64,000 nt of DNA. Source: Pararhizobium gei (GTDB lineage: Bacteria; Pseudomonadota; Alphaproteobacteria; Rhizobiales; Rhizobiaceae). Numbering within the stretch: position 1 is the first letter of the stretch; the number at the start of each line of letters is the position of its first letter. Location of the stretch: the NCBI RefSeq assembly GCF_029223885.1, contig NZ_CP119409.1, forward strand, positions 3,496,501 to 3,560,500, given 5' to 3'. The notes beneath the pieces were generated by a model that saw only the letters and a list, made by a program, of their open reading frames with translations, was not told where the DNA came from and did no database searches. Below are positions 1 through 64,000 of this stretch, one piece after another. The position numbers and the translations under genes were made by a program.

Positions 1-97
1 CCTCCATCGAGAAAATGACCTCGCTGTTCGGCGTTATGCCTGCCAATTCCCGCAAGTCCCTTGGAATGGTAACCTGCCCCTTCGATGTCACACGCAT
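1..97 (-). CDS. AbrB/MazE-type antitoxin, N-terminal part (cut by window edge)
   Basis: The frame starts MRVTSKGQVTIPRDLRELAG and runs off the window edge after about 32 residues. This is the swapped-hairpin AbrB/SpoVT DNA-binding fold used by VapB- and MazE-type antitoxins, which bind their own promoter and neutralise a partner toxin. A good ribosome site (AGGAGA, six bases before the ATG) fixes the start. A palindrome lies directly upstream. The gene reads in the same direction as ruvC and follows it by 44 bp, where ruvA is the usual neighbour, so the module probably sits in the ruvCAB locus. The toxin gene should lie outside the window. The fold is clear; the subfamily (VapB or MazE) cannot be told from the part seen. 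Confidence 0.8.
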   Translation of the reverse strand, partial: MRVTSKGQVTIPRDLRELAGITPNSEVIFSME

Positions 98-111
98 AAC
101 TGTCTCCTTTA

Positions 112-130
112 GGTAAGAAATATCCTTACC
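112..130. promoter_or_regulatory. Palindrome upstream of the antitoxin gene, likely autoregulatory operator
   Basis: GGTAAG and CTTACC form a perfect 6-bp inverted repeat around a 7-base AT-rich centre. It lies 14 bp before the antitoxin start and just after the ruvC stop codon. AbrB-fold antitoxins usually repress their own operon from such a site; that role here is inferred from position. Confidence 0.5.
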
Positions 131-141
131 GTGAGAACAAG

Positions 142-663
142 TCAAGAACAAACTCCGGAGAGTGCGGCCATGCGGAGCTGCGCGGCACCGCGGTTATGGG
201 CGTGGCAGATCGCGATCGCCAGTGCGTCGGCAGCATCATTGCCTTTGAACTCCGCCTTTGGCATCAGGATTTTCAGCATCATGTGGATCTGCTGCTTTTC
301 TCCGTGCCCGACGCCGATGACGGACTTCTTAACAGCGTTCGGAGCATATTCCGCTACCCTCAAACCGGCTCTCGCCGGCACCAGCATCGCGATGCCGCGG
401 GCCTGGCCGAGCTTGAGGGTCGCAACCGCGTCCTTGTTGACGAAAGTTTGCTCTACGGCTGCCTCATCCGGCTTGTGCAGATGGATCACATCGACAAGTC
501 CGTCATGCAACTGGCAAAGCCGCGAGGCGAGATCCATGTCGCCGTCCGAGGTCACAGTTCCAGAGGCCACGAAACGCAGCGAATTTCCAAGCGTATCGAT
601 GACGCCCCAGCCTGTTCGGCGCAGGCCCGGGTCGATCCCAATGATGCGAATCGTGTTTTGCAT
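142..663 (-). CDS. ruvC: Holliday junction endonuclease RuvC
   Basis: RuvC cuts four-way DNA junctions in symmetric strands during recombinational repair, together with the RuvAB branch-migration motor. The 173-residue protein has the normal length and the full acidic active site: D11 (IGIDPG), E71 (AAVEQTF), D143 and D146 ([14 protein letters not shown]). This matches the E. coli set D7, E66, D138 and D141 with a small offset. The ATG start puts the first strand of the RNase-H-like fold at residues 5-12. The next gene in the same direction is an antitoxin gene instead of ruvA, so ruvAB, if still linked, must lie beyond the toxin gene. The identification is secure. Confidence 0.97.
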
Positions 664-769
664 GGTTTGACCCTATTCGTCTTGCCGGAAAGCTGCCAGC
701 AAAATGTGAACAAAACAAAAACATCGGCTGAAATCGGGGCAACAAGCCATGATATTGCCACGCCTCTCT

Positions 770-808
770 TTGATTGACGAAATTCGATCTTACATGGATA
801 TCAATCAA
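770..808. promoter_or_regulatory. Inverted repeat in the divergent ruvC / monooxygenase intergenic region
   Basis: TTGATTGA (770-777) and TCAATCAA (801-808) are perfect 8-bp inverted copies separated by 23 bases, in the 169-bp gap between ruvC and the divergent flavin monooxygenase gene. The placement fits a shared operator or promoter region. No regulator can be assigned. Confidence 0.35.
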
Positions 809-832
809 TTCTGCTGATCGGAGATTTTCATC

Positions 833-1834
833 ATGGTTCCGTTTTCCATTCTCGATCTGTCACCGGTCACGCAAGGCTCGACCGTTTCGCAGGCCCTTCA
901 GAATTCCCGGCGTCTGGCGCAGGAAGCGGAGGCCGCGGGATACAAGCGGTTCTGGCTGGCCGAACATCACGGCATGAAAGGCATAGCCAGCGCTGCGACC
1001 GCAATCGTGATCTCGCATGTCGCCGCCGGCACGAAAACGATCCGCGTTGGCTCGGGCGGCATTATGCTGCCAAACCACTCGCCGCTTGTTATAGCCGAAC
1101 AGTTCGGAACGCTGGAGGCGCTGTATCCGGGCCGTATCGATCTTGGACTTGGCCGGGCGCCCGGCACGGATATGCGCACGGCAAGCGCGCTGCGCCGGAA
1201 CATGGAGGCCAGCGCCAATAATTTTCCGAATGACGTGGTAGAACTGCAGGCATTGCTCGGACCGGTCAGGGATGGGCAGGATCTGATCGCCATACCCGGG
1301 GCGGACAGCAACGTACCCCTCTGGCTGCTGGGTTCCAGCCATTTCAGCGCTCATTTGGCGGGCATGCTGGGCCTTCCCTTCGCCTTCGCCTCGCATTTCG
1401 CGCCGGACATGCTGCTCTCGGCACTGGAGATCTACCGGGAACGTTTCGAGCCGTCGCAATATCTTGACAAGCCCTACGCCATGGTCGGCATCATGGGCGT
1501 CGCGGCGGAAACCGATGCGAAGGCTGATCATCTTTTCACGTCGATGCAGCAATCCTTCGTAGCGCTGCGCCGCAATGCCCGTGGACAGTTCCCACCGCCA
1601 GTCGACAGCATGGACGGGCATTGGAGCGAGACCGAAAAAATCTTTGTTGACCACGCCATGAGCTATGCCGTCGTCGGCGGACCTGAGACCATAAGCAGGA
1701 AACTCGATGGCTTCATCGCGCAGACGCAAGCCGACGAGGTGATCGTGTCCATGCCGATCTTCGATATGGAAGCGCGGCTGAGATCGGTCCGCCTGTTTGC
1801 GGAGGCCCGACAGGAACTTTCGCAAGCCGCGTGA
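833..1834 (+). CDS. LLM-class (luciferase-like) flavin-dependent monooxygenase
   Basis: The 333-residue protein belongs to the bacterial luciferase-like TIM-barrel family that uses reduced FMN or F420. The recognisable stretches are the N-terminal [25 protein letters not shown] near residue 37, [13 protein letters not shown] near 73, and the flavin-site signature [14 protein letters not shown] near 98. This arrangement is typical of the MsnO8-like subgroup annotated as LLM-class oxidoreductase. The substrate cannot be told from sequence. It stands alone, divergent from ruvC and convergent with yebC, with which it shares a terminator. The family is certain; the physiological role is unknown. 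Confidence 0.92.
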
Positions 1835-1855
1835 TTGAAATAATCCGGGGAAAAC

Positions 1856-1893
1856 AAAAAACGGCCGCAGGCACACGCCAGCGGCCGTTTTCG
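1856..1893. terminator. Bidirectional intrinsic terminator between monooxygenase gene and yebC
   Basis: A perfect 11-bp stem (AAAACGGCCGC at 1858-1868, GCGGCCGTTTT at 1881-1891) with a 12-base loop has A/T runs on both sides. It sits between two convergent genes and can serve both strands. Confidence 0.85.
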
Positions 1894-1909
1894 TTTGGTC
1901 AAGGTGAGA

Positions 1910-2656
1910 TCAGGCCGAGAGTTTCGCCATGATTTCGTCGGAGACTTCGAAATTCGTATAGACGTTCTGCACGTCGTCGTCGTCCTCCAGCGTGTCGATG
2001 AGCTTCATCAGCGACTGGGCGCGCTCTTCGTCGACCGGGACCGTGTTCTGCGGCTTCCAGATGGCCTTGACGGTCTCGGCTTCGCCAAGCGTTGCCTCAA
2101 GCGCCTTCGACACCTCGCCAATATCCTCGAAACCGCAGATGATGTAGTGGCCGTCCTCGTCCGTCGTCACATCCTCCGCACCGGCGTCGATGGCCGCCTC
2201 CATCACCTTGTCGGCGCTGCCGGCGGACAGCTTGTAGGAAATTTCCCCGACGCGGTCGAAGGAGAAGGACACAGATCCGGTTTCGCCAAGCGCGCCGCCG
2301 GCCTTGGTGAAGGTCGAGCGGACATTGGAGGCGGTGCGGTTGCGGTTGTCGGTCAGCGCTTCGACGATGACGGCGACACCACCTGGGCCATAGCCTTCAT
2401 AGCGGACTTCCTCGTAGTTTTCGCCATCGGCACCCGAGCCTTTCTTGATGGCGCGCTCGATATTGTCCTTCGGCATCGACTGGGCCTTGGCGTTCTGGAT
2501 CGCCAGACGCAGGCGGGCGTTCATGGTGGGATCGGGCAGACCACCCTTGACCGCAACGGTGATTTCGCGCGCAAGCTTGGAGAACATTTTCGACCGCACC
2601 GCGTCCTGCCGGCCCTTGCGGTGCATGATGTTTTTGAACTGTGAATGGCCGGCCAT
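1910..2656 (-). CDS. yebC: YebC/PmpR family translation and transcription factor
   Basis: The 248-residue protein starts [19 protein letters not shown], the hallmark N-terminus of the YebC family. [19 protein letters not shown], the [20 protein letters not shown] core and [13 protein letters not shown] follow in the expected order. The family was long described as DNA-binding regulators; more recent work links YebC proteins to ribosomes and relief of stalling. Which role applies here is not visible. Length is standard. In alphaproteobacteria yebC commonly lies near ruvC, as here, with the monooxygenase gene in between. A convergent terminator marks its 3' end. Confidence 0.96.
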
Positions 2657-2743
2657 GGCGCCCTCTTCGCATATGTATAATGTTAGGATTGGGGCGCCTT
2701 ATAGTTTCATTGGCGGCGTGCGTCCAGAAGGCGGGACGGTTTT

Positions 2744-3226
2744 TCAGTCGGCGCTGATCCGCTTGCGGCTGAGGAAGAAGGAGTGCCCGTCGGCACGGTT
2801 GCAGGAGAGCCCCGTTCGACCCGACAGACAGGAGAACGGTCCGGCCGTCCAGGTCTCGCCGTAGTCCAACACGGGGCCGGACGCACAGCAGCCCTGGTCG
2901 CCCACATCCTTCAGAAGCATGGCCGGCCCATGCGCGGCCAATGTCGCCCGGATATATCGCGGCTCCACCCGATCGCAGGACAATTCAGGGCCGCCATCGG
3001 CGGGCTGGTAATGCGCGACGCCACCCCGCGGCGTGTAGACACATCCGATATTGCCGGAGGGCAGAACAAACTCCCGCTGCCGACCGTAACTTTTTGTCGC
3101 GGTCTCCGGCACGGTGGTCACCTTCCCGCCGTCCGCTGTGGGTGTGCGCGGCGGAGGGGCGCCATCGGCCACAGCTGAGGATGCCGCGGAAAGGAACGCG
3201 ATCAGGGCGGCCGCAAAAAACTTCAT
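2744..3226 (-). CDS. Secreted cysteine-rich protein, DUF6636-like
   Basis: The protein (160 residues) begins with a clear Sec signal peptide, MKFFAAALIAFLSAASSAVA, followed by a proline-rich stretch. The mature part has a VLPSGNIGCVY motif and ends GRTGLSCNRADGHSFFLSR, the pattern of the DUF6636 family. The paired cysteines (GNIGC, ELSC, QGCC, PFSC, LSC) suggest disulfides in the periplasm. No function is established for the family. It lies just upstream of yebC in the same direction and behind another exported protein gene. The family assignment comes from motif recognition only. Confidence 0.75.
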   Translation of the reverse strand: MKFFAAALIAFLSAASSAVADGAPPPRTPTADGGKVTTVPETATKSYGRQREFVLPSGNIGCVYTPRGGVAHYQPADGGPELSCDRVEPRYIRATLAAHGPAMLLKDVGDQGCCASGPVLDYGETWTAGPFSCLSGRTGLSCNRADGHSFFLSRKRISAD

Positions 3227-3242
3227 GACATCAATCCCGGGG

Positions 3243-4079
3243 TCAGACTCCCTGGAGAATATAAATGAGCGGCTTCTTTGGCAAGGAACGCAACGAGACC
3301 GTTACACTTGCCCCGGACGCGAAACTCCTGTCGAAGCGGTCATCGAACATTTGCAGGAAGTTCGTGACCGGCGGGCCGCGGCGATGCATGGGCAGAATCA
3401 GCGCCGACCGCAGCCGCGTCACGACGCGGCTCATGCTCTCGGCGCCCATGGTCAGGCCGCCATCGACAGGAACCATCACCACGTCAAGCCGTCCGATCTC
3501 GGCATAGTCAGTATCATCCAGTTCGTGATGCAGATGGCCGAGATGCCCGATGCACAACCCCGCCGCTTCGATGATGAAGATGGAATTGCCATCCGGCTCC
3601 ATAGCCCCACCAAACGATCGGATATCGGTCGTGACATTGCGGATATAGGCATCCCCGACCGTCACATCATGGTCGGCCGGCTTGCCGTCGTCGCCCCATC
3701 CGTGCAGAACGTGCTTGATCCCCGGATCGGGCGTCAGCGTGTAGTGGCTGGAATGGGCCTTGTTCATGGTGACCACATCAGGCGTCTTCGGTGGCGCATA
3801 CCATCCGCTGAAATCCGTCGCGATCGACACGCCGCCGGGTGTCTCGATCAGGAAGGTCGAATGGCCGACATAGCTGATCGTCACCTCGTCCTTTGCGCTT
3901 GCCTGCGTATTCACCGCGACATCAGGTTTGAAGCTTGCAAATGTGACATTGGGAAGCGACTGCGCGATCGCCTGGCATTGGCTGACAGCCGTTGCTTCCT
4001 GCGCGTGGGCCGGCAATGGCGCCAGAAAATACGAGAGCGCCATCAGGGCAAATGCGATCTGCAAGATCCGCGACATCAT
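3243..4079 (-). CDS. Exported metallo-beta-lactamase-fold hydrolase with degenerate metal motif
   Basis: I start at the ATG pair at 4079/4076, behind an AGAGGTG ribosome site and directly before a signal peptide (SRILQIAFALMALSYFLAPLPAHAQ). The mature protein shows the UlaG-like fold: YVGHSTFLIETPGG, GNSIFIIEAAGLCIGHLGHLHH, VMVPVDGG and LPMHRRG. The central HxHxDH metal motif is replaced by MNKAHSSHYT, keeping only two of its ligands, while later histidines remain. Family members normally bind two metals and hydrolyse varied substrates. Either this group uses an altered site or it has lost hydrolysis. The substrate is unknown. Confidence 0.82.
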   Translation of the reverse strand: MMSRILQIAFALMALSYFLAPLPAHAQEATAVSQCQAIAQSLPNVTFASFKPDVAVNTQASAKDEVTISYVGHSTFLIETPGGVSIATDFSGWYAPPKTPDVVTMNKAHSSHYTLTPDPGIKHVLHGWGDDGKPADHDVTVGDAYIRNVTTDIRSFGGAMEPDGNSIFIIEAAGLCIGHLGHLHHELDDTDYAEIGRLDVVMVPVDGGLTMGAESMSRVVTRLRSALILPMHRRGPPVTNFLQMFDDRFDRSFASGASVTVSLRSLPKKPLIYILQGV

Positions 4080-4204
4080 GCACCTCTGAGCCAAGGTTGG
4101 CATGGTGAGCGAGAATAGGCAGGATACCCGCAAGGTCCAGCGCAGATTGACGGGCGCCGCTCACAATCGCGTCATTGCAAAGAGGCACGCCCTCTTGCTC
4201 GCAC

Positions 4205-5029
4205 CTATGCCCAGAAAGCCGGAATTGTTTCCGCCAGGCGTGGCCCGATCCGCAGCGGCGCAATGTTTTCGGCAAGACCCGTCCTGTCGGAAATATCGAC
4301 GCCGACGCCACAGATCGTTGCCGGACCCGAGGCCGCCTCGAAGCGGCCCTTCGGCATTTTGGAAATGAACCGGTTGAGCGGCTCCTCCTTCTCCATGCCG
4401 AGCGAACTGTCATAGTCCCCGCACATTCCCGCATCCGACATATAGGCCGTGCCGCCATTGAGGATCTGGTGATCAGCCGTCGGCACATGGGTATGGGTGC
4501 CGACGACGAAACTGGCGCGGCCATCGACGAAATGCCCGAAACATTGCTTTTCGCTGGTCGCCTCCGCATGAAAATCGAACACGATCGCATCCGCCTGCTC
4601 TTTCAAGGGGCAGGCATCGAGAATGGCCTCCGCCGCCTTGAAGGGATCGTCCAGCTCCGGATGCATGAAGACGCGTCCCATGACGTTGGATACCAGAACA
4701 CGCGCGCCGTTGCGGGCGAAATAGAGGTTGGATCCCCGCCCCGGCGTTCCCGCCGGGTAATTGGCCGGACGCAGGAACTGGTCATGCCGCTCGCAGAAGG
4801 TAACGGCCTCTTTCTGGTCCCAGACATGGTTGCCGGTCGTTACGACATCGGCACCGGCATTGATGGTTTCGAGAAAGATATCCTCGGTGATGCCGAAGCC
4901 GCCCGCGGCATTCTCCCCGTTGACGATCACGAAATCGAGCTTGAGGTCGCTGATCAGTCCGGGCAACCGGTTCCAGACCGCCGTTCGGCCGGTCTTGCCG
5001 ACCATATCACCCAGAAACAGAAGTCTCAT
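4205..5029 (-). CDS. YmdB-type (TIGR00282) metallophosphoesterase
   Basis: The protein carries the calcineurin-like motifs in order: LFLGDMVGKTGR at the N-terminus, VNGENAAGGFG, TGNHVWDQKE, FDFHAEATSEK and VVGTHTHVPTAD. This is the TIGR00282 family, whose Bacillus member YmdB is a cyclic-nucleotide phosphodiesterase. I place the start at the ATG at 5029, two bases past the stop of the upstream fau gene. An in-frame TTG three codons earlier would overlap fau. The tight spacing indicates one transcript with fau, an arrangement usual in rhizobia. The actual nucleotide substrate is inferred only from the family. Confidence 0.93.
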   Translation of the reverse strand: MRLLFLGDMVGKTGRTAVWNRLPGLISDLKLDFVIVNGENAAGGFGITEDIFLETINAGADVVTTGNHVWDQKEAVTFCERHDQFLRPANYPAGTPGRGSNLYFARNGARVLVSNVMGRVFMHPELDDPFKAAEAILDACPLKEQADAIVFDFHAEATSEKQCFGHFVDGRASFVVGTHTHVPTADHQILNGGTAYMSDAGMCGDYDSSLGMEKEEPLNRFISKMPKGRFEAASGPATICGVGVDISDRTGLAENIAPLRIGPRLAETIPAFWA

Positions 5030-5031
5030 CT

Positions 5032-5616
5032 TTACCAATTCCCATTCAAGACCCGAAGCCCGCTTTCCGTCAGCACGGCGTCCAGCGCAACGTCATGCGG
5101 CTCGGCAGGCACTGATGCCACTTCCTGGCAGTCGAATGCAATGCCGATCAGTCGCGGCTGGCGGCCTTTTCGGTGCAAAAGGTCGATGGCGCGATCATAA
5201 TAGCCGGCGCCGTAACCGATCCTGTGGCCGGTTCGGTCGAAGGCCGCCAGCGGCACGAGCATGATGTCGGGATCGACGACCGGAGCATCGTCCCCCGGGC
5301 CCGTCGTACCGAAGCCGGTATCGACAAGAGGAGCGCCGGGCACAAGTTCGCGAAACACGATCGTGGTTTTGTCAAGAATGGCAGGCACGCAGAGACGGGC
5401 ACCACGCGCGCCAAGCTGTTCCATCAACGGACGGATATCGACCTCGGAGCGGATCGGCGAAAAACCGGAAACGATCTGCCCCGGCTCGATCTCTATCGCA
5501 TTGCCGCCGAATTCTCGCATCTTCAGGCTCGCCGCAGCCCGTGCCTCGGACGCCATCGCATCACGCAGGACCAGCCGTTCTGTGCGGAGTCCCGCCTTAA
5601 GTGTTCTCGATGTCAT
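5032..5616 (-). CDS. fau: 5-formyltetrahydrofolate cyclo-ligase
   Basis: The enzyme converts 5-formyl-tetrahydrofolate to 5,10-methenyl-tetrahydrofolate with ATP, returning a storage folate to one-carbon metabolism. The substrate and nucleotide motif RIGYGAGYYDRAIDLL lies in the C-terminal half, and VPLAAFDRTGHRIG precedes it. The ATG at 5616 is preferred because AGAGGAAA precedes it at proper distance; an upstream start would add seven residues without a site. In many bacteria this gene follows 6S RNA. Here the 6S gene lies on the same strand about 1.3 kb upstream, separated by a DUF1127-like/LysR pair. Confidence 0.94.
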   Translation of the reverse strand: MTSRTLKAGLRTERLVLRDAMASEARAAASLKMREFGGNAIEIEPGQIVSGFSPIRSEVDIRPLMEQLGARGARLCVPAILDKTTIVFRELVPGAPLVDTGFGTTGPGDDAPVVDPDIMLVPLAAFDRTGHRIGYGAGYYDRAIDLLHRKGRQPRLIGIAFDCQEVASVPAEPHDVALDAVLTESGLRVLNGNW

Positions 5617-5736
5617 GCGATTTCCTCTGCCTGTCATCCTCTTCCTATTCCAATAAGTCTGAAAAAGGAAAGTCGAGCACGATAAGGAAGACCCAGCCTG
5701 AGAAGCGATAGCTTGAGCAGGAAAGGAAGATTGATT

Positions 5737-5955
5737 TCATAACATCCAAAATCTGTCCCGATTGCGTTCGAAGCAATGGACCGGCTCAGATCGAGCATCA
5801 ATCCCGATATCGTCAATAAGATGCACATTTTTGCGCAGACGCAGGTTCCTGAGATCGCGTGCAACGAGCCGCCGCAAGCGCCGCTCCTCAGCCCAAGACA
5901 GCATTCGCTTCAGATATAAAGCGGGAAACGTGGCGATCGATCTTTTGTGTTGCAT
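5737..5955 (-). CDS. Small basic DUF1127-like protein
   Basis: The 72-residue frame contains an arginine-rich helix followed by LIDDIGIDARSE, which resembles the DUF1127 signature (basic amphipathic helix, then DIGL/I and an acidic tail). DUF1127 proteins are common small proteins in rhizobia, linked in some species to phosphate or carbon metabolism and RNA turnover. The gene is divergent from a LysR regulator gene, an arrangement I have seen often for this family. No good ribosome site precedes the ATG at 5955, and an internal ATG at 5904 is possible. It could also be a chance frame. Confidence 0.45.
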   Translation of the reverse strand: MQHKRSIATFPALYLKRMLSWAEERRLRRLVARDLRNLRLRKNVHLIDDIGIDARSEPVHCFERNRDRFWML

Positions 5956-5994
5956 GGTCGGATCCGACAGGAGGTCGCCGAGTGTCGGTCAAAG

Positions 5995-6006
5995 ATTGAC
6001 ATCAAT
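5995..6006. promoter_or_regulatory. Palindromic LysR-type box between the DUF1127-like gene and the LysR gene
   Basis: ATTGACATCAAT is a 5-2-5 palindrome (ATTGA, CA, TCAAT) that ends 16 bp before the LysR start, inside the 67-bp divergent gap. LysR regulators usually bind AT-rich interrupted palindromes in exactly such gaps. Its role is inferred from position. Confidence 0.45.
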
Positions 6007-6022
6007 CCAACGAATTGAAACA

Positions 6023-6928
6023 ATGGCTGTCATTCGAAAATCTGATGACAAAATGACCGCACCTCTCGATAGCGACCTTCTGCGAACGTTTATCGCCGTT
6101 GCCGACCATGGCAATTTCACCAGGGCCGGCGAAACCGTGGGGCGAACTCAATCGGCCGTCAGCATGCAGATCCGCAAACTAGAGGATCTTCTCGGCGAGC
6201 ATTTGTTTGATCGGGGATCGCGCGGCGTCAGTATGACGCGCCACGGATTGCGCCTCATCGACAACGCCCGCCGGATTGTCGCCTTGCTGGACGACACGGC
6301 AGTCACTATCCGCCAGCCTGCGCTGGACGGTGCAATCAGAATCGGCATTTCGGAGGAATATATGGGTTCGGCCCTGCCAAAGGCGCTGGGAGCCTTCGTG
6401 ACGGTTCATCCGGGCGTGGAAGTCAGCGTGCTGCAAGGCGTCTCCGTGTCCAATCTGGCAGCGCTGGAAGCTGGCGAGATCGACATCGCGGTTGTCTTCG
6501 AACCTGGAGGACCGACGACCAGTGAGGTGTTGACGGTGGACCCCACCGTCTGGGTCACGTCGGACCAACACCGGGTGCATGAGCGCTTCCCGGTTCCGAT
6601 CGCCACCTACACCTATCTGAAGGGCGGCTGGTGCGATGCGCTGGCATTGAAGGTTCTGGAACGTCGCGGAATTCAAAGCCGGATTGCCTATAGCAGCCTG
6701 ACCAGCAACGGGCTGAGCGCCGCAGTGAGTTCAGGTCTTGCGATTGCTCCGATGACGCGCAGCAACATTCCGGCGGGTTGCCGCGAACTGACGGCTGCGG
6801 ATGGATATGATATTATCGATTTCTCGAATGTGGTTCTGAAAACAAGGCTGGGGCGCAGGAACGGGCGCATCGTCGAAGCAATGTCAAATGCGATCAGAGA
6901 TGCATTTCGCACGCCGATCGCGCCATAG
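6023..6928 (+). CDS. LysR-family transcriptional regulator
   Basis: I choose the ATG at 6023 (MAVIRKSDDKMTAPLDSDLL), giving 301 residues, the normal LysR size; a frame open further upstream overlaps the divergent gene. The N-terminal winged helix-turn-helix is clear: LRTFIAVADHGNFTRAGETV, then RTQSAVSMQIRKLEDLLG and LFDRGSRGVSMTRHG. The rest is the periplasmic-binding-like effector domain, with GAIRIGISEEYMGSALPKAL at about residue 96. The effector is unknown. It probably controls itself and the divergent small gene. The pair lies between fau and 6S RNA, which are usually adjacent, so it was probably inserted there. Confidence 0.93.
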   Translation: MAVIRKSDDKMTAPLDSDLLRTFIAVADHGNFTRAGETVGRTQSAVSMQIRKLEDLLGEHLFDRGSRGVSMTRHGLRLIDNARRIVALLDDTAVTIRQPALDGAIRIGISEEYMGSALPKALGAFVTVHPGVEVSVLQGVSVSNLAALEAGEIDIAVVFEPGGPTTSEVLTVDPTVWVTSDQHRVHERFPVPIATYTYLKGGWCDALALKVLERRGIQSRIAYSSLTSNGLSAAVSSGLAIAPMTRSNIPAGCRELTAADGYDIIDFSNVVLKTRLGRRNGRIVEAMSNAIRDAFRTPIAP

Positions 6929-6945
6929 GTCCGAAGAATACGAAG

Positions 6946-7106
6946 GTGCGATCCACGCAACCGATGGATTTTTTACGATCCTGGGTGCCTACAAACGTAG
7001 GTGGGCGCCATATGTCCAGGCCCACGAGCCTGGCCAGGGACAGCTCCCGTTGGATCGAGTATGGCCCCAGGGATTGTGGTTCCTGTCGGGAAGCGCAGAC
7101 CGCATG
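6946..7106 (-). ncRNA. ssrS: 6S RNA
   Basis: 6S RNA binds the housekeeping RNA polymerase as a mimic of an open promoter. The evidence is structural. The ends pair in a 12-bp stem with three G-U pairs (UGCGGUCUGCGC at 7105-7094 with GCGUGGAUCGCA at 6958-6947). An inner stem pairs UGGGGCCAUA with UAUGGCGCCCA (7069-7060 with 7012-7002). Local sequence resembles E. coli 6S: UCCCUGGGGCCAUA against UCCCCUGAGCCGAUA, and AUAUGGCGCCCA against AUGUGGCGCUCC. A CTATAT -10 element at 7117-7112 ends seven bases before the 5' end. The length, about 160 nt, and the position directly behind zapA match other alphaproteobacteria. Confidence 0.9.
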
Positions 7107-7162
7107 AACAATATAGAGTGCGTCGGCGACTTGCGCCAGTGGCTGCGTCAAACTTCTGACAT

Positions 7163-7540
7163 TCAGTTGGCCGTAGGGGCCGGCTTGCCGCCGAGTTTGG
7201 TGGCGATGGCCTGTATCTGGTTGGTCACGTCGGAAATCACCGAGACGAGGGCTTCCTCATTTTTCTGCTGATCGGCTGCACTGGAATCCCGGCTCTGCCT
7301 GAGAGTGTCGGCTTCCGTCTGCAGGCTTGTCAGTTTGCGGTTCACCTCGCTCAGCTCGTCCATGACCATGATGCCGGCCATCACGGTGAGGCGCAGATCG
7401 CCGATTTCGCCGAACTGGGATTTCAGATGGCTGACATACTGGTCGAAGCGGCTGGCGAGATCCGTCAGATGACCCTGCTGCCCTTCCTCGCAGGCCATGC
7501 GATAGGCCTTGCCGTCGATGTTTACCGTTACCTGCGCCAT
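7163..7540 (-). CDS. zapA: Cell division protein ZapA
   Basis: ZapA binds FtsZ and bundles its filaments at the division site. The 125-residue product begins MAQVTVNIDGKAYRMACEEG, the typical ZapA start, with an N-terminal globular domain (SRFDQYVSHLKSQFGEIGDLRL) and a long C-terminal coiled coil (LSEVNRKLTSLQTEADTLRQ). An AGGTGA ribosome site five bases before the ATG at 7540 supports that start over one six codons earlier. The downstream tail is longer than in enterobacterial ZapA, as is common in rhizobia. It follows a DUF4164 gene and precedes 6S RNA on the same strand. Confidence 0.93.
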   Translation of the reverse strand: MAQVTVNIDGKAYRMACEEGQQGHLTDLASRFDQYVSHLKSQFGEIGDLRLTVMAGIMVMDELSEVNRKLTSLQTEADTLRQSRDSSAADQQKNEEALVSVISDVTNQIQAIATKLGGKPAPTAN

Positions 7541-7568
7541 AGCGTCACCTGCCCGCAAGCGAACCGTT

Positions 7569-7841
7569 TCAGCGGTCCAGCACTGCCCTTATCGTTTCCA
7601 TCGCCGTGACCAGACGGCGCGAGACTTCCCGGTTGACCTCCTCCAGGCGGTTGGCCCGGAACTGCGACTGGTCGAGTTCCTGCGCCAGACGGGAGCGGTC
7701 GGTGTTGATCTTGCGAACCTCGCCCTCGATCTCGCTGCGGTCACGCTCCCGGTCGAACCGCCCGTCGATGGCATTATCAAGGCTGCCAACCGCGTTGCGC
7801 AGCTCTTCCAGTGCTTCCCTGACTGTCTTACCCGCCGCCAT
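7569..7841 (-). CDS. DUF4164 coiled-coil protein
   Basis: This 90-residue protein is almost wholly alpha-helical and heptad-like (VREALEELRNAVGSLDNAID, then SRLAQELDQSQFRANRLEEV). It matches the DUF4164 family of small coiled-coil proteins found beside zapA in Hyphomicrobiales. The gene ends 28 bp before the zapA start, so the two are likely co-transcribed. The association suggests a division or ZapA-related role, but no function is established. It is divergent from tkt. Confidence 0.85.
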   Translation of the reverse strand: MAAGKTVREALEELRNAVGSLDNAIDGRFDRERDRSEIEGEVRKINTDRSRLAQELDQSQFRANRLEEVNREVSRRLVTAMETIRAVLDR

Positions 7842-8077
7842 TCACGTCTTCCCGGTAGGCGCCAGGCAGGCGAATCGCAGCCCGGCCATTGCATTTCAAG
7901 CCTGTCACAGTCTTAGACCTATTCCCCACGGCTTCACAACGGCAGGCGGGGCCCCGCTTCGCAGAAGCTGTGGATCACTGGCATTTAAAACGATTCTCAC
8001 AAGTTTTGGCTGAAGAACCGTCCCGCCTGAAGCGACAGGAAAAGCAACTGTCGGAAGGTCCGGAACAGCCGTTTTCA

Positions 8078-8105
8078 TTGACTCCATGAAAGCAGGTGCT
8101 ATGTG
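8078..8105 (+). promoter_or_regulatory. Candidate sigma-70 promoter for tkt
   Basis: TTGACT (8078-8083) and TATGTG (8100-8105) are separated by 16 bases, about 70 bp before the tkt start in the divergent gap with the DUF4164 gene. The match to consensus is moderate. Confidence 0.35.
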
Positions 8106-8120
8106 TCAGCCGCTTCCTAT

Positions 8121-8145
8121 ACGGTCTTTGGAGGATAGAGACCGT
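8121..8145 (+). promoter_or_regulatory. Hairpin or operator in the tkt leader
   Basis: ACGGTCT (8121-8127) and AGACCGT (8139-8145) are perfect 7-bp inverted copies around an 11-base centre, 31 bp before the tkt ATG and downstream of the candidate promoter. It could be a repressor site or an RNA hairpin. The centre contains GGAGG, a ribosome-site-like string in the loop. Confidence 0.4.
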
Positions 8146-8176
8146 TCCCTGTCCACCGAACTCAAGCGGAACAGTC

Positions 8177-10159
8177 ATGATCTCTCGCGAAAAACACGAC
8201 CGGATGGCAAATGCAATCCGTTTCCTTTCCATGGATGCCGTCGAAAAGGCCAATTCGGGCCACCCGGGACTGCCCATGGGTGCCGCCGACGTGGCAACGG
8301 TGCTATTCTCCCGTTACCTGAAATTCAACCCGAAGGCGCCGCTCTGGGCGGACCGCGATCGTTTCGTGCTGTCGGCAGGCCATGGTTCGATGCTCATCTA
8401 CTCTCTGCTCTACCTCACAGGCTACGAGGACATGAGCATCGAGGACATCAAGCAGTTCCGCCAGCTCGGTTCGAAGACCGCCGGCCATCCGGAATATGGT
8501 CACGCCACAGGCATCGAGACGACCACGGGTCCGCTCGGCCAGGGGATCGCCAATGCCGTCGGCATGGCGATTGCCGAGCGTAAGCTTGCCGAAGAGTTCG
8601 GTTCCGACTTGCAGGATCATCATACCTACGTTCTTTGCGGCGACGGCTGCCTGATGGAAGGCATCAGCCACGAAGCCATTGCGCTCGCCGGCCACCTGAA
8701 ACTGAACAAGCTGGTTCTCTTCTGGGACGACAACAACATCACCATCGACGGCGCCGTCTCGCTGTCGGATTCGACCGATCAGATCGCCCGCTTCCAGGCC
8801 GTTCACTGGAATACCATCCGCGTCGATGGTCACAATCCGGATGAGATTGCCGCCGCCATCGAAGCCGCGCATAAGTCCGACCGCCCGACCTTCATCGCCT
8901 GCAAAACGACGATCGGTTTCGGCGCACCGAACAAGGCCGGCACCCACAAGGTGCACGGCTCGCCGCTGGGCGCCGAAGAAATCGCCGCGACCCGCAAGGC
9001 ACTGAACTGGGAAGCCCCGGCCTTTGAAATCCCGGCCGACGTGCTCGACGCCTGGCGTGCCGCCGGCACCCGCTCGGTGGAGGAAAACAAGGCCTGGGAT
9101 GCCCGACTGGCCGCCGCGGAAGCAACGAAGAAGTCCGAGTTCGTGCGTCGTTTCGCCGGCGAACTGCCGGAGGATCTCGATGGCGCCATCGACACCTACA
9201 AGAAGAAGCTGGCCGGCAGCCCGCCGGCGATCGCAACCCGCAAGGCATCGGAAGATGCGCTGGAAGTGATCAACGGCACCCTGCCCGAAACGCTGGGCGG
9301 ATCGGCCGATCTGACGCCGTCCAACAACACCAAGACCAGCCAGATGAAATCGATCACCCCGACCGATTTCGCCGGCCGCTACGTGCACTGGGGCATCCGC
9401 GAACACGGCATGGCCGCTGCCATGAACGGGATCTCGCTGCACGGCGGCCTGATCCCCTATTCCGGCGGCTTCATGATCTTCTCGGACTATTGCCGTCCGT
9501 CGATCCGTCTTGCCGCCCTGATGGGCATCCGCGTCATCCATGTTCTGACCCATGATTCGATCGGCGTCGGCGAAGACGGCCCGACGCACGAACCGGTCGA
9601 GCACATGGCGGCGCTCCGCGCCATCCCGAACCTCTTGATGTTCCGCCCGGCCGATGCGGTCGAAACGGCGGAATGCTGGCAGCTGGCGCTGCACGAACAG
9701 CATCGCCCGTCCGGCCTGGCGCTGACCCGCCAGAACCTTGCGCCGTCGCGTCTCGACTATGCAGCCGAAAATCTCTGCGCCAAAGGTGCCTACGAATTGC
9801 GCTCCGCCGACAATGCCAAGGTCTCGCTCTTCGCCTCAGGTTCGGAAGTTGAACTTGCGGTCAAGGCAGCCGAAGAGCTGAACGGCAAGGGCATCGCAAC
9901 CCGTGTCGTTTCGGTTCCTTGCTTCGAGCTTTTTGCCGAACAGCCGGACGATTATCGCAAGTCGGTCATCGGCGACGCCCCCGTCAAGATCGCCGCAGAA
10001 GCGGCCGTCCGCCAGGGCTGGGATTACTTCATCGGCAACGAAGGCGACTTTGTCGGCATGAGCTCCTTCGGCGCCTCGGGCCCGGCCAAGGATCTCTACA
10101 AGCATTTCGGCATCACCGTGGAGGCAATCGTTGCGGCTGCCGAAAAAAAGCTTGCCTGA
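8177..10159 (+). CDS. tkt: Transketolase
   Basis: Transketolase moves two-carbon ketol units between sugar phosphates, linking the pentose phosphate pathway with glycolysis, using thiamine diphosphate. From the ATG at 8177 the product has 660 residues, the family norm, starting [20 protein letters not shown]; frames open further upstream read through the leader. Visible motifs are [14 protein letters not shown], the diphosphate motif [13 protein letters not shown], the pyrimidine-domain [17 protein letters not shown] with its catalytic glutamate, and [16 protein letters not shown]. It is the first of a glycolytic set in one direction (tkt, gap, pgk, fba). Confidence 0.97.
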
Positions 10160-10168
10160 CTTATAAAC

Positions 10169-10192
10169 GGGCGCGGCTTGACTGACGCGCCC
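10169..10192 (+). other. Hairpin between tkt and gap
   Basis: GGGCGCG (10169-10175) and CGCGCCC (10186-10192) form a 7-bp GC-rich stem with a 10-base loop. No run of T follows, so it is more likely a processing or partial termination point than a full terminator. Confidence 0.4.
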
Positions 10193-10232
10193 CATTCACC
10201 ATCAAGACCTTTTTGACAGGGAGAGACCTGAA

Positions 10233-11243
<1,011 letters not shown>

Positions 11244-11247
11244 GCCG

Positions 11248-11814
11248 ATGTTCAGAGCCCTCCCCTTTAAGACGGTGCGCTGGCGTCCGCTCGAAGGGGT
11301 GGGGCTCGAGCATCTGACGCTCGGTCACATCGAAGGCGGCGGCATCTGCGCCTCCAGCGTTGTGATCGGCGAGCGCGGTGGCCGCCCCTATGGCATCCAC
11401 TACCAGATCGATTGCGACGAGCACTGGACCGTGCTGTCTCTCGACATTCAGACCACGGACGGCCTGCGGCTGGGACTGACCTCCGATGGCAGGGGCCACT
11501 GGACCGATGAAGCCGGCCTGCCGCTCCCCGCCTTCGACGGCTGCATCGACATCGATTTGGCAGGCAGTCCTTTTACCAACACATTGCCTGTCCGCCGCCT
11601 TGGACTGACGCCAGAAGACGGCACCGTCAAGCTCTCCATGCTCTATGTGCCTTTCGATACGTTCGAGCCCTGTCTCGACCGCCAGCACTATACATGCCTG
11701 ACGGAATCGAAACTGTACCGCTACGAGGCTGACGACCGGTCTTTTGCCGCTGAACTGCCGGTGGACGAGGACGGGCTGGTGATGGATTACCCCACCCTTT
11801 TCCAGAGACTGTGA
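11248..11814 (+). CDS. Putative glycolipid-binding domain protein (PA1994/DUF1089 family)
   Basis: The 188-residue protein reads [20 protein letters not shown] near its start and [20 protein letters not shown] in the middle, the pattern of the PA1994-like putative glycolipid-binding family, a beta-rich fold related to LolA/LppX-like shapes. There is no signal peptide, so it is probably cytoplasmic. Its start is 4 bp after gap and its end is 13 bp before pgk, so it must be transcribed with the glycolytic genes. A metabolic link is suggested by position only; no activity is known. Confidence 0.8.
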
Positions 11815-11827
11815 CCGGAGACCGTTC

Positions 11828-13027
11828 ATGACATTCAAGACCCTCGACGACCTGACTGATATCGCCGGCAAGCGCGTGCTCGTGCGTGTCGATCTCAACG
11901 TTCCGGTCAAGGATGGCAAGGTGACCGACGCGACCCGCATCGAACGCGTCTTGCCGACAATCCGCGAGCTTTCGGAGAAGGGCGCAAAGGTCATTCTACT
12001 GGCGCATTTCGGGCGCCCCAAGGGTGAGCCGGTTGCCGACATGTCTCTGTCGCTGATCGCTCCCGCAGTCGAGGATATTCTTGACCAGCGGGTTCATTTC
12101 GCTTCCGACTGCATCGGCGAAAAGGCGGCCAGCGCCATTGCAGGCATGAACGATGGCGACGTGCTGCTTCTTGAAAACACCCGTTTTCACAAGGGTGAGG
12201 AAAAGAACGATCCGGAGTTTACCAAGGCGCTGGCTGCCAACGGCGACATTTATGTCAACGACGCCTTTTCCGCAGCCCATCGCGCCCATGCATCGACGGA
12301 GGGACTTGCGCGACTTCTCCCCGCCTATGCCGGCCGCACGATGCAGGCCGAACTGGAAGCCTTGGAAAAGGGGCTCGGCAACCCGAAACGCCCGGTCGTC
12401 GCCATCGTCGGCGGCGCCAAGGTTTCGACCAAGATCGATCTTTTGATGAATCTTGTCCAAAAGGTCGATGCCTTGGTCATCGGCGGCGGCATGGCCAATA
12501 CCTTTATCGCCGCACGCGGCACCAATGTCGGCAAGTCGCTCTGCGAGCATGATCTTGCCGAGACCGCAAGACAGATCATGACCGAGGCCGCCTCAGCCGG
12601 TTGCGCCATCGTTCTCCCTGTCGACGGCGTCGTTGCCCGCGAGTTCAAGGCAGGGGCAGACAACGAGGTGGTCGATATCGAAGCGATCCCCGCCGATGCG
12701 ATGGTGCTCGACGTCGGCCCGAAATCGATCGCTGCCGTGAACGACTGGGTCAGCAAGGCGCATACGCTGGTTTGGAACGGTCCGCTCGGCGCCTTTGAGA
12801 TCGCCCCCTTCGACAAGGCGACGGTGGCAGTCGCCAAACATGCGGCGGCACGAACAAAGAGCGGCGCGTTGGTCTCTGTTGCCGGCGGCGGCGATACGGT
12901 TTCCGCCATGAACCACGCCGAGGTTGCCGATGACCTGAGCTATGTCTCAACGGCTGGAGGTGCATTTCTTGAATGGATGGAAGGCAAGCCGCTCCCCGGC
13001 GTCGATATCCTTCACCAGAAACTGTAG
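11828..13027 (+). CDS. pgk: Phosphoglycerate kinase
   Basis: The enzyme makes ATP and 3-phosphoglycerate from 1,3-bisphosphoglycerate. The 399-residue product carries the substrate-binding [15 protein letters not shown] near residue 20, HFGRPKG near 61, [16 protein letters not shown] in the nucleotide domain and the C-terminal [11 protein letters not shown] glycine loop. The length is standard. It is separated from gap by the small glycolipid-domain gene and followed by a 195-bp gap with operator-like boxes before fba. Confidence 0.97.
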
Positions 13028-13117
13028 GTTTCCATTTTCCCGTCGCATTTCCGAAGGCTTCGACGACTGTCGGGGCCTTCTCCGATTTGGACTTCGCTGA
13101 AATAATCCCAACATTTC

Positions 13118-13144
13118 AAACGATTAAATTTATTTCAATCGTTT
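13118..13144. promoter_or_regulatory. Paired LacI-type boxes upstream of class I aldolase gene
   Basis: AAACGATT (13118-13125) and AATCGTTT (13137-13144) are perfect inverted copies with an 11-base AT-rich spacer, in the 195-bp pgk-fba gap about 80 bp before the fba start. Each copy is itself nearly symmetric about a central CG, as in LacI/GalR-family operators. A LacI-family carbon regulator is a reasonable guess; none is encoded nearby. Confidence 0.5.
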
Positions 13145-13222
13145 AAAGTAATTTAACCGCCATTTTCCTTCCACTGTTCTTCTGGTATCGGCGATCCACG
13201 GGATCAACAGAGGAGAACGCCG

Positions 13223-14248
13223 ATGAGCGAAAGACTGGAAGATATTGCAGCAGGAATGATGGCCACCGGCAAGGGGTTGCTGGCAGCGGACGAATCGACT
13301 GCGACCATCGGCAAGCGCTTCGACACGATCGGCCTCGCTTCGACGGAAACGTCACGCCGCGACTATCGCGAAATGCTGTTTCGCGCCGACGACGCCATGA
13401 AATCCTGCATTTCCGGGGTCATCCTATACGAAGAAACCCTGTTTCAGAAGGCCGCCGACGGCACCCCATTGGTGGACATCATCCGCGCTGCCGGCGCCGT
13501 TTCCGGCATCAAGGTCGATGCCGGCGCCAAACCGATGGTCAATTTCCCGGGCGAAACCGTGACCGAAGGCCTGGACGGTCTGGCTGGCCGTCTGAAAACC
13601 TATTACGACGCTGGCGCGCGCTTTGCCAAGTGGCGGGGCGTCATCGCGGTGTCGGACGTTCTTCCGAGCTACGGCTCCGTCAAGGCCAATGCCCAGGCAC
13701 TCGCCCGCTATGCGGCCCTCTGCCAGGACGCCGGCATCGTACCGATCGTCGAACCGGAAGTCCTGATGGACGGTACGCCTGGCGACCACTCGATCGAACG
13801 GTCGGAGACAGTGACTGCGGAAACGCTGCGCATCGTCTTCGATGAACTGAACGACGCCCGCGTCAGCCTGGAAGGTATCATCCTGAAGCCGAGCATGGTG
13901 ATCGACGGCAAACATGCCCGCAAGGCAAGCATCGCCGAAGTCGCCGAGCGGACCGTCCGCGTCCTGAAGCGCACCGTTCCGTCAGCCGTTCCCGGCATCG
14001 CCTTCCTTTCCGGCGGTCAATCCACAGAAGAGGCCACCGCGCATCTTTCGGCAATGAAGGCCGGCTACGATCTTCCCTGGGGCATGACCTTCTCCTACGG
14101 CCGCGCGCTTCAGACCGAGGCACTCAATGCATGGGGCGGCAAGTCGGAAAATGTCGCTGCCGGCCAGCGCGCCTTCAGCCATCGCGCCAGAATGTGCAGC
14201 CTCGCCGCCACCGGCGGCTGGAAGAAGGAACTCGAGAAGGCCGCTTGA
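13223..14248 (+). CDS. Class I fructose-bisphosphate aldolase
   Basis: The enzyme splits fructose-1,6-bisphosphate into two trioses through a Schiff base. This 341-residue protein is of the class I (metal-free) type: ATGKGLLAADESTATIGKRF at 14-33, GGVxxYEET-like GVILYEETLFQ at 65-75, KWRGV at 136, and the Schiff-base lysine K222 in GIILKPSMV. The C-terminus is AATGGWKKELEKAA. AGAGGAG before the ATG supports the start. Many rhizobia also carry a class II enzyme. Paired boxes upstream suggest it has its own control, separate from pgk. An intrinsic terminator follows. Confidence 0.96.
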   Translation: MSERLEDIAAGMMATGKGLLAADESTATIGKRFDTIGLASTETSRRDYREMLFRADDAMKSCISGVILYEETLFQKAADGTPLVDIIRAAGAVSGIKVDAGAKPMVNFPGETVTEGLDGLAGRLKTYYDAGARFAKWRGVIAVSDVLPSYGSVKANAQALARYAALCQDAGIVPIVEPEVLMDGTPGDHSIERSETVTAETLRIVFDELNDARVSLEGIILKPSMVIDGKHARKASIAEVAERTVRVLKRTVPSAVPGIAFLSGGQSTEEATAHLSAMKAGYDLPWGMTFSYGRALQTEALNAWGGKSENVAAGQRAFSHRARMCSLAATGGWKKELEKAA

Positions 14249-14275
14249 TTTTACAGATTATTTTGGGGGAGGACG

Positions 14276-14309
14276 GCCCGGCTCGCGCAAGCGACCGGGC
14301 TTTCTTTTT
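14276..14309 (+). terminator. Intrinsic terminator after the aldolase gene
   Basis: GCCCGG and CCGGGC enclose a short inner CTCGC/GCGA stem with a GCAA loop, followed by TTTCTTTTT. It ends the glycolytic block about 30 bp after the fba stop. Confidence 0.85.
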
Positions 14310-14329
14310 GGGCACTCCAGCTTTCGAAA

Positions 14330-14485
14330 CTAAGGCCGAACCAGAACCGTGACCATCATCACGGCGATCGCGAAAACCGCGATCTTCCAGAAATCACGTC
14401 TGTGCCGCAAGCCCGGAAGGTTGAGCGGCTTCAGAAGCTGGACGACCATCGCCAAAAGCAGCAGGATCGTTAACGCTTTCGACAT
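14330..14485 (-). CDS. Small two-helix membrane protein
   Basis: The 51-residue protein reads MSKALTILLLLAMVVQLLKP, a short basic loop (LRHRRDFWK), then IAVFAIAVMMVTVLVRP. These are two hydrophobic segments joined by a positively charged turn. The start at 14485 has AGGAA five bases upstream, which favours it over an in-frame start eleven codons earlier. I do not recognise the family, though similar short proteins occur next to aldolase genes in rhizobia. It is convergent with the aldolase gene and divergent from an MFS gene. Confidence 0.65.
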   Translation of the reverse strand: MSKALTILLLLAMVVQLLKPLNLPGLRHRRDFWKIAVFAIAVMMVTVLVRP

Positions 14486-14674
14486 GGATATTCCTGCTTC
14501 TGCAAAACAAACCGGCAAAAGCCCGGCCTGTCATAGACCTGCCACTTTCCCGCAGGATCAGGGCTAGGCTCTTGCCACAGATTTTGCAACGCCATCACCC
14601 TTTGAAATTTCCGGCTGGCAATTGCGAAGGCACCGTTCTACCTTTTCAACGCAGCCGGACACCGCGGAATTCCC

Positions 14675-15949
14675 ATGACAAAAAATCTGCTTCCCGTTAC
14701 CGCCCTTCTGCTTGGGACGTTGTTTCTCTTTTTGGGAAACGGGTTGCACAGCCTGCTTCTACCTGTGCGCGGCACGACTGAGGGTTATTCCACGACACTG
14801 CTCGGGTTACTGGGTACTTCCTGGGCGAGCGGCTTCGTGCTCGGCTGCCTGCTCGCACCGACCATCGTCAAGCGTGCCGGCCATGTCCGCGCCTTCAGCT
14901 GCTTTGCCTCGTTGCTGGCGATCATCGCGCTTTTGACCGGCATTCTGGTTGATCCGATCTGGTGGGTAGCGCTACGCGCCTTCACCGGTTTTTCGACGGC
15001 CGGCACGTCGATGATCATCGAAAGCTGGCTGAACGAACGCGCCACCAACGAAAGCCGCGGCGCGATTTTCTCGCTCTATATCGCCATCACGCTGATGGGT
15101 GTTGTTGGAGGCCAGTTGATGATTCCCTTCGGCGATACGGGAACCTCCCTGTTCTTCATGATCTGCGGCATCGTCTACTGCCTGGCCATGCTGCCAACCC
15201 TGCTGTCGACTGCCGCTCTGCCACAACCCCTCAAGCAGGTTCGCCTCGACCTGCCGGCACTCTACCGCACATCGCCGATTTCGTTCCTCGGCATTCTTCT
15301 TGTCGGCATCGCCAACGGTGCCTATGGCACGTTGGGAGCCGTCTTCGGCCGCCAGGTCGGTCTGACCGACAGCAACGTGGCGCTGATGATGAGCACGACG
15401 ATCTTTGCCGGGGCGGTCATGCAGTTCCCGGCGGGCCGACTCTCCGACAGGATCGACCGGCGCTATGTCCTTGCCGCCCTGGCGGCCGTTGCAGCCATTG
15501 CCGGGTCGCTGGTTTTCCTGCTTGAGCCGACGGGTGTCGTACTTCTCATCGCCCTTGTCGGCATCTATGGCGCGACGGCGAACGCCCTTTACCCGATTGC
15601 CGTTTCGCATGCCAACGACTTTGCGGCGCCGGAAGACTTCGTCAAGATTTCCGGCGGCCTGCTGCTCCTCTACGGCATCGGCACGATCATCGGCCCCACG
15701 ATCGGCGGCCCGATCATGACCGTGACCGGCCCTTACGGCCTGTTCATGATCACGGCCTGCGCCCACGTCATGATAACGATTTACGCGATCTTCCGAAGCC
15801 GGATGCGCGCCGCCGTGCCGGCTGCGGAACGCGAAACCTATTCCACCAATTATCCCGGCACCGTGACCCCGGAAAGCCTGCAGATGTCGCCCCGCGCCGC
15901 ACCCTTCGAAGAAGAGCCAGATGCAAAGGACGAGAGCAAAACGGCGTGA
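14675..15949 (+). CDS. MFS transporter
   Basis: The 424-residue protein has about twelve hydrophobic segments in two halves and a charged C-terminal tail. The loop between helices 2 and 3 carries LAPTIVKRAGHVRAF, and AGRLSDRIDRRYVLA fills the equivalent place in the second half, the standard MFS signature. The overall pattern resembles YcaD-type carriers, for which the substrate is unknown. The gene stands alone between the small membrane protein gene and a long non-coding gap. No regulator adjoins it. Confidence 0.9.
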   Translation: MTKNLLPVTALLLGTLFLFLGNGLHSLLLPVRGTTEGYSTTLLGLLGTSWASGFVLGCLLAPTIVKRAGHVRAFSCFASLLAIIALLTGILVDPIWWVALRAFTGFSTAGTSMIIESWLNERATNESRGAIFSLYIAITLMGVVGGQLMIPFGDTGTSLFFMICGIVYCLAMLPTLLSTAALPQPLKQVRLDLPALYRTSPISFLGILLVGIANGAYGTLGAVFGRQVGLTDSNVALMMSTTIFAGAVMQFPAGRLSDRIDRRYVLAALAAVAAIAGSLVFLLEPTGVVLLIALVGIYGATANALYPIAVSHANDFAAPEDFVKISGGLLLLYGIGTIIGPTIGGPIMTVTGPYGLFMITACAHVMITIYAIFRSRMRAAVPAAERETYSTNYPGTVTPESLQMSPRAAPFEEEPDAKDESKTA

Positions 15950-15996
15950 AGGAGGCTCTGACCTGTCGTTCCCTTTGCAGATAAAGCTGTCGCTCC

Positions 15997-16022
15997 CGAC
16001 GTCTCGAATCATCGGGACGTCG
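15997..16022 (+). other. Strong hairpin in the MFS-rcdA intergenic region
   Basis: CGACGTC-T-CGA and TCG-G-GACGTCG pair with a four-base ATCA loop. No T run follows, so it is a poor intrinsic terminator on the plus strand. It lies at the start of the 484-bp gap before rcdA. Apart from this hairpin, the candidate sRNA and its terminator, I see nothing in that gap. Confidence 0.5.
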
Positions 16023-16182
16023 TCGGAAAGCAAGACAACTGCCGTGAGCTTCGTTTTTTACCGAAGTTTACTGCAGTGGCGGAGCACCGGGAAGATACAG
16101 TTCGTGCAGCCAAATCGCTTCCGGTTAACTGTTCATTAAGCATTACTTGTTATTGTCACGCCATCCGGATCGCTCTGGACTC

Positions 16183-16259
16183 GGACGTTCCCCTCTGGTG
16201 AACGGTCTGATTTTTCTCCCTGTTTTACCTTGAGAGCCGCTTTTGCGGCTCTTTTTTTA
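16183..16259 (+). ncRNA. Candidate 77-nt trans-acting sRNA, MmgR/alpha-r8-like
   Basis: This non-coding segment has a small 5' hairpin (GTTCCCC/GGTGAAC around a TCT loop, 16187-16203) and an unpaired pyrimidine-rich stretch (TTTTTCTCCCTGTTTT). A perfect 8-bp terminator hairpin (AGAGCCGC, TTTT, GCGGCTCT) and a T run follow. Two hairpins flanking a UUUCCUCCCU-like single strand is what I recall for the rhizobial alpha-r8 sRNA MmgR, which affects polyhydroxybutyrate granules. The CUCCC string could pair with ribosome-binding sites of target mRNAs. The 5' end is estimated and no convincing promoter is visible. Confidence 0.5.
16233..16258 (+). terminator. Intrinsic terminator of the candidate sRNA
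   Basis: An 8-bp perfect stem (AGAGCCGC and GCGGCTCT) has a TTTT loop and a seven-base T run, with a second T run just after. There is no coding gene within 280 bp upstream, which points to a separate short transcript. Confidence 0.85.
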
Positions 16260-16433
16260 TCTTTTTTTTCCGCGCTGCAAAGACTTGTGGAGATTAACCC
16301 TTTCTTAAGAATGCGCTTGCGTGAAATGGGCTATAGGATCATGTTCGAACTATAGAACGAACCGGCGCGAAACTTTCTGTTAACCAGTTCGTTACCTGTC
16401 CGAGTCGATGCGTTTAACCAGGGAAATCAGATC

Positions 16434-16952
16434 ATGTCCGAACGCGGATTGAATACTGTGAGCTTCGCAGGCCACGCTGCGTCTTCAGCGCAGTTCAAGG
16501 CGCTCTACGCCGAAGGCATGGGTCTGGTCGAGGAAACCGCAAGCTATCTGGACGGCCCCGGTCGCGCAGCCTCGAAGGTTTTGCCACGGATGGCCTCGGT
16601 GCTTTACGCTGCCGAATCCATGCGTCTCACCACCCGCCTGATGCAGATGGCGTCATGGCTGCTTTTGCAGCGCGCGGTAAACAACGGCGAGATGAACCGC
16701 GAACAGGTCCTGTCCGAAAAGAACAAGGTGCGTCTCGACAGCTTCAATGTTGATCGCGCGGCGCCCGGATGGCAAGATCTGCCGGAAGGTTTCCGGGATC
16801 TGATCGAACGCTCGTTGCGCCTGCAAAACCGCGTTGCCCTGCTCGACCGCGAAATCTATCGTCCCCAGGAAGCCCAGAACTTCACTCCGGACAACCAGAA
16901 CGGCGTCAAGGCCCAACTTAATCTGTTGCAGACGGCATTCGGAACGAACTGA
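16434..16952 (+). CDS. rcdA: RcdA-like protease adaptor (DUF1465)
   Basis: The 172-residue protein matches DUF1465, the family of Caulobacter RcdA, an adaptor that helps ClpXP degrade cell-cycle proteins such as CtrA. Recognisable stretches are FKALYAEGMGLVEETASYLDG near residue 23, SESMRLTT-like YAAESMRLTTRLMQMASWLL near 62, and LPEGFRDLIERSLRLQNRVA near 115. It is predicted to be helical and soluble. The C-terminus (NFTPDNQNGVKAQLNLLQTA) is the disordered tail typical of the family. A terminator follows directly. The adaptor role is carried over from Caulobacter. Confidence 0.85.
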   Translation: MSERGLNTVSFAGHAASSAQFKALYAEGMGLVEETASYLDGPGRAASKVLPRMASVLYAAESMRLTTRLMQMASWLLLQRAVNNGEMNREQVLSEKNKVRLDSFNVDRAAPGWQDLPEGFRDLIERSLRLQNRVALLDREIYRPQEAQNFTPDNQNGVKAQLNLLQTAFGTN

Positions 16953-16980
16953 TCGCGAACGCGCAGCGTCTAATTATGGA

Positions 16981-17009
16981 ACCCGGCAGGTAATTCTCGC
17001 CGGGTTTTT
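16981..17009 (+). terminator. Intrinsic terminator after rcdA
   Basis: ACCCGGC and GCCGGGT pair in a 7-bp stem with an 11-base loop, followed by TTTTT. It lies about 30 bp after the rcdA stop. Confidence 0.85.
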
Positions 17010-17088
17010 GCATGGTTTCATGCAATTGCGGCTGGCCGCCGACACTCGTTCAACTGCGGGGCTAGAAAAATCCGTCAATGCAGAACGC

Positions 17089-17116
17089 AAAAAAGCCCGG
17101 ACAAACCGGGCTTTTC
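17089..17116. terminator. Bidirectional terminator downstream of rpmE
   Basis: AAAAGCCCGG and CCGGGCTTTT form a perfect 10-bp stem with an ACAAA loop. On the minus strand it ends rpmE with a T run of six. Confidence 0.85.
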
Positions 17117-17142
17117 CAAACTCGTATGCAAGCGGCAGAAGC

Positions 17143-17364
17143 TTAGAGGCCGAGACCTTCGAAGCGCTTCTTGAACTTGGAAACGCGGCCGCCGCGGTCC
17201 AGCATCTGCTGGTTGCCGCCGGTCCAGGCCGGGTGCGACTTCGGATCGATTTCAAGGTTCATGGTCTGGCCTTCCGAACCCCAGGTCGAACGTGTCTGGT
17301 ATTCGGTGCCATCGGTCATGACGACATTGATCATGTGGTAAGCGGGATGGATATCAGCCTTCAT
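17143..17364 (-). CDS. rpmE: 50S ribosomal protein L31, cysteine-free type
   Basis: The 73-residue product starts [20 protein letters not shown] and contains [20 protein letters not shown], the L31 signature. The zinc-binding cysteines found in C-plus L31 proteins are missing; there is no cysteine at all, so it does not bind zinc. A frame open further upstream is not part of the gene. L31 sits on the large-subunit central protuberance and bridges the subunits. It stands alone, with its own terminator, divergent from the ABC transporter gene. Confidence 0.96.
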
Positions 17365-17579
17365 AACACTCTTCCTGCAAGTTCCAGGGTCCAATTGTCG
17401 CAAGCCGTTCGAGGGCCATTGCGGCATGGGGACCGAACACGTAAATGAAGCCGCAGACCACGGAAGGACCACGGCTTCCCAATTTGATGCCGTGCCTATA
17501 CATGATGGTCACCGGGATAACAAGTACCGCCGGAGAAGACTTGTGCGGCTTTCGCCGCTTCTTCGGTATTGGAGGTAAT

Positions 17580-19385
<1,806 letters not shown>

Positions 19386-19497
19386 AGTCCGCCGTCACAC
19401 GTCCGAAGGTTGCCCTTCTCCCGCGCCGCGCTATTCTTCATCAGGGGAATGGCAGGAGGCCATGACCGCAATCGGTACATCCTGGGAGGAGAAAAGA

Positions 19498-20487
19498 ATG
19501 GCATTGTCCCTTTTGAAGCGACGGACAGCACTGGTCGCCGCTTTTGCCGCAGTGTCCGCACTGGCAATCGGCACGCAGGCGGGGGCGCAGACGTTCCCGG
19601 ATCGGGCGGTGACCCTCGTCGTTCCGTTTGCAGCGGGCGGCTCGACGGATGTGGTTGCCCGCATCATCGGACAAAAGATGGCGGATGATCTCGGCCAGCA
19701 GGTGGTGGTGGAAAATGTCGCCGGCGCCGGCGGCAATCTCGGAGCCGACCGTGTGGCACGCGCCGAACCGGACGGATACACGATCCTGATGGGCACGGTC
19801 GCCACGCATGCGCTCAACCCGCTCATTCTCAAGACCAAACCCTACGATCCCGAGAAGGATTTCGCACCCGTTTCCTTGCTGGTGCTCGTGCCCAATGTGC
19901 TTATCGTCAACCCTGAGCTTCCGGCAAAGAATGTGGCGGACCTTGTTGCGCTCCTCAAGGCGGCACCCGAGCAATATTCCTATGCCTCATCAGGCAATGG
20001 CACGCCATTGCATCTGTCCGGCGAACTGTTCAAAAACCTTGCCGGTGTCAGCATGCAGCATGTGCCCTACAAGGGGGCGGGTCCGGCGCTCAACGATGTC
20101 ATCGGCAACCAGGTTCCGATCATGTTCGACAACCTGCCCTCAGCGTCCGGCCATATGAAATCAGGCACATTGCGGGCACTCGCGGTAACCACCAAGGAGC
20201 GCGCAGCCTCGTTCCCGGACGTGCCGACCATCGCGGAAACCATTCCCGGCTACGAAACCTACACCTGGAATGCCTTGTTTGCCCCGGCAGGCACGCCGAA
20301 GGAAGCGATCGACCGGCTGAACGCCGCAGCAAAAAAAGCCCTGGCTGATCCTGAAGTCGCCGAAAAGATGAAAGGCTTCAGCGCCTCCATCGTCGCCTCG
20401 ACACCGGAAGAACTGGCCGCCCATGTAAAGGCGGAACTGGCCAAATGGGGACCGGTGGTGAAGAACGCCAACGTGCAGATGGATTGA
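19498..20487 (+). CDS. Bug/TctC-type periplasmic substrate-binding protein
   Basis: After GGAGGAG the ATG at 19498 begins a signal peptide (LVAAFAAVSALAIGTQAGAQ). The mature protein shows VVPFAAGGSTDVVARIIGQK, VVVENVAGAGGNLGADRVAR and YTILMGTVATHALNPL, all typical of Bug proteins, the binding component of tripartite tricarboxylate transporters. They capture carboxylates such as citrate analogues or aromatic acids in the periplasm. No TctA or TctB membrane partner gene is adjacent, so this is an orphan binding protein, common in this family. The ligand is unknown. Confidence 0.92.
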   Translation: MALSLLKRRTALVAAFAAVSALAIGTQAGAQTFPDRAVTLVVPFAAGGSTDVVARIIGQKMADDLGQQVVVENVAGAGGNLGADRVARAEPDGYTILMGTVATHALNPLILKTKPYDPEKDFAPVSLLVLVPNVLIVNPELPAKNVADLVALLKAAPEQYSYASSGNGTPLHLSGELFKNLAGVSMQHVPYKGAGPALNDVIGNQVPIMFDNLPSASGHMKSGTLRALAVTTKERAASFPDVPTIAETIPGYETYTWNALFAPAGTPKEAIDRLNAAAKKALADPEVAEKMKGFSASIVASTPEELAAHVKAELAKWGPVVKNANVQMD

Positions 20488-20572
20488 CGCTGCAAGGCTC
20501 TCCGCCTTGGCGGGGAGCCCTCGCAGCTTCTATATTGCCAAGCGGCGGCATTCAGGACGTTATAGCCACAGG

Positions 20573-21604
20573 CTATTTTTCAGTCAGCTTGAGCTCGATC
20601 CGGCGGTTCTGTGATCGTGCCTCTGGGCTGTCGTCCTGGGCGATCGGTTGAAACTCGCCAAAGCCTGCGGCGACGAGCCTGTCGGCCGGTACGCCCTGCG
20701 AGATCAGGAACTTCACGACCGAGGTGGCGCGGGCAGAGGATAGCTCCCAGTTATCGACATAACGGCCCGTGCCGGACAAAGGCACATTGTCCGTATGCCC
20801 ATCGACGCGCAGAACCCAGTTGATCTCGGAGGGGATTTCCTTGGCAAGGTCGAGGAGCGCCGCGGCAAGCTTGCCCATCTCCTCCTGCCCCTTCGGGTTC
20901 AGTTCGTTACCGCCGGAGGGAAAGAGAACTTCGGACTGGAAGACGAACCGGTCTCCAACAATCCGGATATTCTCGCGGTCGGAGAGAATCTCCCGCAGCC
21001 GACCAAAGAAATCCGAGCGATAGCGATTGAGCTCCTGCACGCGCTGCGCCAGGGCGACATTGAGGCGTCGACCGAGATCGGCGATCTTCGTCTGAGAGGA
21101 CTCGTCCTTGGCTTCGGAAGCCTGAAGTGCGCTCTCGATGGCTGCAATCTGGCTTCGCAGAGCCGAGATTTGCTGGTTGAGCAGTTCGACCTGGTTCATC
21201 GCCCGGGCATTGACCTGCTTTTCGGTCTCTAGCTGCCCCGTCAGGTCGCCGATCTTGCGGTCGGCCGTGTCTGAACTCCCGGCTCCCTGATCCAGCAAGA
21301 CCTGAAGACGCGATCGCTCCCCCTCGGAGGTTGCCAGGGAAGCCTGCAGATTGGCCAAAGAATCCTCGAGATCCTGCTTTCCGCCCTTTTCAAGCGCCAG
21401 AAGCTGCGTCAACTCGTTGATCTGGCTGTTGAGCCGGTTGAGGACATCATCCTTGCCGCTGATTTCCCGGCTCAGCAGGAATTGGGCCAGAACAAAAACG
21501 CACAGCAGAAACATGATCGACAGCAGCAAGGTCGAGAGGGCATCGACGAATCCGGGCCAGTAGTCGATCGTTCTCTGGCTGCGGCCCCTGCGTGCAAGCG
21601 CCAT
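20573..21604 (-). CDS. MotB/OmpA-like peptidoglycan-binding membrane protein
   Basis: The 343 residues start with a basic cytoplasmic tail, then one membrane helix (WPGFVDALSTLLLSIMFLLC, about 16-45), a long coiled coil (about 50-210) and a C-terminal OmpA-type domain. The OmpA domain holds RVDGHTDNVPLSG, WELSSARATSVVKFLI and RRIEL, which contact peptidoglycan. The helix carries an aspartate (residue 21) as in MotB-type proton channels. The upstream partner encodes a MotA/ExbB-like channel with a 3-bp gap. Together they look like a proton-driven envelope machine, not the flagellar motor itself. Its function is unknown. Confidence 0.9.
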   Translation of the reverse strand: MALARRGRSQRTIDYWPGFVDALSTLLLSIMFLLCVFVLAQFLLSREISGKDDVLNRLNSQINELTQLLALEKGGKQDLEDSLANLQASLATSEGERSRLQVLLDQGAGSSDTADRKIGDLTGQLETEKQVNARAMNQVELLNQQISALRSQIAAIESALQASEAKDESSQTKIADLGRRLNVALAQRVQELNRYRSDFFGRLREILSDRENIRIVGDRFVFQSEVLFPSGGNELNPKGQEEMGKLAAALLDLAKEIPSEINWVLRVDGHTDNVPLSGTGRYVDNWELSSARATSVVKFLISQGVPADRLVAAGFGEFQPIAQDDSPEARSQNRRIELKLTEK

Positions 21605-21607
21605 CGC

Positions 21608-22705
21608 CTATTCCCCCGCAGCGTCATCGACGCGCGCAAGTCTCGGTTGCTTGTCGGGGATAGCGCTTTCTCTGTCCATATGCCCGATCCGAGCGGCAAG
21701 CTTGTCCAGCGTCTTGCGCATGGATTTCGCCTCTTCCTGTTGAGCCTCGATCCAGTCGCGCAACATCTGCTGCTCGCCGCGCATATTCTTGACCAGGCCC
21801 TGGATTCCCTCGGCAAGGCTCGCCATCGCCGCTGTGGTGCGCTGATTCATGCCGCCGTCCTGATTGATGCGGGCAAGTTGCTCCGTCAGCAAACGCAACT
21901 CGTCGCCAGGTCCCGCGACGGACGATCCGGCCGTGACGGGGTTATCGGAGCCGACATCCGTGACGGAAGAAAGCCAGTTTTCCAGTTCGGTATAGAAGCG
22001 ATTCTGCGCCCGCCCGGCCTGAAGGTCGAGAAAGCCCAGGATCAGCGATCCGGACAGACCGAAAAGCGATGTGGAAAATGCCGTTCCCATACCGGCCAGA
22101 GGTGCGGAAAGCCCCTGCTTCAGGGCGGCGAGCACATCCTGCGTGCTTCCCGTTCCGGCATCCAGCGACTGGATGACCGTGTTGATCGAACCGATCGTAC
22201 CGAGCAGGCCCCAGAACGTGCCGAGCAGACCGAGAAAGACCAGAAGGCCGATCAGGTAGCGCGAGGTGTCGCGGGATTCGTCCAGACGCGTTGCAATCGA
22301 ATCAAGGATCGACCGCAGGGCCGTCGTCGAGATCGCCATGGAATGACGCTGCCCGATCAGGGCGCGCATCGGCGCCAGCAGCACCGGGTCCCGGCCGACC
22401 TTCTCGGCGCTTCCAGCCGCACGGAACGAATTGAACCAGCGAACTTCCGGTCGCAATGCGAGCACATGATTGAAAACCAGCAACGCCCCGATCAGAAGCA
22501 CACCGACAATGAGCCCGTTCAGGCCTGGATTGCTGAGAAACGCGGTCTGTGCCTGACGGAAGAGGATCGCACCCACAAATCCGACAATGATCAGAAAAAT
22601 GACCATCGTCCAGAAAAACACCATCGGGCTGGTCAGCTTGTTGGGATTATAACCCTCTTCCAACGTTCCGCCGGTTTTCCATCCCGACAGTTCCAGTTTC
22701 GCCAT
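21608..22705 (-). CDS. MotA/TolQ/ExbB-family proton channel protein
   Basis: The 365-residue protein has membrane segments near 30-50, 65-85 and 150-200. The conserved channel region reads LIGLLVFLGLLGTFWGLLGT and GMGTAFSTSLFGLSGSLILG. These correspond to the MotA/ExbB core that conducts protons with a MotB/ExbD partner. The C-terminal third is soluble and helical (LTEQLARINQDGG and MRGEQQMLRDWIEAQQEEAK). It is encoded directly before the OmpA-like partner gene, so the two surely work together. What the energy is used for cannot be read from the sequence. Confidence 0.9.
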   Translation of the reverse strand: MAKLELSGWKTGGTLEEGYNPNKLTSPMVFFWTMVIFLIIVGFVGAILFRQAQTAFLSNPGLNGLIVGVLLIGALLVFNHVLALRPEVRWFNSFRAAGSAEKVGRDPVLLAPMRALIGQRHSMAISTTALRSILDSIATRLDESRDTSRYLIGLLVFLGLLGTFWGLLGTIGSINTVIQSLDAGTGSTQDVLAALKQGLSAPLAGMGTAFSTSLFGLSGSLILGFLDLQAGRAQNRFYTELENWLSSVTDVGSDNPVTAGSSVAGPGDELRLLTEQLARINQDGGMNQRTTAAMASLAEGIQGLVKNMRGEQQMLRDWIEAQQEEAKSMRKTLDKLAARIGHMDRESAIPDKQPRLARVDDAAGE

Positions 22706-22855
22706 AGGGTCAGTCTCCGGTTTTCAAGGCGCGTTGGTGCCCATAGTCACGGGCGTTTCAATGCCGCCGGAGACTAGAGGAAGTTTGTGCCAAATTGAAG
22801 GGGAAACAACGGGCAACATCAACAGCATGCACCGGCGCCCCGGCGCGACCTTCAC

Positions 22856-23656
22856 TTACTTTCCGGGCAAGGGGCGGTGCAGCACGTCATGGAGCGCCTT
22901 GCGGATATATTCGTTGCCGGCAACGATCGAGCCGTCGTCCATCGGTTTGTTGCCACCATCGATATCGGCAACCCAGCCGCCGGCCTCGCGAATCAACAGG
23001 ATGCCGGCAGCAAGATCCCACGGCATCAGGCCGCGCTCCCAGAAGCCGTCGAACCGGCCGGCCGCAACATAGGCGAGATCGAGCGACGCAGCGCCCATAC
23101 GCCGAACGCCGGCGACCTCGCCCATCACATGGCGCAGTTCCACGAGGTAGGTGCCGTGATTGCCGACGCCCAGATGCGGTGTACCTGTGCCGATGACGGC
23201 GTCCGACAGGCTCTTGCGGGCTGCAACACGCAGGCGACGGTCGTTGAGGAAGGCGCCGCCGCCGCGCTCGGCCGTATACAATTCGTCCGTCGCCGGATTG
23301 AGCACGACGGCGGCAACCACCTCGCCCTGCCGTTCGAGCGCGACCGAGATCGCGAAATGCGGTATGCCATGCAGGAAATTCGTGGTCCCGTCGAGCGGAT
23401 CGACGATCCAGCGATGGGCGCCGTCGGTGCCGATGATTTCATCGCCTTCCTCACCGAGGAAACCATAGGTCGGACGCGCCTTCAGCAGTTCCTCGCGCAG
23501 CAGCTTTTCAGCCTTGCGGTCTGCCTGCGAAACATAGTCACCCGGGCCCTTCAGCGACACCTGGAGGTTCTGCACTTCACCGAAATCCCGCGCCAGGGCT
23601 TTGCCAGCCTTGAATGCAGCCTGCACCATGACATTGAGAAGAGCTGAACGTGCCAT
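22856..23656 (-). CDS. Inositol monophosphatase family protein (SuhB-like)
   Basis: The ATG at 23656, behind AAGGAAAG, gives 266 residues starting MARSALLNVMVQAAFKAG. The metal and substrate motifs are complete: GEEGDEIIGTD, WIVDPLDGTTNFLHGIPHFA near residue 85, and the second motif MPWDLAAGILLIREAGGW near 215. Family members dephosphorylate inositol-1-phosphate or related sugar and nucleotide phosphates with magnesium; SuhB also acts in transcription antitermination in E. coli. The exact substrate here is not known. It is encoded downstream of efp on the same strand. Confidence 0.93.
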   Translation of the reverse strand: MARSALLNVMVQAAFKAGKALARDFGEVQNLQVSLKGPGDYVSQADRKAEKLLREELLKARPTYGFLGEEGDEIIGTDGAHRWIVDPLDGTTNFLHGIPHFAISVALERQGEVVAAVVLNPATDELYTAERGGGAFLNDRRLRVAARKSLSDAVIGTGTPHLGVGNHGTYLVELRHVMGEVAGVRRMGAASLDLAYVAAGRFDGFWERGLMPWDLAAGILLIREAGGWVADIDGGNKPMDDGSIVAGNEYIRKALHDVLHRPLPGK

Positions 23657-23718
23657 CTTGGCTTTCCTTCGAACAGGCCCGGCCCGCAAAGACCGGAAAA
23701 TTAATATGCCGCTGCGGA

Positions 23719-24282
23719 TCAGTCCGCGCGGCGAAGATAGGTGATTTCATTGGTATCGACCAGAATGCGCTCGCCAACGGCCACAAAGGGCGGCACCAGA
23801 ATCCGCACGCCATTTTCAAGAACCGCAGGCTTGTAGGAGGATGTCGCAGTCTGGCCTTTGACAACCGGGTCAGCCTCAGCAATGGTCAACACCACCTGAT
23901 CGGGCAGATTAATACCGATCGGCCGCTCGTCATACAGTTTTACGGAAACCATCATGCCGTCCTTGAGAAAGGTCGCGCGGTCGCCGACAAAATCCTTCTG
24001 CAGTTCGAGTTGCTCGTAGCTTTCCACATCCATGAAGATCAGGGCATCGCCCTCCTCATAGAGAAATTGAAAATCCTTGAGTTCGAGCGTGACGAGTTCC
24101 ACAGTTTCGGAAGAGCGGAAGCGCTCGTTGAGCTTTGTCCCGTCGATCAGATTCTTGAGTTCGACCTGGTTGAAAGCCCCGCCCTTTCCGGGCTTGACCG
24201 TTACGCTTTTCACAGCTGCCCACAGACCGCCATTGTGCTCGATAACGCTGCCGGGGCGAATTTCGCTGCCGCTGATTTTCAT
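23719..24282 (-). CDS. efp: Elongation factor P
   Basis: EF-P enters the ribosome E site and eases peptide bonds at proline runs. From the ATG at 24282 the product has 187 residues in three beta domains: [35 protein letters not shown] and the C-terminal signature [20 protein letters not shown]. The loop KPGKGGAF offers K33 for beta-lysylation by EpmA, which would need epmA and epmB elsewhere, as neither adjoins. AGGA ten bases upstream favours this ATG over one three codons earlier. Confidence 0.96.
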
Positions 24283-24385
24283 GGGAAGCATGTCCTAAAC
24301 ATATCCGGCCACCCAGATGGCCAGCCAAGCCGGCGCTTCAAGACCACAAAACCCCACAAAGTTCAAGTCTCGCGGTCAAACCCGC

Positions 24386-25558
24386 TCAGGTCCGCCGGTG
24401 CTTGTTGGCCGCGCCAACGGCAGCCTTTTGCTGCTCGTCGGTCAGACCAAGGTAGAAATCCTCGATAACCGGATCCTTCAATCCCGCCCGGCGCGACAAG
24501 ACGTACCATTTCGCAGCTGCAACGGGATCGGGCCGGGTGCCGATGGCATTGACATACAGGTGAGCCAGCTTGTTCTGCGCAACGACATTGCCGCCCTCGG
24601 CAGCCCGCCGCATCCACTTGAATCCCTCCTCCAGGTTTCTGTCGCCGCCGATCCCATCCACAAGCCAGATGCCGAGATCGAGCTGGGCGGTGTCAAAACC
24701 GGACCGTGCGGCACGCAGCAGCCAGTTGCGGGCTTTCTCACGCTTGCTCTCATCGATACCGTCGACATTGAGGTAAATCTGCGAGAGCGCATACTGCGCG
24801 TCGGCTATCCCTTGTTCGGCCGATTTTTCATAATAGGGCAGCGCCGCCTTCAATCCTTTTTCGCCGGGCATATCGGCAACCAGCAACTGGCCATAGTTGA
24901 ACTGTGCCGACGGGTTGCCCAGATCGGCGGCCTTCTTCATCATCTCTTCCGATTTCTTCCGATCGCGCTGAACATCGCGGCCTTCCATCAAAAGAAGAGA
25001 ATATTTGAACATGGCATTGGGATCGCCGGCATTGGCCGCCTGACCGTACCAGAAGGCAGCATCCTTGTTGTTTCGGGCAACGCCCAGACCTTGCGAGAAT
25101 AGCTCTGCGACAAGGGTCTGAGCTGCAGCATCGCCAAGTTGCGCACGCGGAAGAGCAAGCTCCAGTGCCGTCAGATAAAAACCACGCTGATACGCCCCAA
25201 ACGCATCGTCAGGCTTGCCTTTGAAGGGCTTTTCCTCAGGCAATGCGGGCAGATCGGCTCCCATCCTGTCAAATATGCTGGCGCGGTTTGACGGCGCAAG
25301 CTTGCCTGAATCCAGCCTTTCAGCGTCCTCCGGCGTCTTCAGCGTCGGCACCTTGTCGTCCGGCAGGATCGCTCCGTTAAAGGGTGTGATGCGCCCGCGT
25401 TTTTCGGCAGGCAACCCGCCGTCGTCTCCAGCCGGTGCCTGCACGCTTACGCCCGGCAAGGCATCCTGAGCGGCAAGCCTGTCAGCAGCGCCGGGAGCAG
25501 CGGCACAGGCCAGCAAAAACGAAGTCAGTATCCGCGGCACGGAGGGGCGATTGAACAT
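24386..25558 (-). CDS. Exported Sel1-repeat protein
   Basis: The 390-residue protein starts with a hydrophobic signal segment (ILTSFLLACAAAPGAA) and a charged linker. At least five Sel1-type helical repeats follow: ALPRAQLGDAAAQTLVAELF, WYGQAANAGDPNAMFKYSLL, MKKAADLGNPSAQFNYGQLL, YYEKSAEQGIADAQYALSQI and WMRRAAEGGNVVAQNKLAHL. Sel1 repeats form protein-binding solenoids; family members serve in envelope, signalling or polysaccharide processes. The cysteine in the signal region may make it a lipoprotein, but no perfect lipobox is seen. It is followed closely, on the same strand, by efp. Confidence 0.88.
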   Translation of the reverse strand: MFNRPSVPRILTSFLLACAAAPGAADRLAAQDALPGVSVQAPAGDDGGLPAEKRGRITPFNGAILPDDKVPTLKTPEDAERLDSGKLAPSNRASIFDRMGADLPALPEEKPFKGKPDDAFGAYQRGFYLTALELALPRAQLGDAAAQTLVAELFSQGLGVARNNKDAAFWYGQAANAGDPNAMFKYSLLLMEGRDVQRDRKKSEEMMKKAADLGNPSAQFNYGQLLVADMPGEKGLKAALPYYEKSAEQGIADAQYALSQIYLNVDGIDESKREKARNWLLRAARSGFDTAQLDLGIWLVDGIGGDRNLEEGFKWMRRAAEGGNVVAQNKLAHLYVNAIGTRPDPVAAAKWYVLSRRAGLKDPVIEDFYLGLTDEQQKAAVGAANKHRRT

Positions 25559-25567
25559 GGAGATGTC

Positions 25568-26221
25568 TTAATCTTCAAACCGTGGCGCTTTTTCGTCAAG
25601 CAAGGCATTGACCTGTGCGACAATCGCCGCCGCCTGAGACGGTTCGGAAAAGACGGCAAGACGAAGGGCTGCAAATTCAGCGCCGCTGTTGGCGATGTCG
25701 AGAACCGATTGAGGATCGGTTCCCCCCATGACGATGCAGGGAATTTCGATCATCGAAGCCCACCATTCCCCGAGAGCGATGTTTTTCGGATGCGCCTCCG
25801 GCTTGATATCGCCGTCGATCTTGCCGAAGAACACATAATCGGGACGAATCTCGCCCATTTCCAGCGCATGGTGCCTGTCCGTCGCGTTGCCGCCACCGAC
25901 GATCAGCTTGGGCGAAAACTTTTCCATGGTTTCGGCTAGAACCTGCGCATTGCCGGTGACATGAATGCCGTCTGCCCTGGCCCGTCCGGCAACCCGTGTG
26001 TCTCCGGCAAGCAGTGCTGCAGCGCCGGCATGCTGGATGACCGGAACCAGAGCCTCGGCATGTTTCTGAAAGGCCTGATCGTCAAGTCCGTATTGCGGCA
26101 GGATGACGGAAGCCACATCACCGCCACGCAGCGCATCGCTGATCGCCTGTGTGCAGACTTCCACATCCGCGATATCAGGCGCGACAAGGACGAGACGGCA
26201 GCGATTGTCTGTATTGCTCAT
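25568..26221 (-). CDS. ThiE-like thiamine-phosphate synthase family protein
   Basis: The protein (217 residues from the ATG at 26221) reads CRLVLVAPDI near the start, then AAALLAGDTRVAGRARADGIH, PDYVFFGKIDG and IPCIVMGGTDPQSVLDIANS, the TIM-barrel layout of ThiE and TenI. ThiE joins two precursors to form thiamine phosphate. Several catalytic positions are not obviously preserved and the usual neighbours thiC, thiG or thiM are absent. It may be the orphan ThiE-like subgroup known in rhizobia. It ends 10 bp before the Sel1 gene and is divergent from the TauE gene. Confidence 0.75.
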   Translation of the reverse strand: MSNTDNRCRLVLVAPDIADVEVCTQAISDALRGGDVASVILPQYGLDDQAFQKHAEALVPVIQHAGAAALLAGDTRVAGRARADGIHVTGNAQVLAETMEKFSPKLIVGGGNATDRHHALEMGEIRPDYVFFGKIDGDIKPEAHPKNIALGEWWASMIEIPCIVMGGTDPQSVLDIANSGAEFAALRLAVFSEPSQAAAIVAQVNALLDEKAPRFED

Positions 26222-26326
26222 AATATTGACTGTTCCCGGTGACATGCGCAATGGCGCATCACCCCTACTCGATTTTCATCTGCAAAAGCGATAGACCCTG
26301 CACGCAAAAGGATCAACCGGTACCAG

Positions 26327-27106
26327 ATGCTTCCCGATCTCGAGTTTTATCTCATCGCAATTCCGGCCGTCATGCTTGTCGGCCTCAGCAAGGGCGGCAT
26401 GGGCGAAGCGTTTTCCATGATGAGCGTTCCCCTGCTGTCGCTGGTGGTTGCGCCCGTTCAGGCAGCAGCGCTGTTCTTGCCGATCCTGATCGCCATGGAT
26501 CTGGTCTCTTTGTGGATTTGGCGCAAGCACGGCGACGGCAAGACGCTGATGATCCTGTTGCCCGGCGCCCTGATCGGCATCGGCATTGGCTGGGCAACCT
26601 GGGCCTATGTTCCGCGGGATGCCTTGCGGTTGATCATCGGTCTCATCACCGTTCTGTTCGTTTTGCGCTATGTTCATAACGTCTGGCGCGCGCGGCGCGG
26701 CATCGTGGTTCCCGCCAAACCTCACCGACCCGTTCAAGCCACATTCTTTGGCGCCTTTGCCGGCTATGGCAGCTTCGTCGCCCACGCAGGCGGGCCGCCT
26801 TTTCAAATCTACACGCTGCCGCTCAAGCTGCCGCCGCGCGAATATACCGGCACGATCGTCCGCTTCTTCGCCATTCTGAATGCAGTCAAGCTGGTTCCCT
26901 ATTTTGCGCTCGGGCAGCTTGACCTTACCAATCTGACGACATCGCTGACGCTGTTTCCACCGGCTATGGCGGCGACGGCGGTCGGCGCCTGGATTGTCAG
27001 GCGTATGCAGCCACAGGTTTTCTATCCCTTCATGTATACGATGGCTTTTCTGGCCGGCCTAAAGCTGGTTTTCGATGGCTTCAAGGCCGTCTTCCTCGGC
27101 ACTTAG
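26327..27106 (+). CDS. TauE/SafE family membrane exporter
   Basis: The 259-residue integral membrane protein has about eight hydrophobic stretches. It carries the duplicated family motif: LVGLSKGGMGEAFSMMSVPL in the first half and AGYGSFVAHAGGPPFQIYTL in the second. TauE/SafE proteins export sulfite, sulfoacetate or other organic anions. The substrate here is not defined. A small ArsR-type regulator gene begins 118 bp downstream in the same direction and might control it, though such regulators more often control their own operon. Confidence 0.9.
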   Translation: MLPDLEFYLIAIPAVMLVGLSKGGMGEAFSMMSVPLLSLVVAPVQAAALFLPILIAMDLVSLWIWRKHGDGKTLMILLPGALIGIGIGWATWAYVPRDALRLIIGLITVLFVLRYVHNVWRARRGIVVPAKPHRPVQATFFGAFAGYGSFVAHAGGPPFQIYTLPLKLPPREYTGTIVRFFAILNAVKLVPYFALGQLDLTNLTTSLTLFPPAMAATAVGAWIVRRMQPQVFYPFMYTMAFLAGLKLVFDGFKAVFLGT

Positions 27107-27224
27107 GCTCTCTCGAAGTAAGCGAATACGCCGCTCGCCCGGCTTGCATGCGGCGCGGCAAGAATTATACTGCAACGCACAATATCGCTTGCCTGACGGA
27201 ACGATTTCTCTTAGCTTTGCTGGC

Positions 27225-27485
27225 ATGTCAAACGTCGATCCATTTGATGCAATCTCGGATCCGAACCGGCGCTACCTGCTGGAGGAATTACGGCGCGCAC
27301 CGCGAACTGTGAATGAACTTGCGGAGGGTTTGCCGATCAGCCGCCCGGCCGTTTCGCAGCATCTCAAGGCGTTGCTGGATTCCAATCTCGTATCCGTTTC
27401 CGCAAGCGGAACGAAACGTATTTATGCCATCAACAAACCCGGCTTCGACCGCGTGAATTTGTGGCTGGATCAATTTTGGTCGTAA
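27225..27485 (+). CDS. Small ArsR-type winged-helix regulator
   Basis: From the ATG at 27225 the product has 86 residues: DPFDAISDPNRRYLLEELRR, then RTVNELAEGLPISRPAVSQH and LVSVSASGTKRIYAINKPGF. This is a complete winged helix of the ArsR/SdpR group, without the metal-binding CxC motif of the classical sensors. It is shorter than the usual 100-120 residues, ending just after the wing at FDRVNLWLDQFWS. Most relatives are followed by an SRPBCC-domain gene, which is missing here. The target is unknown. Confidence 0.82.
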   Translation: MSNVDPFDAISDPNRRYLLEELRRAPRTVNELAEGLPISRPAVSQHLKALLDSNLVSVSASGTKRIYAINKPGFDRVNLWLDQFWS

Positions 27486-27656
27486 CCGCCGTCAATCAGG
27501 CGTCGGTATCGGAAGGCTCACAGCAATCGGCAAATACGGCGGACGATCCGCTTAAATCTGCTTTCAACAACACAAGCATTTACCCAACTCTTGTACGTTG
27601 GGCATAGTCTTGTGCTGGAACGCGAGCCTCCCGATGATTTCGATGAATTCACCCTA

Positions 27657-27830
27657 TCAGTGAATTGAGGAGCGGATCTTCTCGATCTCGTCCTTCAAGC
27701 GCAGCTTTCGACGCTTGATATCAGCAATCTGCTGGTCTTCGACGGATGGTTGCAGAAGTGCAGAGTGAAGTTCCTGTTCCAGAACACCATGTTTTTTCTC
27801 AAGCGTTGCAAGATGAGCCTCAATTGACAT
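27657..27830 (-). CDS. DUF465 (YdcH-like) small helical protein
   Basis: The 57-residue protein starts MSIEAHLATLEKKHGVLEQE and ends IADIKRRKLRLKDEIEKIRS, the DUF465 pattern of two antiparallel helices. The family is widespread in proteobacteria and has no firm function. The ATG at 27830 is preferred because an upstream in-frame start adds only basic, poorly conserved residues. A second DUF465 gene is encoded divergently 207 bp away. Confidence 0.85.
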   Translation of the reverse strand: MSIEAHLATLEKKHGVLEQELHSALLQPSVEDQQIADIKRRKLRLKDEIEKIRSSIH

Positions 27831-28037
27831 GCGGCAGTCCCTTCCTTTTGCTTGCACCCGATCAAATTGCCGGGTGTTCCACGTTCTAACCGGGCGAGTG
27901 TGCCACGCTATTTTTCATTTGTCGAAGGCGAAATCGTGGCGAAGGATAACTTCCCGTTACCGCCCCTTCTGTGCTAGAGCGACCGACACTATGATGCGGA
28001 CAGCAGACTATGCTGCCGGCTGGACGGGGAACAGTGC

Positions 28038-28241
28038 ATGCCAGATCAGGATCAGGCCGAACTCAGACTAAGCGTAGCCCGGCTTCGACAGGAACATGAG
28101 GATTACGATGTTGCGATCAACGCCATGATCAAGACAGGCTGTGACGCTCTCCGCATACAGCGCATGAAAAAGAAGAAGCTGATCATCAAGGACAAGATTA
28201 CCAAGATCGAGGATCAGATCATTCCCGACATCATTGCCTGA
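28038..28241 (+). CDS. Second DUF465 (YdcH-like) small helical protein
   Basis: This 67-residue protein carries the same two-helix pattern: VARLRQEHEDYDVAINAMIK, then ALRIQRMKKKKLIIKDKITK. It differs from its divergent neighbour in the loop (TGCDALRIQ) and has a longer tail, IEDQIIPDIIA. The two are paralogues arranged head to head. purE follows after 64 bp in the same direction. The function of the family is unknown; the gene itself is well supported by its composition and family match. Confidence 0.85.
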   Translation: MPDQDQAELRLSVARLRQEHEDYDVAINAMIKTGCDALRIQRMKKKKLIIKDKITKIEDQIIPDIIA

Positions 28242-28305
28242 TGTCTGGCAGCAGCGAGACTGAGTTCGACTGCCTTCAAAACACGCAACCATCGGAACGA
28301 ACGAC

Positions 28306-28806
28306 GTGACGAAGACATCCTCCCCGCCTGTCGCCATCATCATGGGAAGCCAGTCCGACTGGGAGACGATGAAAAACGCGGCCGATACGCTTGACGCCCT
28401 CGACATACCCTATGAGGCACGGATCGTTTCGGCGCACCGCACCGTCGATCGGCTTGTGACGTTTGCAAAGGGCGCACGCGATGAGGGCTTCAAGGTCATC
28501 ATCGCCGGCGCGGGCGGGGCTGCTCACCTGCCGGGCATGACCGCCGCCATGACACCTTTGCCGGTTTTCGGCGTTCCGGTGCAATCCAAGGCCCTGTCAG
28601 GCCAGGACAGTCTGCTTTCGATCGTCCAGATGCCGGCCGGAATTCCTGTCGGCACGCTCGCCATCGGCCGCGCTGGCGCCATCAATGCCGCCCTTCTCGC
28701 CGCGGCCGTCCTTGCCCTCAGCGATCCGGATCTCGCCGACCGCCTTGACGACTGGCGCGAGGGGCAGACCGCGGCTGTGGCCGAATACCCAGTGGATCAG
28801 CCATGA
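28306..28806 (+). CDS. purE: 5-(carboxyamino)imidazole ribonucleotide mutase
   Basis: PurE moves the carboxyl group of N5-CAIR to form CAIR in purine synthesis. The 166 residues contain [14 protein letters not shown] near residue 10, [14 protein letters not shown] near 39 and [20 protein letters not shown] near 67, the class I (bacterial) active site with its histidine. The start is a GTG at 28306, since conserved residues begin soon after. The stop overlaps the purK start (ATGA), so translation is coupled. Confidence 0.96.
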
Positions 28807-29852
28807 GAACGATCGGCATTATCGGCGGCGGCCAACTCGGCCGGATGCTTGCCATGGCGGCGGCCCGGCTCGGTTTTCGCACCATCATTCTCGAGCCCCA
28901 GGTCGATTGTCCGGCAGCGCAGGTTGCCAGCAGCCAGATCGTCGCCGCCTATGACGACGAGACTGCGCTGGCGCAACTTGCGGCCTCCTGCGACGTCGTC
29001 ACCTATGAATTCGAAAATGTGCCCGTTGCTGCAGCCGAGCTGCTTGTCCGGTCACGCCCGGTTTATCCGCCACCAAAGGCGCTGGAAATATCCCAGGACC
29101 GGGTTACAGAAAAAAGCTTCCTCAACGATTGCGGCATCGAGACGGCACGCTTTCATGCCATCGACAGTCAAGAGCAACTCGAACAGGCGCTTAGCGCTTT
29201 TTCCGGTCAGGGCGTCCTAAAGACGCGGCGGCTCGGTTATGACGGCAAGGGCCAAAGGGTTTTCCGCAGTGCTTCCGACAACCCTGCCGGCGCCTATGCT
29301 GCCCTCGGCAGCGTGCCGCTGATTCTCGAGAGCCTGGTTTCCTTCGAGCGGGAAATCTCGATCATCGCGGCTCGCGCGACGGATGGTGCAATCGTCTGTT
29401 TCGATCCGGCAGAAAACATTCATCGCAACGGCATTCTCCATACCTCCACCGTACCTGCCTCCGTCGGTGAGGCTACGGTGGAGAAAGCGCGCGCCGCAGC
29501 CGGTCTTATTCTGGAAGCGCTCTCTTATGTCGGCGTCATCGGCGTGGAATTTTTCGTGCTTGCAGACGGAACGCCGATCGTCAACGAAATCGCTCCGCGT
29601 GTTCACAATTCCGGCCATTGGACGGAAGCGGCCTGTGTCGTTTCCCAGTTCGAACAGCATATTCGGGCCGTCACCGGCCTGCCGTTGGGCAACGCTGCGC
29701 GGCACTCAGATTGTGTGATGCAGAATCTCATCGGCGGCGACATCGAGCAGGTTCCGGCATGGCTTGAAAAGCCCGACGTGCTCGTGCATCTCTACGGCAA
29801 GTCGGAAGCACGGGCGGGCCGCAAGATGGGCCATGTGACCGAGCTTACCTGA
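28803..29852 (+). CDS. purK: N5-carboxyaminoimidazole ribonucleotide synthase
   Basis: PurK carboxylates AIR to N5-CAIR using ATP and bicarbonate, supplying PurE. The 349-residue ATP-grasp protein starts [20 protein letters not shown] and shows [20 protein letters not shown], the [11 protein letters not shown] loop, [10 protein letters not shown] and [14 protein letters not shown]. The length and motif order are standard. It overlaps purE by four bases, and the pair forms one operon. The gap to rpmJ holds a promoter for the latter. Confidence 0.96.
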
Positions 29853-29905
29853 GGCCTTAACCCACAGAAAAGCCGGAAGCAGGTGTTAAAACCGGCGCAC
29901 TGTGG

Positions 29906-29934
29906 TTGACAGTTTTGCGACGCCGGGTTATTTG
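29906..29934 (+). promoter_or_regulatory. Sigma-70 promoter for rpmJ
   Basis: TTGACA (29906-29911) and TATTTG (29929-29934) are exactly 17 bases apart. This is a near-consensus -35 with a moderate -10, about 100 bp before rpmJ and just after purK. Confidence 0.55.
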
Positions 29935-29948
29935 CCTGCCACCCTAAG

Positions 29949-29985
29949 AGCGCGCACGGCCCCAACGGACTGCAGGCGCGCTTTT
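29949..29985 (+). promoter_or_regulatory. Terminator-like hairpin in the rpmJ leader
   Basis: AGCGCGC (29949-29955) and GCGCGCT (29976-29982) form a perfect 7-bp stem with a 20-base loop, followed by TTTT. It lies between the promoter and rpmJ. It could be an attenuator or the end of purEK transcription. Confidence 0.45.
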
Positions 29986-30035
29986 GATTGTCATAGACTG
30001 GCGAACTCGGGTTTGCCAAAACGCGGATCAAAAAA

Positions 30036-30161
30036 ATGAAGATCAAAAATTCGCTCAAGTCACTCAAGGCCCGTCACCGCGAGAACCGTCTGGTTCGCCG
30101 CAAGGGCCGCGTCTACATCATCAACAAGCTGAACCCGCGCTTCAAGGCCCGTCAGGGCTGA
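30036..30161 (+). CDS. rpmJ: 50S ribosomal protein L36, cysteine-free type
   Basis: The 41-codon gene reads [20 protein letters not shown], then [20 protein letters not shown] and a glycine before TGA. It is the 41-residue L36 form of alphaproteobacteria, which lacks the four zinc ligands of classical L36. L36 is a small basic protein of the large subunit. It is too short for many gene finders. The gene is monocistronic, with its own promoter upstream; no clear ribosome site is visible beyond an A-rich stretch before the ATG. Confidence 0.95.
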
Positions 30162-30267
30162 TTGACTGCGCGGCGATCCGGGCCGATGACGACAACGATC
30201 CCGTCGCCATCCGAGAGCCTGAGATTGACGTTCATTGGTTTGATATCTCAAATTTGATTTGATCTTC

Positions 30268-30299
30268 AGCCATGGCGGGCTAGTTTGTCTGCCATGGCT
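30268..30299 (+). promoter_or_regulatory. Inverted repeat covering the start codon of the TPR protein gene
   Basis: AGCCATGGC (30268-30276) and GCCATGGCT (30291-30299) are perfect 9-bp inverted copies with a 14-base loop. The second copy contains the ATG of the next gene. As RNA the stem would hide that start codon. Confidence 0.4.
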
Positions 30300-30896
30300 A
30301 AAATTATTTCTGCTCCTCTGATTCTTTTGCTGGCATTTTTTGCTCAGGGACTCGTTGCTTCGCCCGTTCTGGCAGCGGAAACCGAACAGGTATCTGCAAG
30401 CACGGGGTCTGCGCAAAAGCGGAAGATCGATACACTTTTTTCCGAGCTTAAACGGGAGCGTGACCCGCAGAAAGCCCGGGCCATTTCCGATCAAATTCGG
30501 GTTGAGTGGCAAACCCCCGACAGTGCAACTGTCAAACTCCTGATGCAATGGGCGGCCAAAGCCGTTGAGACAGAGCGCAACGCCACGGCGCTCGATATGC
30601 TGGATCAGGTTGTGACGCTGTCGCCTCTCTATGCCGAAGGCTGGAATCAGCGTGCCACGCTGCATTTCCGCATGGGCAACTACCGCAAGTCCATGTCCGA
30701 CATCAACCGCGTTCTGCAACTGGAGCCACGGCATTTCGGGGCGCTGGCCGGCATGGCAGCGATCCTGACTTCTTCCGGTAGCGACGAACTGGCCCTGAGA
30801 GCATGGGAACAGTTTCTCGCCGTTTATCCGGCCGACCGGCAGGCGCAGGAGCAACTGGGCGAACTTGAGGAAAAACTGGCGGGAAACCGCACATAA
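30294..30896 (+). CDS. Exported TPR protein
   Basis: From the ATG at 30294 the product has 200 residues and opens with a signal peptide (KIISAPLILLLAFFAQGLVA). Tetratricopeptide repeats follow: ALDMLDQVVTLSPLYAEGWN, ATLHFRMGNYRKSMSDINRV and EPRHFGALAGMAAILTSSGS. TPR units bind protein partners. The protein is probably periplasmic; no partner can be named. A TTG three codons earlier is possible but less likely. The start codon lies inside an inverted repeat. Confidence 0.88.
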   Translation: MAKIISAPLILLLAFFAQGLVASPVLAAETEQVSASTGSAQKRKIDTLFSELKRERDPQKARAISDQIRVEWQTPDSATVKLLMQWAAKAVETERNATALDMLDQVVTLSPLYAEGWNQRATLHFRMGNYRKSMSDINRVLQLEPRHFGALAGMAAILTSSGSDELALRAWEQFLAVYPADRQAQEQLGELEEKLAGNRT

Positions 30897-30982
30897 TGCG
30901 TCATCGGTGAAACCGTTGGCCGTCCTTCACCGTTTCCGACTGTAGGCATATAAAGTTTGTATCCGCGCCCGGACCGGCATCT

Positions 30983-32011
30983 ATGAGTTTTTCAATCAGG
31001 ACAACCATGCTTTTTGTCGGTTCGGTGTTTCTCGCCTTGCTTGTCACGGGTTTTGGCTTCAGCGCCTACCAGGCTGCGGCCTTTGAAAGGGGATCTGAAA
31101 ACAAAGGCGAGCTGATCGATGTCGGCGGTTACAGGATGAACAGCATCTATGTACCTCCATCGACGCAAGCCGATCTCCCACCTCTTGTCTTCATCCACGG
31201 AGCGAGCGCCAACCTGCGAGATCAGATGACTGCCTTTCGAGGCAAACTGGAAGGCCGCGCCGGGCTGCTCTTCGTCGATCGCCCGGGTTTTGGATTTTCC
31301 GACCGCGGCGGACCCGAGAATGCCTATCCGGATGGTCAGGCCGATGCCATAGCTGCCCTGATGGAAAAGCGCGGGATTGGCAAGGCGATCATCGTCAGCC
31401 ATTCCTTCGGCGGCGCAATTGCCGCCAGTTTCGCCCTGAACCATAAGGACAAGGTGTCAGGGCTTCTGTTTCTCTCGCCAGCGACGCATCCCTGGCCGGG
31501 GGGTATAGAATGGTACTACAATGCCGCCAAGGTACCCGTCTTCGGATGGCTCTTCTCTACTCTGGTCGCGCCGCCGGCTGGTATCGCTCTGATCGACAAA
31601 GCCACACGGGCAGTCTTCGCTCCCAACCCGCGCCCCGACACCTACATTGAAGATACCGGCGCCTATCTGGCGCTGAGACCCCGCGCCTTCCGCAACAATG
31701 CAATCGATATCGCCAATCTTCTGGATTACGTGAAGAGAGTGTCGCCGCGCTATCGCGAGATCAAGGCGCCGACGGTGATCATCACGGGTGATGCGGACAA
31801 GATCGTCTTTCCGGAGATTCATTCTCGGCAACTGCATGAAGACATCGAAGGCTCGACGCTGCTGCGTATTCACAATCTCGGCCACAAACCGGACTATGTG
31901 GTCAATGATCTCGCTATTGCGGCGATCGAGACACTGGCCGGGAAAAAGCGCGATCTCCGCAGGCTTGCTGCCAAAGCAGAAGCGCGCATTGCAAACGACA
32001 ACTCGAACTGA
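30983..32011 (+). CDS. Membrane-anchored alpha/beta hydrolase
   Basis: The 342-residue protein has an N-terminal anchor or signal (TMLFVGSVFLALLVTGFGFS) followed by a complete alpha/beta-hydrolase fold. The oxyanion strand is LVFIHGASAN, the nucleophile elbow is VSHSFGG, the acid lies in ITGDADKIV and the final histidine in HNLGHKPDYV. The substrate is unknown; relatives include esterases and epoxide or lactone hydrolases. It is convergent with pyk, with which it shares a perfect hairpin at the ends. Confidence 0.9.
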   Translation: MSFSIRTTMLFVGSVFLALLVTGFGFSAYQAAAFERGSENKGELIDVGGYRMNSIYVPPSTQADLPPLVFIHGASANLRDQMTAFRGKLEGRAGLLFVDRPGFGFSDRGGPENAYPDGQADAIAALMEKRGIGKAIIVSHSFGGAIAASFALNHKDKVSGLLFLSPATHPWPGGIEWYYNAAKVPVFGWLFSTLVAPPAGIALIDKATRAVFAPNPRPDTYIEDTGAYLALRPRAFRNNAIDIANLLDYVKRVSPRYREIKAPTVIITGDADKIVFPEIHSRQLHEDIEGSTLLRIHNLGHKPDYVVNDLAIAAIETLAGKKRDLRRLAAKAEARIANDNSN

Positions 32012-32044
32012 AGACGCCGCATGGTGCTGGAACATGCGGCGTCT
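32012..32044. terminator. Perfect 12-bp hairpin between the alpha/beta hydrolase gene and pyk
   Basis: AGACGCCGCATG (32012-32023) and CATGCGGCGTCT (32033-32044) pair perfectly with a nine-base loop. It begins directly after the hydrolase stop codon between two convergent genes. T runs are lacking, so it may stop transcription less sharply or protect RNA ends. Confidence 0.6.
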
Positions 32045-32066
32045 GAAAGCAGCAGTGCCGTTCTGC

Positions 32067-33506
32067 TTAAACGCCGCTCAAGCCGTCCGAACCAATATAG
32101 GCGATACGCAGCATGTTGGTCGCGCCGGGCGTGCCGAGCGGCACGCCGGCCGAGATGATCACCCGGTCACCGGGCTTTCCAAAACCTTCGGCAGCGACGA
32201 TACGGCAGGCACGATTGACCATGTCATCCAGATCGGAGGCATCGCTTGTCACTACACAGTGCAGACCCCAGACAACCGACAGCCGGCGCGCCGTCTGAAT
32301 AACCGGCGACAGGGCGAGAACCGGAACCTGCGGCCGCTCGCGGGCGGTGCGCAGACCGGTATTGCCGGAGGACGTATAGCAGACGATGGCAGACAGTTTC
32401 AGCGTCTCGGCGATCTGATGAGCAGCGAGCGAAATGGCGTCGGCGCCGGTTGCCTCCGGCGGTGTGCGCTGGGCATAGATGATGCCCGAATAATGCGGAT
32501 CGACTTCGATTTTGCTGGCAATCGAGGCCATGGTCGAAACCGCTTCGATCGGATAGTCGCCGGAAGCGGACTCGGCCGACAGCATGATGGCATCCGCGCC
32601 TTCGAACACGGCGGTCGCAACGTCGGACACTTCGGCACGTGTTGGAACAGGCGCCGAAATCATCGATTCCAGCATCTGGGTCGCTACGACCACCGGTTTC
32701 CCCGCCCGCCGGCAGGCGCGGATCAGCTGCTTCTGCAGGCCGGGCACCGCTTCCAGCGGCATCTCGACCCCGAGGTCGCCACGGGCAACCATCAGCGCGT
32801 CCGACAATTCAATGATCTCGTCGATACGCTCGATCGCCTGCGGCTTCTCGATCTTCGACATCAGGCCAACGCGGCCGCGCGACACCTTGCGGACTTCGGA
32901 CAGATCTTCGGGACGCTGGATGAACGACAGCGCGACCCAGTCGACATCATCGGTTTCCAGAACCGCGTCCAGGTCGGCGCGGTCCTTCTCCGTCAGCGCG
33001 CCGACACCGAGCAGCGTATCGGGCAGGCTTACGCCCTTTCGGTCGGAAATTTTGGTTCCGGCAACGACAGTGCAGACGATGCTCGTCCCGTCGGTCTTTT
33101 CAGCCCGCAGATGCAGCTTGCCATCATCGATCAGCAGGCGGTGTCCCGGCTTCACCGCTTCGAGAATTTCCGGATGCGGGAGAAAGACGCGCTTGTTGTC
33201 TCCGGGCGCGTCTTTGTTGTCGAGGGTGAAAGTCTGGCCCGGCACAAGATCGACCTTGCCGTCCGCGAACTTGCCGACGCGCAGCTTCGGTCCCTGAAGA
33301 TCGGCGAGAATGCCGATCGGCCGGCCACAGCGCGCCTCGACGTTGCGGATGCGCTTGACGAGTGTGCGCATCATGTCGTGGCTGGCATGGCTCATATTGA
33401 TCCGAAAGAGATCGGCGCCAGCCTCATGCAGCTTCTGGATCATCTCTTCTTCGTTGGAGGCCGGTCCAAGCGTTGCGAGGATTTTGACTTTTCTGTTCCG
33501 CTTCAT
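32067..33506 (-). CDS. pyk: Pyruvate kinase
   Basis: The enzyme makes pyruvate and ATP from phosphoenolpyruvate, the last step of glycolysis. The 479 residues start KRNRKVKILATLGPASNEEE and include FRINMSHASHDMM, GTKISDRKGVSLP, SKIEKPQAIERIDEII and the metal-site motif MVARGDLGVEMPLE. The C-terminal allosteric domain is present (SLAAHQIAETLKLSAIVCYT). The length is typical. The stop codon of the upstream DUF1036 gene overlaps its ATG (TGATG), so the two are translationally coupled. Confidence 0.97.
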   Translation of the reverse strand: MKRNRKVKILATLGPASNEEEMIQKLHEAGADLFRINMSHASHDMMRTLVKRIRNVEARCGRPIGILADLQGPKLRVGKFADGKVDLVPGQTFTLDNKDAPGDNKRVFLPHPEILEAVKPGHRLLIDDGKLHLRAEKTDGTSIVCTVVAGTKISDRKGVSLPDTLLGVGALTEKDRADLDAVLETDDVDWVALSFIQRPEDLSEVRKVSRGRVGLMSKIEKPQAIERIDEIIELSDALMVARGDLGVEMPLEAVPGLQKQLIRACRRAGKPVVVATQMLESMISAPVPTRAEVSDVATAVFEGADAIMLSAESASGDYPIEAVSTMASIASKIEVDPHYSGIIYAQRTPPEATGADAISLAAHQIAETLKLSAIVCYTSSGNTGLRTARERPQVPVLALSPVIQTARRLSVVWGLHCVVTSDASDLDDMVNRACRIVAAEGFGKPGDRVIISAGVPLGTPGATNMLRIAYIGSDGLSGV

Positions 33507-33991
33507 CAGTTCGGGCTTTCCTGGGTGCCGGGGGTATCGGACAACTGAACCATCCAGCTTCCCTGACGCCCCGTGTCATATTCCTTGAATCCCATCCGCT
33601 GAAAACCGCGCGCGAAACAATCCTGCACGCCGGTGATCTTGAACTCGTTTTCGGCAACGCACATGTTGACGTCTCCGGTCCAGCGCCCGCCGCGGGCAGC
33701 ATCTTCAGCATAGAGATAATAGTATCGCGATTGAAGCTCGCCCTGGATCAGCGTGGCGCAGGTCGTTGCCGGCACCTGCCACCACCCCTCGGTGATCCAA
33801 CCCTCCTTGGCGCGGTAGCCGATCGCCACACCCACCAGATTTTGCGTACCGTTGCAAACGCGAAAATCGGCCCGCGCGTCTCCCGCGGTTACAATCTGGA
33901 CGGAAGCGGTCACGACGAAAAAAAGAACAATGCTGGGAAGCCAGCTTCGAATGTTCCGCCGGGCAAGGAGATATCTGGACACGGTTTCCAA
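33506..33991 (-). CDS. DUF1036 exported protein
   Basis: The protein has a signal-like hydrophobic segment (WLPSIVLFFVVTASVQIV) and then the DUF1036 core: RVCNGTQNLVGVAIGYRAKE, GWWQVPATTCATLIQGEL and RYYYLYAEDAARGGRW. Cysteine positions (VCNG, TTC, NMC, QDC) suggest two disulfides. DUF1036 proteins are periplasmic, common in alphaproteobacteria, with no known activity. The start may be the TTG at 33991 or a GTG at 33982. It overlaps pyk by one base. This gene pair with pyk is conserved in rhizobia. Confidence 0.88.
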   Translation of the reverse strand: METVSRYLLARRNIRSWLPSIVLFFVVTASVQIVTAGDARADFRVCNGTQNLVGVAIGYRAKEGWITEGWWQVPATTCATLIQGELQSRYYYLYAEDAARGGRWTGDVNMCVAENEFKITGVQDCFARGFQRMGFKEYDTGRQGSWMVQLSDTPGTQESPN

Positions 33992-34173
33992 TGGGTCTCC
34001 ATTGTGATTTGTCGTGGGACTTTCTTGCGACGCTAGCCCCGGAAAGTCAACGCTGAGTCTAATCGATTACATCTGGCTTTTTGGTGACGGCAATGTCACG
34101 AAATGCCCGCCGTCTTGCGATAGTCGTCACACCATGTCATCAAAAACGGCAATACGTGGATTGAGTTGAACCC

Positions 34174-34977
34174 ATGTCGGAAACATCGTCTTTCGAGATA
34201 ATCGCAGGCAATGAAGATGCCGGACTGATCCTCCTGGCGGACCATGCCATGAACCGCCTGCCTGAAGAGTATGGCAGCCTCGGGCTGCCGGAGACCGCGT
34301 TCCATCGGCACATTGCCTATGACATCGGTATAGAGCAGTTGACGCGCCGCCTTGCGGCGCGCCTCGGGGTGCCAGCCGTGATGAGCCGCTTTTCCCGGCT
34401 CCTGATCGATCCGAACCGCGGCGAAGACGACCCGACGCTCATCATGAAAATTTCCGATGGCGCGATCATTCCCGGCAATCATCCAATCACGGCCGGGGAG
34501 TGGGAACGCCGCCTGGATCGCTTTCACCGGCCCTATCACCGTGCCATATCCGAAACCATCGCCGGGGTCGCTGCGGCAAGCGGGCGCGCCCCCCTTATTA
34601 TCTCGCTTCACTCCTATACGCCAACCTGGAAAGGCATCGCCCGCCCATGGCATGCCGCCGTACTCTGGGACAATGATCCGCGCGCCGTGCATCCCCTGAT
34701 CGAGGCACTCGAGGCCGCAGGCGATGTCCTCATCGGAAACAATGAGCCCTATGACGGAGCGCTGCGCGGCGATACGATGTTTCGCCACTGCATGGAAACG
34801 GGCTTGGCCCACGCGCTGATCGAGGTAAGACAGGATCTGATCGGCGATGAGATCGGCGCGGCGGAATGGGATTCGCGGCTGGGACCAATTCTTGGCGAGT
34901 TGAACGGCCGCCCTGATTTGCACGAGGTCAGACGCTATCCCTCGCGCACCGGTCCCTACACGTGTGAAACCGACTGA
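34174..34977 (+). CDS. N-formylglutamate amidohydrolase family protein
   Basis: The 267-residue enzyme of the HutG/N-formylglutamate deformylase family shows LILLADHAMNRLPEEYGSLG near residue 18, YDIGIEQLTRRLAARLG near 48, LIISLHSYTPTW near 140 and LIGNNEPYD near 187. The family cleaves N-formylglutamate or related N-acyl amino acids with a metal ion. The other histidine-degradation genes are not nearby, so the substrate may differ from that of HutG. It is followed closely by a DUF1244 gene and is divergent from the DUF1036 gene. Confidence 0.9.
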   Translation: MSETSSFEIIAGNEDAGLILLADHAMNRLPEEYGSLGLPETAFHRHIAYDIGIEQLTRRLAARLGVPAVMSRFSRLLIDPNRGEDDPTLIMKISDGAIIPGNHPITAGEWERRLDRFHRPYHRAISETIAGVAAASGRAPLIISLHSYTPTWKGIARPWHAAVLWDNDPRAVHPLIEALEAAGDVLIGNNEPYDGALRGDTMFRHCMETGLAHALIEVRQDLIGDEIGAAEWDSRLGPILGELNGRPDLHEVRRYPSRTGPYTCETD

Positions 34978-34985
34978 GGAAAACG

Positions 34986-35291
34986 ATGCCAGAGCCGACA
35001 GCCCAGCAACAATTGGAATTCGAAGCCGCCGCCTTTCGTCGTCTGACGGCCCATCTGCGTGACCGAAGCGATGTCCAAAATATCGATCTGATGAATCTTG
35101 CCGGCTTTTGCCGCAACTGCCTGTCCAACTGGTACAGGGATGCAGCCGCTGCCGGAGGCGTCACGATCGACAAGGATGCATCCCGCGAAATCGTCTACGG
35201 CATGCCCTATGAGGAATGGCGCGAACGATTCCAGCGGCAAGCCTCCGCCGATCAGACTGCGGCCTTCGAAAAGAACAAGCCCGCCGATTGA
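34986..35291 (+). CDS. DUF1244 protein
   Basis: The 101-residue protein matches DUF1244: [20 protein letters not shown], then [20 protein letters not shown] and [14 protein letters not shown]. The CRNC pair is conserved in the family and might bind a metal. The fold is a small helical one; the function is unknown. It begins 8 bp after the N-formylglutamate amidohydrolase gene and is likely part of the same transcript, with gapR further on. The C-terminal tail is lysine-rich and unstructured. Confidence 0.9.
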
Positions 35292-35410
35292 CCGGTCGGA
35301 TTCCGCCCCCAATTCGTGTGTTCCAAATCAAAGCACTTGACCTTGAGACCGCTTCGCGGCAGGTCACAGCATCACCATCACCCCACCCTTCATCTCATAA
35401 GGAGAAGACC

Positions 35411-35674
35411 ATGTCGGATGCCCATGGCGTCGCCCGCGATCAGCTTCGCTCTTTCATCGAGCGGATCGAGCGGCTGGAAGAAGAAAAAAAGACCATCGCC
35501 GACGACATCAAGGATGTCTACGGCGAAGCTAAGGGAACCGGCTTCGATACGAAGATCCTGAAAAAAGTCATCGCAATCCGCAAGCAGGACAAGGACGAGC
35601 GCATGGAACAGGAAGCCATCCTCGACACCTATCTCGCCGCGCTTGGAATGATCGACGCGCCTGAAGCCGAGTAG
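35411..35674 (+). CDS. gapR: GapR-like DNA-binding protein (DUF2312)
   Basis: GapR binds overtwisted AT-rich DNA ahead of replication and transcription forks and helps the gyrase and topoisomerase IV. The 87-residue product matches the family closely: [20 protein letters not shown], then [33 protein letters not shown] and [11 protein letters not shown]. The long coiled helix and basic turn are those that ring DNA in the Caulobacter tetramer. The ATG at 35411 follows AAGGAGAAG. A strong terminator comes right after. Function is carried over from Caulobacter. Confidence 0.9.
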
Positions 35675-35693
35675 AGACAAACCAAAGCTTGAC

Positions 35694-35723
35694 AAAAAAA
35701 CCCGCCAATCGGCGGGTTTTTTT
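35694..35723. terminator. Bidirectional intrinsic terminator between gapR and the DUF882 gene
   Basis: A run of seven A, CCCGCC, an AATC loop, GGCGGG and seven T form a perfect stem of 13 bp. It is placed between convergent genes and serves both strands. Confidence 0.92.
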
Positions 35724-35744
35724 CATGGATTGATTCGATCGAGT

Positions 35745-37616
35745 TTAGTTGGTGGTGAACTTCTTCACTTCCAGGAAATTGACCGCGCTGCCGCTGAAGC
35801 GGGCATTGTCGGCCGATACCGCCTCGTTTGAAAATCCTGCGGAATATACGGTCGTCGGGGATGCGCGGAGCGTCTTGCTGACGAAGCGCGGCGCCTTGAC
35901 CGGTTTGGAGAGCGTCGCCATGCGGCTGTTCGAAAGCGCCCAGTTGGAAATGATCTGCTGGGTCAGTTTCGGCTCCGTGCGAACCGACGAGCGGGTCGCA
36001 GCTTCAGCTTCCTGTTTTTTCGGGCGCTTGCCCTTGGCGGGCACCTCTGCTTGCGCCTTCGCGTCGAAAGCGTCTTCGATCGCTATGCCGCGTCTCTGCG
36101 AACTCGTTTGCGGTGCAAAAGCGGCCAGTTCCACGGGCCGTTCCTGCGGCGTGGGTTGAGCAAGCGCAACGCGGGTTTTGGCCCGAGCCTCGGCTTCTAC
36201 CGGCCTGCTTGCTTCGGCAATCGCCTGCGGCTGTTGCTCCTCCACAGGATCGGCAAGCACCGGTCGCTCGGCGAAAGCCGGAACCGCAACACTGGCATCG
36301 GCGACGGCCATCAGGGCAGCCTCATCGGCGGGACGCAAGGCGGGCACCGGTACGAAGCCCAGCGCTGCTACATCTTCGTCCAGGACCGCTGCATTCGGAT
36401 CTGTCGAGGCCATCAGCGTGTCGGAGACGGCTTTCCCATTTATGGCCCGATTATCCAGCATCTGCGGCACCGGGATCTTGTAGCCGTTCAAATCAGCATA
36501 TTCGGATTCCGTCTCACGCGTCTGTGGCAGTGCCGCAGCCCAGGGATCGCCCGATACGTTCTTGGTCGGAGCAACCAGTGCCGTTTGCACGCCGGTATCG
36601 TCAGCCGACTCCTTAAAGGCGGGGCGCGAGCCGGGAACCGGGGCCGCGATCTCCTTCTGCCGCTCCGTGGTTTCTTCGGTGGCATTGTCCACGCCCGGCA
36701 GCGAGGGTTGCGCTTCCGCGACCTGCGTCGCCTTGGCCTTGGCTCCGGACCTGGCTTTTACAGGAGCCTCGTCGGCGCCTTCGAGTTCGCCACTGGAGGC
36801 GATTGCATTGGGCTCTTCATCTTCGTCGCCGCCTCCGCCGAACAGCATGGCGAACAGGTTGCCCTTGCGCTTCGGGTCCTTGTCTCCCGCACCCTTGGCG
36901 CCGCCGCCGGCCACTTCGATGGCGCTGGCTCCGACACGGCGCTTGTAATCAGCGACCGCCATCTCGTAACCGGGCAGTGGCTTGCCGTCAGACGGCACAT
37001 GCATCGTCTTGCCGTCAGGGAAAAGACGCGCCAGTTCGCCGCGGCTCATGCGCGGCCAGGCACGCACGCCACCGACATCCATATGCACGAAGGGCGAACC
37101 GGATGTCGGATAGTAACCAACGCCGCCAACCTGAAACTTCATCCCGATTTCGCGAAGAGATTTCAATTTGACGTCGGGGATATAAAAATCCATCGCCTTG
37201 CCCAGCATGTGCTGGCTTTTCTTCGCGACACCCTTCGAGCGCGACCGCAACATGCCGTTGGTTGCAGGCGAACGATAGGCGGATACCACATGGATATAGT
37301 CGCGCGAGCCACTCTTCTGATAGACCTCCCAGACGAGATCGAGAAGGCGCGGATCCATCTTCGTAGGCTCGTTTCGGCGCCAGTCGCGTAGCAGCCGGTT
37401 GACCTGCTGCAGCCCCTTCGCGTCATAGCGTCCATTACGCTTGAAGGTGATCGAGGCTTTTTCCTTCGTGTGAATGAAATAGATCTTGAGCGTGCGGGTC
37501 TGGCCGGCCGCTTCGACAGGCGGCACCACGCCCGGGGTCACCATGGAAGCGGCAATAAGAAGCGAAGCGAGCACACGCGGCACCCGACGGGCGACCGTGG
37601 CGCAAAAGCGGTTTAT
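35745..37616 (-). CDS. DUF882 (peptidase M15-like) exported protein with long tail
   Basis: A signal or anchor (RVPRVLASLLIAASMVTPGV) is followed by a DUF882 domain in residues 50-220: TLKIYFIHTKEKASITFKRN, SAYRSPATNGMLRSRSKGVA, KKSQHMLGKAMDFYIPD and GGVGYYPTSGSPFVHMDVGG. The metal ligands of the M15 peptidase fold (H, D, H) are present, so it may cut peptidoglycan cross-links. The remaining 400 residues are low-complexity, rich in A, E and P, and probably disordered. I prefer the GTG at 37616 behind AGGCGG; a TTG at 37658 adds fourteen residues. Confidence 0.87.
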   Translation of the reverse strand: MNRFCATVARRVPRVLASLLIAASMVTPGVVPPVEAAGQTRTLKIYFIHTKEKASITFKRNGRYDAKGLQQVNRLLRDWRRNEPTKMDPRLLDLVWEVYQKSGSRDYIHVVSAYRSPATNGMLRSRSKGVAKKSQHMLGKAMDFYIPDVKLKSLREIGMKFQVGGVGYYPTSGSPFVHMDVGGVRAWPRMSRGELARLFPDGKTMHVPSDGKPLPGYEMAVADYKRRVGASAIEVAGGGAKGAGDKDPKRKGNLFAMLFGGGGDEDEEPNAIASSGELEGADEAPVKARSGAKAKATQVAEAQPSLPGVDNATEETTERQKEIAAPVPGSRPAFKESADDTGVQTALVAPTKNVSGDPWAAALPQTRETESEYADLNGYKIPVPQMLDNRAINGKAVSDTLMASTDPNAAVLDEDVAALGFVPVPALRPADEAALMAVADASVAVPAFAERPVLADPVEEQQPQAIAEASRPVEAEARAKTRVALAQPTPQERPVELAAFAPQTSSQRRGIAIEDAFDAKAQAEVPAKGKRPKKQEAEAATRSSVRTEPKLTQQIISNWALSNSRMATLSKPVKAPRFVSKTLRASPTTVYSAGFSNEAVSADNARFSGSAVNFLEVKKFTTN

Positions 37617-37842
37617 CACGGAGCCGCCTGGCTTCTTGAATCCGAACAAATTTTGCAAACCCGATCCCCGTGCGACGGACGATATGTCCCGTGGCTGTCA
37701 GATGACGACTAAAATGCGGTCACAGCATGGCAAATATGCCACAGTCATCGCTCATCCTTATAATATAGTGAATGGATCACTAACAAGGTCTAAACGACAA
37801 CAGCCAAATACGACGGATCGAACACTTTCGTTATCCCTGGAT

Positions 37843-39390
37843 TTACGCTGCCTCGCTGAAGGGATCGTCCGGATTAATGCCGTAATCCTTGAGTTTCCGA
37901 TAGAGGGTTGAGCGGCCAATACCCAGCTTTCGAGCAACCTGGCTCATCTGGCCGCGATAGAATTTCAGCGCAAAGCGAATCAGCTCCTCCTCGACATCGG
38001 CAAGCTTGCGGACATTTCCGCCGTCATCGACGCTGGCGATGGCATTTTCGGACGCATGCGCTTCCGGCGCGTTGCGGGCATCGGCACGGGCGACCGCATC
38101 GAACGGCGGATGAACAGGCGAAAGCCTGTCCGTCTCGAGCGACCGCAGCTTGACCGGTCCTTTCTCTTCCCAGGTGAAACCGGTTTTTTCGGCAACGACA
38201 TAACCCGGGATCTGCGTGGCGATCTGCGGAAAATCCTTGACCGTCAGTTCCGGCCCCTCGGAAAGGACGACAGCCCGAAAAATAGCGTTTTCCAACTGCC
38301 GGATATTGCCGGGCCAGTCATAGGCCGTCAGCAGCGCAAGCGCCCCGGCGGATACCGAGAGCGGAGTGGCAAGCCGCTGTTCCTGGGCAAATCTCTCGAC
38401 GAAGGTCCGCACCAGAACCGGAATATCTTCCTTGCGGCGACGCAAGGCCGGGATGGTGATCGGGAAAACGTTGAGCCGGTAATAGAGATCTTCGCGGAAG
38501 CGGCCTTCGCGCACCTCGTTGATCAAATCCTTGTTGGTTGCCGAAATCAGCCGGACAGAGACCTTCTGCGGATGCTTGGCGCCGACAGTCTCGATTTCGC
38601 CCTGCTGCACGGCGCGCAGAAGTTTGACCTGTACGTCGAGTGGCAGGTCGCCGATTTCGTCCAGGAACAGGGTGCCGCCATCCGCATCGACAAACTTGCC
38701 GGCGTGTTTTTCCGTAGCGCCCGTGAAGGCACCTTTTTCATGGCCGAAAAGAATGCTTTCAACAAGATTATGCGGAATGGCGCCGCAGTTGACTGTGACG
38801 AAGGGTTTGTGCGCGCGATCGCTGGCATGCTGTACCGCACGGGCGACCATTTCCTTGCCGACGCCGGATTCACCTTCAAGGACGACGGGAATGTTGGATT
38901 GCGCCGCACGGCGCGCGAGATCGAGCACCCGGATCATGGCGGGACTTGCGGAAACGATGTCGTCAAAGCCGACGCCGCCGCTGCGCGAACGCTTCGCGGC
39001 CCGGCCACGGTTTTCGCGATGATCCATCTTCAGGGCATTGGCGATCGCGACACCAAGACGCTCCGGCGACACCGGCTTGACGACGAAGTCGAACGCTCCC
39101 GCCTGCATCGCAAGAACCACGGTTTCGATGCCGCCCTGTCCTGTCTGGACGATGACCGGCGTTGCAATGCCCCGTTCGGCGATAGCTTCGAGGAAGCCGT
39201 GGCCGTTCATCTCCGGCATCATCAGATCAAGCAGGATGACGCTGATCAGGCCCCGCTTGCGCTCCAGCAGTTCCAGCCCGCTCCGCCCATTGTCGGCGAG
39301 ATGAGCAATATGGCCGAGACGTTCGATCATGTTTGTCAGCAGTCGGCGCTGGACCGGATCGTCGTCGATGACGAGGATTTGGGATGTCAT
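37843..39390 (-). CDS. Sigma-54-dependent response regulator (NtrC type)
   Basis: The 515 residues have three domains. The receiver has its phosphate acceptor at D55 in VILLDLMMPE. The AAA+ domain carries Walker A GESGVGKE at 173-180, the sigma-54 contact loop GAFTGA at 220-225 and Walker B LFLDEIGD. The C-terminal Fis-type helix-turn-helix reads MSQVARKLGIGRSTLYRKLK. The protein activates sigma-54 promoters after phosphorylation. No histidine kinase gene adjoins, so it is an orphan response regulator. The linker around residues 420-455 is rich in A, D and E. Targets are unknown. Confidence 0.95.
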   Translation of the reverse strand: MTSQILVIDDDPVQRRLLTNMIERLGHIAHLADNGRSGLELLERKRGLISVILLDLMMPEMNGHGFLEAIAERGIATPVIVQTGQGGIETVVLAMQAGAFDFVVKPVSPERLGVAIANALKMDHRENRGRAAKRSRSGGVGFDDIVSASPAMIRVLDLARRAAQSNIPVVLEGESGVGKEMVARAVQHASDRAHKPFVTVNCGAIPHNLVESILFGHEKGAFTGATEKHAGKFVDADGGTLFLDEIGDLPLDVQVKLLRAVQQGEIETVGAKHPQKVSVRLISATNKDLINEVREGRFREDLYYRLNVFPITIPALRRRKEDIPVLVRTFVERFAQEQRLATPLSVSAGALALLTAYDWPGNIRQLENAIFRAVVLSEGPELTVKDFPQIATQIPGYVVAEKTGFTWEEKGPVKLRSLETDRLSPVHPPFDAVARADARNAPEAHASENAIASVDDGGNVRKLADVEEELIRFALKFYRGQMSQVARKLGIGRSTLYRKLKDYGINPDDPFSEAA

Positions 39391-39595
39391 AATGGCCTCC
39401 TACTCTCTGCGAGAACCAGATCGGCACGTCATGTGCCACATCGTGAGAACACATTCCTGTCAGAAAGGCCTGAAAATCCTCTTTTGAGAAACGCTTGCAT
39501 TTTATCCATTGCCGACGTTAGGTCGTGCGCCATATCCGCCGTCTGCTTTGCCGCGTGAATCCGGGCAGGCACCCGCTAAAAAGAGTGAGCGCCCC

Positions 39596-41458
39596 ATGCA
39601 CCATATCCCCTTCGCCCTGACATTTCCGCCTGTCGTCCAAGCCGCAGTTTCCGGTGCGGCCGAGGCGGCTGAACTGGGCGTTCTTCCCTCCTGGAGACTG
39701 GACGATCTCTATCCGTCGGCGACATCACAAGAGTATCTCGGAGACCTCGCGAAGGCTGAAGACCAGGCCAAGGCGTTTGAAGCCAAGTGGAAGGGAAGAC
39801 TGTCGCAAGCGGCAAAGCTGACGGGCAACCAGGGTATCGGCCAAGCCGTGCGCGAATATGAGATGCTCGAAGACCTGATGGGCAAGATCGGCTCTTTCGC
39901 CGGTCTCACCTATTTTTCCGACACGTCCAATCCCGTCAATGGCAAGCTTTACGGCGATGCGCAGTCGAAGCTGACCGACATGGCGAGCCACCTCCTGTTT
40001 TTCGCGCTGGAACTGAACAGGATAGATGACGGCATCATCGACGCCGCCTTGGAAAGCGACACGCTGGCCGCCCATTACAAGCCATGGATCGTCGATCTTC
40101 GCCTGGATAAACCCTACCAGCTGGACGACAGGCTGGAGCAGCTTTTCCTCGAAAAATCGATGACCGGCGCCAGCGCCTTCAACCGGCTTTTCGATGAAAC
40201 CATGACGGCGCTGGTCTTCGAGATCGATGGCAAGTCGCTTTCGCTGGAGGTCGCCCTCAGCATGCTCCAGGAGGCGGATCCCGCCTTGCGTAGGATGGCG
40301 GCTCAAGCACTTTCCAAAACCTTCAAAGACAATATCCGCATTTTTACCCTGATCACCAACACGCTTGCCAAGGACAAGGAAATATCGGATCGCTGGCGCG
40401 GCTTTGGTGACATTGCCGACAGCCGCCATCTGGCAAACCGCGTCGAGCGTGACGTGGTGGATGCTCTGGCCGCCGCGGTCAAGCAAGCCTATCCCCGCCT
40501 CTCGCATCGCTATTACGCGATGAAGGCCAGGTGGCTCGGCATGGAACAGATGGAGTTCTGGGACCGCAACGCACCGCTGCCGGAGACGCCTACCTCGCTG
40601 ATTTCCTGGGATGAAGCGAAGGAAACAGTGCTGTCGGCCTATGCCGGCTTCGAGCCGGAAATGGCCGCGATCGCCGGGCGTTTCTTCGATGGCGGCTGGA
40701 TCGATGCGCCAGTGCGTCCGGGCAAGGCGCCAGGCGCATTCGCCCATCCGACGGTTCCGTCCGCCCATCCCTATGTCCTCGTCAACTACATGGGCAAGCC
40801 GCGCGATGTGATGACGCTTGCCCATGAACTGGGCCATGGGGTGCATCAGGTGCTTGCCGGCGACCAAGGCGCGCTGATGGCCTCGACGCCGCTGACGCTC
40901 GCCGAGACGGCTTCCGTCTTCGGTGAAATGCTGACCTTCCGGGCGCTTCTCGACCGCACGAAGGACAGACGCGAGCGCAAGGCGATGCTTGCCCAGAAGG
41001 TTGAGGACATGATCAATACGGTCGTGCGCCAGATCGCCTTCTACGAATTCGAGCGCAAGGTCCACACCGCCCGCAAGCAAGGCGAGTTGACGGCGGACGA
41101 CATTGGCGAACTCTGGCTGTCGGTACAGGCCGAAAGCCTTGGTCCGGCGATCAGGATATCGGAAGGCTACGAGACCTATTGGGCCTATATCCCCCACTTC
41201 ATCCATTCGCCTTTCTATGTCTATGCCTATGCTTTCGGCGATTGCCTGGTGAATTCGCTTTATGCGGTCTATCAAAAGGCCGAAAGCGGCTTCCAGCAGA
41301 AATATTTCGAGCTGCTAAAGGCCGGTGGTACAAAGCATCATTCCGAGCTGCTCGCCCCCTTCGGCCTCGATGCCACCGATCCGTCGTTCTGGGCACAGGG
41401 CCTGTCGATGCTGGAAGGGCTGATCGATGAGCTGGAAGCGCTTGACCGGCAGGCGTGA
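39596..41458 (+). CDS. M3-family oligoendopeptidase (PepF type)
   Basis: From the ATG at 39596 the product has 620 residues. The gluzincin motif LAHELGHGVHQVL (HExxH) lies at about residue 409, with the downstream ETASVFGEML supplying the third ligand. PepF-type oligoendopeptidases cut short peptides in the cytoplasm. VLPSWRLDDLYPSATSQEYL near the N-terminus matches the family opening. The length is typical. There is no signal peptide. A frame open upstream of the chosen ATG reaches into the response-regulator promoter region. Repeat-rich DNA follows it before pabB. Confidence 0.94.
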   Translation: MHHIPFALTFPPVVQAAVSGAAEAAELGVLPSWRLDDLYPSATSQEYLGDLAKAEDQAKAFEAKWKGRLSQAAKLTGNQGIGQAVREYEMLEDLMGKIGSFAGLTYFSDTSNPVNGKLYGDAQSKLTDMASHLLFFALELNRIDDGIIDAALESDTLAAHYKPWIVDLRLDKPYQLDDRLEQLFLEKSMTGASAFNRLFDETMTALVFEIDGKSLSLEVALSMLQEADPALRRMAAQALSKTFKDNIRIFTLITNTLAKDKEISDRWRGFGDIADSRHLANRVERDVVDALAAAVKQAYPRLSHRYYAMKARWLGMEQMEFWDRNAPLPETPTSLISWDEAKETVLSAYAGFEPEMAAIAGRFFDGGWIDAPVRPGKAPGAFAHPTVPSAHPYVLVNYMGKPRDVMTLAHELGHGVHQVLAGDQGALMASTPLTLAETASVFGEMLTFRALLDRTKDRRERKAMLAQKVEDMINTVVRQIAFYEFERKVHTARKQGELTADDIGELWLSVQAESLGPAIRISEGYETYWAYIPHFIHSPFYVYAYAFGDCLVNSLYAVYQKAESGFQQKYFELLKAGGTKHHSELLAPFGLDATDPSFWAQGLSMLEGLIDELEALDRQA

Positions 41459-41511
41459 TTGGGGTGTAAGGGCAAGGGTCGATGACAGCGAGAGTGTTGT
41501 TTCCGCGGATG

Positions 41512-41690
41512 GCTTCTCGGGTCAAGCCTGAGGATGGCGGCCTGTGGATGTGGCTGGACGGCTTATCGGTGCGGCTGGCTGACGTGTGGATAAGGCTGGC
41601 CGGCTTGTCGGTGTGGCTGGCTGGAAAGTCCCGTCTGCACCTCAACAGGCATCCCCACCCTCCGTCATCCTCGGGCTCGACCCGAGAATC
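41512..41690. repeat. Inverted pair of rhizobial palindromic repeats (REPIN-like) before pabB
   Basis: A 29-bp unit (41512-41540) recurs in reverse at 41662-41690, with about 25 of 29 positions equal. Each copy is itself a hairpin around CTCGGG/CCCGAG. The 120-bp spacer contains an imperfect 42-bp tandem repeat (copies starting near 41557 and 41599). A unit like CGTCATCCTCGGGCTTGACC is abundant between genes in rhizobia. The right copy ends 22 bp before the pabB ATG. Confidence 0.75.
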
Positions 41691-41711
41691 GACGCACAAG
41701 CCCGCATTCAA

Positions 41712-42872
41712 ATGAACACCACTCAAGCTTCCTTCGTCCTCTTCCGCGATGACAGTGCAAACCGCACAACGGTCTTTGCCGAACCGTCGCGTGTCATCTC
41801 GGCGCATACCGCAGCCGAATTCCGCTCCGGCCTGATCGAACTTGAAAAGGCCAAGGCCGAGGGAAAGTGGCTGGCGGGTTTTATGAGCTACGAGGCCGGT
41901 TATCTGTTCGAGGAGAAACTGGCGCCTTTTGCTAAGGGCAATCGCCGTACGCCCCTGATGTCCTTCGGCGTCTTTGACAGCCCCGCCGACGGACACGCAC
42001 TCAGCGAGCCGCAACGGCGCACAGAAAACGAGCCTTTCATTACAAAAGCCCAGGCCGCCTGGGATTTCGAGACGTATAAGAACCGTTTCGACAGGCTGCT
42101 CAACCATCTAAAGATGGGCGATTGTTACCAGGCAAATCTCACCATGCAGGTCACCGCCCACTGGAAGGGCGACCCTGTTGCCGCCTTCTGGTCGCTGATC
42201 GAGCGCCAGCCGGTGAAATACGGCGCACTCGTTTCGCTCGACGGCCCTATCCTTTTGTCTCGTTCGCCCGAACTGTTCTTCCGCGTCGACACGGACGGCT
42301 GGATCGAGACGCATCCGATGAAGGGCACCGCGCCACGCGGCGCGACACCCGGCGAGGACGAGGCTCTGATCCGCGAAATGCGCGAGGACCCGAAGAGCCA
42401 GGCGGAAAACCGGATGATCGTCGATCTTCTGCGCAACGACATTTCGCGGATCACGCAAGTCGGTACGCTCGACGTGCCCCGGCTGTTCGATATCGAGACC
42501 TACCCGACCGTGCATCAGATGGTCAGCCATGTCCGGGCAAAACTGTTGCCGGATATCGGCATATCCGGGATTTTCGAAGCGCTCTTCCCCTGCGGCTCCG
42601 TCACCGGTGCACCGAAGATGCGGGCAATGGAAATCCTGCACGATCTGGAGGATGGCCCGCGCGATGCCTACTGCGGCGCCATCGGCTTCATCGCCCCGGA
42701 TGGCACGATGCGCTTCAACGTTGCCATCCGCACCCTGTCGCTGTTTCCGGATGGCGAGGCCATCTTCAATGTCGGCGGCGGCATCGTCTTCGATTCCAAG
42801 GCGGAGTCGGAATATGACGAGTGTCTGCTCAAGGCCCGTTTCGCGGTCGGCGATGCGGGGATCACGCCATGA
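41712..42872 (+). CDS. pabB: Aminodeoxychorismate synthase, component I
   Basis: PabB converts chorismate and ammonia to aminodeoxychorismate for folate synthesis. The 386 residues carry NHLKMGDCYQANLTMQVTAH near residue 135, LLSRSPELFF, ETHPMKGTAPRG, the signature PCGSVTGAPKMRAMEIL and YCGAIGFI near the end. No good ribosome site precedes the ATG; the repeat element ends 22 bp upstream and the frame stays open through it. The stop overlaps the pabC start (ATGA), so the two are coupled. Confidence 0.93.
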   Translation: MNTTQASFVLFRDDSANRTTVFAEPSRVISAHTAAEFRSGLIELEKAKAEGKWLAGFMSYEAGYLFEEKLAPFAKGNRRTPLMSFGVFDSPADGHALSEPQRRTENEPFITKAQAAWDFETYKNRFDRLLNHLKMGDCYQANLTMQVTAHWKGDPVAAFWSLIERQPVKYGALVSLDGPILLSRSPELFFRVDTDGWIETHPMKGTAPRGATPGEDEALIREMREDPKSQAENRMIVDLLRNDISRITQVGTLDVPRLFDIETYPTVHQMVSHVRAKLLPDIGISGIFEALFPCGSVTGAPKMRAMEILHDLEDGPRDAYCGAIGFIAPDGTMRFNVAIRTLSLFPDGEAIFNVGGGIVFDSKAESEYDECLLKARFAVGDAGITP

Positions 42873-43678
42873 GTGATTTCCAGCTGATCGAGACCATGCG
42901 CTGGGAACCCGGCGCAGGCATCGTCCGCTTGGCGCTGCATATGGCACGCCTGAAACGCTCTGCAGGGCGTCTGGGGTTTTTGGGAGCGGAGAAGGCGGAG
43001 GACCATCTGGCTGAAGCGATTGCGGAGGCTTTACCCCCCTCTGTTCCTTCGGGACATCTTCCCCACAAGGGGGGAGACTATTCTTCGCTACAACAAGCCC
43101 AGGGGGCGACAAGCAATGAGATCGCGTCACCAGCGATCTCCCCCCTTGTGGGGGAGATGCCCGACAGGGCAGATGGGGGTAAAGCCCTCCACGCGACCGG
43201 AACCTCTTCCTTATTCCCCCTCCGCGTTCGCCTTACCCTCGACAGCGCCGGCGAAATCGACATCACCACGACACCCTTCACGCCCTTGCCGACCGACACC
43301 ATCTGGACTGTCCGCCTCGCCAAAACACGCCTCTCTTCCGCCGATCCGCTCTTGCGCCACAAGACCAGCCGCCGCGCCGTCTACGAGGCTGCCCGGGCAG
43401 AATATTCAGGCAACGAAGCCCAGGAGGTTCTGCTGCTCAACGAACACGGCGCGCCCTGCGAAGGGACGATCACGTCGATCTTTCTGGATGACGGGTCGGG
43501 CATCTTGAAAACGCCACCGATCGCCTGCGGCCTGCTGGCCGGCGTCCTGCGCACCGAAATGATCTGCGCCCGTCGCGCCCGCGTCGAGCGTTTCTCCCTT
43601 GGCGATCTCAGGAAAGGCAAACTCTATATGGGCAATTCGCTGCGCGGGCTGATCGCCTGCGAAATCCTTTCAGCGTAG
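42869..43678 (+). CDS. pabC: Aminodeoxychorismate lyase-like aminotransferase class IV, with inserted repeat
   Basis: The product is a fold-type IV PLP enzyme that would release pyruvate to yield 4-aminobenzoate. FQLIETMRWEPGAGIVRLAL opens it and the PLP lysine lies in LLRHKTSRRAVYEAA; VLLLNEHGAPCEGTITSIF follows. Residues about 54-106 are coded by a 160-bp palindromic repeat and look like low-quality sequence (LPPSVPSGHLPHKGGDYSSL). Without them the length is near 216, which matches normal rhizobial relatives as I recall them. The frame is intact, so an active enzyme with a surface loop is possible. It overlaps pabB by 4 bp and the convergent cyclase gene by 9 bp. Confidence 0.88.
   Translation: MSDFQLIETMRWEPGAGIVRLALHMARLKRSAGRLGFLGAEKAEDHLAEAIAEALPPSVPSGHLPHKGGDYSSLQQAQGATSNEIASPAISPLVGEMPDRADGGKALHATGTSSLFPLRVRLTLDSAGEIDITTTPFTPLPTDTIWTVRLAKTRLSSADPLLRHKTSRRAVYEAARAEYSGNEAQEVLLLNEHGAPCEGTITSIFLDDGSGILKTPPIACGLLAGVLRTEMICARRARVERFSLGDLRKGKLYMGNSLRGLIACEILSA
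43027..43186. repeat. 160-bp palindromic repeat element inside pabC
   Basis: Left arm 43027-43077 and right arm 43137-43186 are inverted copies, about 43 of 50 positions equal, with perfect outer ends (GGCTTTACCCCC) and perfect inner ends (CCCCACAAGGGGGGAGA). A 59-bp spacer lies between. It resembles a palindromic repeat very common between genes of rhizobia and Brucella-related bacteria. The element stays in frame. Confidence 0.85.
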
Positions 43679-44578
43679 GCTGACAGCGATACGGTCCCGG
43701 CCTGAATGCTTGGCCTCGTAAAGAGCCGAGTCCGCACGGGAATAAAGCGCGCGTGCGGTATCGCCACGCTCCACCACCGCGATGCCGGCGGAACAGGTGT
43801 AGAAAAACTGTGGCGATGCTTCGAGAGGTCGCGCCGTTCGTATTTTCTCCAACAGACGATCGACAACCTTGCGCCCTTCCGGCAGGTTTGTATCCGGAAA
43901 GATGAGCATGAACTCCTCGCCGCCGATCCGGCCGAAACAATCGTGCCGCCTGACCAGCGGATGAACGCGGCGGGCGAAGTCCAGCAGGATATCGTCGCCC
44001 GTCTGGTGACCGAAACGATCGTTGATCCCCTTGAAATAGTCGATGTCGAGAATGCAGACGCACCCTGCCACAAGTTCCGAAGCTGACTGATTCTGCACCA
44101 GTTCCTCAAGCTTTGCCATGATGTAGCGCCGGTTGGAAACGCCGGTGAGTTCATCCGTATTCGACGCCTTCAGCGCAAAATCCCGATCCTGTCGGAGCGA
44201 CCGTTCGTCGGTGCGCAAATCGGTGATGTCGTTTGCCACACAAAGCATCCAGCCATTGCGGTTGACTGTTTCCGTCATCCATAACCAGCACCCGCCGACC
44301 ACATCCGTCTCGAAGGCCCGGAAGGGTATCTTGCCGCGCCGCGACTGGGCGGACACCAACCAGTCGTCGAAATCGGCGGCCCTGATGACGGTGCCCTGCC
44401 CAAGCGCATGGTTGCGACGCATCAGGTCGGGCCAAAGCGGTGTTTCGTGGTCTTCGAGGTGAAAGACATCCCGAAATACTGCGTTCGCATAGCGTAGACG
44501 ATCGTCATTGTCGTAGAGCGCAACAAGAACACGGGTCGTGTCCCTCAAGGAGGCAAGATTGGTAAAGATGTCGTCCAT
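43670..44578 (-). CDS. PAS-GGDEF diguanylate cyclase
   Basis: The enzyme makes cyclic di-GMP. The 302 residues hold an N-terminal PAS-like sensor (LVALYDNDDRLRYANAVFRD, about 18-125) and a complete GGDEF domain. The active site is GGEEF at 219-223, with substrate residues in DIDYFKGINDRFGHQTGDD. The inhibitory I-site RxxD is present (R210 to D213, five residues before GGEEF), so product inhibition is expected. There is no membrane segment. The 3' end overlaps the convergent pabC by nine bases. The signal sensed is unknown. Confidence 0.93.
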   Translation of the reverse strand: MDDIFTNLASLRDTTRVLVALYDNDDRLRYANAVFRDVFHLEDHETPLWPDLMRRNHALGQGTVIRAADFDDWLVSAQSRRGKIPFRAFETDVVGGCWLWMTETVNRNGWMLCVANDITDLRTDERSLRQDRDFALKASNTDELTGVSNRRYIMAKLEELVQNQSASELVAGCVCILDIDYFKGINDRFGHQTGDDILLDFARRVHPLVRRHDCFGRIGGEEFMLIFPDTNLPEGRKVVDRLLEKIRTARPLEASPQFFYTCSAGIAVVERGDTARALYSRADSALYEAKHSGRDRIAVSLR

Positions 44579-44906
44579 ATCGCCGATTCCATACTACCAG
44601 CCGCAATTTAAGATGATTGCCCGGCGCACCATACCGAAATATGAAGAATGGCGATATTTTAGCTAAGTTGCGGGGATTATCGTCAATAAACAGGGAAATG
44701 CGCTCCGGGACGGAACAACTGCGCGTCGCCGGATGTCTAGGCTTGTCTCCGCTCGTACCCCGATACCCTCGATTTCAGGGAATGGCCGGGCCATCGACTG
44801 CTCTTTATTATGACAGAAATCTATGCTCTAGGGCCATTCATGGAATGACAGGGCACAATCTGCCCGTTAAACAGTCAAACGAACACATCCCCAGGAGACA
44901 GCAAAA
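44579..44906. other. 328-bp intergenic region upstream of hss
   Basis: This gap between the divergent cyclase and homospermidine synthase genes should hold both promoters. A small hairpin GGGCA/TGCCC lies near 44848-44862, close to hss. I see no coding frame of note and no clear promoter or riboswitch. Confidence 0.4.
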
Positions 44907-46355
44907 ATGGCGGAAATCACCTATCCGGTGTATGGCGAAATCACCGGCCCGATCGTTATGATCGGCTTCGGCTCTATCGGTCGCGGCACCCTGCCGCTGA
45001 TCGAGCGCCATTTCAAGTTCGATAAGAGCCGGATGGTTGTCATCGATCCGCGCGAAGATGCGGGCGACATGGAGATCCTCGAGAAGCACGGCATTCGCCA
45101 TATCAAGGAATATGTGACCAAGGAAAACTACAAGTCGCTCCTGAAGCCGCTCTTGACGGAAGGCGAAGGCCAGGGCTTCTGCGTCAATCTTTCGGTCGAT
45201 ACGGGTTCGCTGGACCTGATGAAGCTTTGCCGCAAGCTCGATGTTCTCTACATCGACACCGTCGTTGAGCCTTGGCTTGGCTTCTATTTCGACAAGAGCA
45301 TGAAGAATTCCGAGCGCACCAACTATGCGCTGCGCGAGACCGTGCGGCACGAACAGAAGAAAAACCCCGGCGGAACGACGGCGGTCTCCACCTGTGGCGC
45401 CAATCCGGGCATGGTTTCCTGGTTCGTCAAGCAGGCGCTGGTGAACCTTGCCGTCGATCTCGACGTGAAATTCGACGAGCCGGACCAGCATGACCGCGCA
45501 GGCTGGGCCAAGCTGATGAAGAAAGTCGGCGTCAAGGGGATCCATATCGCCGAGCGCGACACGCAGCTGACCAAGAATCCGAAGCCGCTCAACGTCTTCT
45601 GGAATACCTGGTCGGTCGAGGGTTTCATCTCCGAAGGTCTGCAGCCGGCCGAACTTGGCTGGGGCACCCACGAAAACTGGATGCCGAAGAATGCCAAGAA
45701 GCACAAGAAGGGCTGCAAGGCTGCGATCTACCTGGAACAGCCCGGCGCCAACACCCGCGTGCGCACCTGGTGCCCGACGCCCGGCCCGCAATACGGTTTC
45801 CTCGTGACACACAACGAATCGATCTCGATCGCCGACTACTTCACCGTCGAGAAAGATGGCGAAGTCGTCTACCGCCCCACCTGCCACTACGCCTATCATC
45901 CGGCCAACGATGCCGTTCTGTCCCTGCATGAAATGTTCGGCAATGGCGGCACGGCCCAGCCTGTCCTGCATGTTCTCGACGAAAACGAGCTGGTGGACGG
46001 TGTCGACGAGCTCGGCGTGCTGCTCTACGGCCACGACAAGAATGCCTATTGGTATGGTTCGCGCCTGTCGCTGGAAGAAACCCGCCGCATCGCCCCTTAC
46101 CAGAACGCGACCGGCCTGCAGGTAACGTCTGCCGTTCTGGCCGGCATGGTCTGGGCGCTGGAAAACCCCAAGGCCGGCATCGTCGAAGCCGACGAGATCG
46201 ACTACAAGCGCTGCCTCGAAGTGCAGACGCCCTATCTCGGCCCGGTCGAAGGCCACTACACCGACTGGACCCCGCTCGACGGCCGCCCGGGCCTGTTTCC
46301 GGAAGACCTCGACACCAAGGACCCGTGGCAGTTCAAGAACATTCTGGTTCGCTAA
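44907..46355 (+). CDS. hss: Homospermidine synthase
   Basis: The enzyme joins two putrescine molecules (or putrescine and spermidine) with NAD to give homospermidine, the main long polyamine of rhizobia. The 482-residue protein has the Rossmann motif MIGFGSIGRGTLPLI near residue 20 and reads VSTCGANPGMVSWFVKQAL and VRTWCPTPGPQYGFLVTHNE, typical of the bacterial Hss family related to saccharopine dehydrogenase. AGGAGACA upstream of the ATG is a strong ribosome site. It stands alone with a strong terminator. Confidence 0.95.
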   Translation: MAEITYPVYGEITGPIVMIGFGSIGRGTLPLIERHFKFDKSRMVVIDPREDAGDMEILEKHGIRHIKEYVTKENYKSLLKPLLTEGEGQGFCVNLSVDTGSLDLMKLCRKLDVLYIDTVVEPWLGFYFDKSMKNSERTNYALRETVRHEQKKNPGGTTAVSTCGANPGMVSWFVKQALVNLAVDLDVKFDEPDQHDRAGWAKLMKKVGVKGIHIAERDTQLTKNPKPLNVFWNTWSVEGFISEGLQPAELGWGTHENWMPKNAKKHKKGCKAAIYLEQPGANTRVRTWCPTPGPQYGFLVTHNESISIADYFTVEKDGEVVYRPTCHYAYHPANDAVLSLHEMFGNGGTAQPVLHVLDENELVDGVDELGVLLYGHDKNAYWYGSRLSLEETRRIAPYQNATGLQVTSAVLAGMVWALENPKAGIVEADEIDYKRCLEVQTPYLGPVEGHYTDWTPLDGRPGLFPEDLDTKDPWQFKNILVR

Positions 46356-46378
46356 GCGTCACACCGATGACAATTTTA

Positions 46379-46407
46379 CGCCCGGGGAACGATCCCCGGG
46401 CGCTTTT
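46379..46407 (+). terminator. Intrinsic terminator after hss
   Basis: CGCCCGGGG (46379-46387) and CCCCGGGCG (46394-46402) form a perfect 9-bp stem with a six-base loop, followed by CTTTT. Confidence 0.85.
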
Positions 46408-46520
46408 CGTTGACAGGTGAATAATCCGGTCATGCCGAAGCCCCGCACTTGCATTCAAGTTCTGATCACGGCATGGTTTTTTCACGTCAAAGCAGCTTTC
46501 CGCACCCTCGGGAGACCAAC

Positions 46521-46889
46521 ATGAAGCCTGTCGCCATCCTGACTGCCCTCTCCGCCACCATGGCGTTGGCCTCCTGCCAGGCTCCGCGCGAGGTTCGCCC
46601 TTTGCCGGTTCGGCAGATGGCACCGGCTGGCGTGGAGGGTGCGTGGGTGGACCCCAACGGCATCGTCTCCACCTTTGCGGGGGGCTCGTTTACAACGCGC
46701 ACAACCGATACAAATCAGGTGCTGGCGTCTGGCAACTACATCAATATCTCTCCGAAGCTTGTCGAGATCAATATGACCTCGATGGTTCGCAAGACGCAGT
46801 CCAAGGTGAACTGTGCGATGGTGACCCCGACTCAGTTGAACTGCACCACGGACAGCGGTGCGCAGTTCTCGCTCGCGCGCAGAGGCTGA
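46521..46889 (+). CDS. omp10: Outer-membrane lipoprotein of the Omp10 type
   Basis: From the ATG at 46521 the 122-residue protein starts with a lipoprotein signal ending in LASC, so cysteine 19 is the lipid attachment point. The mature part reads [49 protein letters not shown] and [16 protein letters not shown], a close match to Brucella Omp10. Omp10 is a surface-exposed lipoprotein linked to virulence in Brucella; its task in free-living rhizobia is unclear. The C-terminus ends [11 protein letters not shown]. It is followed by the RTX gene in the same direction. Confidence 0.92.
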
Positions 46890-47121
46890 CGTCTCTGTCT
46901 GATTGAATGTGCATATTTCGGCCATGGCCAATGCCCTTTGCATCAGAATTCGGCGCGTTTGGCGGTTTCAGGAACACGTAAGCTTCAGCATCTGCCGTCT
47001 CGGCGGAAACTAATTCCCCATCCATTCGTATCTGTTGCTGCGGACGATACCCGCGCGGTCAAAACAGAACTGCTGCATCCTCGCTTGGGAGGAGGCGGTA
47101 TCCAAGGATGGGAAAACTATC

Positions 47122-48474
47122 ATGGCTAAAAAATCCGGTGACAATTCCTACCGCTTCGATATTTTCAAGGATGGTCCCCTTGAACGGGACCTTGGAGCGG
47201 GGAACGATCTGGTTTCCATAGACGCACCCGACGCAGTCAAGCAAATCCGCCTGACATTCACCAGCAGCGAAGTTGGAAACGGCAGCGCTGACGACAGCAA
47301 CACGCTTGCCAACCAGGACGGTGGCCTCGCGGTGAGAGTCCAGGCTGAGTATAATGTCGGAAAGCTTCGCGGGCCGGAAAGTCGCTTTGACGACGAGGGC
47401 ATCGTCTTTAAATCAAACGGAAAGTTTACGTTCGACGTTCGCGATCTCGTCAGCGGGGTCCAGCGCGGTGACACGTTCGATGTCGTGAAACTGGGAACCA
47501 GCGGCGCCGACAATCTTTATGGGAGCGATAAGGGACAAGCCTATTATCTCAACGGCGGCATGGGCGCCGACAAGATTATCGGTGGTTTTGAAAACGACTT
47601 CCTTGTCGGCGGATCGGGCGACGATGTTCTGTCCGACCGCGCAGGCGATGATTCGTTTATCGGCGGCGGCGGCAACGACCTTATTTTTGCCGGATCTGGA
47701 AACGACACCGTCATCTTCGCAGTAGCGACTGACGGCCGCGACAAAGCGGATCTTGGTACTGGCAATGATACCGTCAATATCACGGCACCCGTCACGGCGG
47801 CCCAGGTTCGCCTTACCTTCACGAGCAGCGAAGTTGGAAACAACGATGCGCGCGACAGTGACACGATGGCAAACCAGGACGGCAGTCTGGCTGTCCGGTT
47901 ACGAGCAGAGGATGGCAGTGGCGGCCTGACAGGATTTCAAAGCCGCTTTGACGACGAAGGAGTGAGCTTCGTCAGCACTGTCGCTGGCGTCACATTCGAT
48001 GTGCGCGATCTTGTGAGCGGCGTCGCGCGCGGAGATCAGTTCAACATTGTGAGGCTCGGGACAAGCGGCAACGATACGTTCAGCGAGATCGGAAAAACGG
48101 CGTCATATTACATCAATGCCGGCATGGGCGACGATAGCGTGACCGGTGGGCAGGGCCGCGATTTCCTCGTTGGCGGTGCCGGCAATGACATGCTCAACGG
48201 CCTTGGTGGCAAAGACTCCTTCATCGGCGGGGGCGGCAGCGATGTGTTCGTCTTTGCGGAAAGTCCGGGTAGCGACACGATCAACGACTTTGTTTCGGGC
48301 ACCGACAAGATTGATTTTCGGATGCTGGACATCGATTTTAATGACATTCAGACCTCAGTATCGGGTTCCGACACGCTCTTGAAAGTCGATACCAATGGCA
48401 ATGGTACAACCAACTTCACCATTACGCTGTTGAACGTGGCCGCTCCTAGCCAAAGCGACTTTCTTTTTTCTTGA
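47122..48474 (+). CDS. Two-module RTX calcium-binding protein
   Basis: The protein (450 residues) consists of two tandem copies of a unit of about 187 residues. Each unit begins with a non-RTX part (RLTFTSSEVGN, ANQDG.LAVR, SRFDDEG, FDVRDLVSGV.RGD.F, LGTSG.D) and ends with an array of glycine-aspartate nonapeptides (GGSGDDVLSDRAGDDSFIGG in the first, GGAGNDMLNGLGGKDSFIGG in the second). The arrays would bind calcium outside the cell. RTX proteins are exported by type I systems reading an uncleaved C-terminus; no such system is nearby. The C-terminus ends PSQSDFLFS. Function unknown. Confidence 0.9.
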   Translation: MAKKSGDNSYRFDIFKDGPLERDLGAGNDLVSIDAPDAVKQIRLTFTSSEVGNGSADDSNTLANQDGGLAVRVQAEYNVGKLRGPESRFDDEGIVFKSNGKFTFDVRDLVSGVQRGDTFDVVKLGTSGADNLYGSDKGQAYYLNGGMGADKIIGGFENDFLVGGSGDDVLSDRAGDDSFIGGGGNDLIFAGSGNDTVIFAVATDGRDKADLGTGNDTVNITAPVTAAQVRLTFTSSEVGNNDARDSDTMANQDGSLAVRLRAEDGSGGLTGFQSRFDDEGVSFVSTVAGVTFDVRDLVSGVARGDQFNIVRLGTSGNDTFSEIGKTASYYINAGMGDDSVTGGQGRDFLVGGAGNDMLNGLGGKDSFIGGGGSDVFVFAESPGSDTINDFVSGTDKIDFRMLDIDFNDIQTSVSGSDTLLKVDTNGNGTTNFTITLLNVAAPSQSDFLFS

Positions 48475-48482
48475 ATTTCCAA

Positions 48483-48508
48483 ACCCGCCGGTGGCCACAC
48501 TGGCGGGT
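48483..48508 (+). terminator. Hairpin after the RTX gene
   Basis: ACCCGCC and GGCGGGT pair around a GTGGCCAC core directly after the stop codon. The following T run is weak (TCTCCTC). Confidence 0.6.
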
Positions 48509-48756
48509 CTCCTCATCTGAGGCTCTGCAGGACTTCAACAGGTCCAACACCTGTGTGGCCTATGCCGATCCCATGCTGCAATCCCACCGAGGAATTGCGC
48601 CAGCGACACGATGGTCGCACCTTGAGCCATAACACGGCTTTGAGTTTTTGAGCTTGATGTCTTCCGCGTCAAATGAAACCATTGTCTCCAGATAGCTGTA
48701 AAGCGATCCCATGCGCGCGCTGACGGCTGGGCCGCATTCAACAACAGGAGATATCC

Positions 48757-50706
48757 ATGATCAGACATTTGCGAACCGGGCTGATGACGGCCTCGATTCT
48801 CGCGCTTTCAACCAGCGCCGCCTTCGCCGATTATGAATTGAACATCCTGCACATCAACGATTTCCATTCCCGCATCGAGTCCATCAACAAATATGACTCC
48901 ACCTGCTCGGGGGAGGAGGAAGGAAAGGACGAATGCTTCGGCGGCGTCGCCCGGCTGAAGGTCGCCATCGACCAGAAACGGCAGGAGCTGACCGGCAAGA
49001 ATGTCCTCCTGCTGAATGCCGGGGACAATTTCCAGGGCTCCCTGTTCTTCACCACCTACCGGGGCGCAGCCGAAGCCGAGTTTCTCAACCTGCTGAAATT
49101 CGACGCCGTGACCATCGGCAACCATGAGTTCGATGAGGGCGAGGATGGTCTGGTCACCTTCCTGGACAAAGCGACGTTCCCGATCGTTTCATCCAATGTG
49201 CTCGCCGGCTACAAGTCGAAACTCATCGACAGGATCAAGCCATCGATCGTCGTCGATGCCGGTGGCGAGAAAATCGGCATTGTCGGCGCAGTCACCAACG
49301 ACACCGCTGAAATCTCCTCGCCGGGAGATAATGTGCTGATCGGCATCGATGTCGATACAATCACCACGGCGGTCCAGGACCTGAAAAAGCAGGGCGTCGA
49401 CAAGATTGTGGCGCTTACCCATGTGGGCTATCCGCGCGATCTCGCGGTCATCGCCAAAATTCCCGATGTCGATGTGGTCGTCGGTGGCCATTCCCACAGC
49501 CTTTTGTCCAACACGGACGCAAAGGCGGAAGGTCCCTATCCCACGATGGTCGACAACCCCGGCGGCTACAAGGTGCCGGTGGTTCAGGCCGGATCCTATA
49601 GCAAATATCTTGGCGATCTCGTCGTCACCTTTGACGACGCAGGCGTCGTGAAGGCCGCCGAGGGCGATCCGATCCTGATCGACTCGACATTCAAGCCGGA
49701 CGAGACCGTGCTTGCCCGCGTCAAGGAGATGGGCAAGCCGATCGAAGAATTGAAAGCCAAGATCATCGGAAAGACGGATGCGCCGATCGACGGCAGCCGC
49801 GAGACCTGCCGCGCCAGGGAATGCGAAATGGGCGATCTGGTGACGGACGCCATGCTGGACCGCGTCAAAAATCAGGGCATCGACATCGCCATCACCAATG
49901 GTGGAGGCCTGCGCGCCTCGATCGATGCCGGTGATGTCTCGATGGGCGAAGCCATCACTGTCCTGCCCTTCCAGAACACGGTCGCGACCTTCCAGTTGAA
50001 GGGCGCCGAAATCGCGGCTGCGCTAGAGAACGGATTGTCCCAGATCGAGGAAGGCGGCGGGCGGTTCCCGCAGGTCTCAGGCCTGAAATTCTCGTTCGAT
50101 AAATCGAAGCCCGCAGGAAGCCGTGTGGTCAAGGTCGAGGTCAAGCAGGGCGACGCCTACGCTCCCCTTGATCCGGCCAAGACCTATGGCGTCGTGTCCA
50201 ACAACTTCATGCGCAATGGCGGCGATGGCTACAGCATTTTCAAAACAAAGGCCGAAAATGCCTATGACTACGGTCCGGGGCTCGAAACCGTGCTGGCCGA
50301 CTATCTGACAGCGCACAATCCCTACAAGCCGATGACGGATGGCCGCATCACCGAGATTGCTGCCGCCACCGCAACCGAGCCTTCAGCGCAGGAAAGCACC
50401 GATACGGCTGCCAAAACTGTGACTCCGGACGCGAAGCCTTCGGAGCAACCGGCCACAGCGGCGCAAACGGCGACGCCGGAGGCCAAGCCTGCCGCGGACG
50501 CGGTAACCGGCGAAGCCAAGCCAACAGTGGAGCCGGCGACAACGACGGCCACAACACACACGGTGTCCCGCGGCGATACGCTGTGGGATTTGGCGAAATC
50601 GGTCTATGGAGACGGCGAATTGTGGACGAAGATCGCCGAAGCCAACGGCAATCCGGTTCCGGAAAAGCTCGAAATTGGCACCGAATTGCAGATCCCTGCA
50701 AAATAA
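48757..50706 (+). CDS. Periplasmic 5'-nucleotidase/2',3'-cyclic phosphodiesterase with C-terminal LysM
   Basis: A signal peptide (RTGLMTASILALSTSAAFAD) opens the 649 residues. The UshA-type metallophosphatase domain follows: ILHINDFHSR, LLNAGDNFQGS, IGNHEFDEG, VVGGHSHS and the C-terminal substrate domain with TNGGGLRASIDAGDVSMGEA. A disordered linker rich in A, T, E and P (about 540-598) leads to a LysM domain (HTVSRGDTLWDLAKSVYGDG to ELQIPAK), which would hold the enzyme on peptidoglycan. It should dephosphorylate external nucleotides. The LysM fusion is the unusual part. Confidence 0.92.
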   Translation: MIRHLRTGLMTASILALSTSAAFADYELNILHINDFHSRIESINKYDSTCSGEEEGKDECFGGVARLKVAIDQKRQELTGKNVLLLNAGDNFQGSLFFTTYRGAAEAEFLNLLKFDAVTIGNHEFDEGEDGLVTFLDKATFPIVSSNVLAGYKSKLIDRIKPSIVVDAGGEKIGIVGAVTNDTAEISSPGDNVLIGIDVDTITTAVQDLKKQGVDKIVALTHVGYPRDLAVIAKIPDVDVVVGGHSHSLLSNTDAKAEGPYPTMVDNPGGYKVPVVQAGSYSKYLGDLVVTFDDAGVVKAAEGDPILIDSTFKPDETVLARVKEMGKPIEELKAKIIGKTDAPIDGSRETCRARECEMGDLVTDAMLDRVKNQGIDIAITNGGGLRASIDAGDVSMGEAITVLPFQNTVATFQLKGAEIAAALENGLSQIEEGGGRFPQVSGLKFSFDKSKPAGSRVVKVEVKQGDAYAPLDPAKTYGVVSNNFMRNGGDGYSIFKTKAENAYDYGPGLETVLADYLTAHNPYKPMTDGRITEIAAATATEPSAQESTDTAAKTVTPDAKPSEQPATAAQTATPEAKPAADAVTGEAKPTVEPATTTATTHTVSRGDTLWDLAKSVYGDGELWTKIAEANGNPVPEKLEIGTELQIPAK

Positions 50707-50739
50707 GTCCTGGCTAGGACATTATGTCTCGATCGACGG

Positions 50740-50775
50740 GCCGGTCCGGGCTTTTCCGGGCCGGCTTTTGTTTTT
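50740..50775 (+). terminator. Intrinsic terminator after the nucleotidase gene
   Basis: A 10-bp stem GCCGGTCCGG/CCGGGCCGGC (one G-T pair) with a six-base loop is followed by TTTTGTTTTT. It lies 70 bp before hemH. Confidence 0.85.
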
Positions 50776-50845
50776 AAAGAACAGGGTGAAACCTCATGGC
50801 GGCCCGTTCGTATATTGACCGCCCTTACAAACGCAGGATTTCCGC

Positions 50846-51877
50846 ATGACCTCCATGATACCGGCCGTTCCGAACCACCCGCCCGTCCAATTCGGCAAAG
50901 TCGGTGTGCTGCTCGTCAATCTCGGGACGCCTGACGGGACGGACAAGGTTTCCATGCGCCGCTACCTGAAGGAATTCCTGATGGATCGCCGCGTCATCGA
51001 GTGGTCGCGATTCCTATGGTACCCGATCCTGTTCGGCATCGTCTTGAACACCCGACCCGCCAAGGTCGGCAAGGCCTATGAAACGATCTGGAACAAGGAT
51101 CTCGACGAGAGTTATCTGCGGACCTACACCCGCAACCAGTCGGACCTGATGGCAAAGGCATTTGCCGATTTGCCGAATGTCCGCGTCGACTGGGCCATGC
51201 GCTATGGCCAGCCGTCGATCCGCTCGAAGATCGATGAGCTGCAGAAAGATGGCTGCGAAAAGATCCTGCTGTTTCCGCTCTATCCGCAATATGCGGCGGC
51301 GACCACCGCGACCGTCAACGACGAGGCCTTCAAGGCGCTGCTGAAGATGCGCTGGCAGCCGGCATTGCGCACGGTGCCGCGCTATCACGATGATCCCGTC
51401 TATATCGACGCGCTGGCGAACTCCATCACCAGCCACCTCGCCACCCTCGACTGGGAGCCCGAAGTGGTTCTCACCTCGTTTCACGGGATCCCGAAATCCT
51501 ATTTCATGAAGGGCGATCCCTACCACTGCCAGTGTCACAAGACAGCCCGGCTGCTGCGCGAGAGACTGGGCTGGAGCAAGGAGAAACTGCAGGTAACCTT
51601 CCAATCGCGCTTCGGGCCTGAGGAATGGCTGCAGCCATACACCGACAAGACCGTCGAGAAACTCGCGCAGGAAGGCATCAAGCGGATCGCCGTGATCAAT
51701 CCCGGCTTCGTCTCGGATTGTCTCGAAACGCTGGAAGAAATGGCCGTGGAAGCCAATGAGATCTTCCATCATGCCGGCGGCGAGAAATTCGCCCATATCC
51801 CCTGTCTCAACGACAGCGCCGACGGCATGCGAGTGCTGGAACATGTCGTCCGTCGCGAATTGCAAGGCTGGGTATAG
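50846..51877 (+). CDS. hemH: Ferrochelatase
   Basis: Ferrochelatase inserts ferrous iron into protoporphyrin IX, the last step of haem synthesis. The 343 residues start with a short extension, then GVLLVNLGTPDGTDKVSMRR. The catalytic histidine, about residue 212, lies in TSFHGIPKSY, and the second signature is INPGFVSDCLETLEEMA. The four-cysteine iron-sulfur ending of some alphaproteobacterial and animal enzymes is absent. The length is standard. It stands alone, preceded by a terminator. Confidence 0.96.
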   Translation: MTSMIPAVPNHPPVQFGKVGVLLVNLGTPDGTDKVSMRRYLKEFLMDRRVIEWSRFLWYPILFGIVLNTRPAKVGKAYETIWNKDLDESYLRTYTRNQSDLMAKAFADLPNVRVDWAMRYGQPSIRSKIDELQKDGCEKILLFPLYPQYAAATTATVNDEAFKALLKMRWQPALRTVPRYHDDPVYIDALANSITSHLATLDWEPEVVLTSFHGIPKSYFMKGDPYHCQCHKTARLLRERLGWSKEKLQVTFQSRFGPEEWLQPYTDKTVEKLAQEGIKRIAVINPGFVSDCLETLEEMAVEANEIFHHAGGEKFAHIPCLNDSADGMRVLEHVVRRELQGWV

Positions 51878-51901
51878 ACAGGCAGAATCAGATCAAGCCC
51901 G

Positions 51902-52342
51902 TCAGTCGATAGACATGGCAAGCCCGACGCCAGCAAGAGCGATGGGCAAGTATGGAAGGAAAACGAATGGCTGGAATGCACGTTTTGCAATCCAGCCGAC
52001 TTGGTTATGCCTGCCCCACGCTTCGCGCCACGCCGTGTAAATCTGGAACGGAGGCACGGCCGGGGCTTCAGTCTGACGAAACCAGCTTTCGATCAAGGTG
52101 ATCCGGGCAACATAGCAGTCCTGAAAACCTTTCCAGATGGCCTCCAGACACCAGAGGCTGAGCGCTGCGACAATGACGATCGATATGAGCGGTACCGACT
52201 GACGCTCCGCCCCCAATCCGATTGCCGTCGCAAGGAGCGGCGCTGACCATGATTTGATGGTGAGCGCCTTGCCATCAAAGCTCTCAAGATGGGCTTGCAA
52301 GAGCAGATATTCGGATTTTAATTCATCTCTGATGTTACTCAT
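51902..52342 (-). CDS. Uncharacterised membrane protein
   Basis: The 146-residue protein starts MSNIRDELKSEYLLLQAHLE and has hydrophobic segments around 25-65 (two close helices) and 122-143. The loop between reads IWKGFQDCYVARITLIESWF. A strong ribosome site (AAGGGGGA) precedes the ATG, which supports a real gene. I do not recognise the family. It lies convergent with hemH and divergent from the SPFH/NfeD pair. Its base composition is slightly lower in GC than its neighbours, which may hint at transfer. Confidence 0.65.
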   Translation of the reverse strand: MSNIRDELKSEYLLLQAHLESFDGKALTIKSWSAPLLATAIGLGAERQSVPLISIVIVAALSLWCLEAIWKGFQDCYVARITLIESWFRQTEAPAVPPFQIYTAWREAWGRHNQVGWIAKRAFQPFVFLPYLPIALAGVGLAMSID

Positions 52343-52513
52343 ATATTCCCCCTTAAATTGTCAAATCCATAAACACAACTTAACTTATGCAGGTTTGCGG
52401 TCTCGCGCAATCTCCGTGATTTTTGGTAGGCATCTTGCAAATAACCCGGCTAGCTGGCACGTCTGGTCTTTGAAAAGGCCATAAGCGGCCTGCCTGAACA
52501 GGAGAAGCGCCGA

Positions 52514-53545
52514 ATGCCATTGGCCGGTCTTGATATCGTCGTCATCGCCTTTGTGGTGCTCGTCATCCTGGTGCTATTCGCAGGCATCAAGACGGTGCCG
52601 CAAGGCTATCGCTACACGATCGAGCGCTTCGGCCGCTATACGCGCACGCTGGAACCGGGCCTGAACCTTATCATTCCCTTCATCGACAAGATCGGGGCAA
52701 AGATGAATGTCATGGAGCAGGTTCTCGACGTGCCGACGCAGGAGGTCATCACCAGGGACAATGCCAGTTGCTCGGCCGACGCCGTTGCCTTTTACCAGAT
52801 CCTGAATGCAGCCGAGGCCGCCTATCAGGTCTCCGACCTGCAAAGCGCCATTCTCAATCTGACCATGACCAATATCCGCTCGGTCATGGGATCGATGGAC
52901 CTCGACGAGCTTTTGTCGAACCGCGATACGATCAATGACAGGCTGCTGCGCGTCGTTGACGAAGCGGTCGGCCCCTGGGGCATCAAGGTTACCCGTGTGG
53001 AGATCAAGGATATCCAGCCTCCCAAGGATCTGGTCGACGCCATGGCCCGGCAGATGAAGGCCGAGCGGGAGAAGCGCGCACAGGTGCTGGAAGCAGAAGG
53101 CGCCCGCAATGCGCAAATCCTGCGCGCCGAGGGTGCGAAGCAGTCGGCGATCCTGCAGGCCGAAGGGCAGAGAGAGGCGGCTTTTCGGGACGCCGAGGCC
53201 CGCGAGCGTCTGGCCGAGGCTGAAGCCAAGGCGACGAAGATGGTCTCGGAGGCAATCGCCGCCGGCGATATACAGGCGATCAACTACTTCGTCGCCCAGA
53301 AATATACGGAAGCCATGGCCTCGATCGGCACGGCCCACAATTCCAAGATCGTGCTGATGCCCATGGAAGCCTCGTCGCTGATCGGCTCGCTTGCCGGTAT
53401 CGGGGCCATCGCCAGGGACGTTTTCGGCGATGGCGGGAACGCATCCACGCCATCCCAGCCGGTGCGTCAGCCCACGGCGCGCACCGTTCCGGTCCAGGCG
53501 GCGCCGGTTCGCAATCCTTTCGACACAGGCCCGCGAGAAAGCTGA
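52514..53545 (+). CDS. qmcA: SPFH/band-7 membrane protein (QmcA-like)
   Basis: The 343-residue protein has one N-terminal helix ([20 protein letters not shown]) and then the band-7 domain opening [20 protein letters not shown]. The domain contains [20 protein letters not shown] and [21 protein letters not shown] long alanine/glutamate-rich coiled coil follows, and a proline-rich tail. QmcA and stomatin-like proteins form membrane microdomain cages and act with FtsH-type proteases. It is followed 3 bp later by an NfeD gene, the usual partner, so they form one operon. Confidence 0.94.
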
Positions 53546-53548
53546 GCC

Positions 53549-54007
53549 ATGATCGAACGCATCATTTTCGAGCTCGGCCCCTGGAGCTGGTGGGTCTTGG
53601 GCCTCGTGCTTCTGGCAGCGGAAGTGGTCGCACCCGGCGTGTTTCTTGTCTGGATCGGCATCGCAGCCATTGTGACCGGTGCTGTTTCGCTCCTGCTCTG
53701 GGACGCCGCCTTCTGGGTGTGGCAGGCACAGATCGTTGTCTTTGCCATCCTGTCCGTACTCGCCGTTCTTGCCGGGCGGCGGATTCTGGCGCAGGGCGGC
53801 GATACATCCGACGAGCCGCTTCTCAACCAGCGCGGTGCGCGCCTCATCGGACGCACGGCAGTGCTGGAGGAACCGATTGCGGAGGGCCGCGGCAGAATAA
53901 GGCTTGATGACACGACATGGAGTGTCAGCGGCCCGGACCTGCCGACAGGCAGCCGCGTCCGGGTGACGGGCAGCGCCAGCGGCCAACTGAGCGTCGAAAA
54001 AGCCTGA
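53549..54007 (+). CDS. NfeD-family membrane protein
   Basis: The 152 residues have two or three helices in the first 90 residues (WWVLGLVLLAAEVVAPGVFL, AIVTGAVSLLLWD, IVVFAILSVLAVLAG). The C-terminal OB-fold domain (about 90-150) carries GRTAVLEEPIAEGRGRIRLD and TTWSVSGPDLPTGSRVRVTG. NfeD proteins pair with SPFH proteins such as QmcA; the partner is encoded directly upstream. This is the short form without the serine protease domain. The exact role is unknown. Confidence 0.92.
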   Translation: MIERIIFELGPWSWWVLGLVLLAAEVVAPGVFLVWIGIAAIVTGAVSLLLWDAAFWVWQAQIVVFAILSVLAVLAGRRILAQGGDTSDEPLLNQRGARLIGRTAVLEEPIAEGRGRIRLDDTTWSVSGPDLPTGSRVRVTGSASGQLSVEKA

Positions 54008-54101
54008 AAACCAGCGCCGAAGCCAATTCGGAAAGGAATGGTTAACCACATCCGTTTACGGTTGCTCAATACTGGTAAACGGATATCCGGGCATTCGGCA
54101 G

Positions 54102-55574
54102 ATGGCGCCATTCTTGACAGGAACGAACGGAATCGCGCGATTGCACGCTTCGACGGCATTCGCCTGGCTCGTGGCCGGTTGCGTTTTTACCCTTACCGAT
54201 GGCGCCTCCGCGCAAGCCCTGCTTCCGCCAACTGAGGACGCAGGGACAGCGATCACGGGCAGCGCTGTAAAGACGATGTCCGACGCGACCGTGGTTCAGC
54301 CGGCCGATCCGCTCTCCACCAACTCGATCAGCACCGATAGCGGCGAACCGCTGCTCAACGATCCGGCAATCGACGAGGATATGGCGCGCACCAATCTGCG
54401 CGAAAACTCCGTCGACGGGTTGCGGTCGCAGCTGGATCTCGATCGAAATGAGGCGCCCGGCATCCGGCTCGGAACCTTTACCCTCAAGCCGACGCTCGGG
54501 CAGACCTTCAATTACGAGCGCACCAAGACAGGCAGTTCGACAGAAAGCCGCAGCTATCTCGAAACCGGCTTGAAGGGCACGCTGACGTCGGATTGGGCAC
54601 GGCACGAACTGACAATCACCGGCGAAGGCACGTGGCAGCGCAACCTTTCCGGCTCGGGCGAAACGGAGCCCACGGCCGATATCGAGGCAGCGCTCAGGCT
54701 CGACATCGGTCATGATACCGTCGGCACGCTGAAGGCCGGATACCATTTCGAGCGCGAGGATTCGACCGACCCCAACGCGGTGTCCGGCGCAAGCGTGCAA
54801 TCCGGTATCGACCAATATACGCTTGGCGCCGGCATAACCCATGACTTCGGCATTCTGCGGGGTTCGGCAAAAGTGGATTTCGACCGCTATGTCTATGGCA
54901 GCGCGGAACTCAGCGACGGCTCCAGCCTGTCTCTCGAAGACCGCAATCGCAATGCCGGTGCGGCGACGGTCCGGGTCGGTTACGAGCTTTCGCCAGCCCT
55001 CATTCCGTTCATCGAGGCGTCGGCAGCGAAATCCATCTATGACCTGAGAACCGATAGCGCCGGCTATGAGCGATCCTATGACAGCTATGGCGGCCGGGCA
55101 GGCGTCGAGGTCGATCTGGGAGAAAAGTTTACCGGGGAAATCGCGCTGGGTTATTCCACCTATCGGTTCGATGACAGCCGCCTGCAAAACCTGAGCGGCG
55201 CGACGATCGACGGTCTTTTGAACTGGTCGCCGCAACGCGGCACCAATGTGAATTTCGGCCTGTCCACCGGCATCGAACCCTCGACCACCCCCGGCGAGAG
55301 CGGCGCGCTGGCCTATACACTAAGCAATACAGTGACCCATGAGCTGCGCAGCAATCTGGTTGCCCGCTTGTCCAACAGCCTCACCTTCCGGAACTATCCA
55401 TCCGACAGCACGCTGGGCGACGAGCGGGTCTGGCTGACGGGCGCTGGGTTGACCTATGACATGAACCGCTATCTCGCCCTCACCGGCGATGTCAGTTACG
55501 AGCGCACGACGCGCGATAACAGCCCGGCAACCGATGTAGCCCGCATCGGCGTCGGCCTGACCCTGCGTCGATAA
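54102..55574 (+). CDS. Outer-membrane beta-barrel protein
   Basis: The 490-residue protein starts with a signal-like stretch (STAFAWLVAGCVFTLTDGAS, cut near AQA) and a polar linker. The rest consists of alternating strands with aromatic ends, such as FTLKPTLGQTFNYERT, DTVGTLKAGYHFERE, ATVRVGYELSPALIPFIEAS and EIALGYSTYRFDDS. The last strands end VARIGVGLTLRR without the usual terminal F. This fits the beta-barrel porin 2 group (BBP2-like) common in rhizobia. No pore or ligand can be assigned. Confidence 0.85.
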   Translation: MAPFLTGTNGIARLHASTAFAWLVAGCVFTLTDGASAQALLPPTEDAGTAITGSAVKTMSDATVVQPADPLSTNSISTDSGEPLLNDPAIDEDMARTNLRENSVDGLRSQLDLDRNEAPGIRLGTFTLKPTLGQTFNYERTKTGSSTESRSYLETGLKGTLTSDWARHELTITGEGTWQRNLSGSGETEPTADIEAALRLDIGHDTVGTLKAGYHFEREDSTDPNAVSGASVQSGIDQYTLGAGITHDFGILRGSAKVDFDRYVYGSAELSDGSSLSLEDRNRNAGAATVRVGYELSPALIPFIEASAAKSIYDLRTDSAGYERSYDSYGGRAGVEVDLGEKFTGEIALGYSTYRFDDSRLQNLSGATIDGLLNWSPQRGTNVNFGLSTGIEPSTTPGESGALAYTLSNTVTHELRSNLVARLSNSLTFRNYPSDSTLGDERVWLTGAGLTYDMNRYLALTGDVSYERTTRDNSPATDVARIGVGLTLRR

Positions 55575-55608
55575 ACGAAAACAGCGCCGGCGTTCTGCGC
55601 CAGCGCTG
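55573..55608 (-). terminator. Terminator after galU (minus strand)
   Basis: CAGCGC/GCGCTG and GGCG/CGCC arms form a stem around a TTCTG loop. On the minus strand TTTTCGTTT follows, so it ends galU. It also lies just after the convergent barrel gene. Confidence 0.7.
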
Positions 55609-55629
55609 CTGTCACACATCTCAAAATAC

Positions 55630-56517
55630 TTATTTCAGGGCTTCGATCATCGCCTTGAACTGCGCCTCGACCGAGGGGCGGATGTCGTCGCGCATCAGAG
55701 CAAAGGCGACGTTTGCAAGGATGAAGCCATCCTTGGCACCGCAGTCATAAGTATCGCCGCGGAAGACATATCCGGCGAAATCCTGCTTTTCGAGAAGCTT
55801 CAGCATGCCATCAGTCAGCTGAATCTCGTTGCCTGCGCCCCGCTCCTGGTGTTCCAGGATCGCAAAAATCTCCGGCTGCAGGATGTAACGGCCGTTGATG
55901 AAGAAATTCGAAGGCGCCGTACCCTTGGCAGGCTTTTCGACCATGCCTGTAATGCGGAACCCTTCTCCAACGGTTTCGCCAACGCCGACGATGCCATATT
56001 TATGGGCCTGATCCGGTGCGCACTCTTCGACGGCGATGATGTTGCCGCCGCTTTCGGCGTACAGATCGATCATTCCCTTCATGCAGCCGGTCTCTCCATG
56101 CATGATCATATCCGGAAGGAGAAGAGCGAAAGGTTCGTCACCGACGATTTCGCGGGCGCACCAGACTGCGTGCCCGAGACCCAAAGGTTCCTGCTGACGC
56201 GTAAAGCTCACCGTCCCGGCCTTTGGCAACTGCTGGGCAAGAATGGTCATCTCCGCCTTCTTGCTGCGCTCCCTCAAAGTCTGCTCGAGTTCGAAATGAA
56301 TATCGAAATAGTCTTCGATGACGTGTTTGTTGCGCCCCGTGACAAACACGAAATGCTCGATCCCTGCCTCCAGAGCCTCATCGACGACATATTGAATGAT
56401 CGGCTTATCGACGACCGTCAGCATTTCCTTCGGGACCGCCTTTGTTGCAGGCAGAAACCGCGTACCGAGGCCGGCGACGGGGAACACGGCTTTACGAACT
56501 TTACGTTTGTCAGTCAT
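55630..56517 (-). CDS. galU: UTP-glucose-1-phosphate uridylyltransferase
   Basis: GalU makes UDP-glucose, the precursor of exopolysaccharide, lipopolysaccharide and cyclic glucan. The 295 residues start [20 protein letters not shown] with the nucleotide-binding [19 protein letters not shown], then [28 protein letters not shown] and the C-terminal [18 protein letters not shown]. The ATG at 56517 has GGAG six bases upstream; earlier in-frame starts add unlike sequence. It stands alone with a terminator. Named galU, though rhizobial homologues are also called exoN. Confidence 0.95.
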
Positions 56518-56820
56518 AGACATCTCCAGAATCACTATGCCGTGATCTAAATCCGGCAAGAATGCTATCAATAGGGCTTTAACGGCATTTTGCTAAATTT
56601 TTTACGATAGAGAACGCGATTGCCGTTTCATGGTAAAGAATTTGTTGACCAGAATTTCGTAGACTCTCCATCTGTCCCTCGCCGGTTATGGCGAACGGCC
56701 TGCAAAATGGAACCACATGCATGTCATGCTGCATGAAGCTGGCTCTAAGACTGTAAATTTACGCGCCTCTTTTGATCTGATAGGATCAGGATGCGCGTCG
56801 AGCAACGGAAACGACAGCTG

Positions 56821-58041
56821 ATGACAAAGACCCGAAAAAATCGCCTTTGCCGCGCAGCCGCGGCCTTCATCACAGCGGCAGCCATATTTGCTTCTTCGCC
56901 GGTTCTGGCCGATGACGGTTTCGAGACATGGATCAACAGCTTCTATGCCACTGCGGCAAAGAGCGGCATCACCAAATCGACCTACCGGAAAGCTTTTGCA
57001 GGCGTGAAGACGCCGGATCCCGACGTGCTCGAAAAGGCTCGTTACCAGCCTGAATTCAAGCACAAGATCTGGGAATATATCGACAGTCGCGTTAATCCGT
57101 ATACGCGCAAGATCGGTCAGGAAATGGCCGTGAAACATGGTCGCACGCTGTCAGCGCTGGAAAAGCATTTCGGCGTCGACAAGACGATCCTTCTCGCCAT
57201 CTGGTCGATGGAGTCGAACTACGGCGCCGTTTTGGAAAAAGACGACCGGCTGCATTATGTTCCGCGCGCACTGGCAACACTCGCCTATGCTGATCCGAAA
57301 CGCTCGAAATATGCAAGAACCCAGTTGATCGCTGCGTTGAAAATCCTCCAGGACGGCGATATCACCCCGCGCGAACTGACCGGCTCCTGGGCAGGCGCCA
57401 TGGGTCACACGCAGTTCATCCCGACGAGCTATCAGCTGTACGCGATCGATGCCGACGGCAACGGCCACAAGGATATCTGGAACTCGGTGCCCGACGCGCT
57501 GGCAACGGCCGCCAATCTTCTCAAGAAGAATGGCTGGCAGGCGGGCCAGACCTGGGGCTACGAGGTGACGCCTCCGGGCAATGGCGGACAATATTCCGGC
57601 CAGACAAAAACGCTTGCACAGTGGGAGGCACTCGGCTTCACACGTCCTAACGGCAAGGGGTTTCGCAATGCCGGCCAGCGCGCCGAGTTGAAGATGCCCG
57701 GCGGCGCAGGCAGCCCGGGCTTCCTGATGACCAAGAACTTCTTCGTCCTCAAGCGCTACAACGCTTCTGATTCCTACGCACTCGGCGTCGGTCTTCTTGC
57801 AGACGAAATCGCCGGCTTTGGCGGAATGCAACAGGCGTGGAGCCGGCCGGATGGTTCGCTCGATATCAAACAGAAGTTCGAGCTTCAATCCCGTCTCAAG
57901 GAGCTAGGCTACTACGACGGCGAGGTCGACGGGAATTTCGGATCTGGCTCCAAGGCTGCAATCCAGGCCTTCCAGAACCGCAACGGCCTGACGCCGGACG
58001 GCGAGCCGACACAGCATGTGCTGAAGGCTCTGCGCAACTAA
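56821..58041 (+). CDS. MltB-like lytic murein transglycosylase with peptidoglycan-binding domain
   Basis: From the ATG at 56821 the product has 406 residues: a signal peptide (CRAAAAFITAAAIFASSPVL), then the Slt2/MltB catalytic domain with glutamate 131 in LAIWSMESNYGAV, and GAMGHTQFIPTSY. The C-terminal 60 residues are a PG-binding domain (LQSRLKELGYYDGEVDGNFG, IQAFQNRNGL). The enzyme cuts glycan strands to leave 1,6-anhydro ends. No lipobox is present, so unlike E. coli MltB it is likely soluble in the periplasm. The hairpin downstream separates it from the SGNH gene. Confidence 0.93.
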   Translation: MTKTRKNRLCRAAAAFITAAAIFASSPVLADDGFETWINSFYATAAKSGITKSTYRKAFAGVKTPDPDVLEKARYQPEFKHKIWEYIDSRVNPYTRKIGQEMAVKHGRTLSALEKHFGVDKTILLAIWSMESNYGAVLEKDDRLHYVPRALATLAYADPKRSKYARTQLIAALKILQDGDITPRELTGSWAGAMGHTQFIPTSYQLYAIDADGNGHKDIWNSVPDALATAANLLKKNGWQAGQTWGYEVTPPGNGGQYSGQTKTLAQWEALGFTRPNGKGFRNAGQRAELKMPGGAGSPGFLMTKNFFVLKRYNASDSYALGVGLLADEIAGFGGMQQAWSRPDGSLDIKQKFELQSRLKELGYYDGEVDGNFGSGSKAAIQAFQNRNGLTPDGEPTQHVLKALRN

Positions 58042-58090
58042 CGACGATCTCGTGCGCTCGCAATTGCGTCGCAATTCGTAGCCATCCTCA

Positions 58091-58124
58091 CTGCAACGCT
58101 CCCTGATGCAGGAGCGTTGTGCAG
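58091..58124 (+). other. Hairpin between the transglycosylase and SGNH genes
   Basis: ACGCTCC and GGAGCGT, extended by CTGC and GCAG, form a strong stem with an eight-base loop. No T run follows. It may be a weak terminator or processing site. Confidence 0.45.
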
Positions 58125-58170
58125 TTGCTCACGATTGCGGTATTGCGAAAAGACAGCGCGGGACGACCGA

Positions 58171-59394
58171 ATGGGTGGCGGAAAAGGCAAGAGGATCTGG
58201 TTTCAGCGGCTGCTGGGCAGCCTACTGGTGATTGCGACCGGCACCGGCGTTTTTCTCATTGAGCCGCCTCGACAGGCCGGAGCGCAGGAGCGCCGCACGA
58301 TCCTCGACATGGTTTTCGGTTTCGGCCGCCGCCGGCCGCCACCGGTCTATGAGGAAGTTCCAATCTACGAACCGCGGCTGAGAGAGCCTGTCCAGCGTCA
58401 AAAACCGCCAAAAGCCAAGCCTCGGGCCAAGCGTGCGCCTGTTGAAGCTGCGCCTGTGATTGTCGAAAAATTGCCCGACGCCAGAAAAGTCCTGGTTGTC
58501 GGAGACTTTGTGGCTGGAAGCATCGGCGACGGCCTGGATACGGCCTTCGAGGAAACGCCCGGTATCGTCATCGAGACGCGCGCCAATGGCTCTTCCGGCC
58601 TTGTTCGCGACGACTATTTCGATTGGCCGAAGGCGCTGCCCGGCTATATCTCCGAGGTCAAGCCATCCGTGATCATCGTTAGCCTCGGCGCCAACGAGCG
58701 GCAACAGATGAAAATCGGCAGCGCTCGGGAAAAATTCGGCACGGATGCATGGCTTGCAGAATATGCGCGTCGCGCTGGTGTACTCGCAGCATCGGCCCGT
58801 GAGGAAAACATCCCGCTTCTCTGGGTCGGTATGCCACCATTCCAGTCCACCGCCATGACCGCGGATATGGTCACGCTCAACGGCATATTTCGCACGGAGG
58901 CGGAAAAGGCGAGCGGGATCTTTATCGACATATGGGACGGTTTTGTCGATGAAAGCGGTAAATTCGTAATGACGGGGTCCGACATCAACGGTCAACAGGT
59001 TCGTCTGCGCGGCGCTGACGGCATTAACCTGACCAAGGCGGGCAAACGCAAGCTTGCCTTCTATGTTGAAAAGAATATCCGCAAGCTGCTCGGCGAAGCC
59101 GCCAGTCCGCCATTGGATATACCCGGGGCCGGTGGTTTGAAAGATCTCGTGATCGCAGCCCCGACTGCTAACGAGGATATTCTTCAGACCCAGCCGATCA
59201 GTCTGAACGACCCTGATCTCGACGGCGGCATGAGCTTGCTCGGCGGCGCGGTGCCGTTCTCGAGCAGCGGCAAGAGTCCCCGCGACCGTCTTGTGGAAAA
59301 AGGCGATGTCAGCGCAGCCCCGGTTGGTCGCGTGGATGATTTTCGGCTCGCCAAACCCGAAACGGTCATCAGCAACCCTGTTATCCGAAATTGA
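58171..59394 (+). CDS. SGNH-hydrolase-like exported protein (DUF459)
   Basis: The 407-residue protein begins with an anchor or signal (LLGSLLVIATGTGVFLIEPP) and a proline- and arginine-rich linker (about 40-100). The DUF459/SGNH part follows: VLVVGDFVAGSIGDGLDTAF with the block I motif altered (GDF instead of GDS), then SVIIVSLGANERQQMKIGSA and the C-terminal GADGINLTKAGKRKLAFYVE, which lacks the usual Asp-x-x-His. The changed nucleophile position suggests a changed or lost hydrolase activity. DUF459 proteins are common in rhizobia, possibly acting in polysaccharide modification. Confidence 0.82.
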   Translation: MGGGKGKRIWFQRLLGSLLVIATGTGVFLIEPPRQAGAQERRTILDMVFGFGRRRPPPVYEEVPIYEPRLREPVQRQKPPKAKPRAKRAPVEAAPVIVEKLPDARKVLVVGDFVAGSIGDGLDTAFEETPGIVIETRANGSSGLVRDDYFDWPKALPGYISEVKPSVIIVSLGANERQQMKIGSAREKFGTDAWLAEYARRAGVLAASAREENIPLLWVGMPPFQSTAMTADMVTLNGIFRTEAEKASGIFIDIWDGFVDESGKFVMTGSDINGQQVRLRGADGINLTKAGKRKLAFYVEKNIRKLLGEAASPPLDIPGAGGLKDLVIAAPTANEDILQTQPISLNDPDLDGGMSLLGGAVPFSSSGKSPRDRLVEKGDVSAAPVGRVDDFRLAKPETVISNPVIRN

Positions 59395-59443
59395 ACCAAC
59401 CGGGGAAAGCCGCCAGCCGGCAGCCTCCTGTTTCCGATCTTGT

Positions 59444-60898
59444 TTAGCGGGGCAGGACCGTCGAGCCCATCAGCGCCTCATCAATCGCCCGTGCCGCCTG
59501 GCGGCCTTCGCGGATGGCCCAGACGACGAGCGACTGACCGCGGCGCACATCGCCGGCAACCCAGAGCTTCTCTACCGAGGTCTTGTAGGCCTTGTCGTCG
59601 GCAACAACATTGGTTGAACCGCGGCGGTCGGTATTGATCGTCAGCTTGTCGCCGAGATCTTTCAGAACGCTGTCGGTGAAGGGGCCGCTAAAACCGATGG
59701 CGATGAAAGCCAGATCCGCTTTGATGACGAATTCCGTGCCTGCGATGGGCTTGCGGCGCTCATCGACCTGTGAGCACTTGACGCCTGTCAAAACCCCGTC
59801 TTCCCCGACGAACTCGAGCGTTGCCACCTGGAACTCCCGCACAGCCCCTTCGGCCTGCGAGGAAGAGGTGCGCATCTTCGTCGCCCAGAAGGGCCAGACG
59901 GCAAGCTTGTCTTCCTTTTCCGGCGGCATCGGGCGGATATCGAGTTGGGTTACCTTGACGGCTCCCTGACGAAAGGCGGTACCGACGCAATCGGATGCGG
60001 TATCTCCGCCGCCGACGACAACGATATGCTTGCCTCCGGCCAGGATCGGATCCGATGGCCAGCCGACGCTGTCGATATTTTCGCGGCCGACACGACGGTT
60101 CTGCTGCACGAGATAAGGCATTGCGTCGTGAACGCCGGCGAATTCGACGCCTGGAATACCAGCATTGCGCGGCGTTTCCGAGCCGCCGCAATAGAGGACG
60201 GCATCATGCTCTTCGATAAGGCTTTCGACGGTACGGTCAACACCGACATTGACGCCGCAATGGAAGGTTACGCCCTCGCCGCGCATTTGATCGACACGGC
60301 GGTCGATGAAGTTCTTTTCCATCTTGAAGTCCGGGATACCGTAGCGGAGAAGACCGCCCGGCTTGGATTCGCGCTCATAGACATGAACCTCATGCCCGGC
60401 ACGGGCAAGCTGCTGCGCGCCCGCCATTCCCGCGGGGCCCGATCCTATAATCGCCACCTTCTTGCCTGTCTTGGTGACAGCGGGTTGCGGCACGATATAG
60501 CCCATCTCATAGGCCTTGTCGGCAATAGCCTGCTCGACGGTCTTGATCGTGACCGGCGCATCTTCAAGGTTCAAAGTACAGGCTTCCTCGCAGGGCGCGG
60601 GGCAGATGCGACCGGTGAATTCCGGAAAATTGTTGGTCGAATGCAGGTTGCGGATCGCCTCGTCCCAATTGCCGTTATAGACCAGATCGTTCCAGTCGGG
60701 GATCTGGTTGTGCACAGGACAACCGGTCGGGCCGTGACAGAAGGGAATGCCGCAGTCCATGCAGCGGGCGGCCTGTTTTTGCACTTCCGGTTCCGACATC
60801 GGGATCGTGAACTCGCGGAAATGCCGGATGCGATCAGACGCCGGCTGATACTTTGCCAGCTGCCGGTCGATTTCCATAAAGCCCGTAACTTTGCCCAT
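59444..60898 (-). CDS. gltD: Glutamate synthase, small subunit
   Basis: GltD passes electrons from NADPH through FAD and iron-sulfur clusters to GltB, which makes glutamate from glutamine and 2-oxoglutarate. The 484 residues show the N-terminal cluster cysteines (CMDCGIPFC, GCPVHN, CPAPCEEAC), the FAD motif VAIIGSGPAGMAGAQQLA near residue 149 and the NADPH motif VVVGGGDTASDCVG near 290. The length is normal. In rhizobia it usually follows gltB directly. Here a vapBC pair lies between, ending 30 bp before the gltD start, so gltD may be read from the vapBC promoter. Confidence 0.96.
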   Translation of the reverse strand: MGKVTGFMEIDRQLAKYQPASDRIRHFREFTIPMSEPEVQKQAARCMDCGIPFCHGPTGCPVHNQIPDWNDLVYNGNWDEAIRNLHSTNNFPEFTGRICPAPCEEACTLNLEDAPVTIKTVEQAIADKAYEMGYIVPQPAVTKTGKKVAIIGSGPAGMAGAQQLARAGHEVHVYERESKPGGLLRYGIPDFKMEKNFIDRRVDQMRGEGVTFHCGVNVGVDRTVESLIEEHDAVLYCGGSETPRNAGIPGVEFAGVHDAMPYLVQQNRRVGRENIDSVGWPSDPILAGGKHIVVVGGGDTASDCVGTAFRQGAVKVTQLDIRPMPPEKEDKLAVWPFWATKMRTSSSQAEGAVREFQVATLEFVGEDGVLTGVKCSQVDERRKPIAGTEFVIKADLAFIAIGFSGPFTDSVLKDLGDKLTINTDRRGSTNVVADDKAYKTSVEKLWVAGDVRRGQSLVVWAIREGRQAARAIDEALMGSTVLPR

Positions 60899-60928
60899 AT
60901 CCTATTGGTCCCCGTGTCTCATCGCCGC

Positions 60929-61327
60929 TCAGCGCAGCCAATTTTCAATCTTAAGTCCCGGCACGCGGGAAAATTCACTCTCGTTTGCAGTCACCAGAAC
61001 CGTATCGAACGCAAGTGCGTGCGCCGCGATGAAAAGGTCGTTCTGCCCGATCAGTTCACCCTGTCTTTCGAGCAAGGCGCGAAGTTTCGCGTAGTGCTCG
61101 TCGCAAGGCGCATTCAACCCCTCCACGGGAAGCTCGGACAGGATGATGTTCAGGCGGTCGGCCAGTTTCCCGGATCCGCGTTTTTCAACACCAAAGCGAA
61201 GTTCGGAAACCACGACAATGCTGGTGAAAATGAACTCTTGGCCGACTTGACCAATCCGTGCCGTCACACGCCCCTGAGGATGATGCATCAAGTCCGATAC
61301 GATATTCGCGTCGAGAAGATACCTCAC
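60929..61327 (-). CDS. vapC: VapC-type PIN-domain toxin
   Basis: VapC toxins are magnesium-dependent ribonucleases that cut tRNA or rRNA. The 132-residue protein has the PIN acidic residues D6 (LLDANIVSD), E42 (SELRFG) and D97 (GQNDLFIAAHAL), with N115 near the last conserved site. The start is a GTG that overlaps the vapB stop by four bases (GTGA), which couples translation. The C-terminal VPGLKIENWLR is the usual ending. It lies between gltB and gltD. Confidence 0.94.
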   Translation of the reverse strand: MRYLLDANIVSDLMHHPQGRVTARIGQVGQEFIFTSIVVVSELRFGVEKRGSGKLADRLNIILSELPVEGLNAPCDEHYAKLRALLERQGELIGQNDLFIAAHALAFDTVLVTANESEFSRVPGLKIENWLR

Positions 61328-61596
61328 TTTTCGTGAGATCCGCCAAGATCGACGGCTTCGGGCGGAAGGTCGTCAATCTCAGGCATCCAGTCTTCCTTAG
61401 CAAGCGGCTCCATTGCTGCGAGCAACTCCAACAGGGAGCCGCGTTTCAACGGGTGGACAATCAGATCGCCTTTCGTGTCCATTCTAATTTCGACCTGATC
61501 CGCTTCGAATTCGAATTCCTTCGGAATCCTGATCGCGCGACTGCGTCCGTTAAAAAAGACCTGTGCCACCTTGACGATACTCGCATGTTCGTTCAT
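61324..61596 (-). CDS. vapB: VapB-type antitoxin
   Basis: The 90-residue protein starts MNEHASIVKVAQVFFNGRSR and continues AIRIPKEFEFEADQV, an AbrB/SpoVT (VagC-like) DNA-binding fold. The C-terminal half (LLAAMEPLAKEDWMPEIDDL) is the toxin-binding tail, probably disordered alone. The ATG at 61596 is chosen since GGAGG lies six bases before it; an ATG four codons earlier contains that site. The gene overlaps vapC and follows a long palindrome in the gltB-vapB gap. Confidence 0.93.
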   Translation of the reverse strand: MNEHASIVKVAQVFFNGRSRAIRIPKEFEFEADQVEIRMDTKGDLIVHPLKRGSLLELLAAMEPLAKEDWMPEIDDLPPEAVDLGGSHEK

Positions 61597-61606
61597 CGCC
61601 ACCTCC

Positions 61607-61637
61607 ATTTGTCATATGCCAGTGTCATATCACAAAT
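61607..61637. promoter_or_regulatory. 31-bp palindrome upstream of vapB, likely VapBC operator
   Basis: Thirteen of fifteen base pairs match around the centre at 61622: ATTTGT/ACAAAT, ATATG/CATAT and CA/TG. It lies between the gltB stop and the vapB start, ending 10 bp before vapB. VapBC complexes usually bind such a site to repress their own promoter. Confidence 0.75.
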
Positions 61638-61652
61638 ACAGCCATCCCTCAA

Positions 61653-64000
<2,348 letters not shown>

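Follow-up and report, generated by a model that had tools for sequence, protein, structure and literature searches.

How does a conserved enzyme gene come to carry a palindromic DNA repeat within its reading frame, and what becomes of such an insert once it is there? The question is raised by a pabC-like gene of Pararhizobium gei, which lies in a stretch of 64,000 nucleotides of contig NZ_CP119409.1 (assembly GCF_029223885.1, positions 3,496,501 to 3,560,500 of the forward strand), referred to here as “the window”. A sequence-only reading had described an inverted repeat at 43027–43186 that interrupts the gene. Here, we describe this element, its copies elsewhere in the same genome, and the empty and occupied alleles of the gene across the Rhizobiaceae. 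We consider it very probable that a REP/MITE-like repeat inserts widely, and that its in-frame, stop-free copies persist in tolerant loops, evolving under relaxed constraint and eroding without loss of frame.

The pabC locus

The features discussed below are as follows (positions in the window).

41586..42872, + strand: pabB-like gene (PF00425), directly upstream of pabC, span as given by the ORF finder
42869..43678, + strand: pabC-like gene (class IV aminotransferase), 269 aa, PF01063 match
43024..43190, no strand: palindromic doublet of family A, two inverted units and a spacer, recognized by arm complementarity and own-genome copies
43024..43077, − strand: left unit, reading outward, with core CTCCCCCCTTGTGGGGAAGATG, a small hairpin and a CAGAGGGGGGTAA end
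43078..43136, no strand: spacer between the units, 59 nt
43137..43190, + strand: right unit, with core CTCCCCCCTTGTGGGGGAGATG, hairpin TGCCCGACAGGGCA and a AGATGGGGGTAA end
43031..43216, + strand: pabC residues 55–116, the segment missing from element-free orthologues, up to the PLRVRL strand

The pabC start codon (ATG) overlaps the pabB stop codon. By homology and by its position after pabB, the product is predicted to be 4-amino-4-deoxychorismate lyase. It matches the NCBIfam model PRK07546.1-5, which is named only “hypothetical protein”, at 307.6 bits (cut-off 189). The true start of pabB is perhaps the ATG at 41714 instead of the listed 41586. The gene order is M3 peptidase gene, pabB, pabC, with a saccharopine-dehydrogenase-family gene farther downstream. 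In a Sinorhizobium meliloti record, the annotated order is M3 oligoendopeptidase, aminodeoxychorismate synthase component I, diguanylate cyclase, homospermidine synthase. An unannotated, element-free pabC lies between pabB and the diguanylate cyclase gene in S. meliloti Ak57 (L357), and its frame breaks early.

When the P. gei genome was searched with the C-terminal part of PabC, the one match at E ≤ 1e-15 was pabC itself. The only other class IV aminotransferase match in this genome is a 327-aa frame at 1490163; a family A doublet (G000:C1:1489738-1489933, where G000 is the P. gei genome) sits just upstream of that gene.

A second inverted repeat, at 41514–41688, lies between the M3 peptidase gene and pabB. 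Its 43-nt arms are 77% complementary, it contains one GANTC, at 41686, and the pabB ORF as listed runs through its right arm. We take its CCGTCATCCTCGGGCTCGACCCGAGAATCGACGC stretch to resemble a repeat that is common in alphaproteobacteria.

Structure of the element

The inverted repeat first described in pabC is real, multicopy, and folds beyond shuffled sequence; its arms reach a few bases further than had been claimed, to 43024–43190. The two 54-nt arms (43024–43077 and 43137–43190) are 72% complementary without gaps, and with gaps they pair in 49 of 56 aligned columns. The predicted RNA fold of the element has a free energy of −112.9 kcal/mol, whereas shuffled sequences average −64.2 kcal/mol (z = −12.2), and folding as single-stranded DNA gives z = −9.8 against shuffles. 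The unit core, allowing up to two mismatches, occurs twice in the window, where 0.02 occurrences are expected, and both lie within the element. Terminal inverted repeats, a criterion for MITEs, are present. An Rfam scan of 42800–43700 returned no match up to an E-value of 1.

The pabC frame is open right through the element, as the sequence-only reading had it, and the protein on both sides is that of a class IV aminotransferase. The linker is 213 nt long, compared with 30 nt in the element-free G007 allele; this net gain of 183 nt corresponds to 61 codons, and not to the ~53 residues first estimated. Counted with its flanking bases, the whole insert thus has a length divisible by three. The 61 added residues are rich in proline, serine, glycine, and alanine. 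Target-site bases had been invoked to restore the frame; inspected by eye, the ends of the insert differ between species and no target-site duplication is evident. A solved homologue, 3QQM, lacks the segment: the alignment runs to chain residue 64 and resumes at residue 70, where the window protein has residues 56–116. We infer that the occupied site is a surface loop between conserved blocks of the protein.

A family of paired hairpin units

When the element segment was compared with the P. gei genome by BLAST, 88 pieces were returned. Each family A copy is a pair of inverted, hairpin-bearing units of ~50 nt around a variable spacer. The unit reads CTCCCCCCTTG[T/A]GGGGGAGATG, followed by a small hairpin and then AGAGGGGGG[T/G]AA or a near variant. 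Variants of the small hairpin (TGTCACGAAGTGACA, TGTCCCGGAGGGACA, TGTCGGCGTCGCCGACA, TGCCCGACAGGGCA, and others) change on both sides of the stem. A parser that required TG[TC][CT] at one end and [GA][AG]CA at the other parsed all 39 units of G000 and 42 of the 45 units of G016. As judged by eye, 16 of the 19 P. gei pairs examined have the same subtype, TTGTG or TTGAG, in both units, two pairs are mixed, and one has a variant; in two P. gei pairs (2614690/2614778 and 2687856/2687948), the units are in reversed order. At G016 loci L259–L267, several doublets have longer stretches of conserved flank in common, along with a GAGCAAGAGGCC-type spacer, as might be expected of the core of a larger repeat.

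No GTAG or CGTC tag is conserved at the foot of the listed units, which by eye end mostly in GGGGGG[T/G]AA or GGGGGGT, and GANTC is present in only two of 19 doublets and absent from the window copy. A search of the P. gei genome for a Y1/RAYT transposase (PF01797) gave no match at E ≤ 0.001, while the control search matched five of 14 genomes; this candidate for the mover was rejected.

Two further palindromes occupy the same protein loop in other species. Family B is a 138-bp palindromic repeat that in PabC reads SLFSPAGRSAE...HLLPAGEKR, with matches in all four genomes searched, including that of P. gei. Family C, a third palindrome, is found in the PabC of G248.

The simplest account of the pabC segment would be that it is ordinary protein sequence, palindromic at the DNA level by coincidence, and an open frame is what such sequence would have. 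The identical DNA family, however, recurs elsewhere in the genome, within and outside genes, and there are orthologues without the segment. The copies elsewhere in the genome refute this account, to which we give next to no weight.

Empty and occupied alleles

A survey of the genus found one match to the C-terminal part of PabC in each of 26 genomes, P. gei included, and a survey of the family found a PabC match in 203 of 394 genomes. We read 109 Rhizobiaceae PabC genes: 26 from the genus, 22 from family-survey loci, 60 taken by similarity, and one from Shinella zoogloeoides. By hand scoring, 18 of the 109 carry an insert or a remnant in the same loop and 91 are without it; element-free alleles thus exist among relatives, and the outcome in which all of them share the segment did not materialize. 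Eleven of the occupied rows belong to family A, six to family B, and one to family C. Occupation is found in 14 of 26 rows within the genus and in four of 83 outside it.

The distance between the anchors on either side of the loop is 27–93 nt in 91 rows and >100 nt in 17; in one row, a contig end makes it unmeasurable. Among the 91 rows at 27–93 nt are G014 and G392, in which the two sides of the loop lie in different frames, and five loci (L199, L206, L209, L218, and L223) whose linkers of 63–93 nt may be old remnants and were scored as “without”.

How often has the loop been entered? Counted by hand from the LG[FL] anchor, the register of family A is 17, 15, or 13 residues in different lineages: 17 in seven genus rows, 15 in G283 and in G018 (a doubtful assembly), and 13 in S. 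zoogloeoides and G416. On a PabC tree built by a quick method with the linker excluded, the four states need 12 changes, and presence or absence needs 10, of which the starred branches force six; these are changes, not gains. A conservative count would put the gains at five. Family B in the genus and family C in G248 are insertions separate from family A. Within the genus, a single old insertion of family A, followed by losses and by replacement with family B, is as good an account as repeated gain, because seven genus genomes have the same register.

In-frame copies in other genes

That the repeat spreads into genes, as the sequence-only reading had suggested, is borne out within P. gei, where the same repeat lies in frame in four more genes. 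Among the 19 family A doublets examined, which are those with a fetched locus (BLAST found more), six are in frame within genes: one each in pabC, uvrB, ftsY, and a di-haem oxidoreductase gene, and two in cobN. The uvrB copy is in the C-terminal part of the protein, and the di-haem oxidoreductase (PF06537) copy is near the N-terminus. Two further doublets, close to the beginnings of long frames, were not included in the in-frame count.

FtsY peptides derived from the element were matched in 21 of the 26 genus genomes, with up to five substitutions allowed and without a chance control. The five non-matching genomes comprise G024, G018, and G014, whose sequences are truncated or doubtful; G010, whose peptides are recognizable by eye only; and G023, which has none. 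The region of FtsY before the helical domain (L358–L381) shows the element peptides PPSVPSGHLPLKGGD and ISPLEGEM..EGG, with up to three per protein by eye, and a VPEPVLGLAEGKTRGG variant occurs in several species. In other records, five of 75 element matches (from the best 80 of 231 matches) have an open frame of at least 60 residues on both sides. These five are FtsY of Sinorhizobium shofinae and of Rhizobium tubonense, a molybdopterin oxidoreductase of Xaviernesmea oryzae, and two frames without a Pfam match.

Nesting, erosion, and scars

Occupied loops do not all hold a single, intact copy. The PabC of G012 has two copies, that of G283 has an extra repeat nested inside family A, and that of G004 retains a remnant consisting of the left half only. 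In Shinella sp. PSBB067, which is outside the 109, the left half of family A lies at the S. zoogloeoides codon and is followed by another palindrome that replaces the remainder, all in frame.

A loop of CobN offers a parallel. Across the 26 genus genomes, this loop holds family A in 10 (G000, G003, G004, G008, G009, G010, G015, G016, G021, and G024), a mosaic in two (G005 and G020), a scar in three (G041, G012, and G017), and no recognizable element in nine, with two unscored (G013, which has an assembly gap, and G018). Comparison of the CobN of G041 with that of G010 reveals that most of the element has been deleted in frame, with GGGGGGTA left behind. We infer that the losses were deletions between or beside the palindromic arms, as hairpin-prone DNA would give.

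Reading frames and constraint

The 13 P. gei doublets that were not assigned to genes have 78 reading frames, of which 19 run through the doublet without a stop, with the ends of the doublets being approximate. Since one-third of insertions would have the right length, roughly one in 12 would be readable. Hence, no special mechanism is needed: chance and purifying selection are enough to account for the in-frame survivors.

Both flanks lie in one open frame in 16 of the 17 long PabC inserts. The exception is the doubtful G018, which is in another frame downstream of the element; the PabC of G014 is frameshifted. These two breaks are likely sequencing errors, the assemblies being 87% (G018) and 78% (G014) complete. 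Both are few-contig assemblies of low completeness (L078 and L086) with broken frames in PabC, CobN, or FtsY, which are probably likewise sequencing errors.

These observations bear on two further accounts of the window gene. A ribosome might bypass the element, or the element might be cut from the mRNA, so that it never appears in the protein, and a large hairpin in the coding strand is the kind of structure that invites this suggestion. Skipped inserts would not, however, be expected to stay open, given how few frames are open in doublets not assigned to genes, whereas nearly all long PabC inserts keep their flanks in a common frame; we regard skipping as highly improbable. Equally improbable, in our estimate, is that pabC is decaying and that the element marks a pseudogene. 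A net insertion of 183 nt into a conserved enzyme, together with the PabC frameshifts in the G014 and G018 assemblies, would suit decay, but the window gene has an open frame, conserved flanks, and an overlap with pabB. Nor did the analysis find the second pabC that had been proposed to accompany decay, and dN/dS outside the insert is 0.23 and 0.30 in comparisons of the window gene with two partners. On the reading that we favor, the insert is probably translated in the cell as an extra loop, and the enzyme would be expected to work with it.

In seven pairs of occupied PabC genes, the dN/dS of the insert is 0.46–1.84, compared with 0.14–0.30 for the rest of the protein; the pairs are partly dependent, with three of them among G000, G016, and G003. 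The higher values indicate weaker protein constraint on the insert while the enzyme is kept. Two pairs show a different pattern. Between S. zoogloeoides and G416 (L109 and L197), the insert differs at eight of 171 nt and the flanks at 117 of 603 (dS 0.59). The insert is 97% identical, spacer included, and by eye the boundary of the likeness is sharp at the ends of the element. The spacer of this pair is unlike that of other aligned copies, and the best other full-length copies are 82–87% identical among those scored, which in G416 were 40 of the 118 first-look candidates and in the Shinella genome 40 of the 44. In G021 and G008, the insert also evolves slowly relative to flanking synonymous sites. 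Neutral evolution with vertical inheritance does not account for the likeness between the inserts of S. zoogloeoides and G416; conversion, repeated insertion from one source copy, and constraint are candidate explanations.

Constraint of this sort would be expected if the insert had been co-opted, i.e., if the peptide that it adds, or the hairpin that it forms in the pabBC mRNA, were functional, for example by tuning translation or mRNA decay, and were kept by selection. The strength of the RNA hairpin is consistent with co-option, as are the conservation of inserts beyond flanking synonymous sites in these two pairs (the first with its distinctive spacer) and the retention of FtsY peptides in most genomes of the genus. 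Against it, 12 of the 26 genus genomes have no recognizable PabC insert, the loop is taken up by family A in some species and by family B in others, and the dN/dS of the insert exceeds that of the remaining protein by a factor of 1.5 to 8. On balance, we consider co-option of the window insert unlikely, albeit the least unlikely of the alternatives.

Origin and fate of the insert

The account that we favor, insertion followed by tolerated persistence, starts from what can be read from the DNA itself: membership of a repeat family, empty alleles, the in-frame state, nesting, and scars. A non-autonomous REP/MITE-like copy would have entered the part of pabC that encodes the loop just before the PLRVRL strand. 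With the frame in use free of stop codons and the net insert a multiple of three, the ribosome should read through, adding 61 residues, and a loop between conserved blocks may tolerate such additions. Across the Rhizobiaceae, the PabC loop, the CobN loop, and the N-terminal region of FtsY would have been occupied repeatedly by elements of this kind. Surviving in-frame copies would then drift under relaxed protein constraint and acquire nested copies, and copies may be lost through in-frame deletions that leave scars.

The occupation, replacement, nesting, and loss of repeats can be followed in one loop of a housekeeping enzyme through dozens of free-living species, with CobN as a parallel. Repeats of this kind can thus supply parts of ordinary proteins, and because both empty and occupied alleles of single enzymes exist in nature, the idea that protein segments arise from selfish repeats is directly testable. 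A broader and more speculative idea, which we put forward tentatively and think somewhat doubtful, is that the palindromic repeats of Rhizobiaceae are a standing source of new protein segments. The loops or N-terminal regions of PabC, CobN, and FtsY would be landing pads in which unrelated families insert, nest, and erode to scars, and in places (the FtsY N-terminal region and the near-frozen Shinella/G416 PabC insert) the repeats might have been retained as conserved components of the protein or its mRNA.

Comparison with known repeats

Several known repeats share features with family A. Rickettsia palindromic elements (RPEs) are described as palindromic repeats of ~100–150 bp that lie in frame in unrelated conserved genes and are read as an extra peptide (PMC2229807, PMC10969869); a guanylate kinase bearing an RPE is reported to be translated and active (PMC2229807). 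Like RPEs, the window family is multicopy and palindromic, lies within and outside genes, and is stop-free and in frame in conserved genes that have element-free orthologues. Unlike the Rickettsia RPEs, it belongs to free-living Rhizobiaceae and is a doublet, in which a spacer separates two hairpin units, and unrelated families have entered one loop, where they nest and leave scars. The likeness is one of kind, and to call the family the rhizobial counterpart of RPEs is a fair analogy.

REPs are reported within ORFs of many bacteria, with different REPs at about the same recB site in two Xanthomonas and, in Rickettsia conorii, a REP in uvrB (PMC3733652). The window family resembles REPs and REPINs in its inverted pairs of hairpin units, its intragenic copies, and its occupation of uvrB, and differs from those with a RAYT in that it has no conserved GTAG or CGTC tag and its own genome has no Y1/RAYT match. 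The CIR repeats of Caulobacter, Brucella, and other alphaproteobacteria are described as two inverted arms and a linker, ~110 bp in all, with a conserved GANTC, and are said to be absent from genes (PMC2229807). Family A shares the arms joined by a linker and an alphaproteobacterial host, but 17 of the 19 doublets, the window copy among them, have no GANTC, and members of the family are found within genes; the lack of GANTC rules out identity with CIR. The rhizobial intergenic mosaic elements (RIME, as cited in PMC2573895) are likewise described as intergenic repeats of rhizobia.

In the literature searched, which covered few subscription papers, we found no report of protein-coding palindromes in Rhizobiaceae. 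As a kind, such inserts are already known, most familiarly from the RPEs of Rickettsia and also from the REPs reported in ORFs of free-living bacteria (PMC3733652). What is newer is that unrelated repeats have used a single loop time and again, with nested copies and scars.
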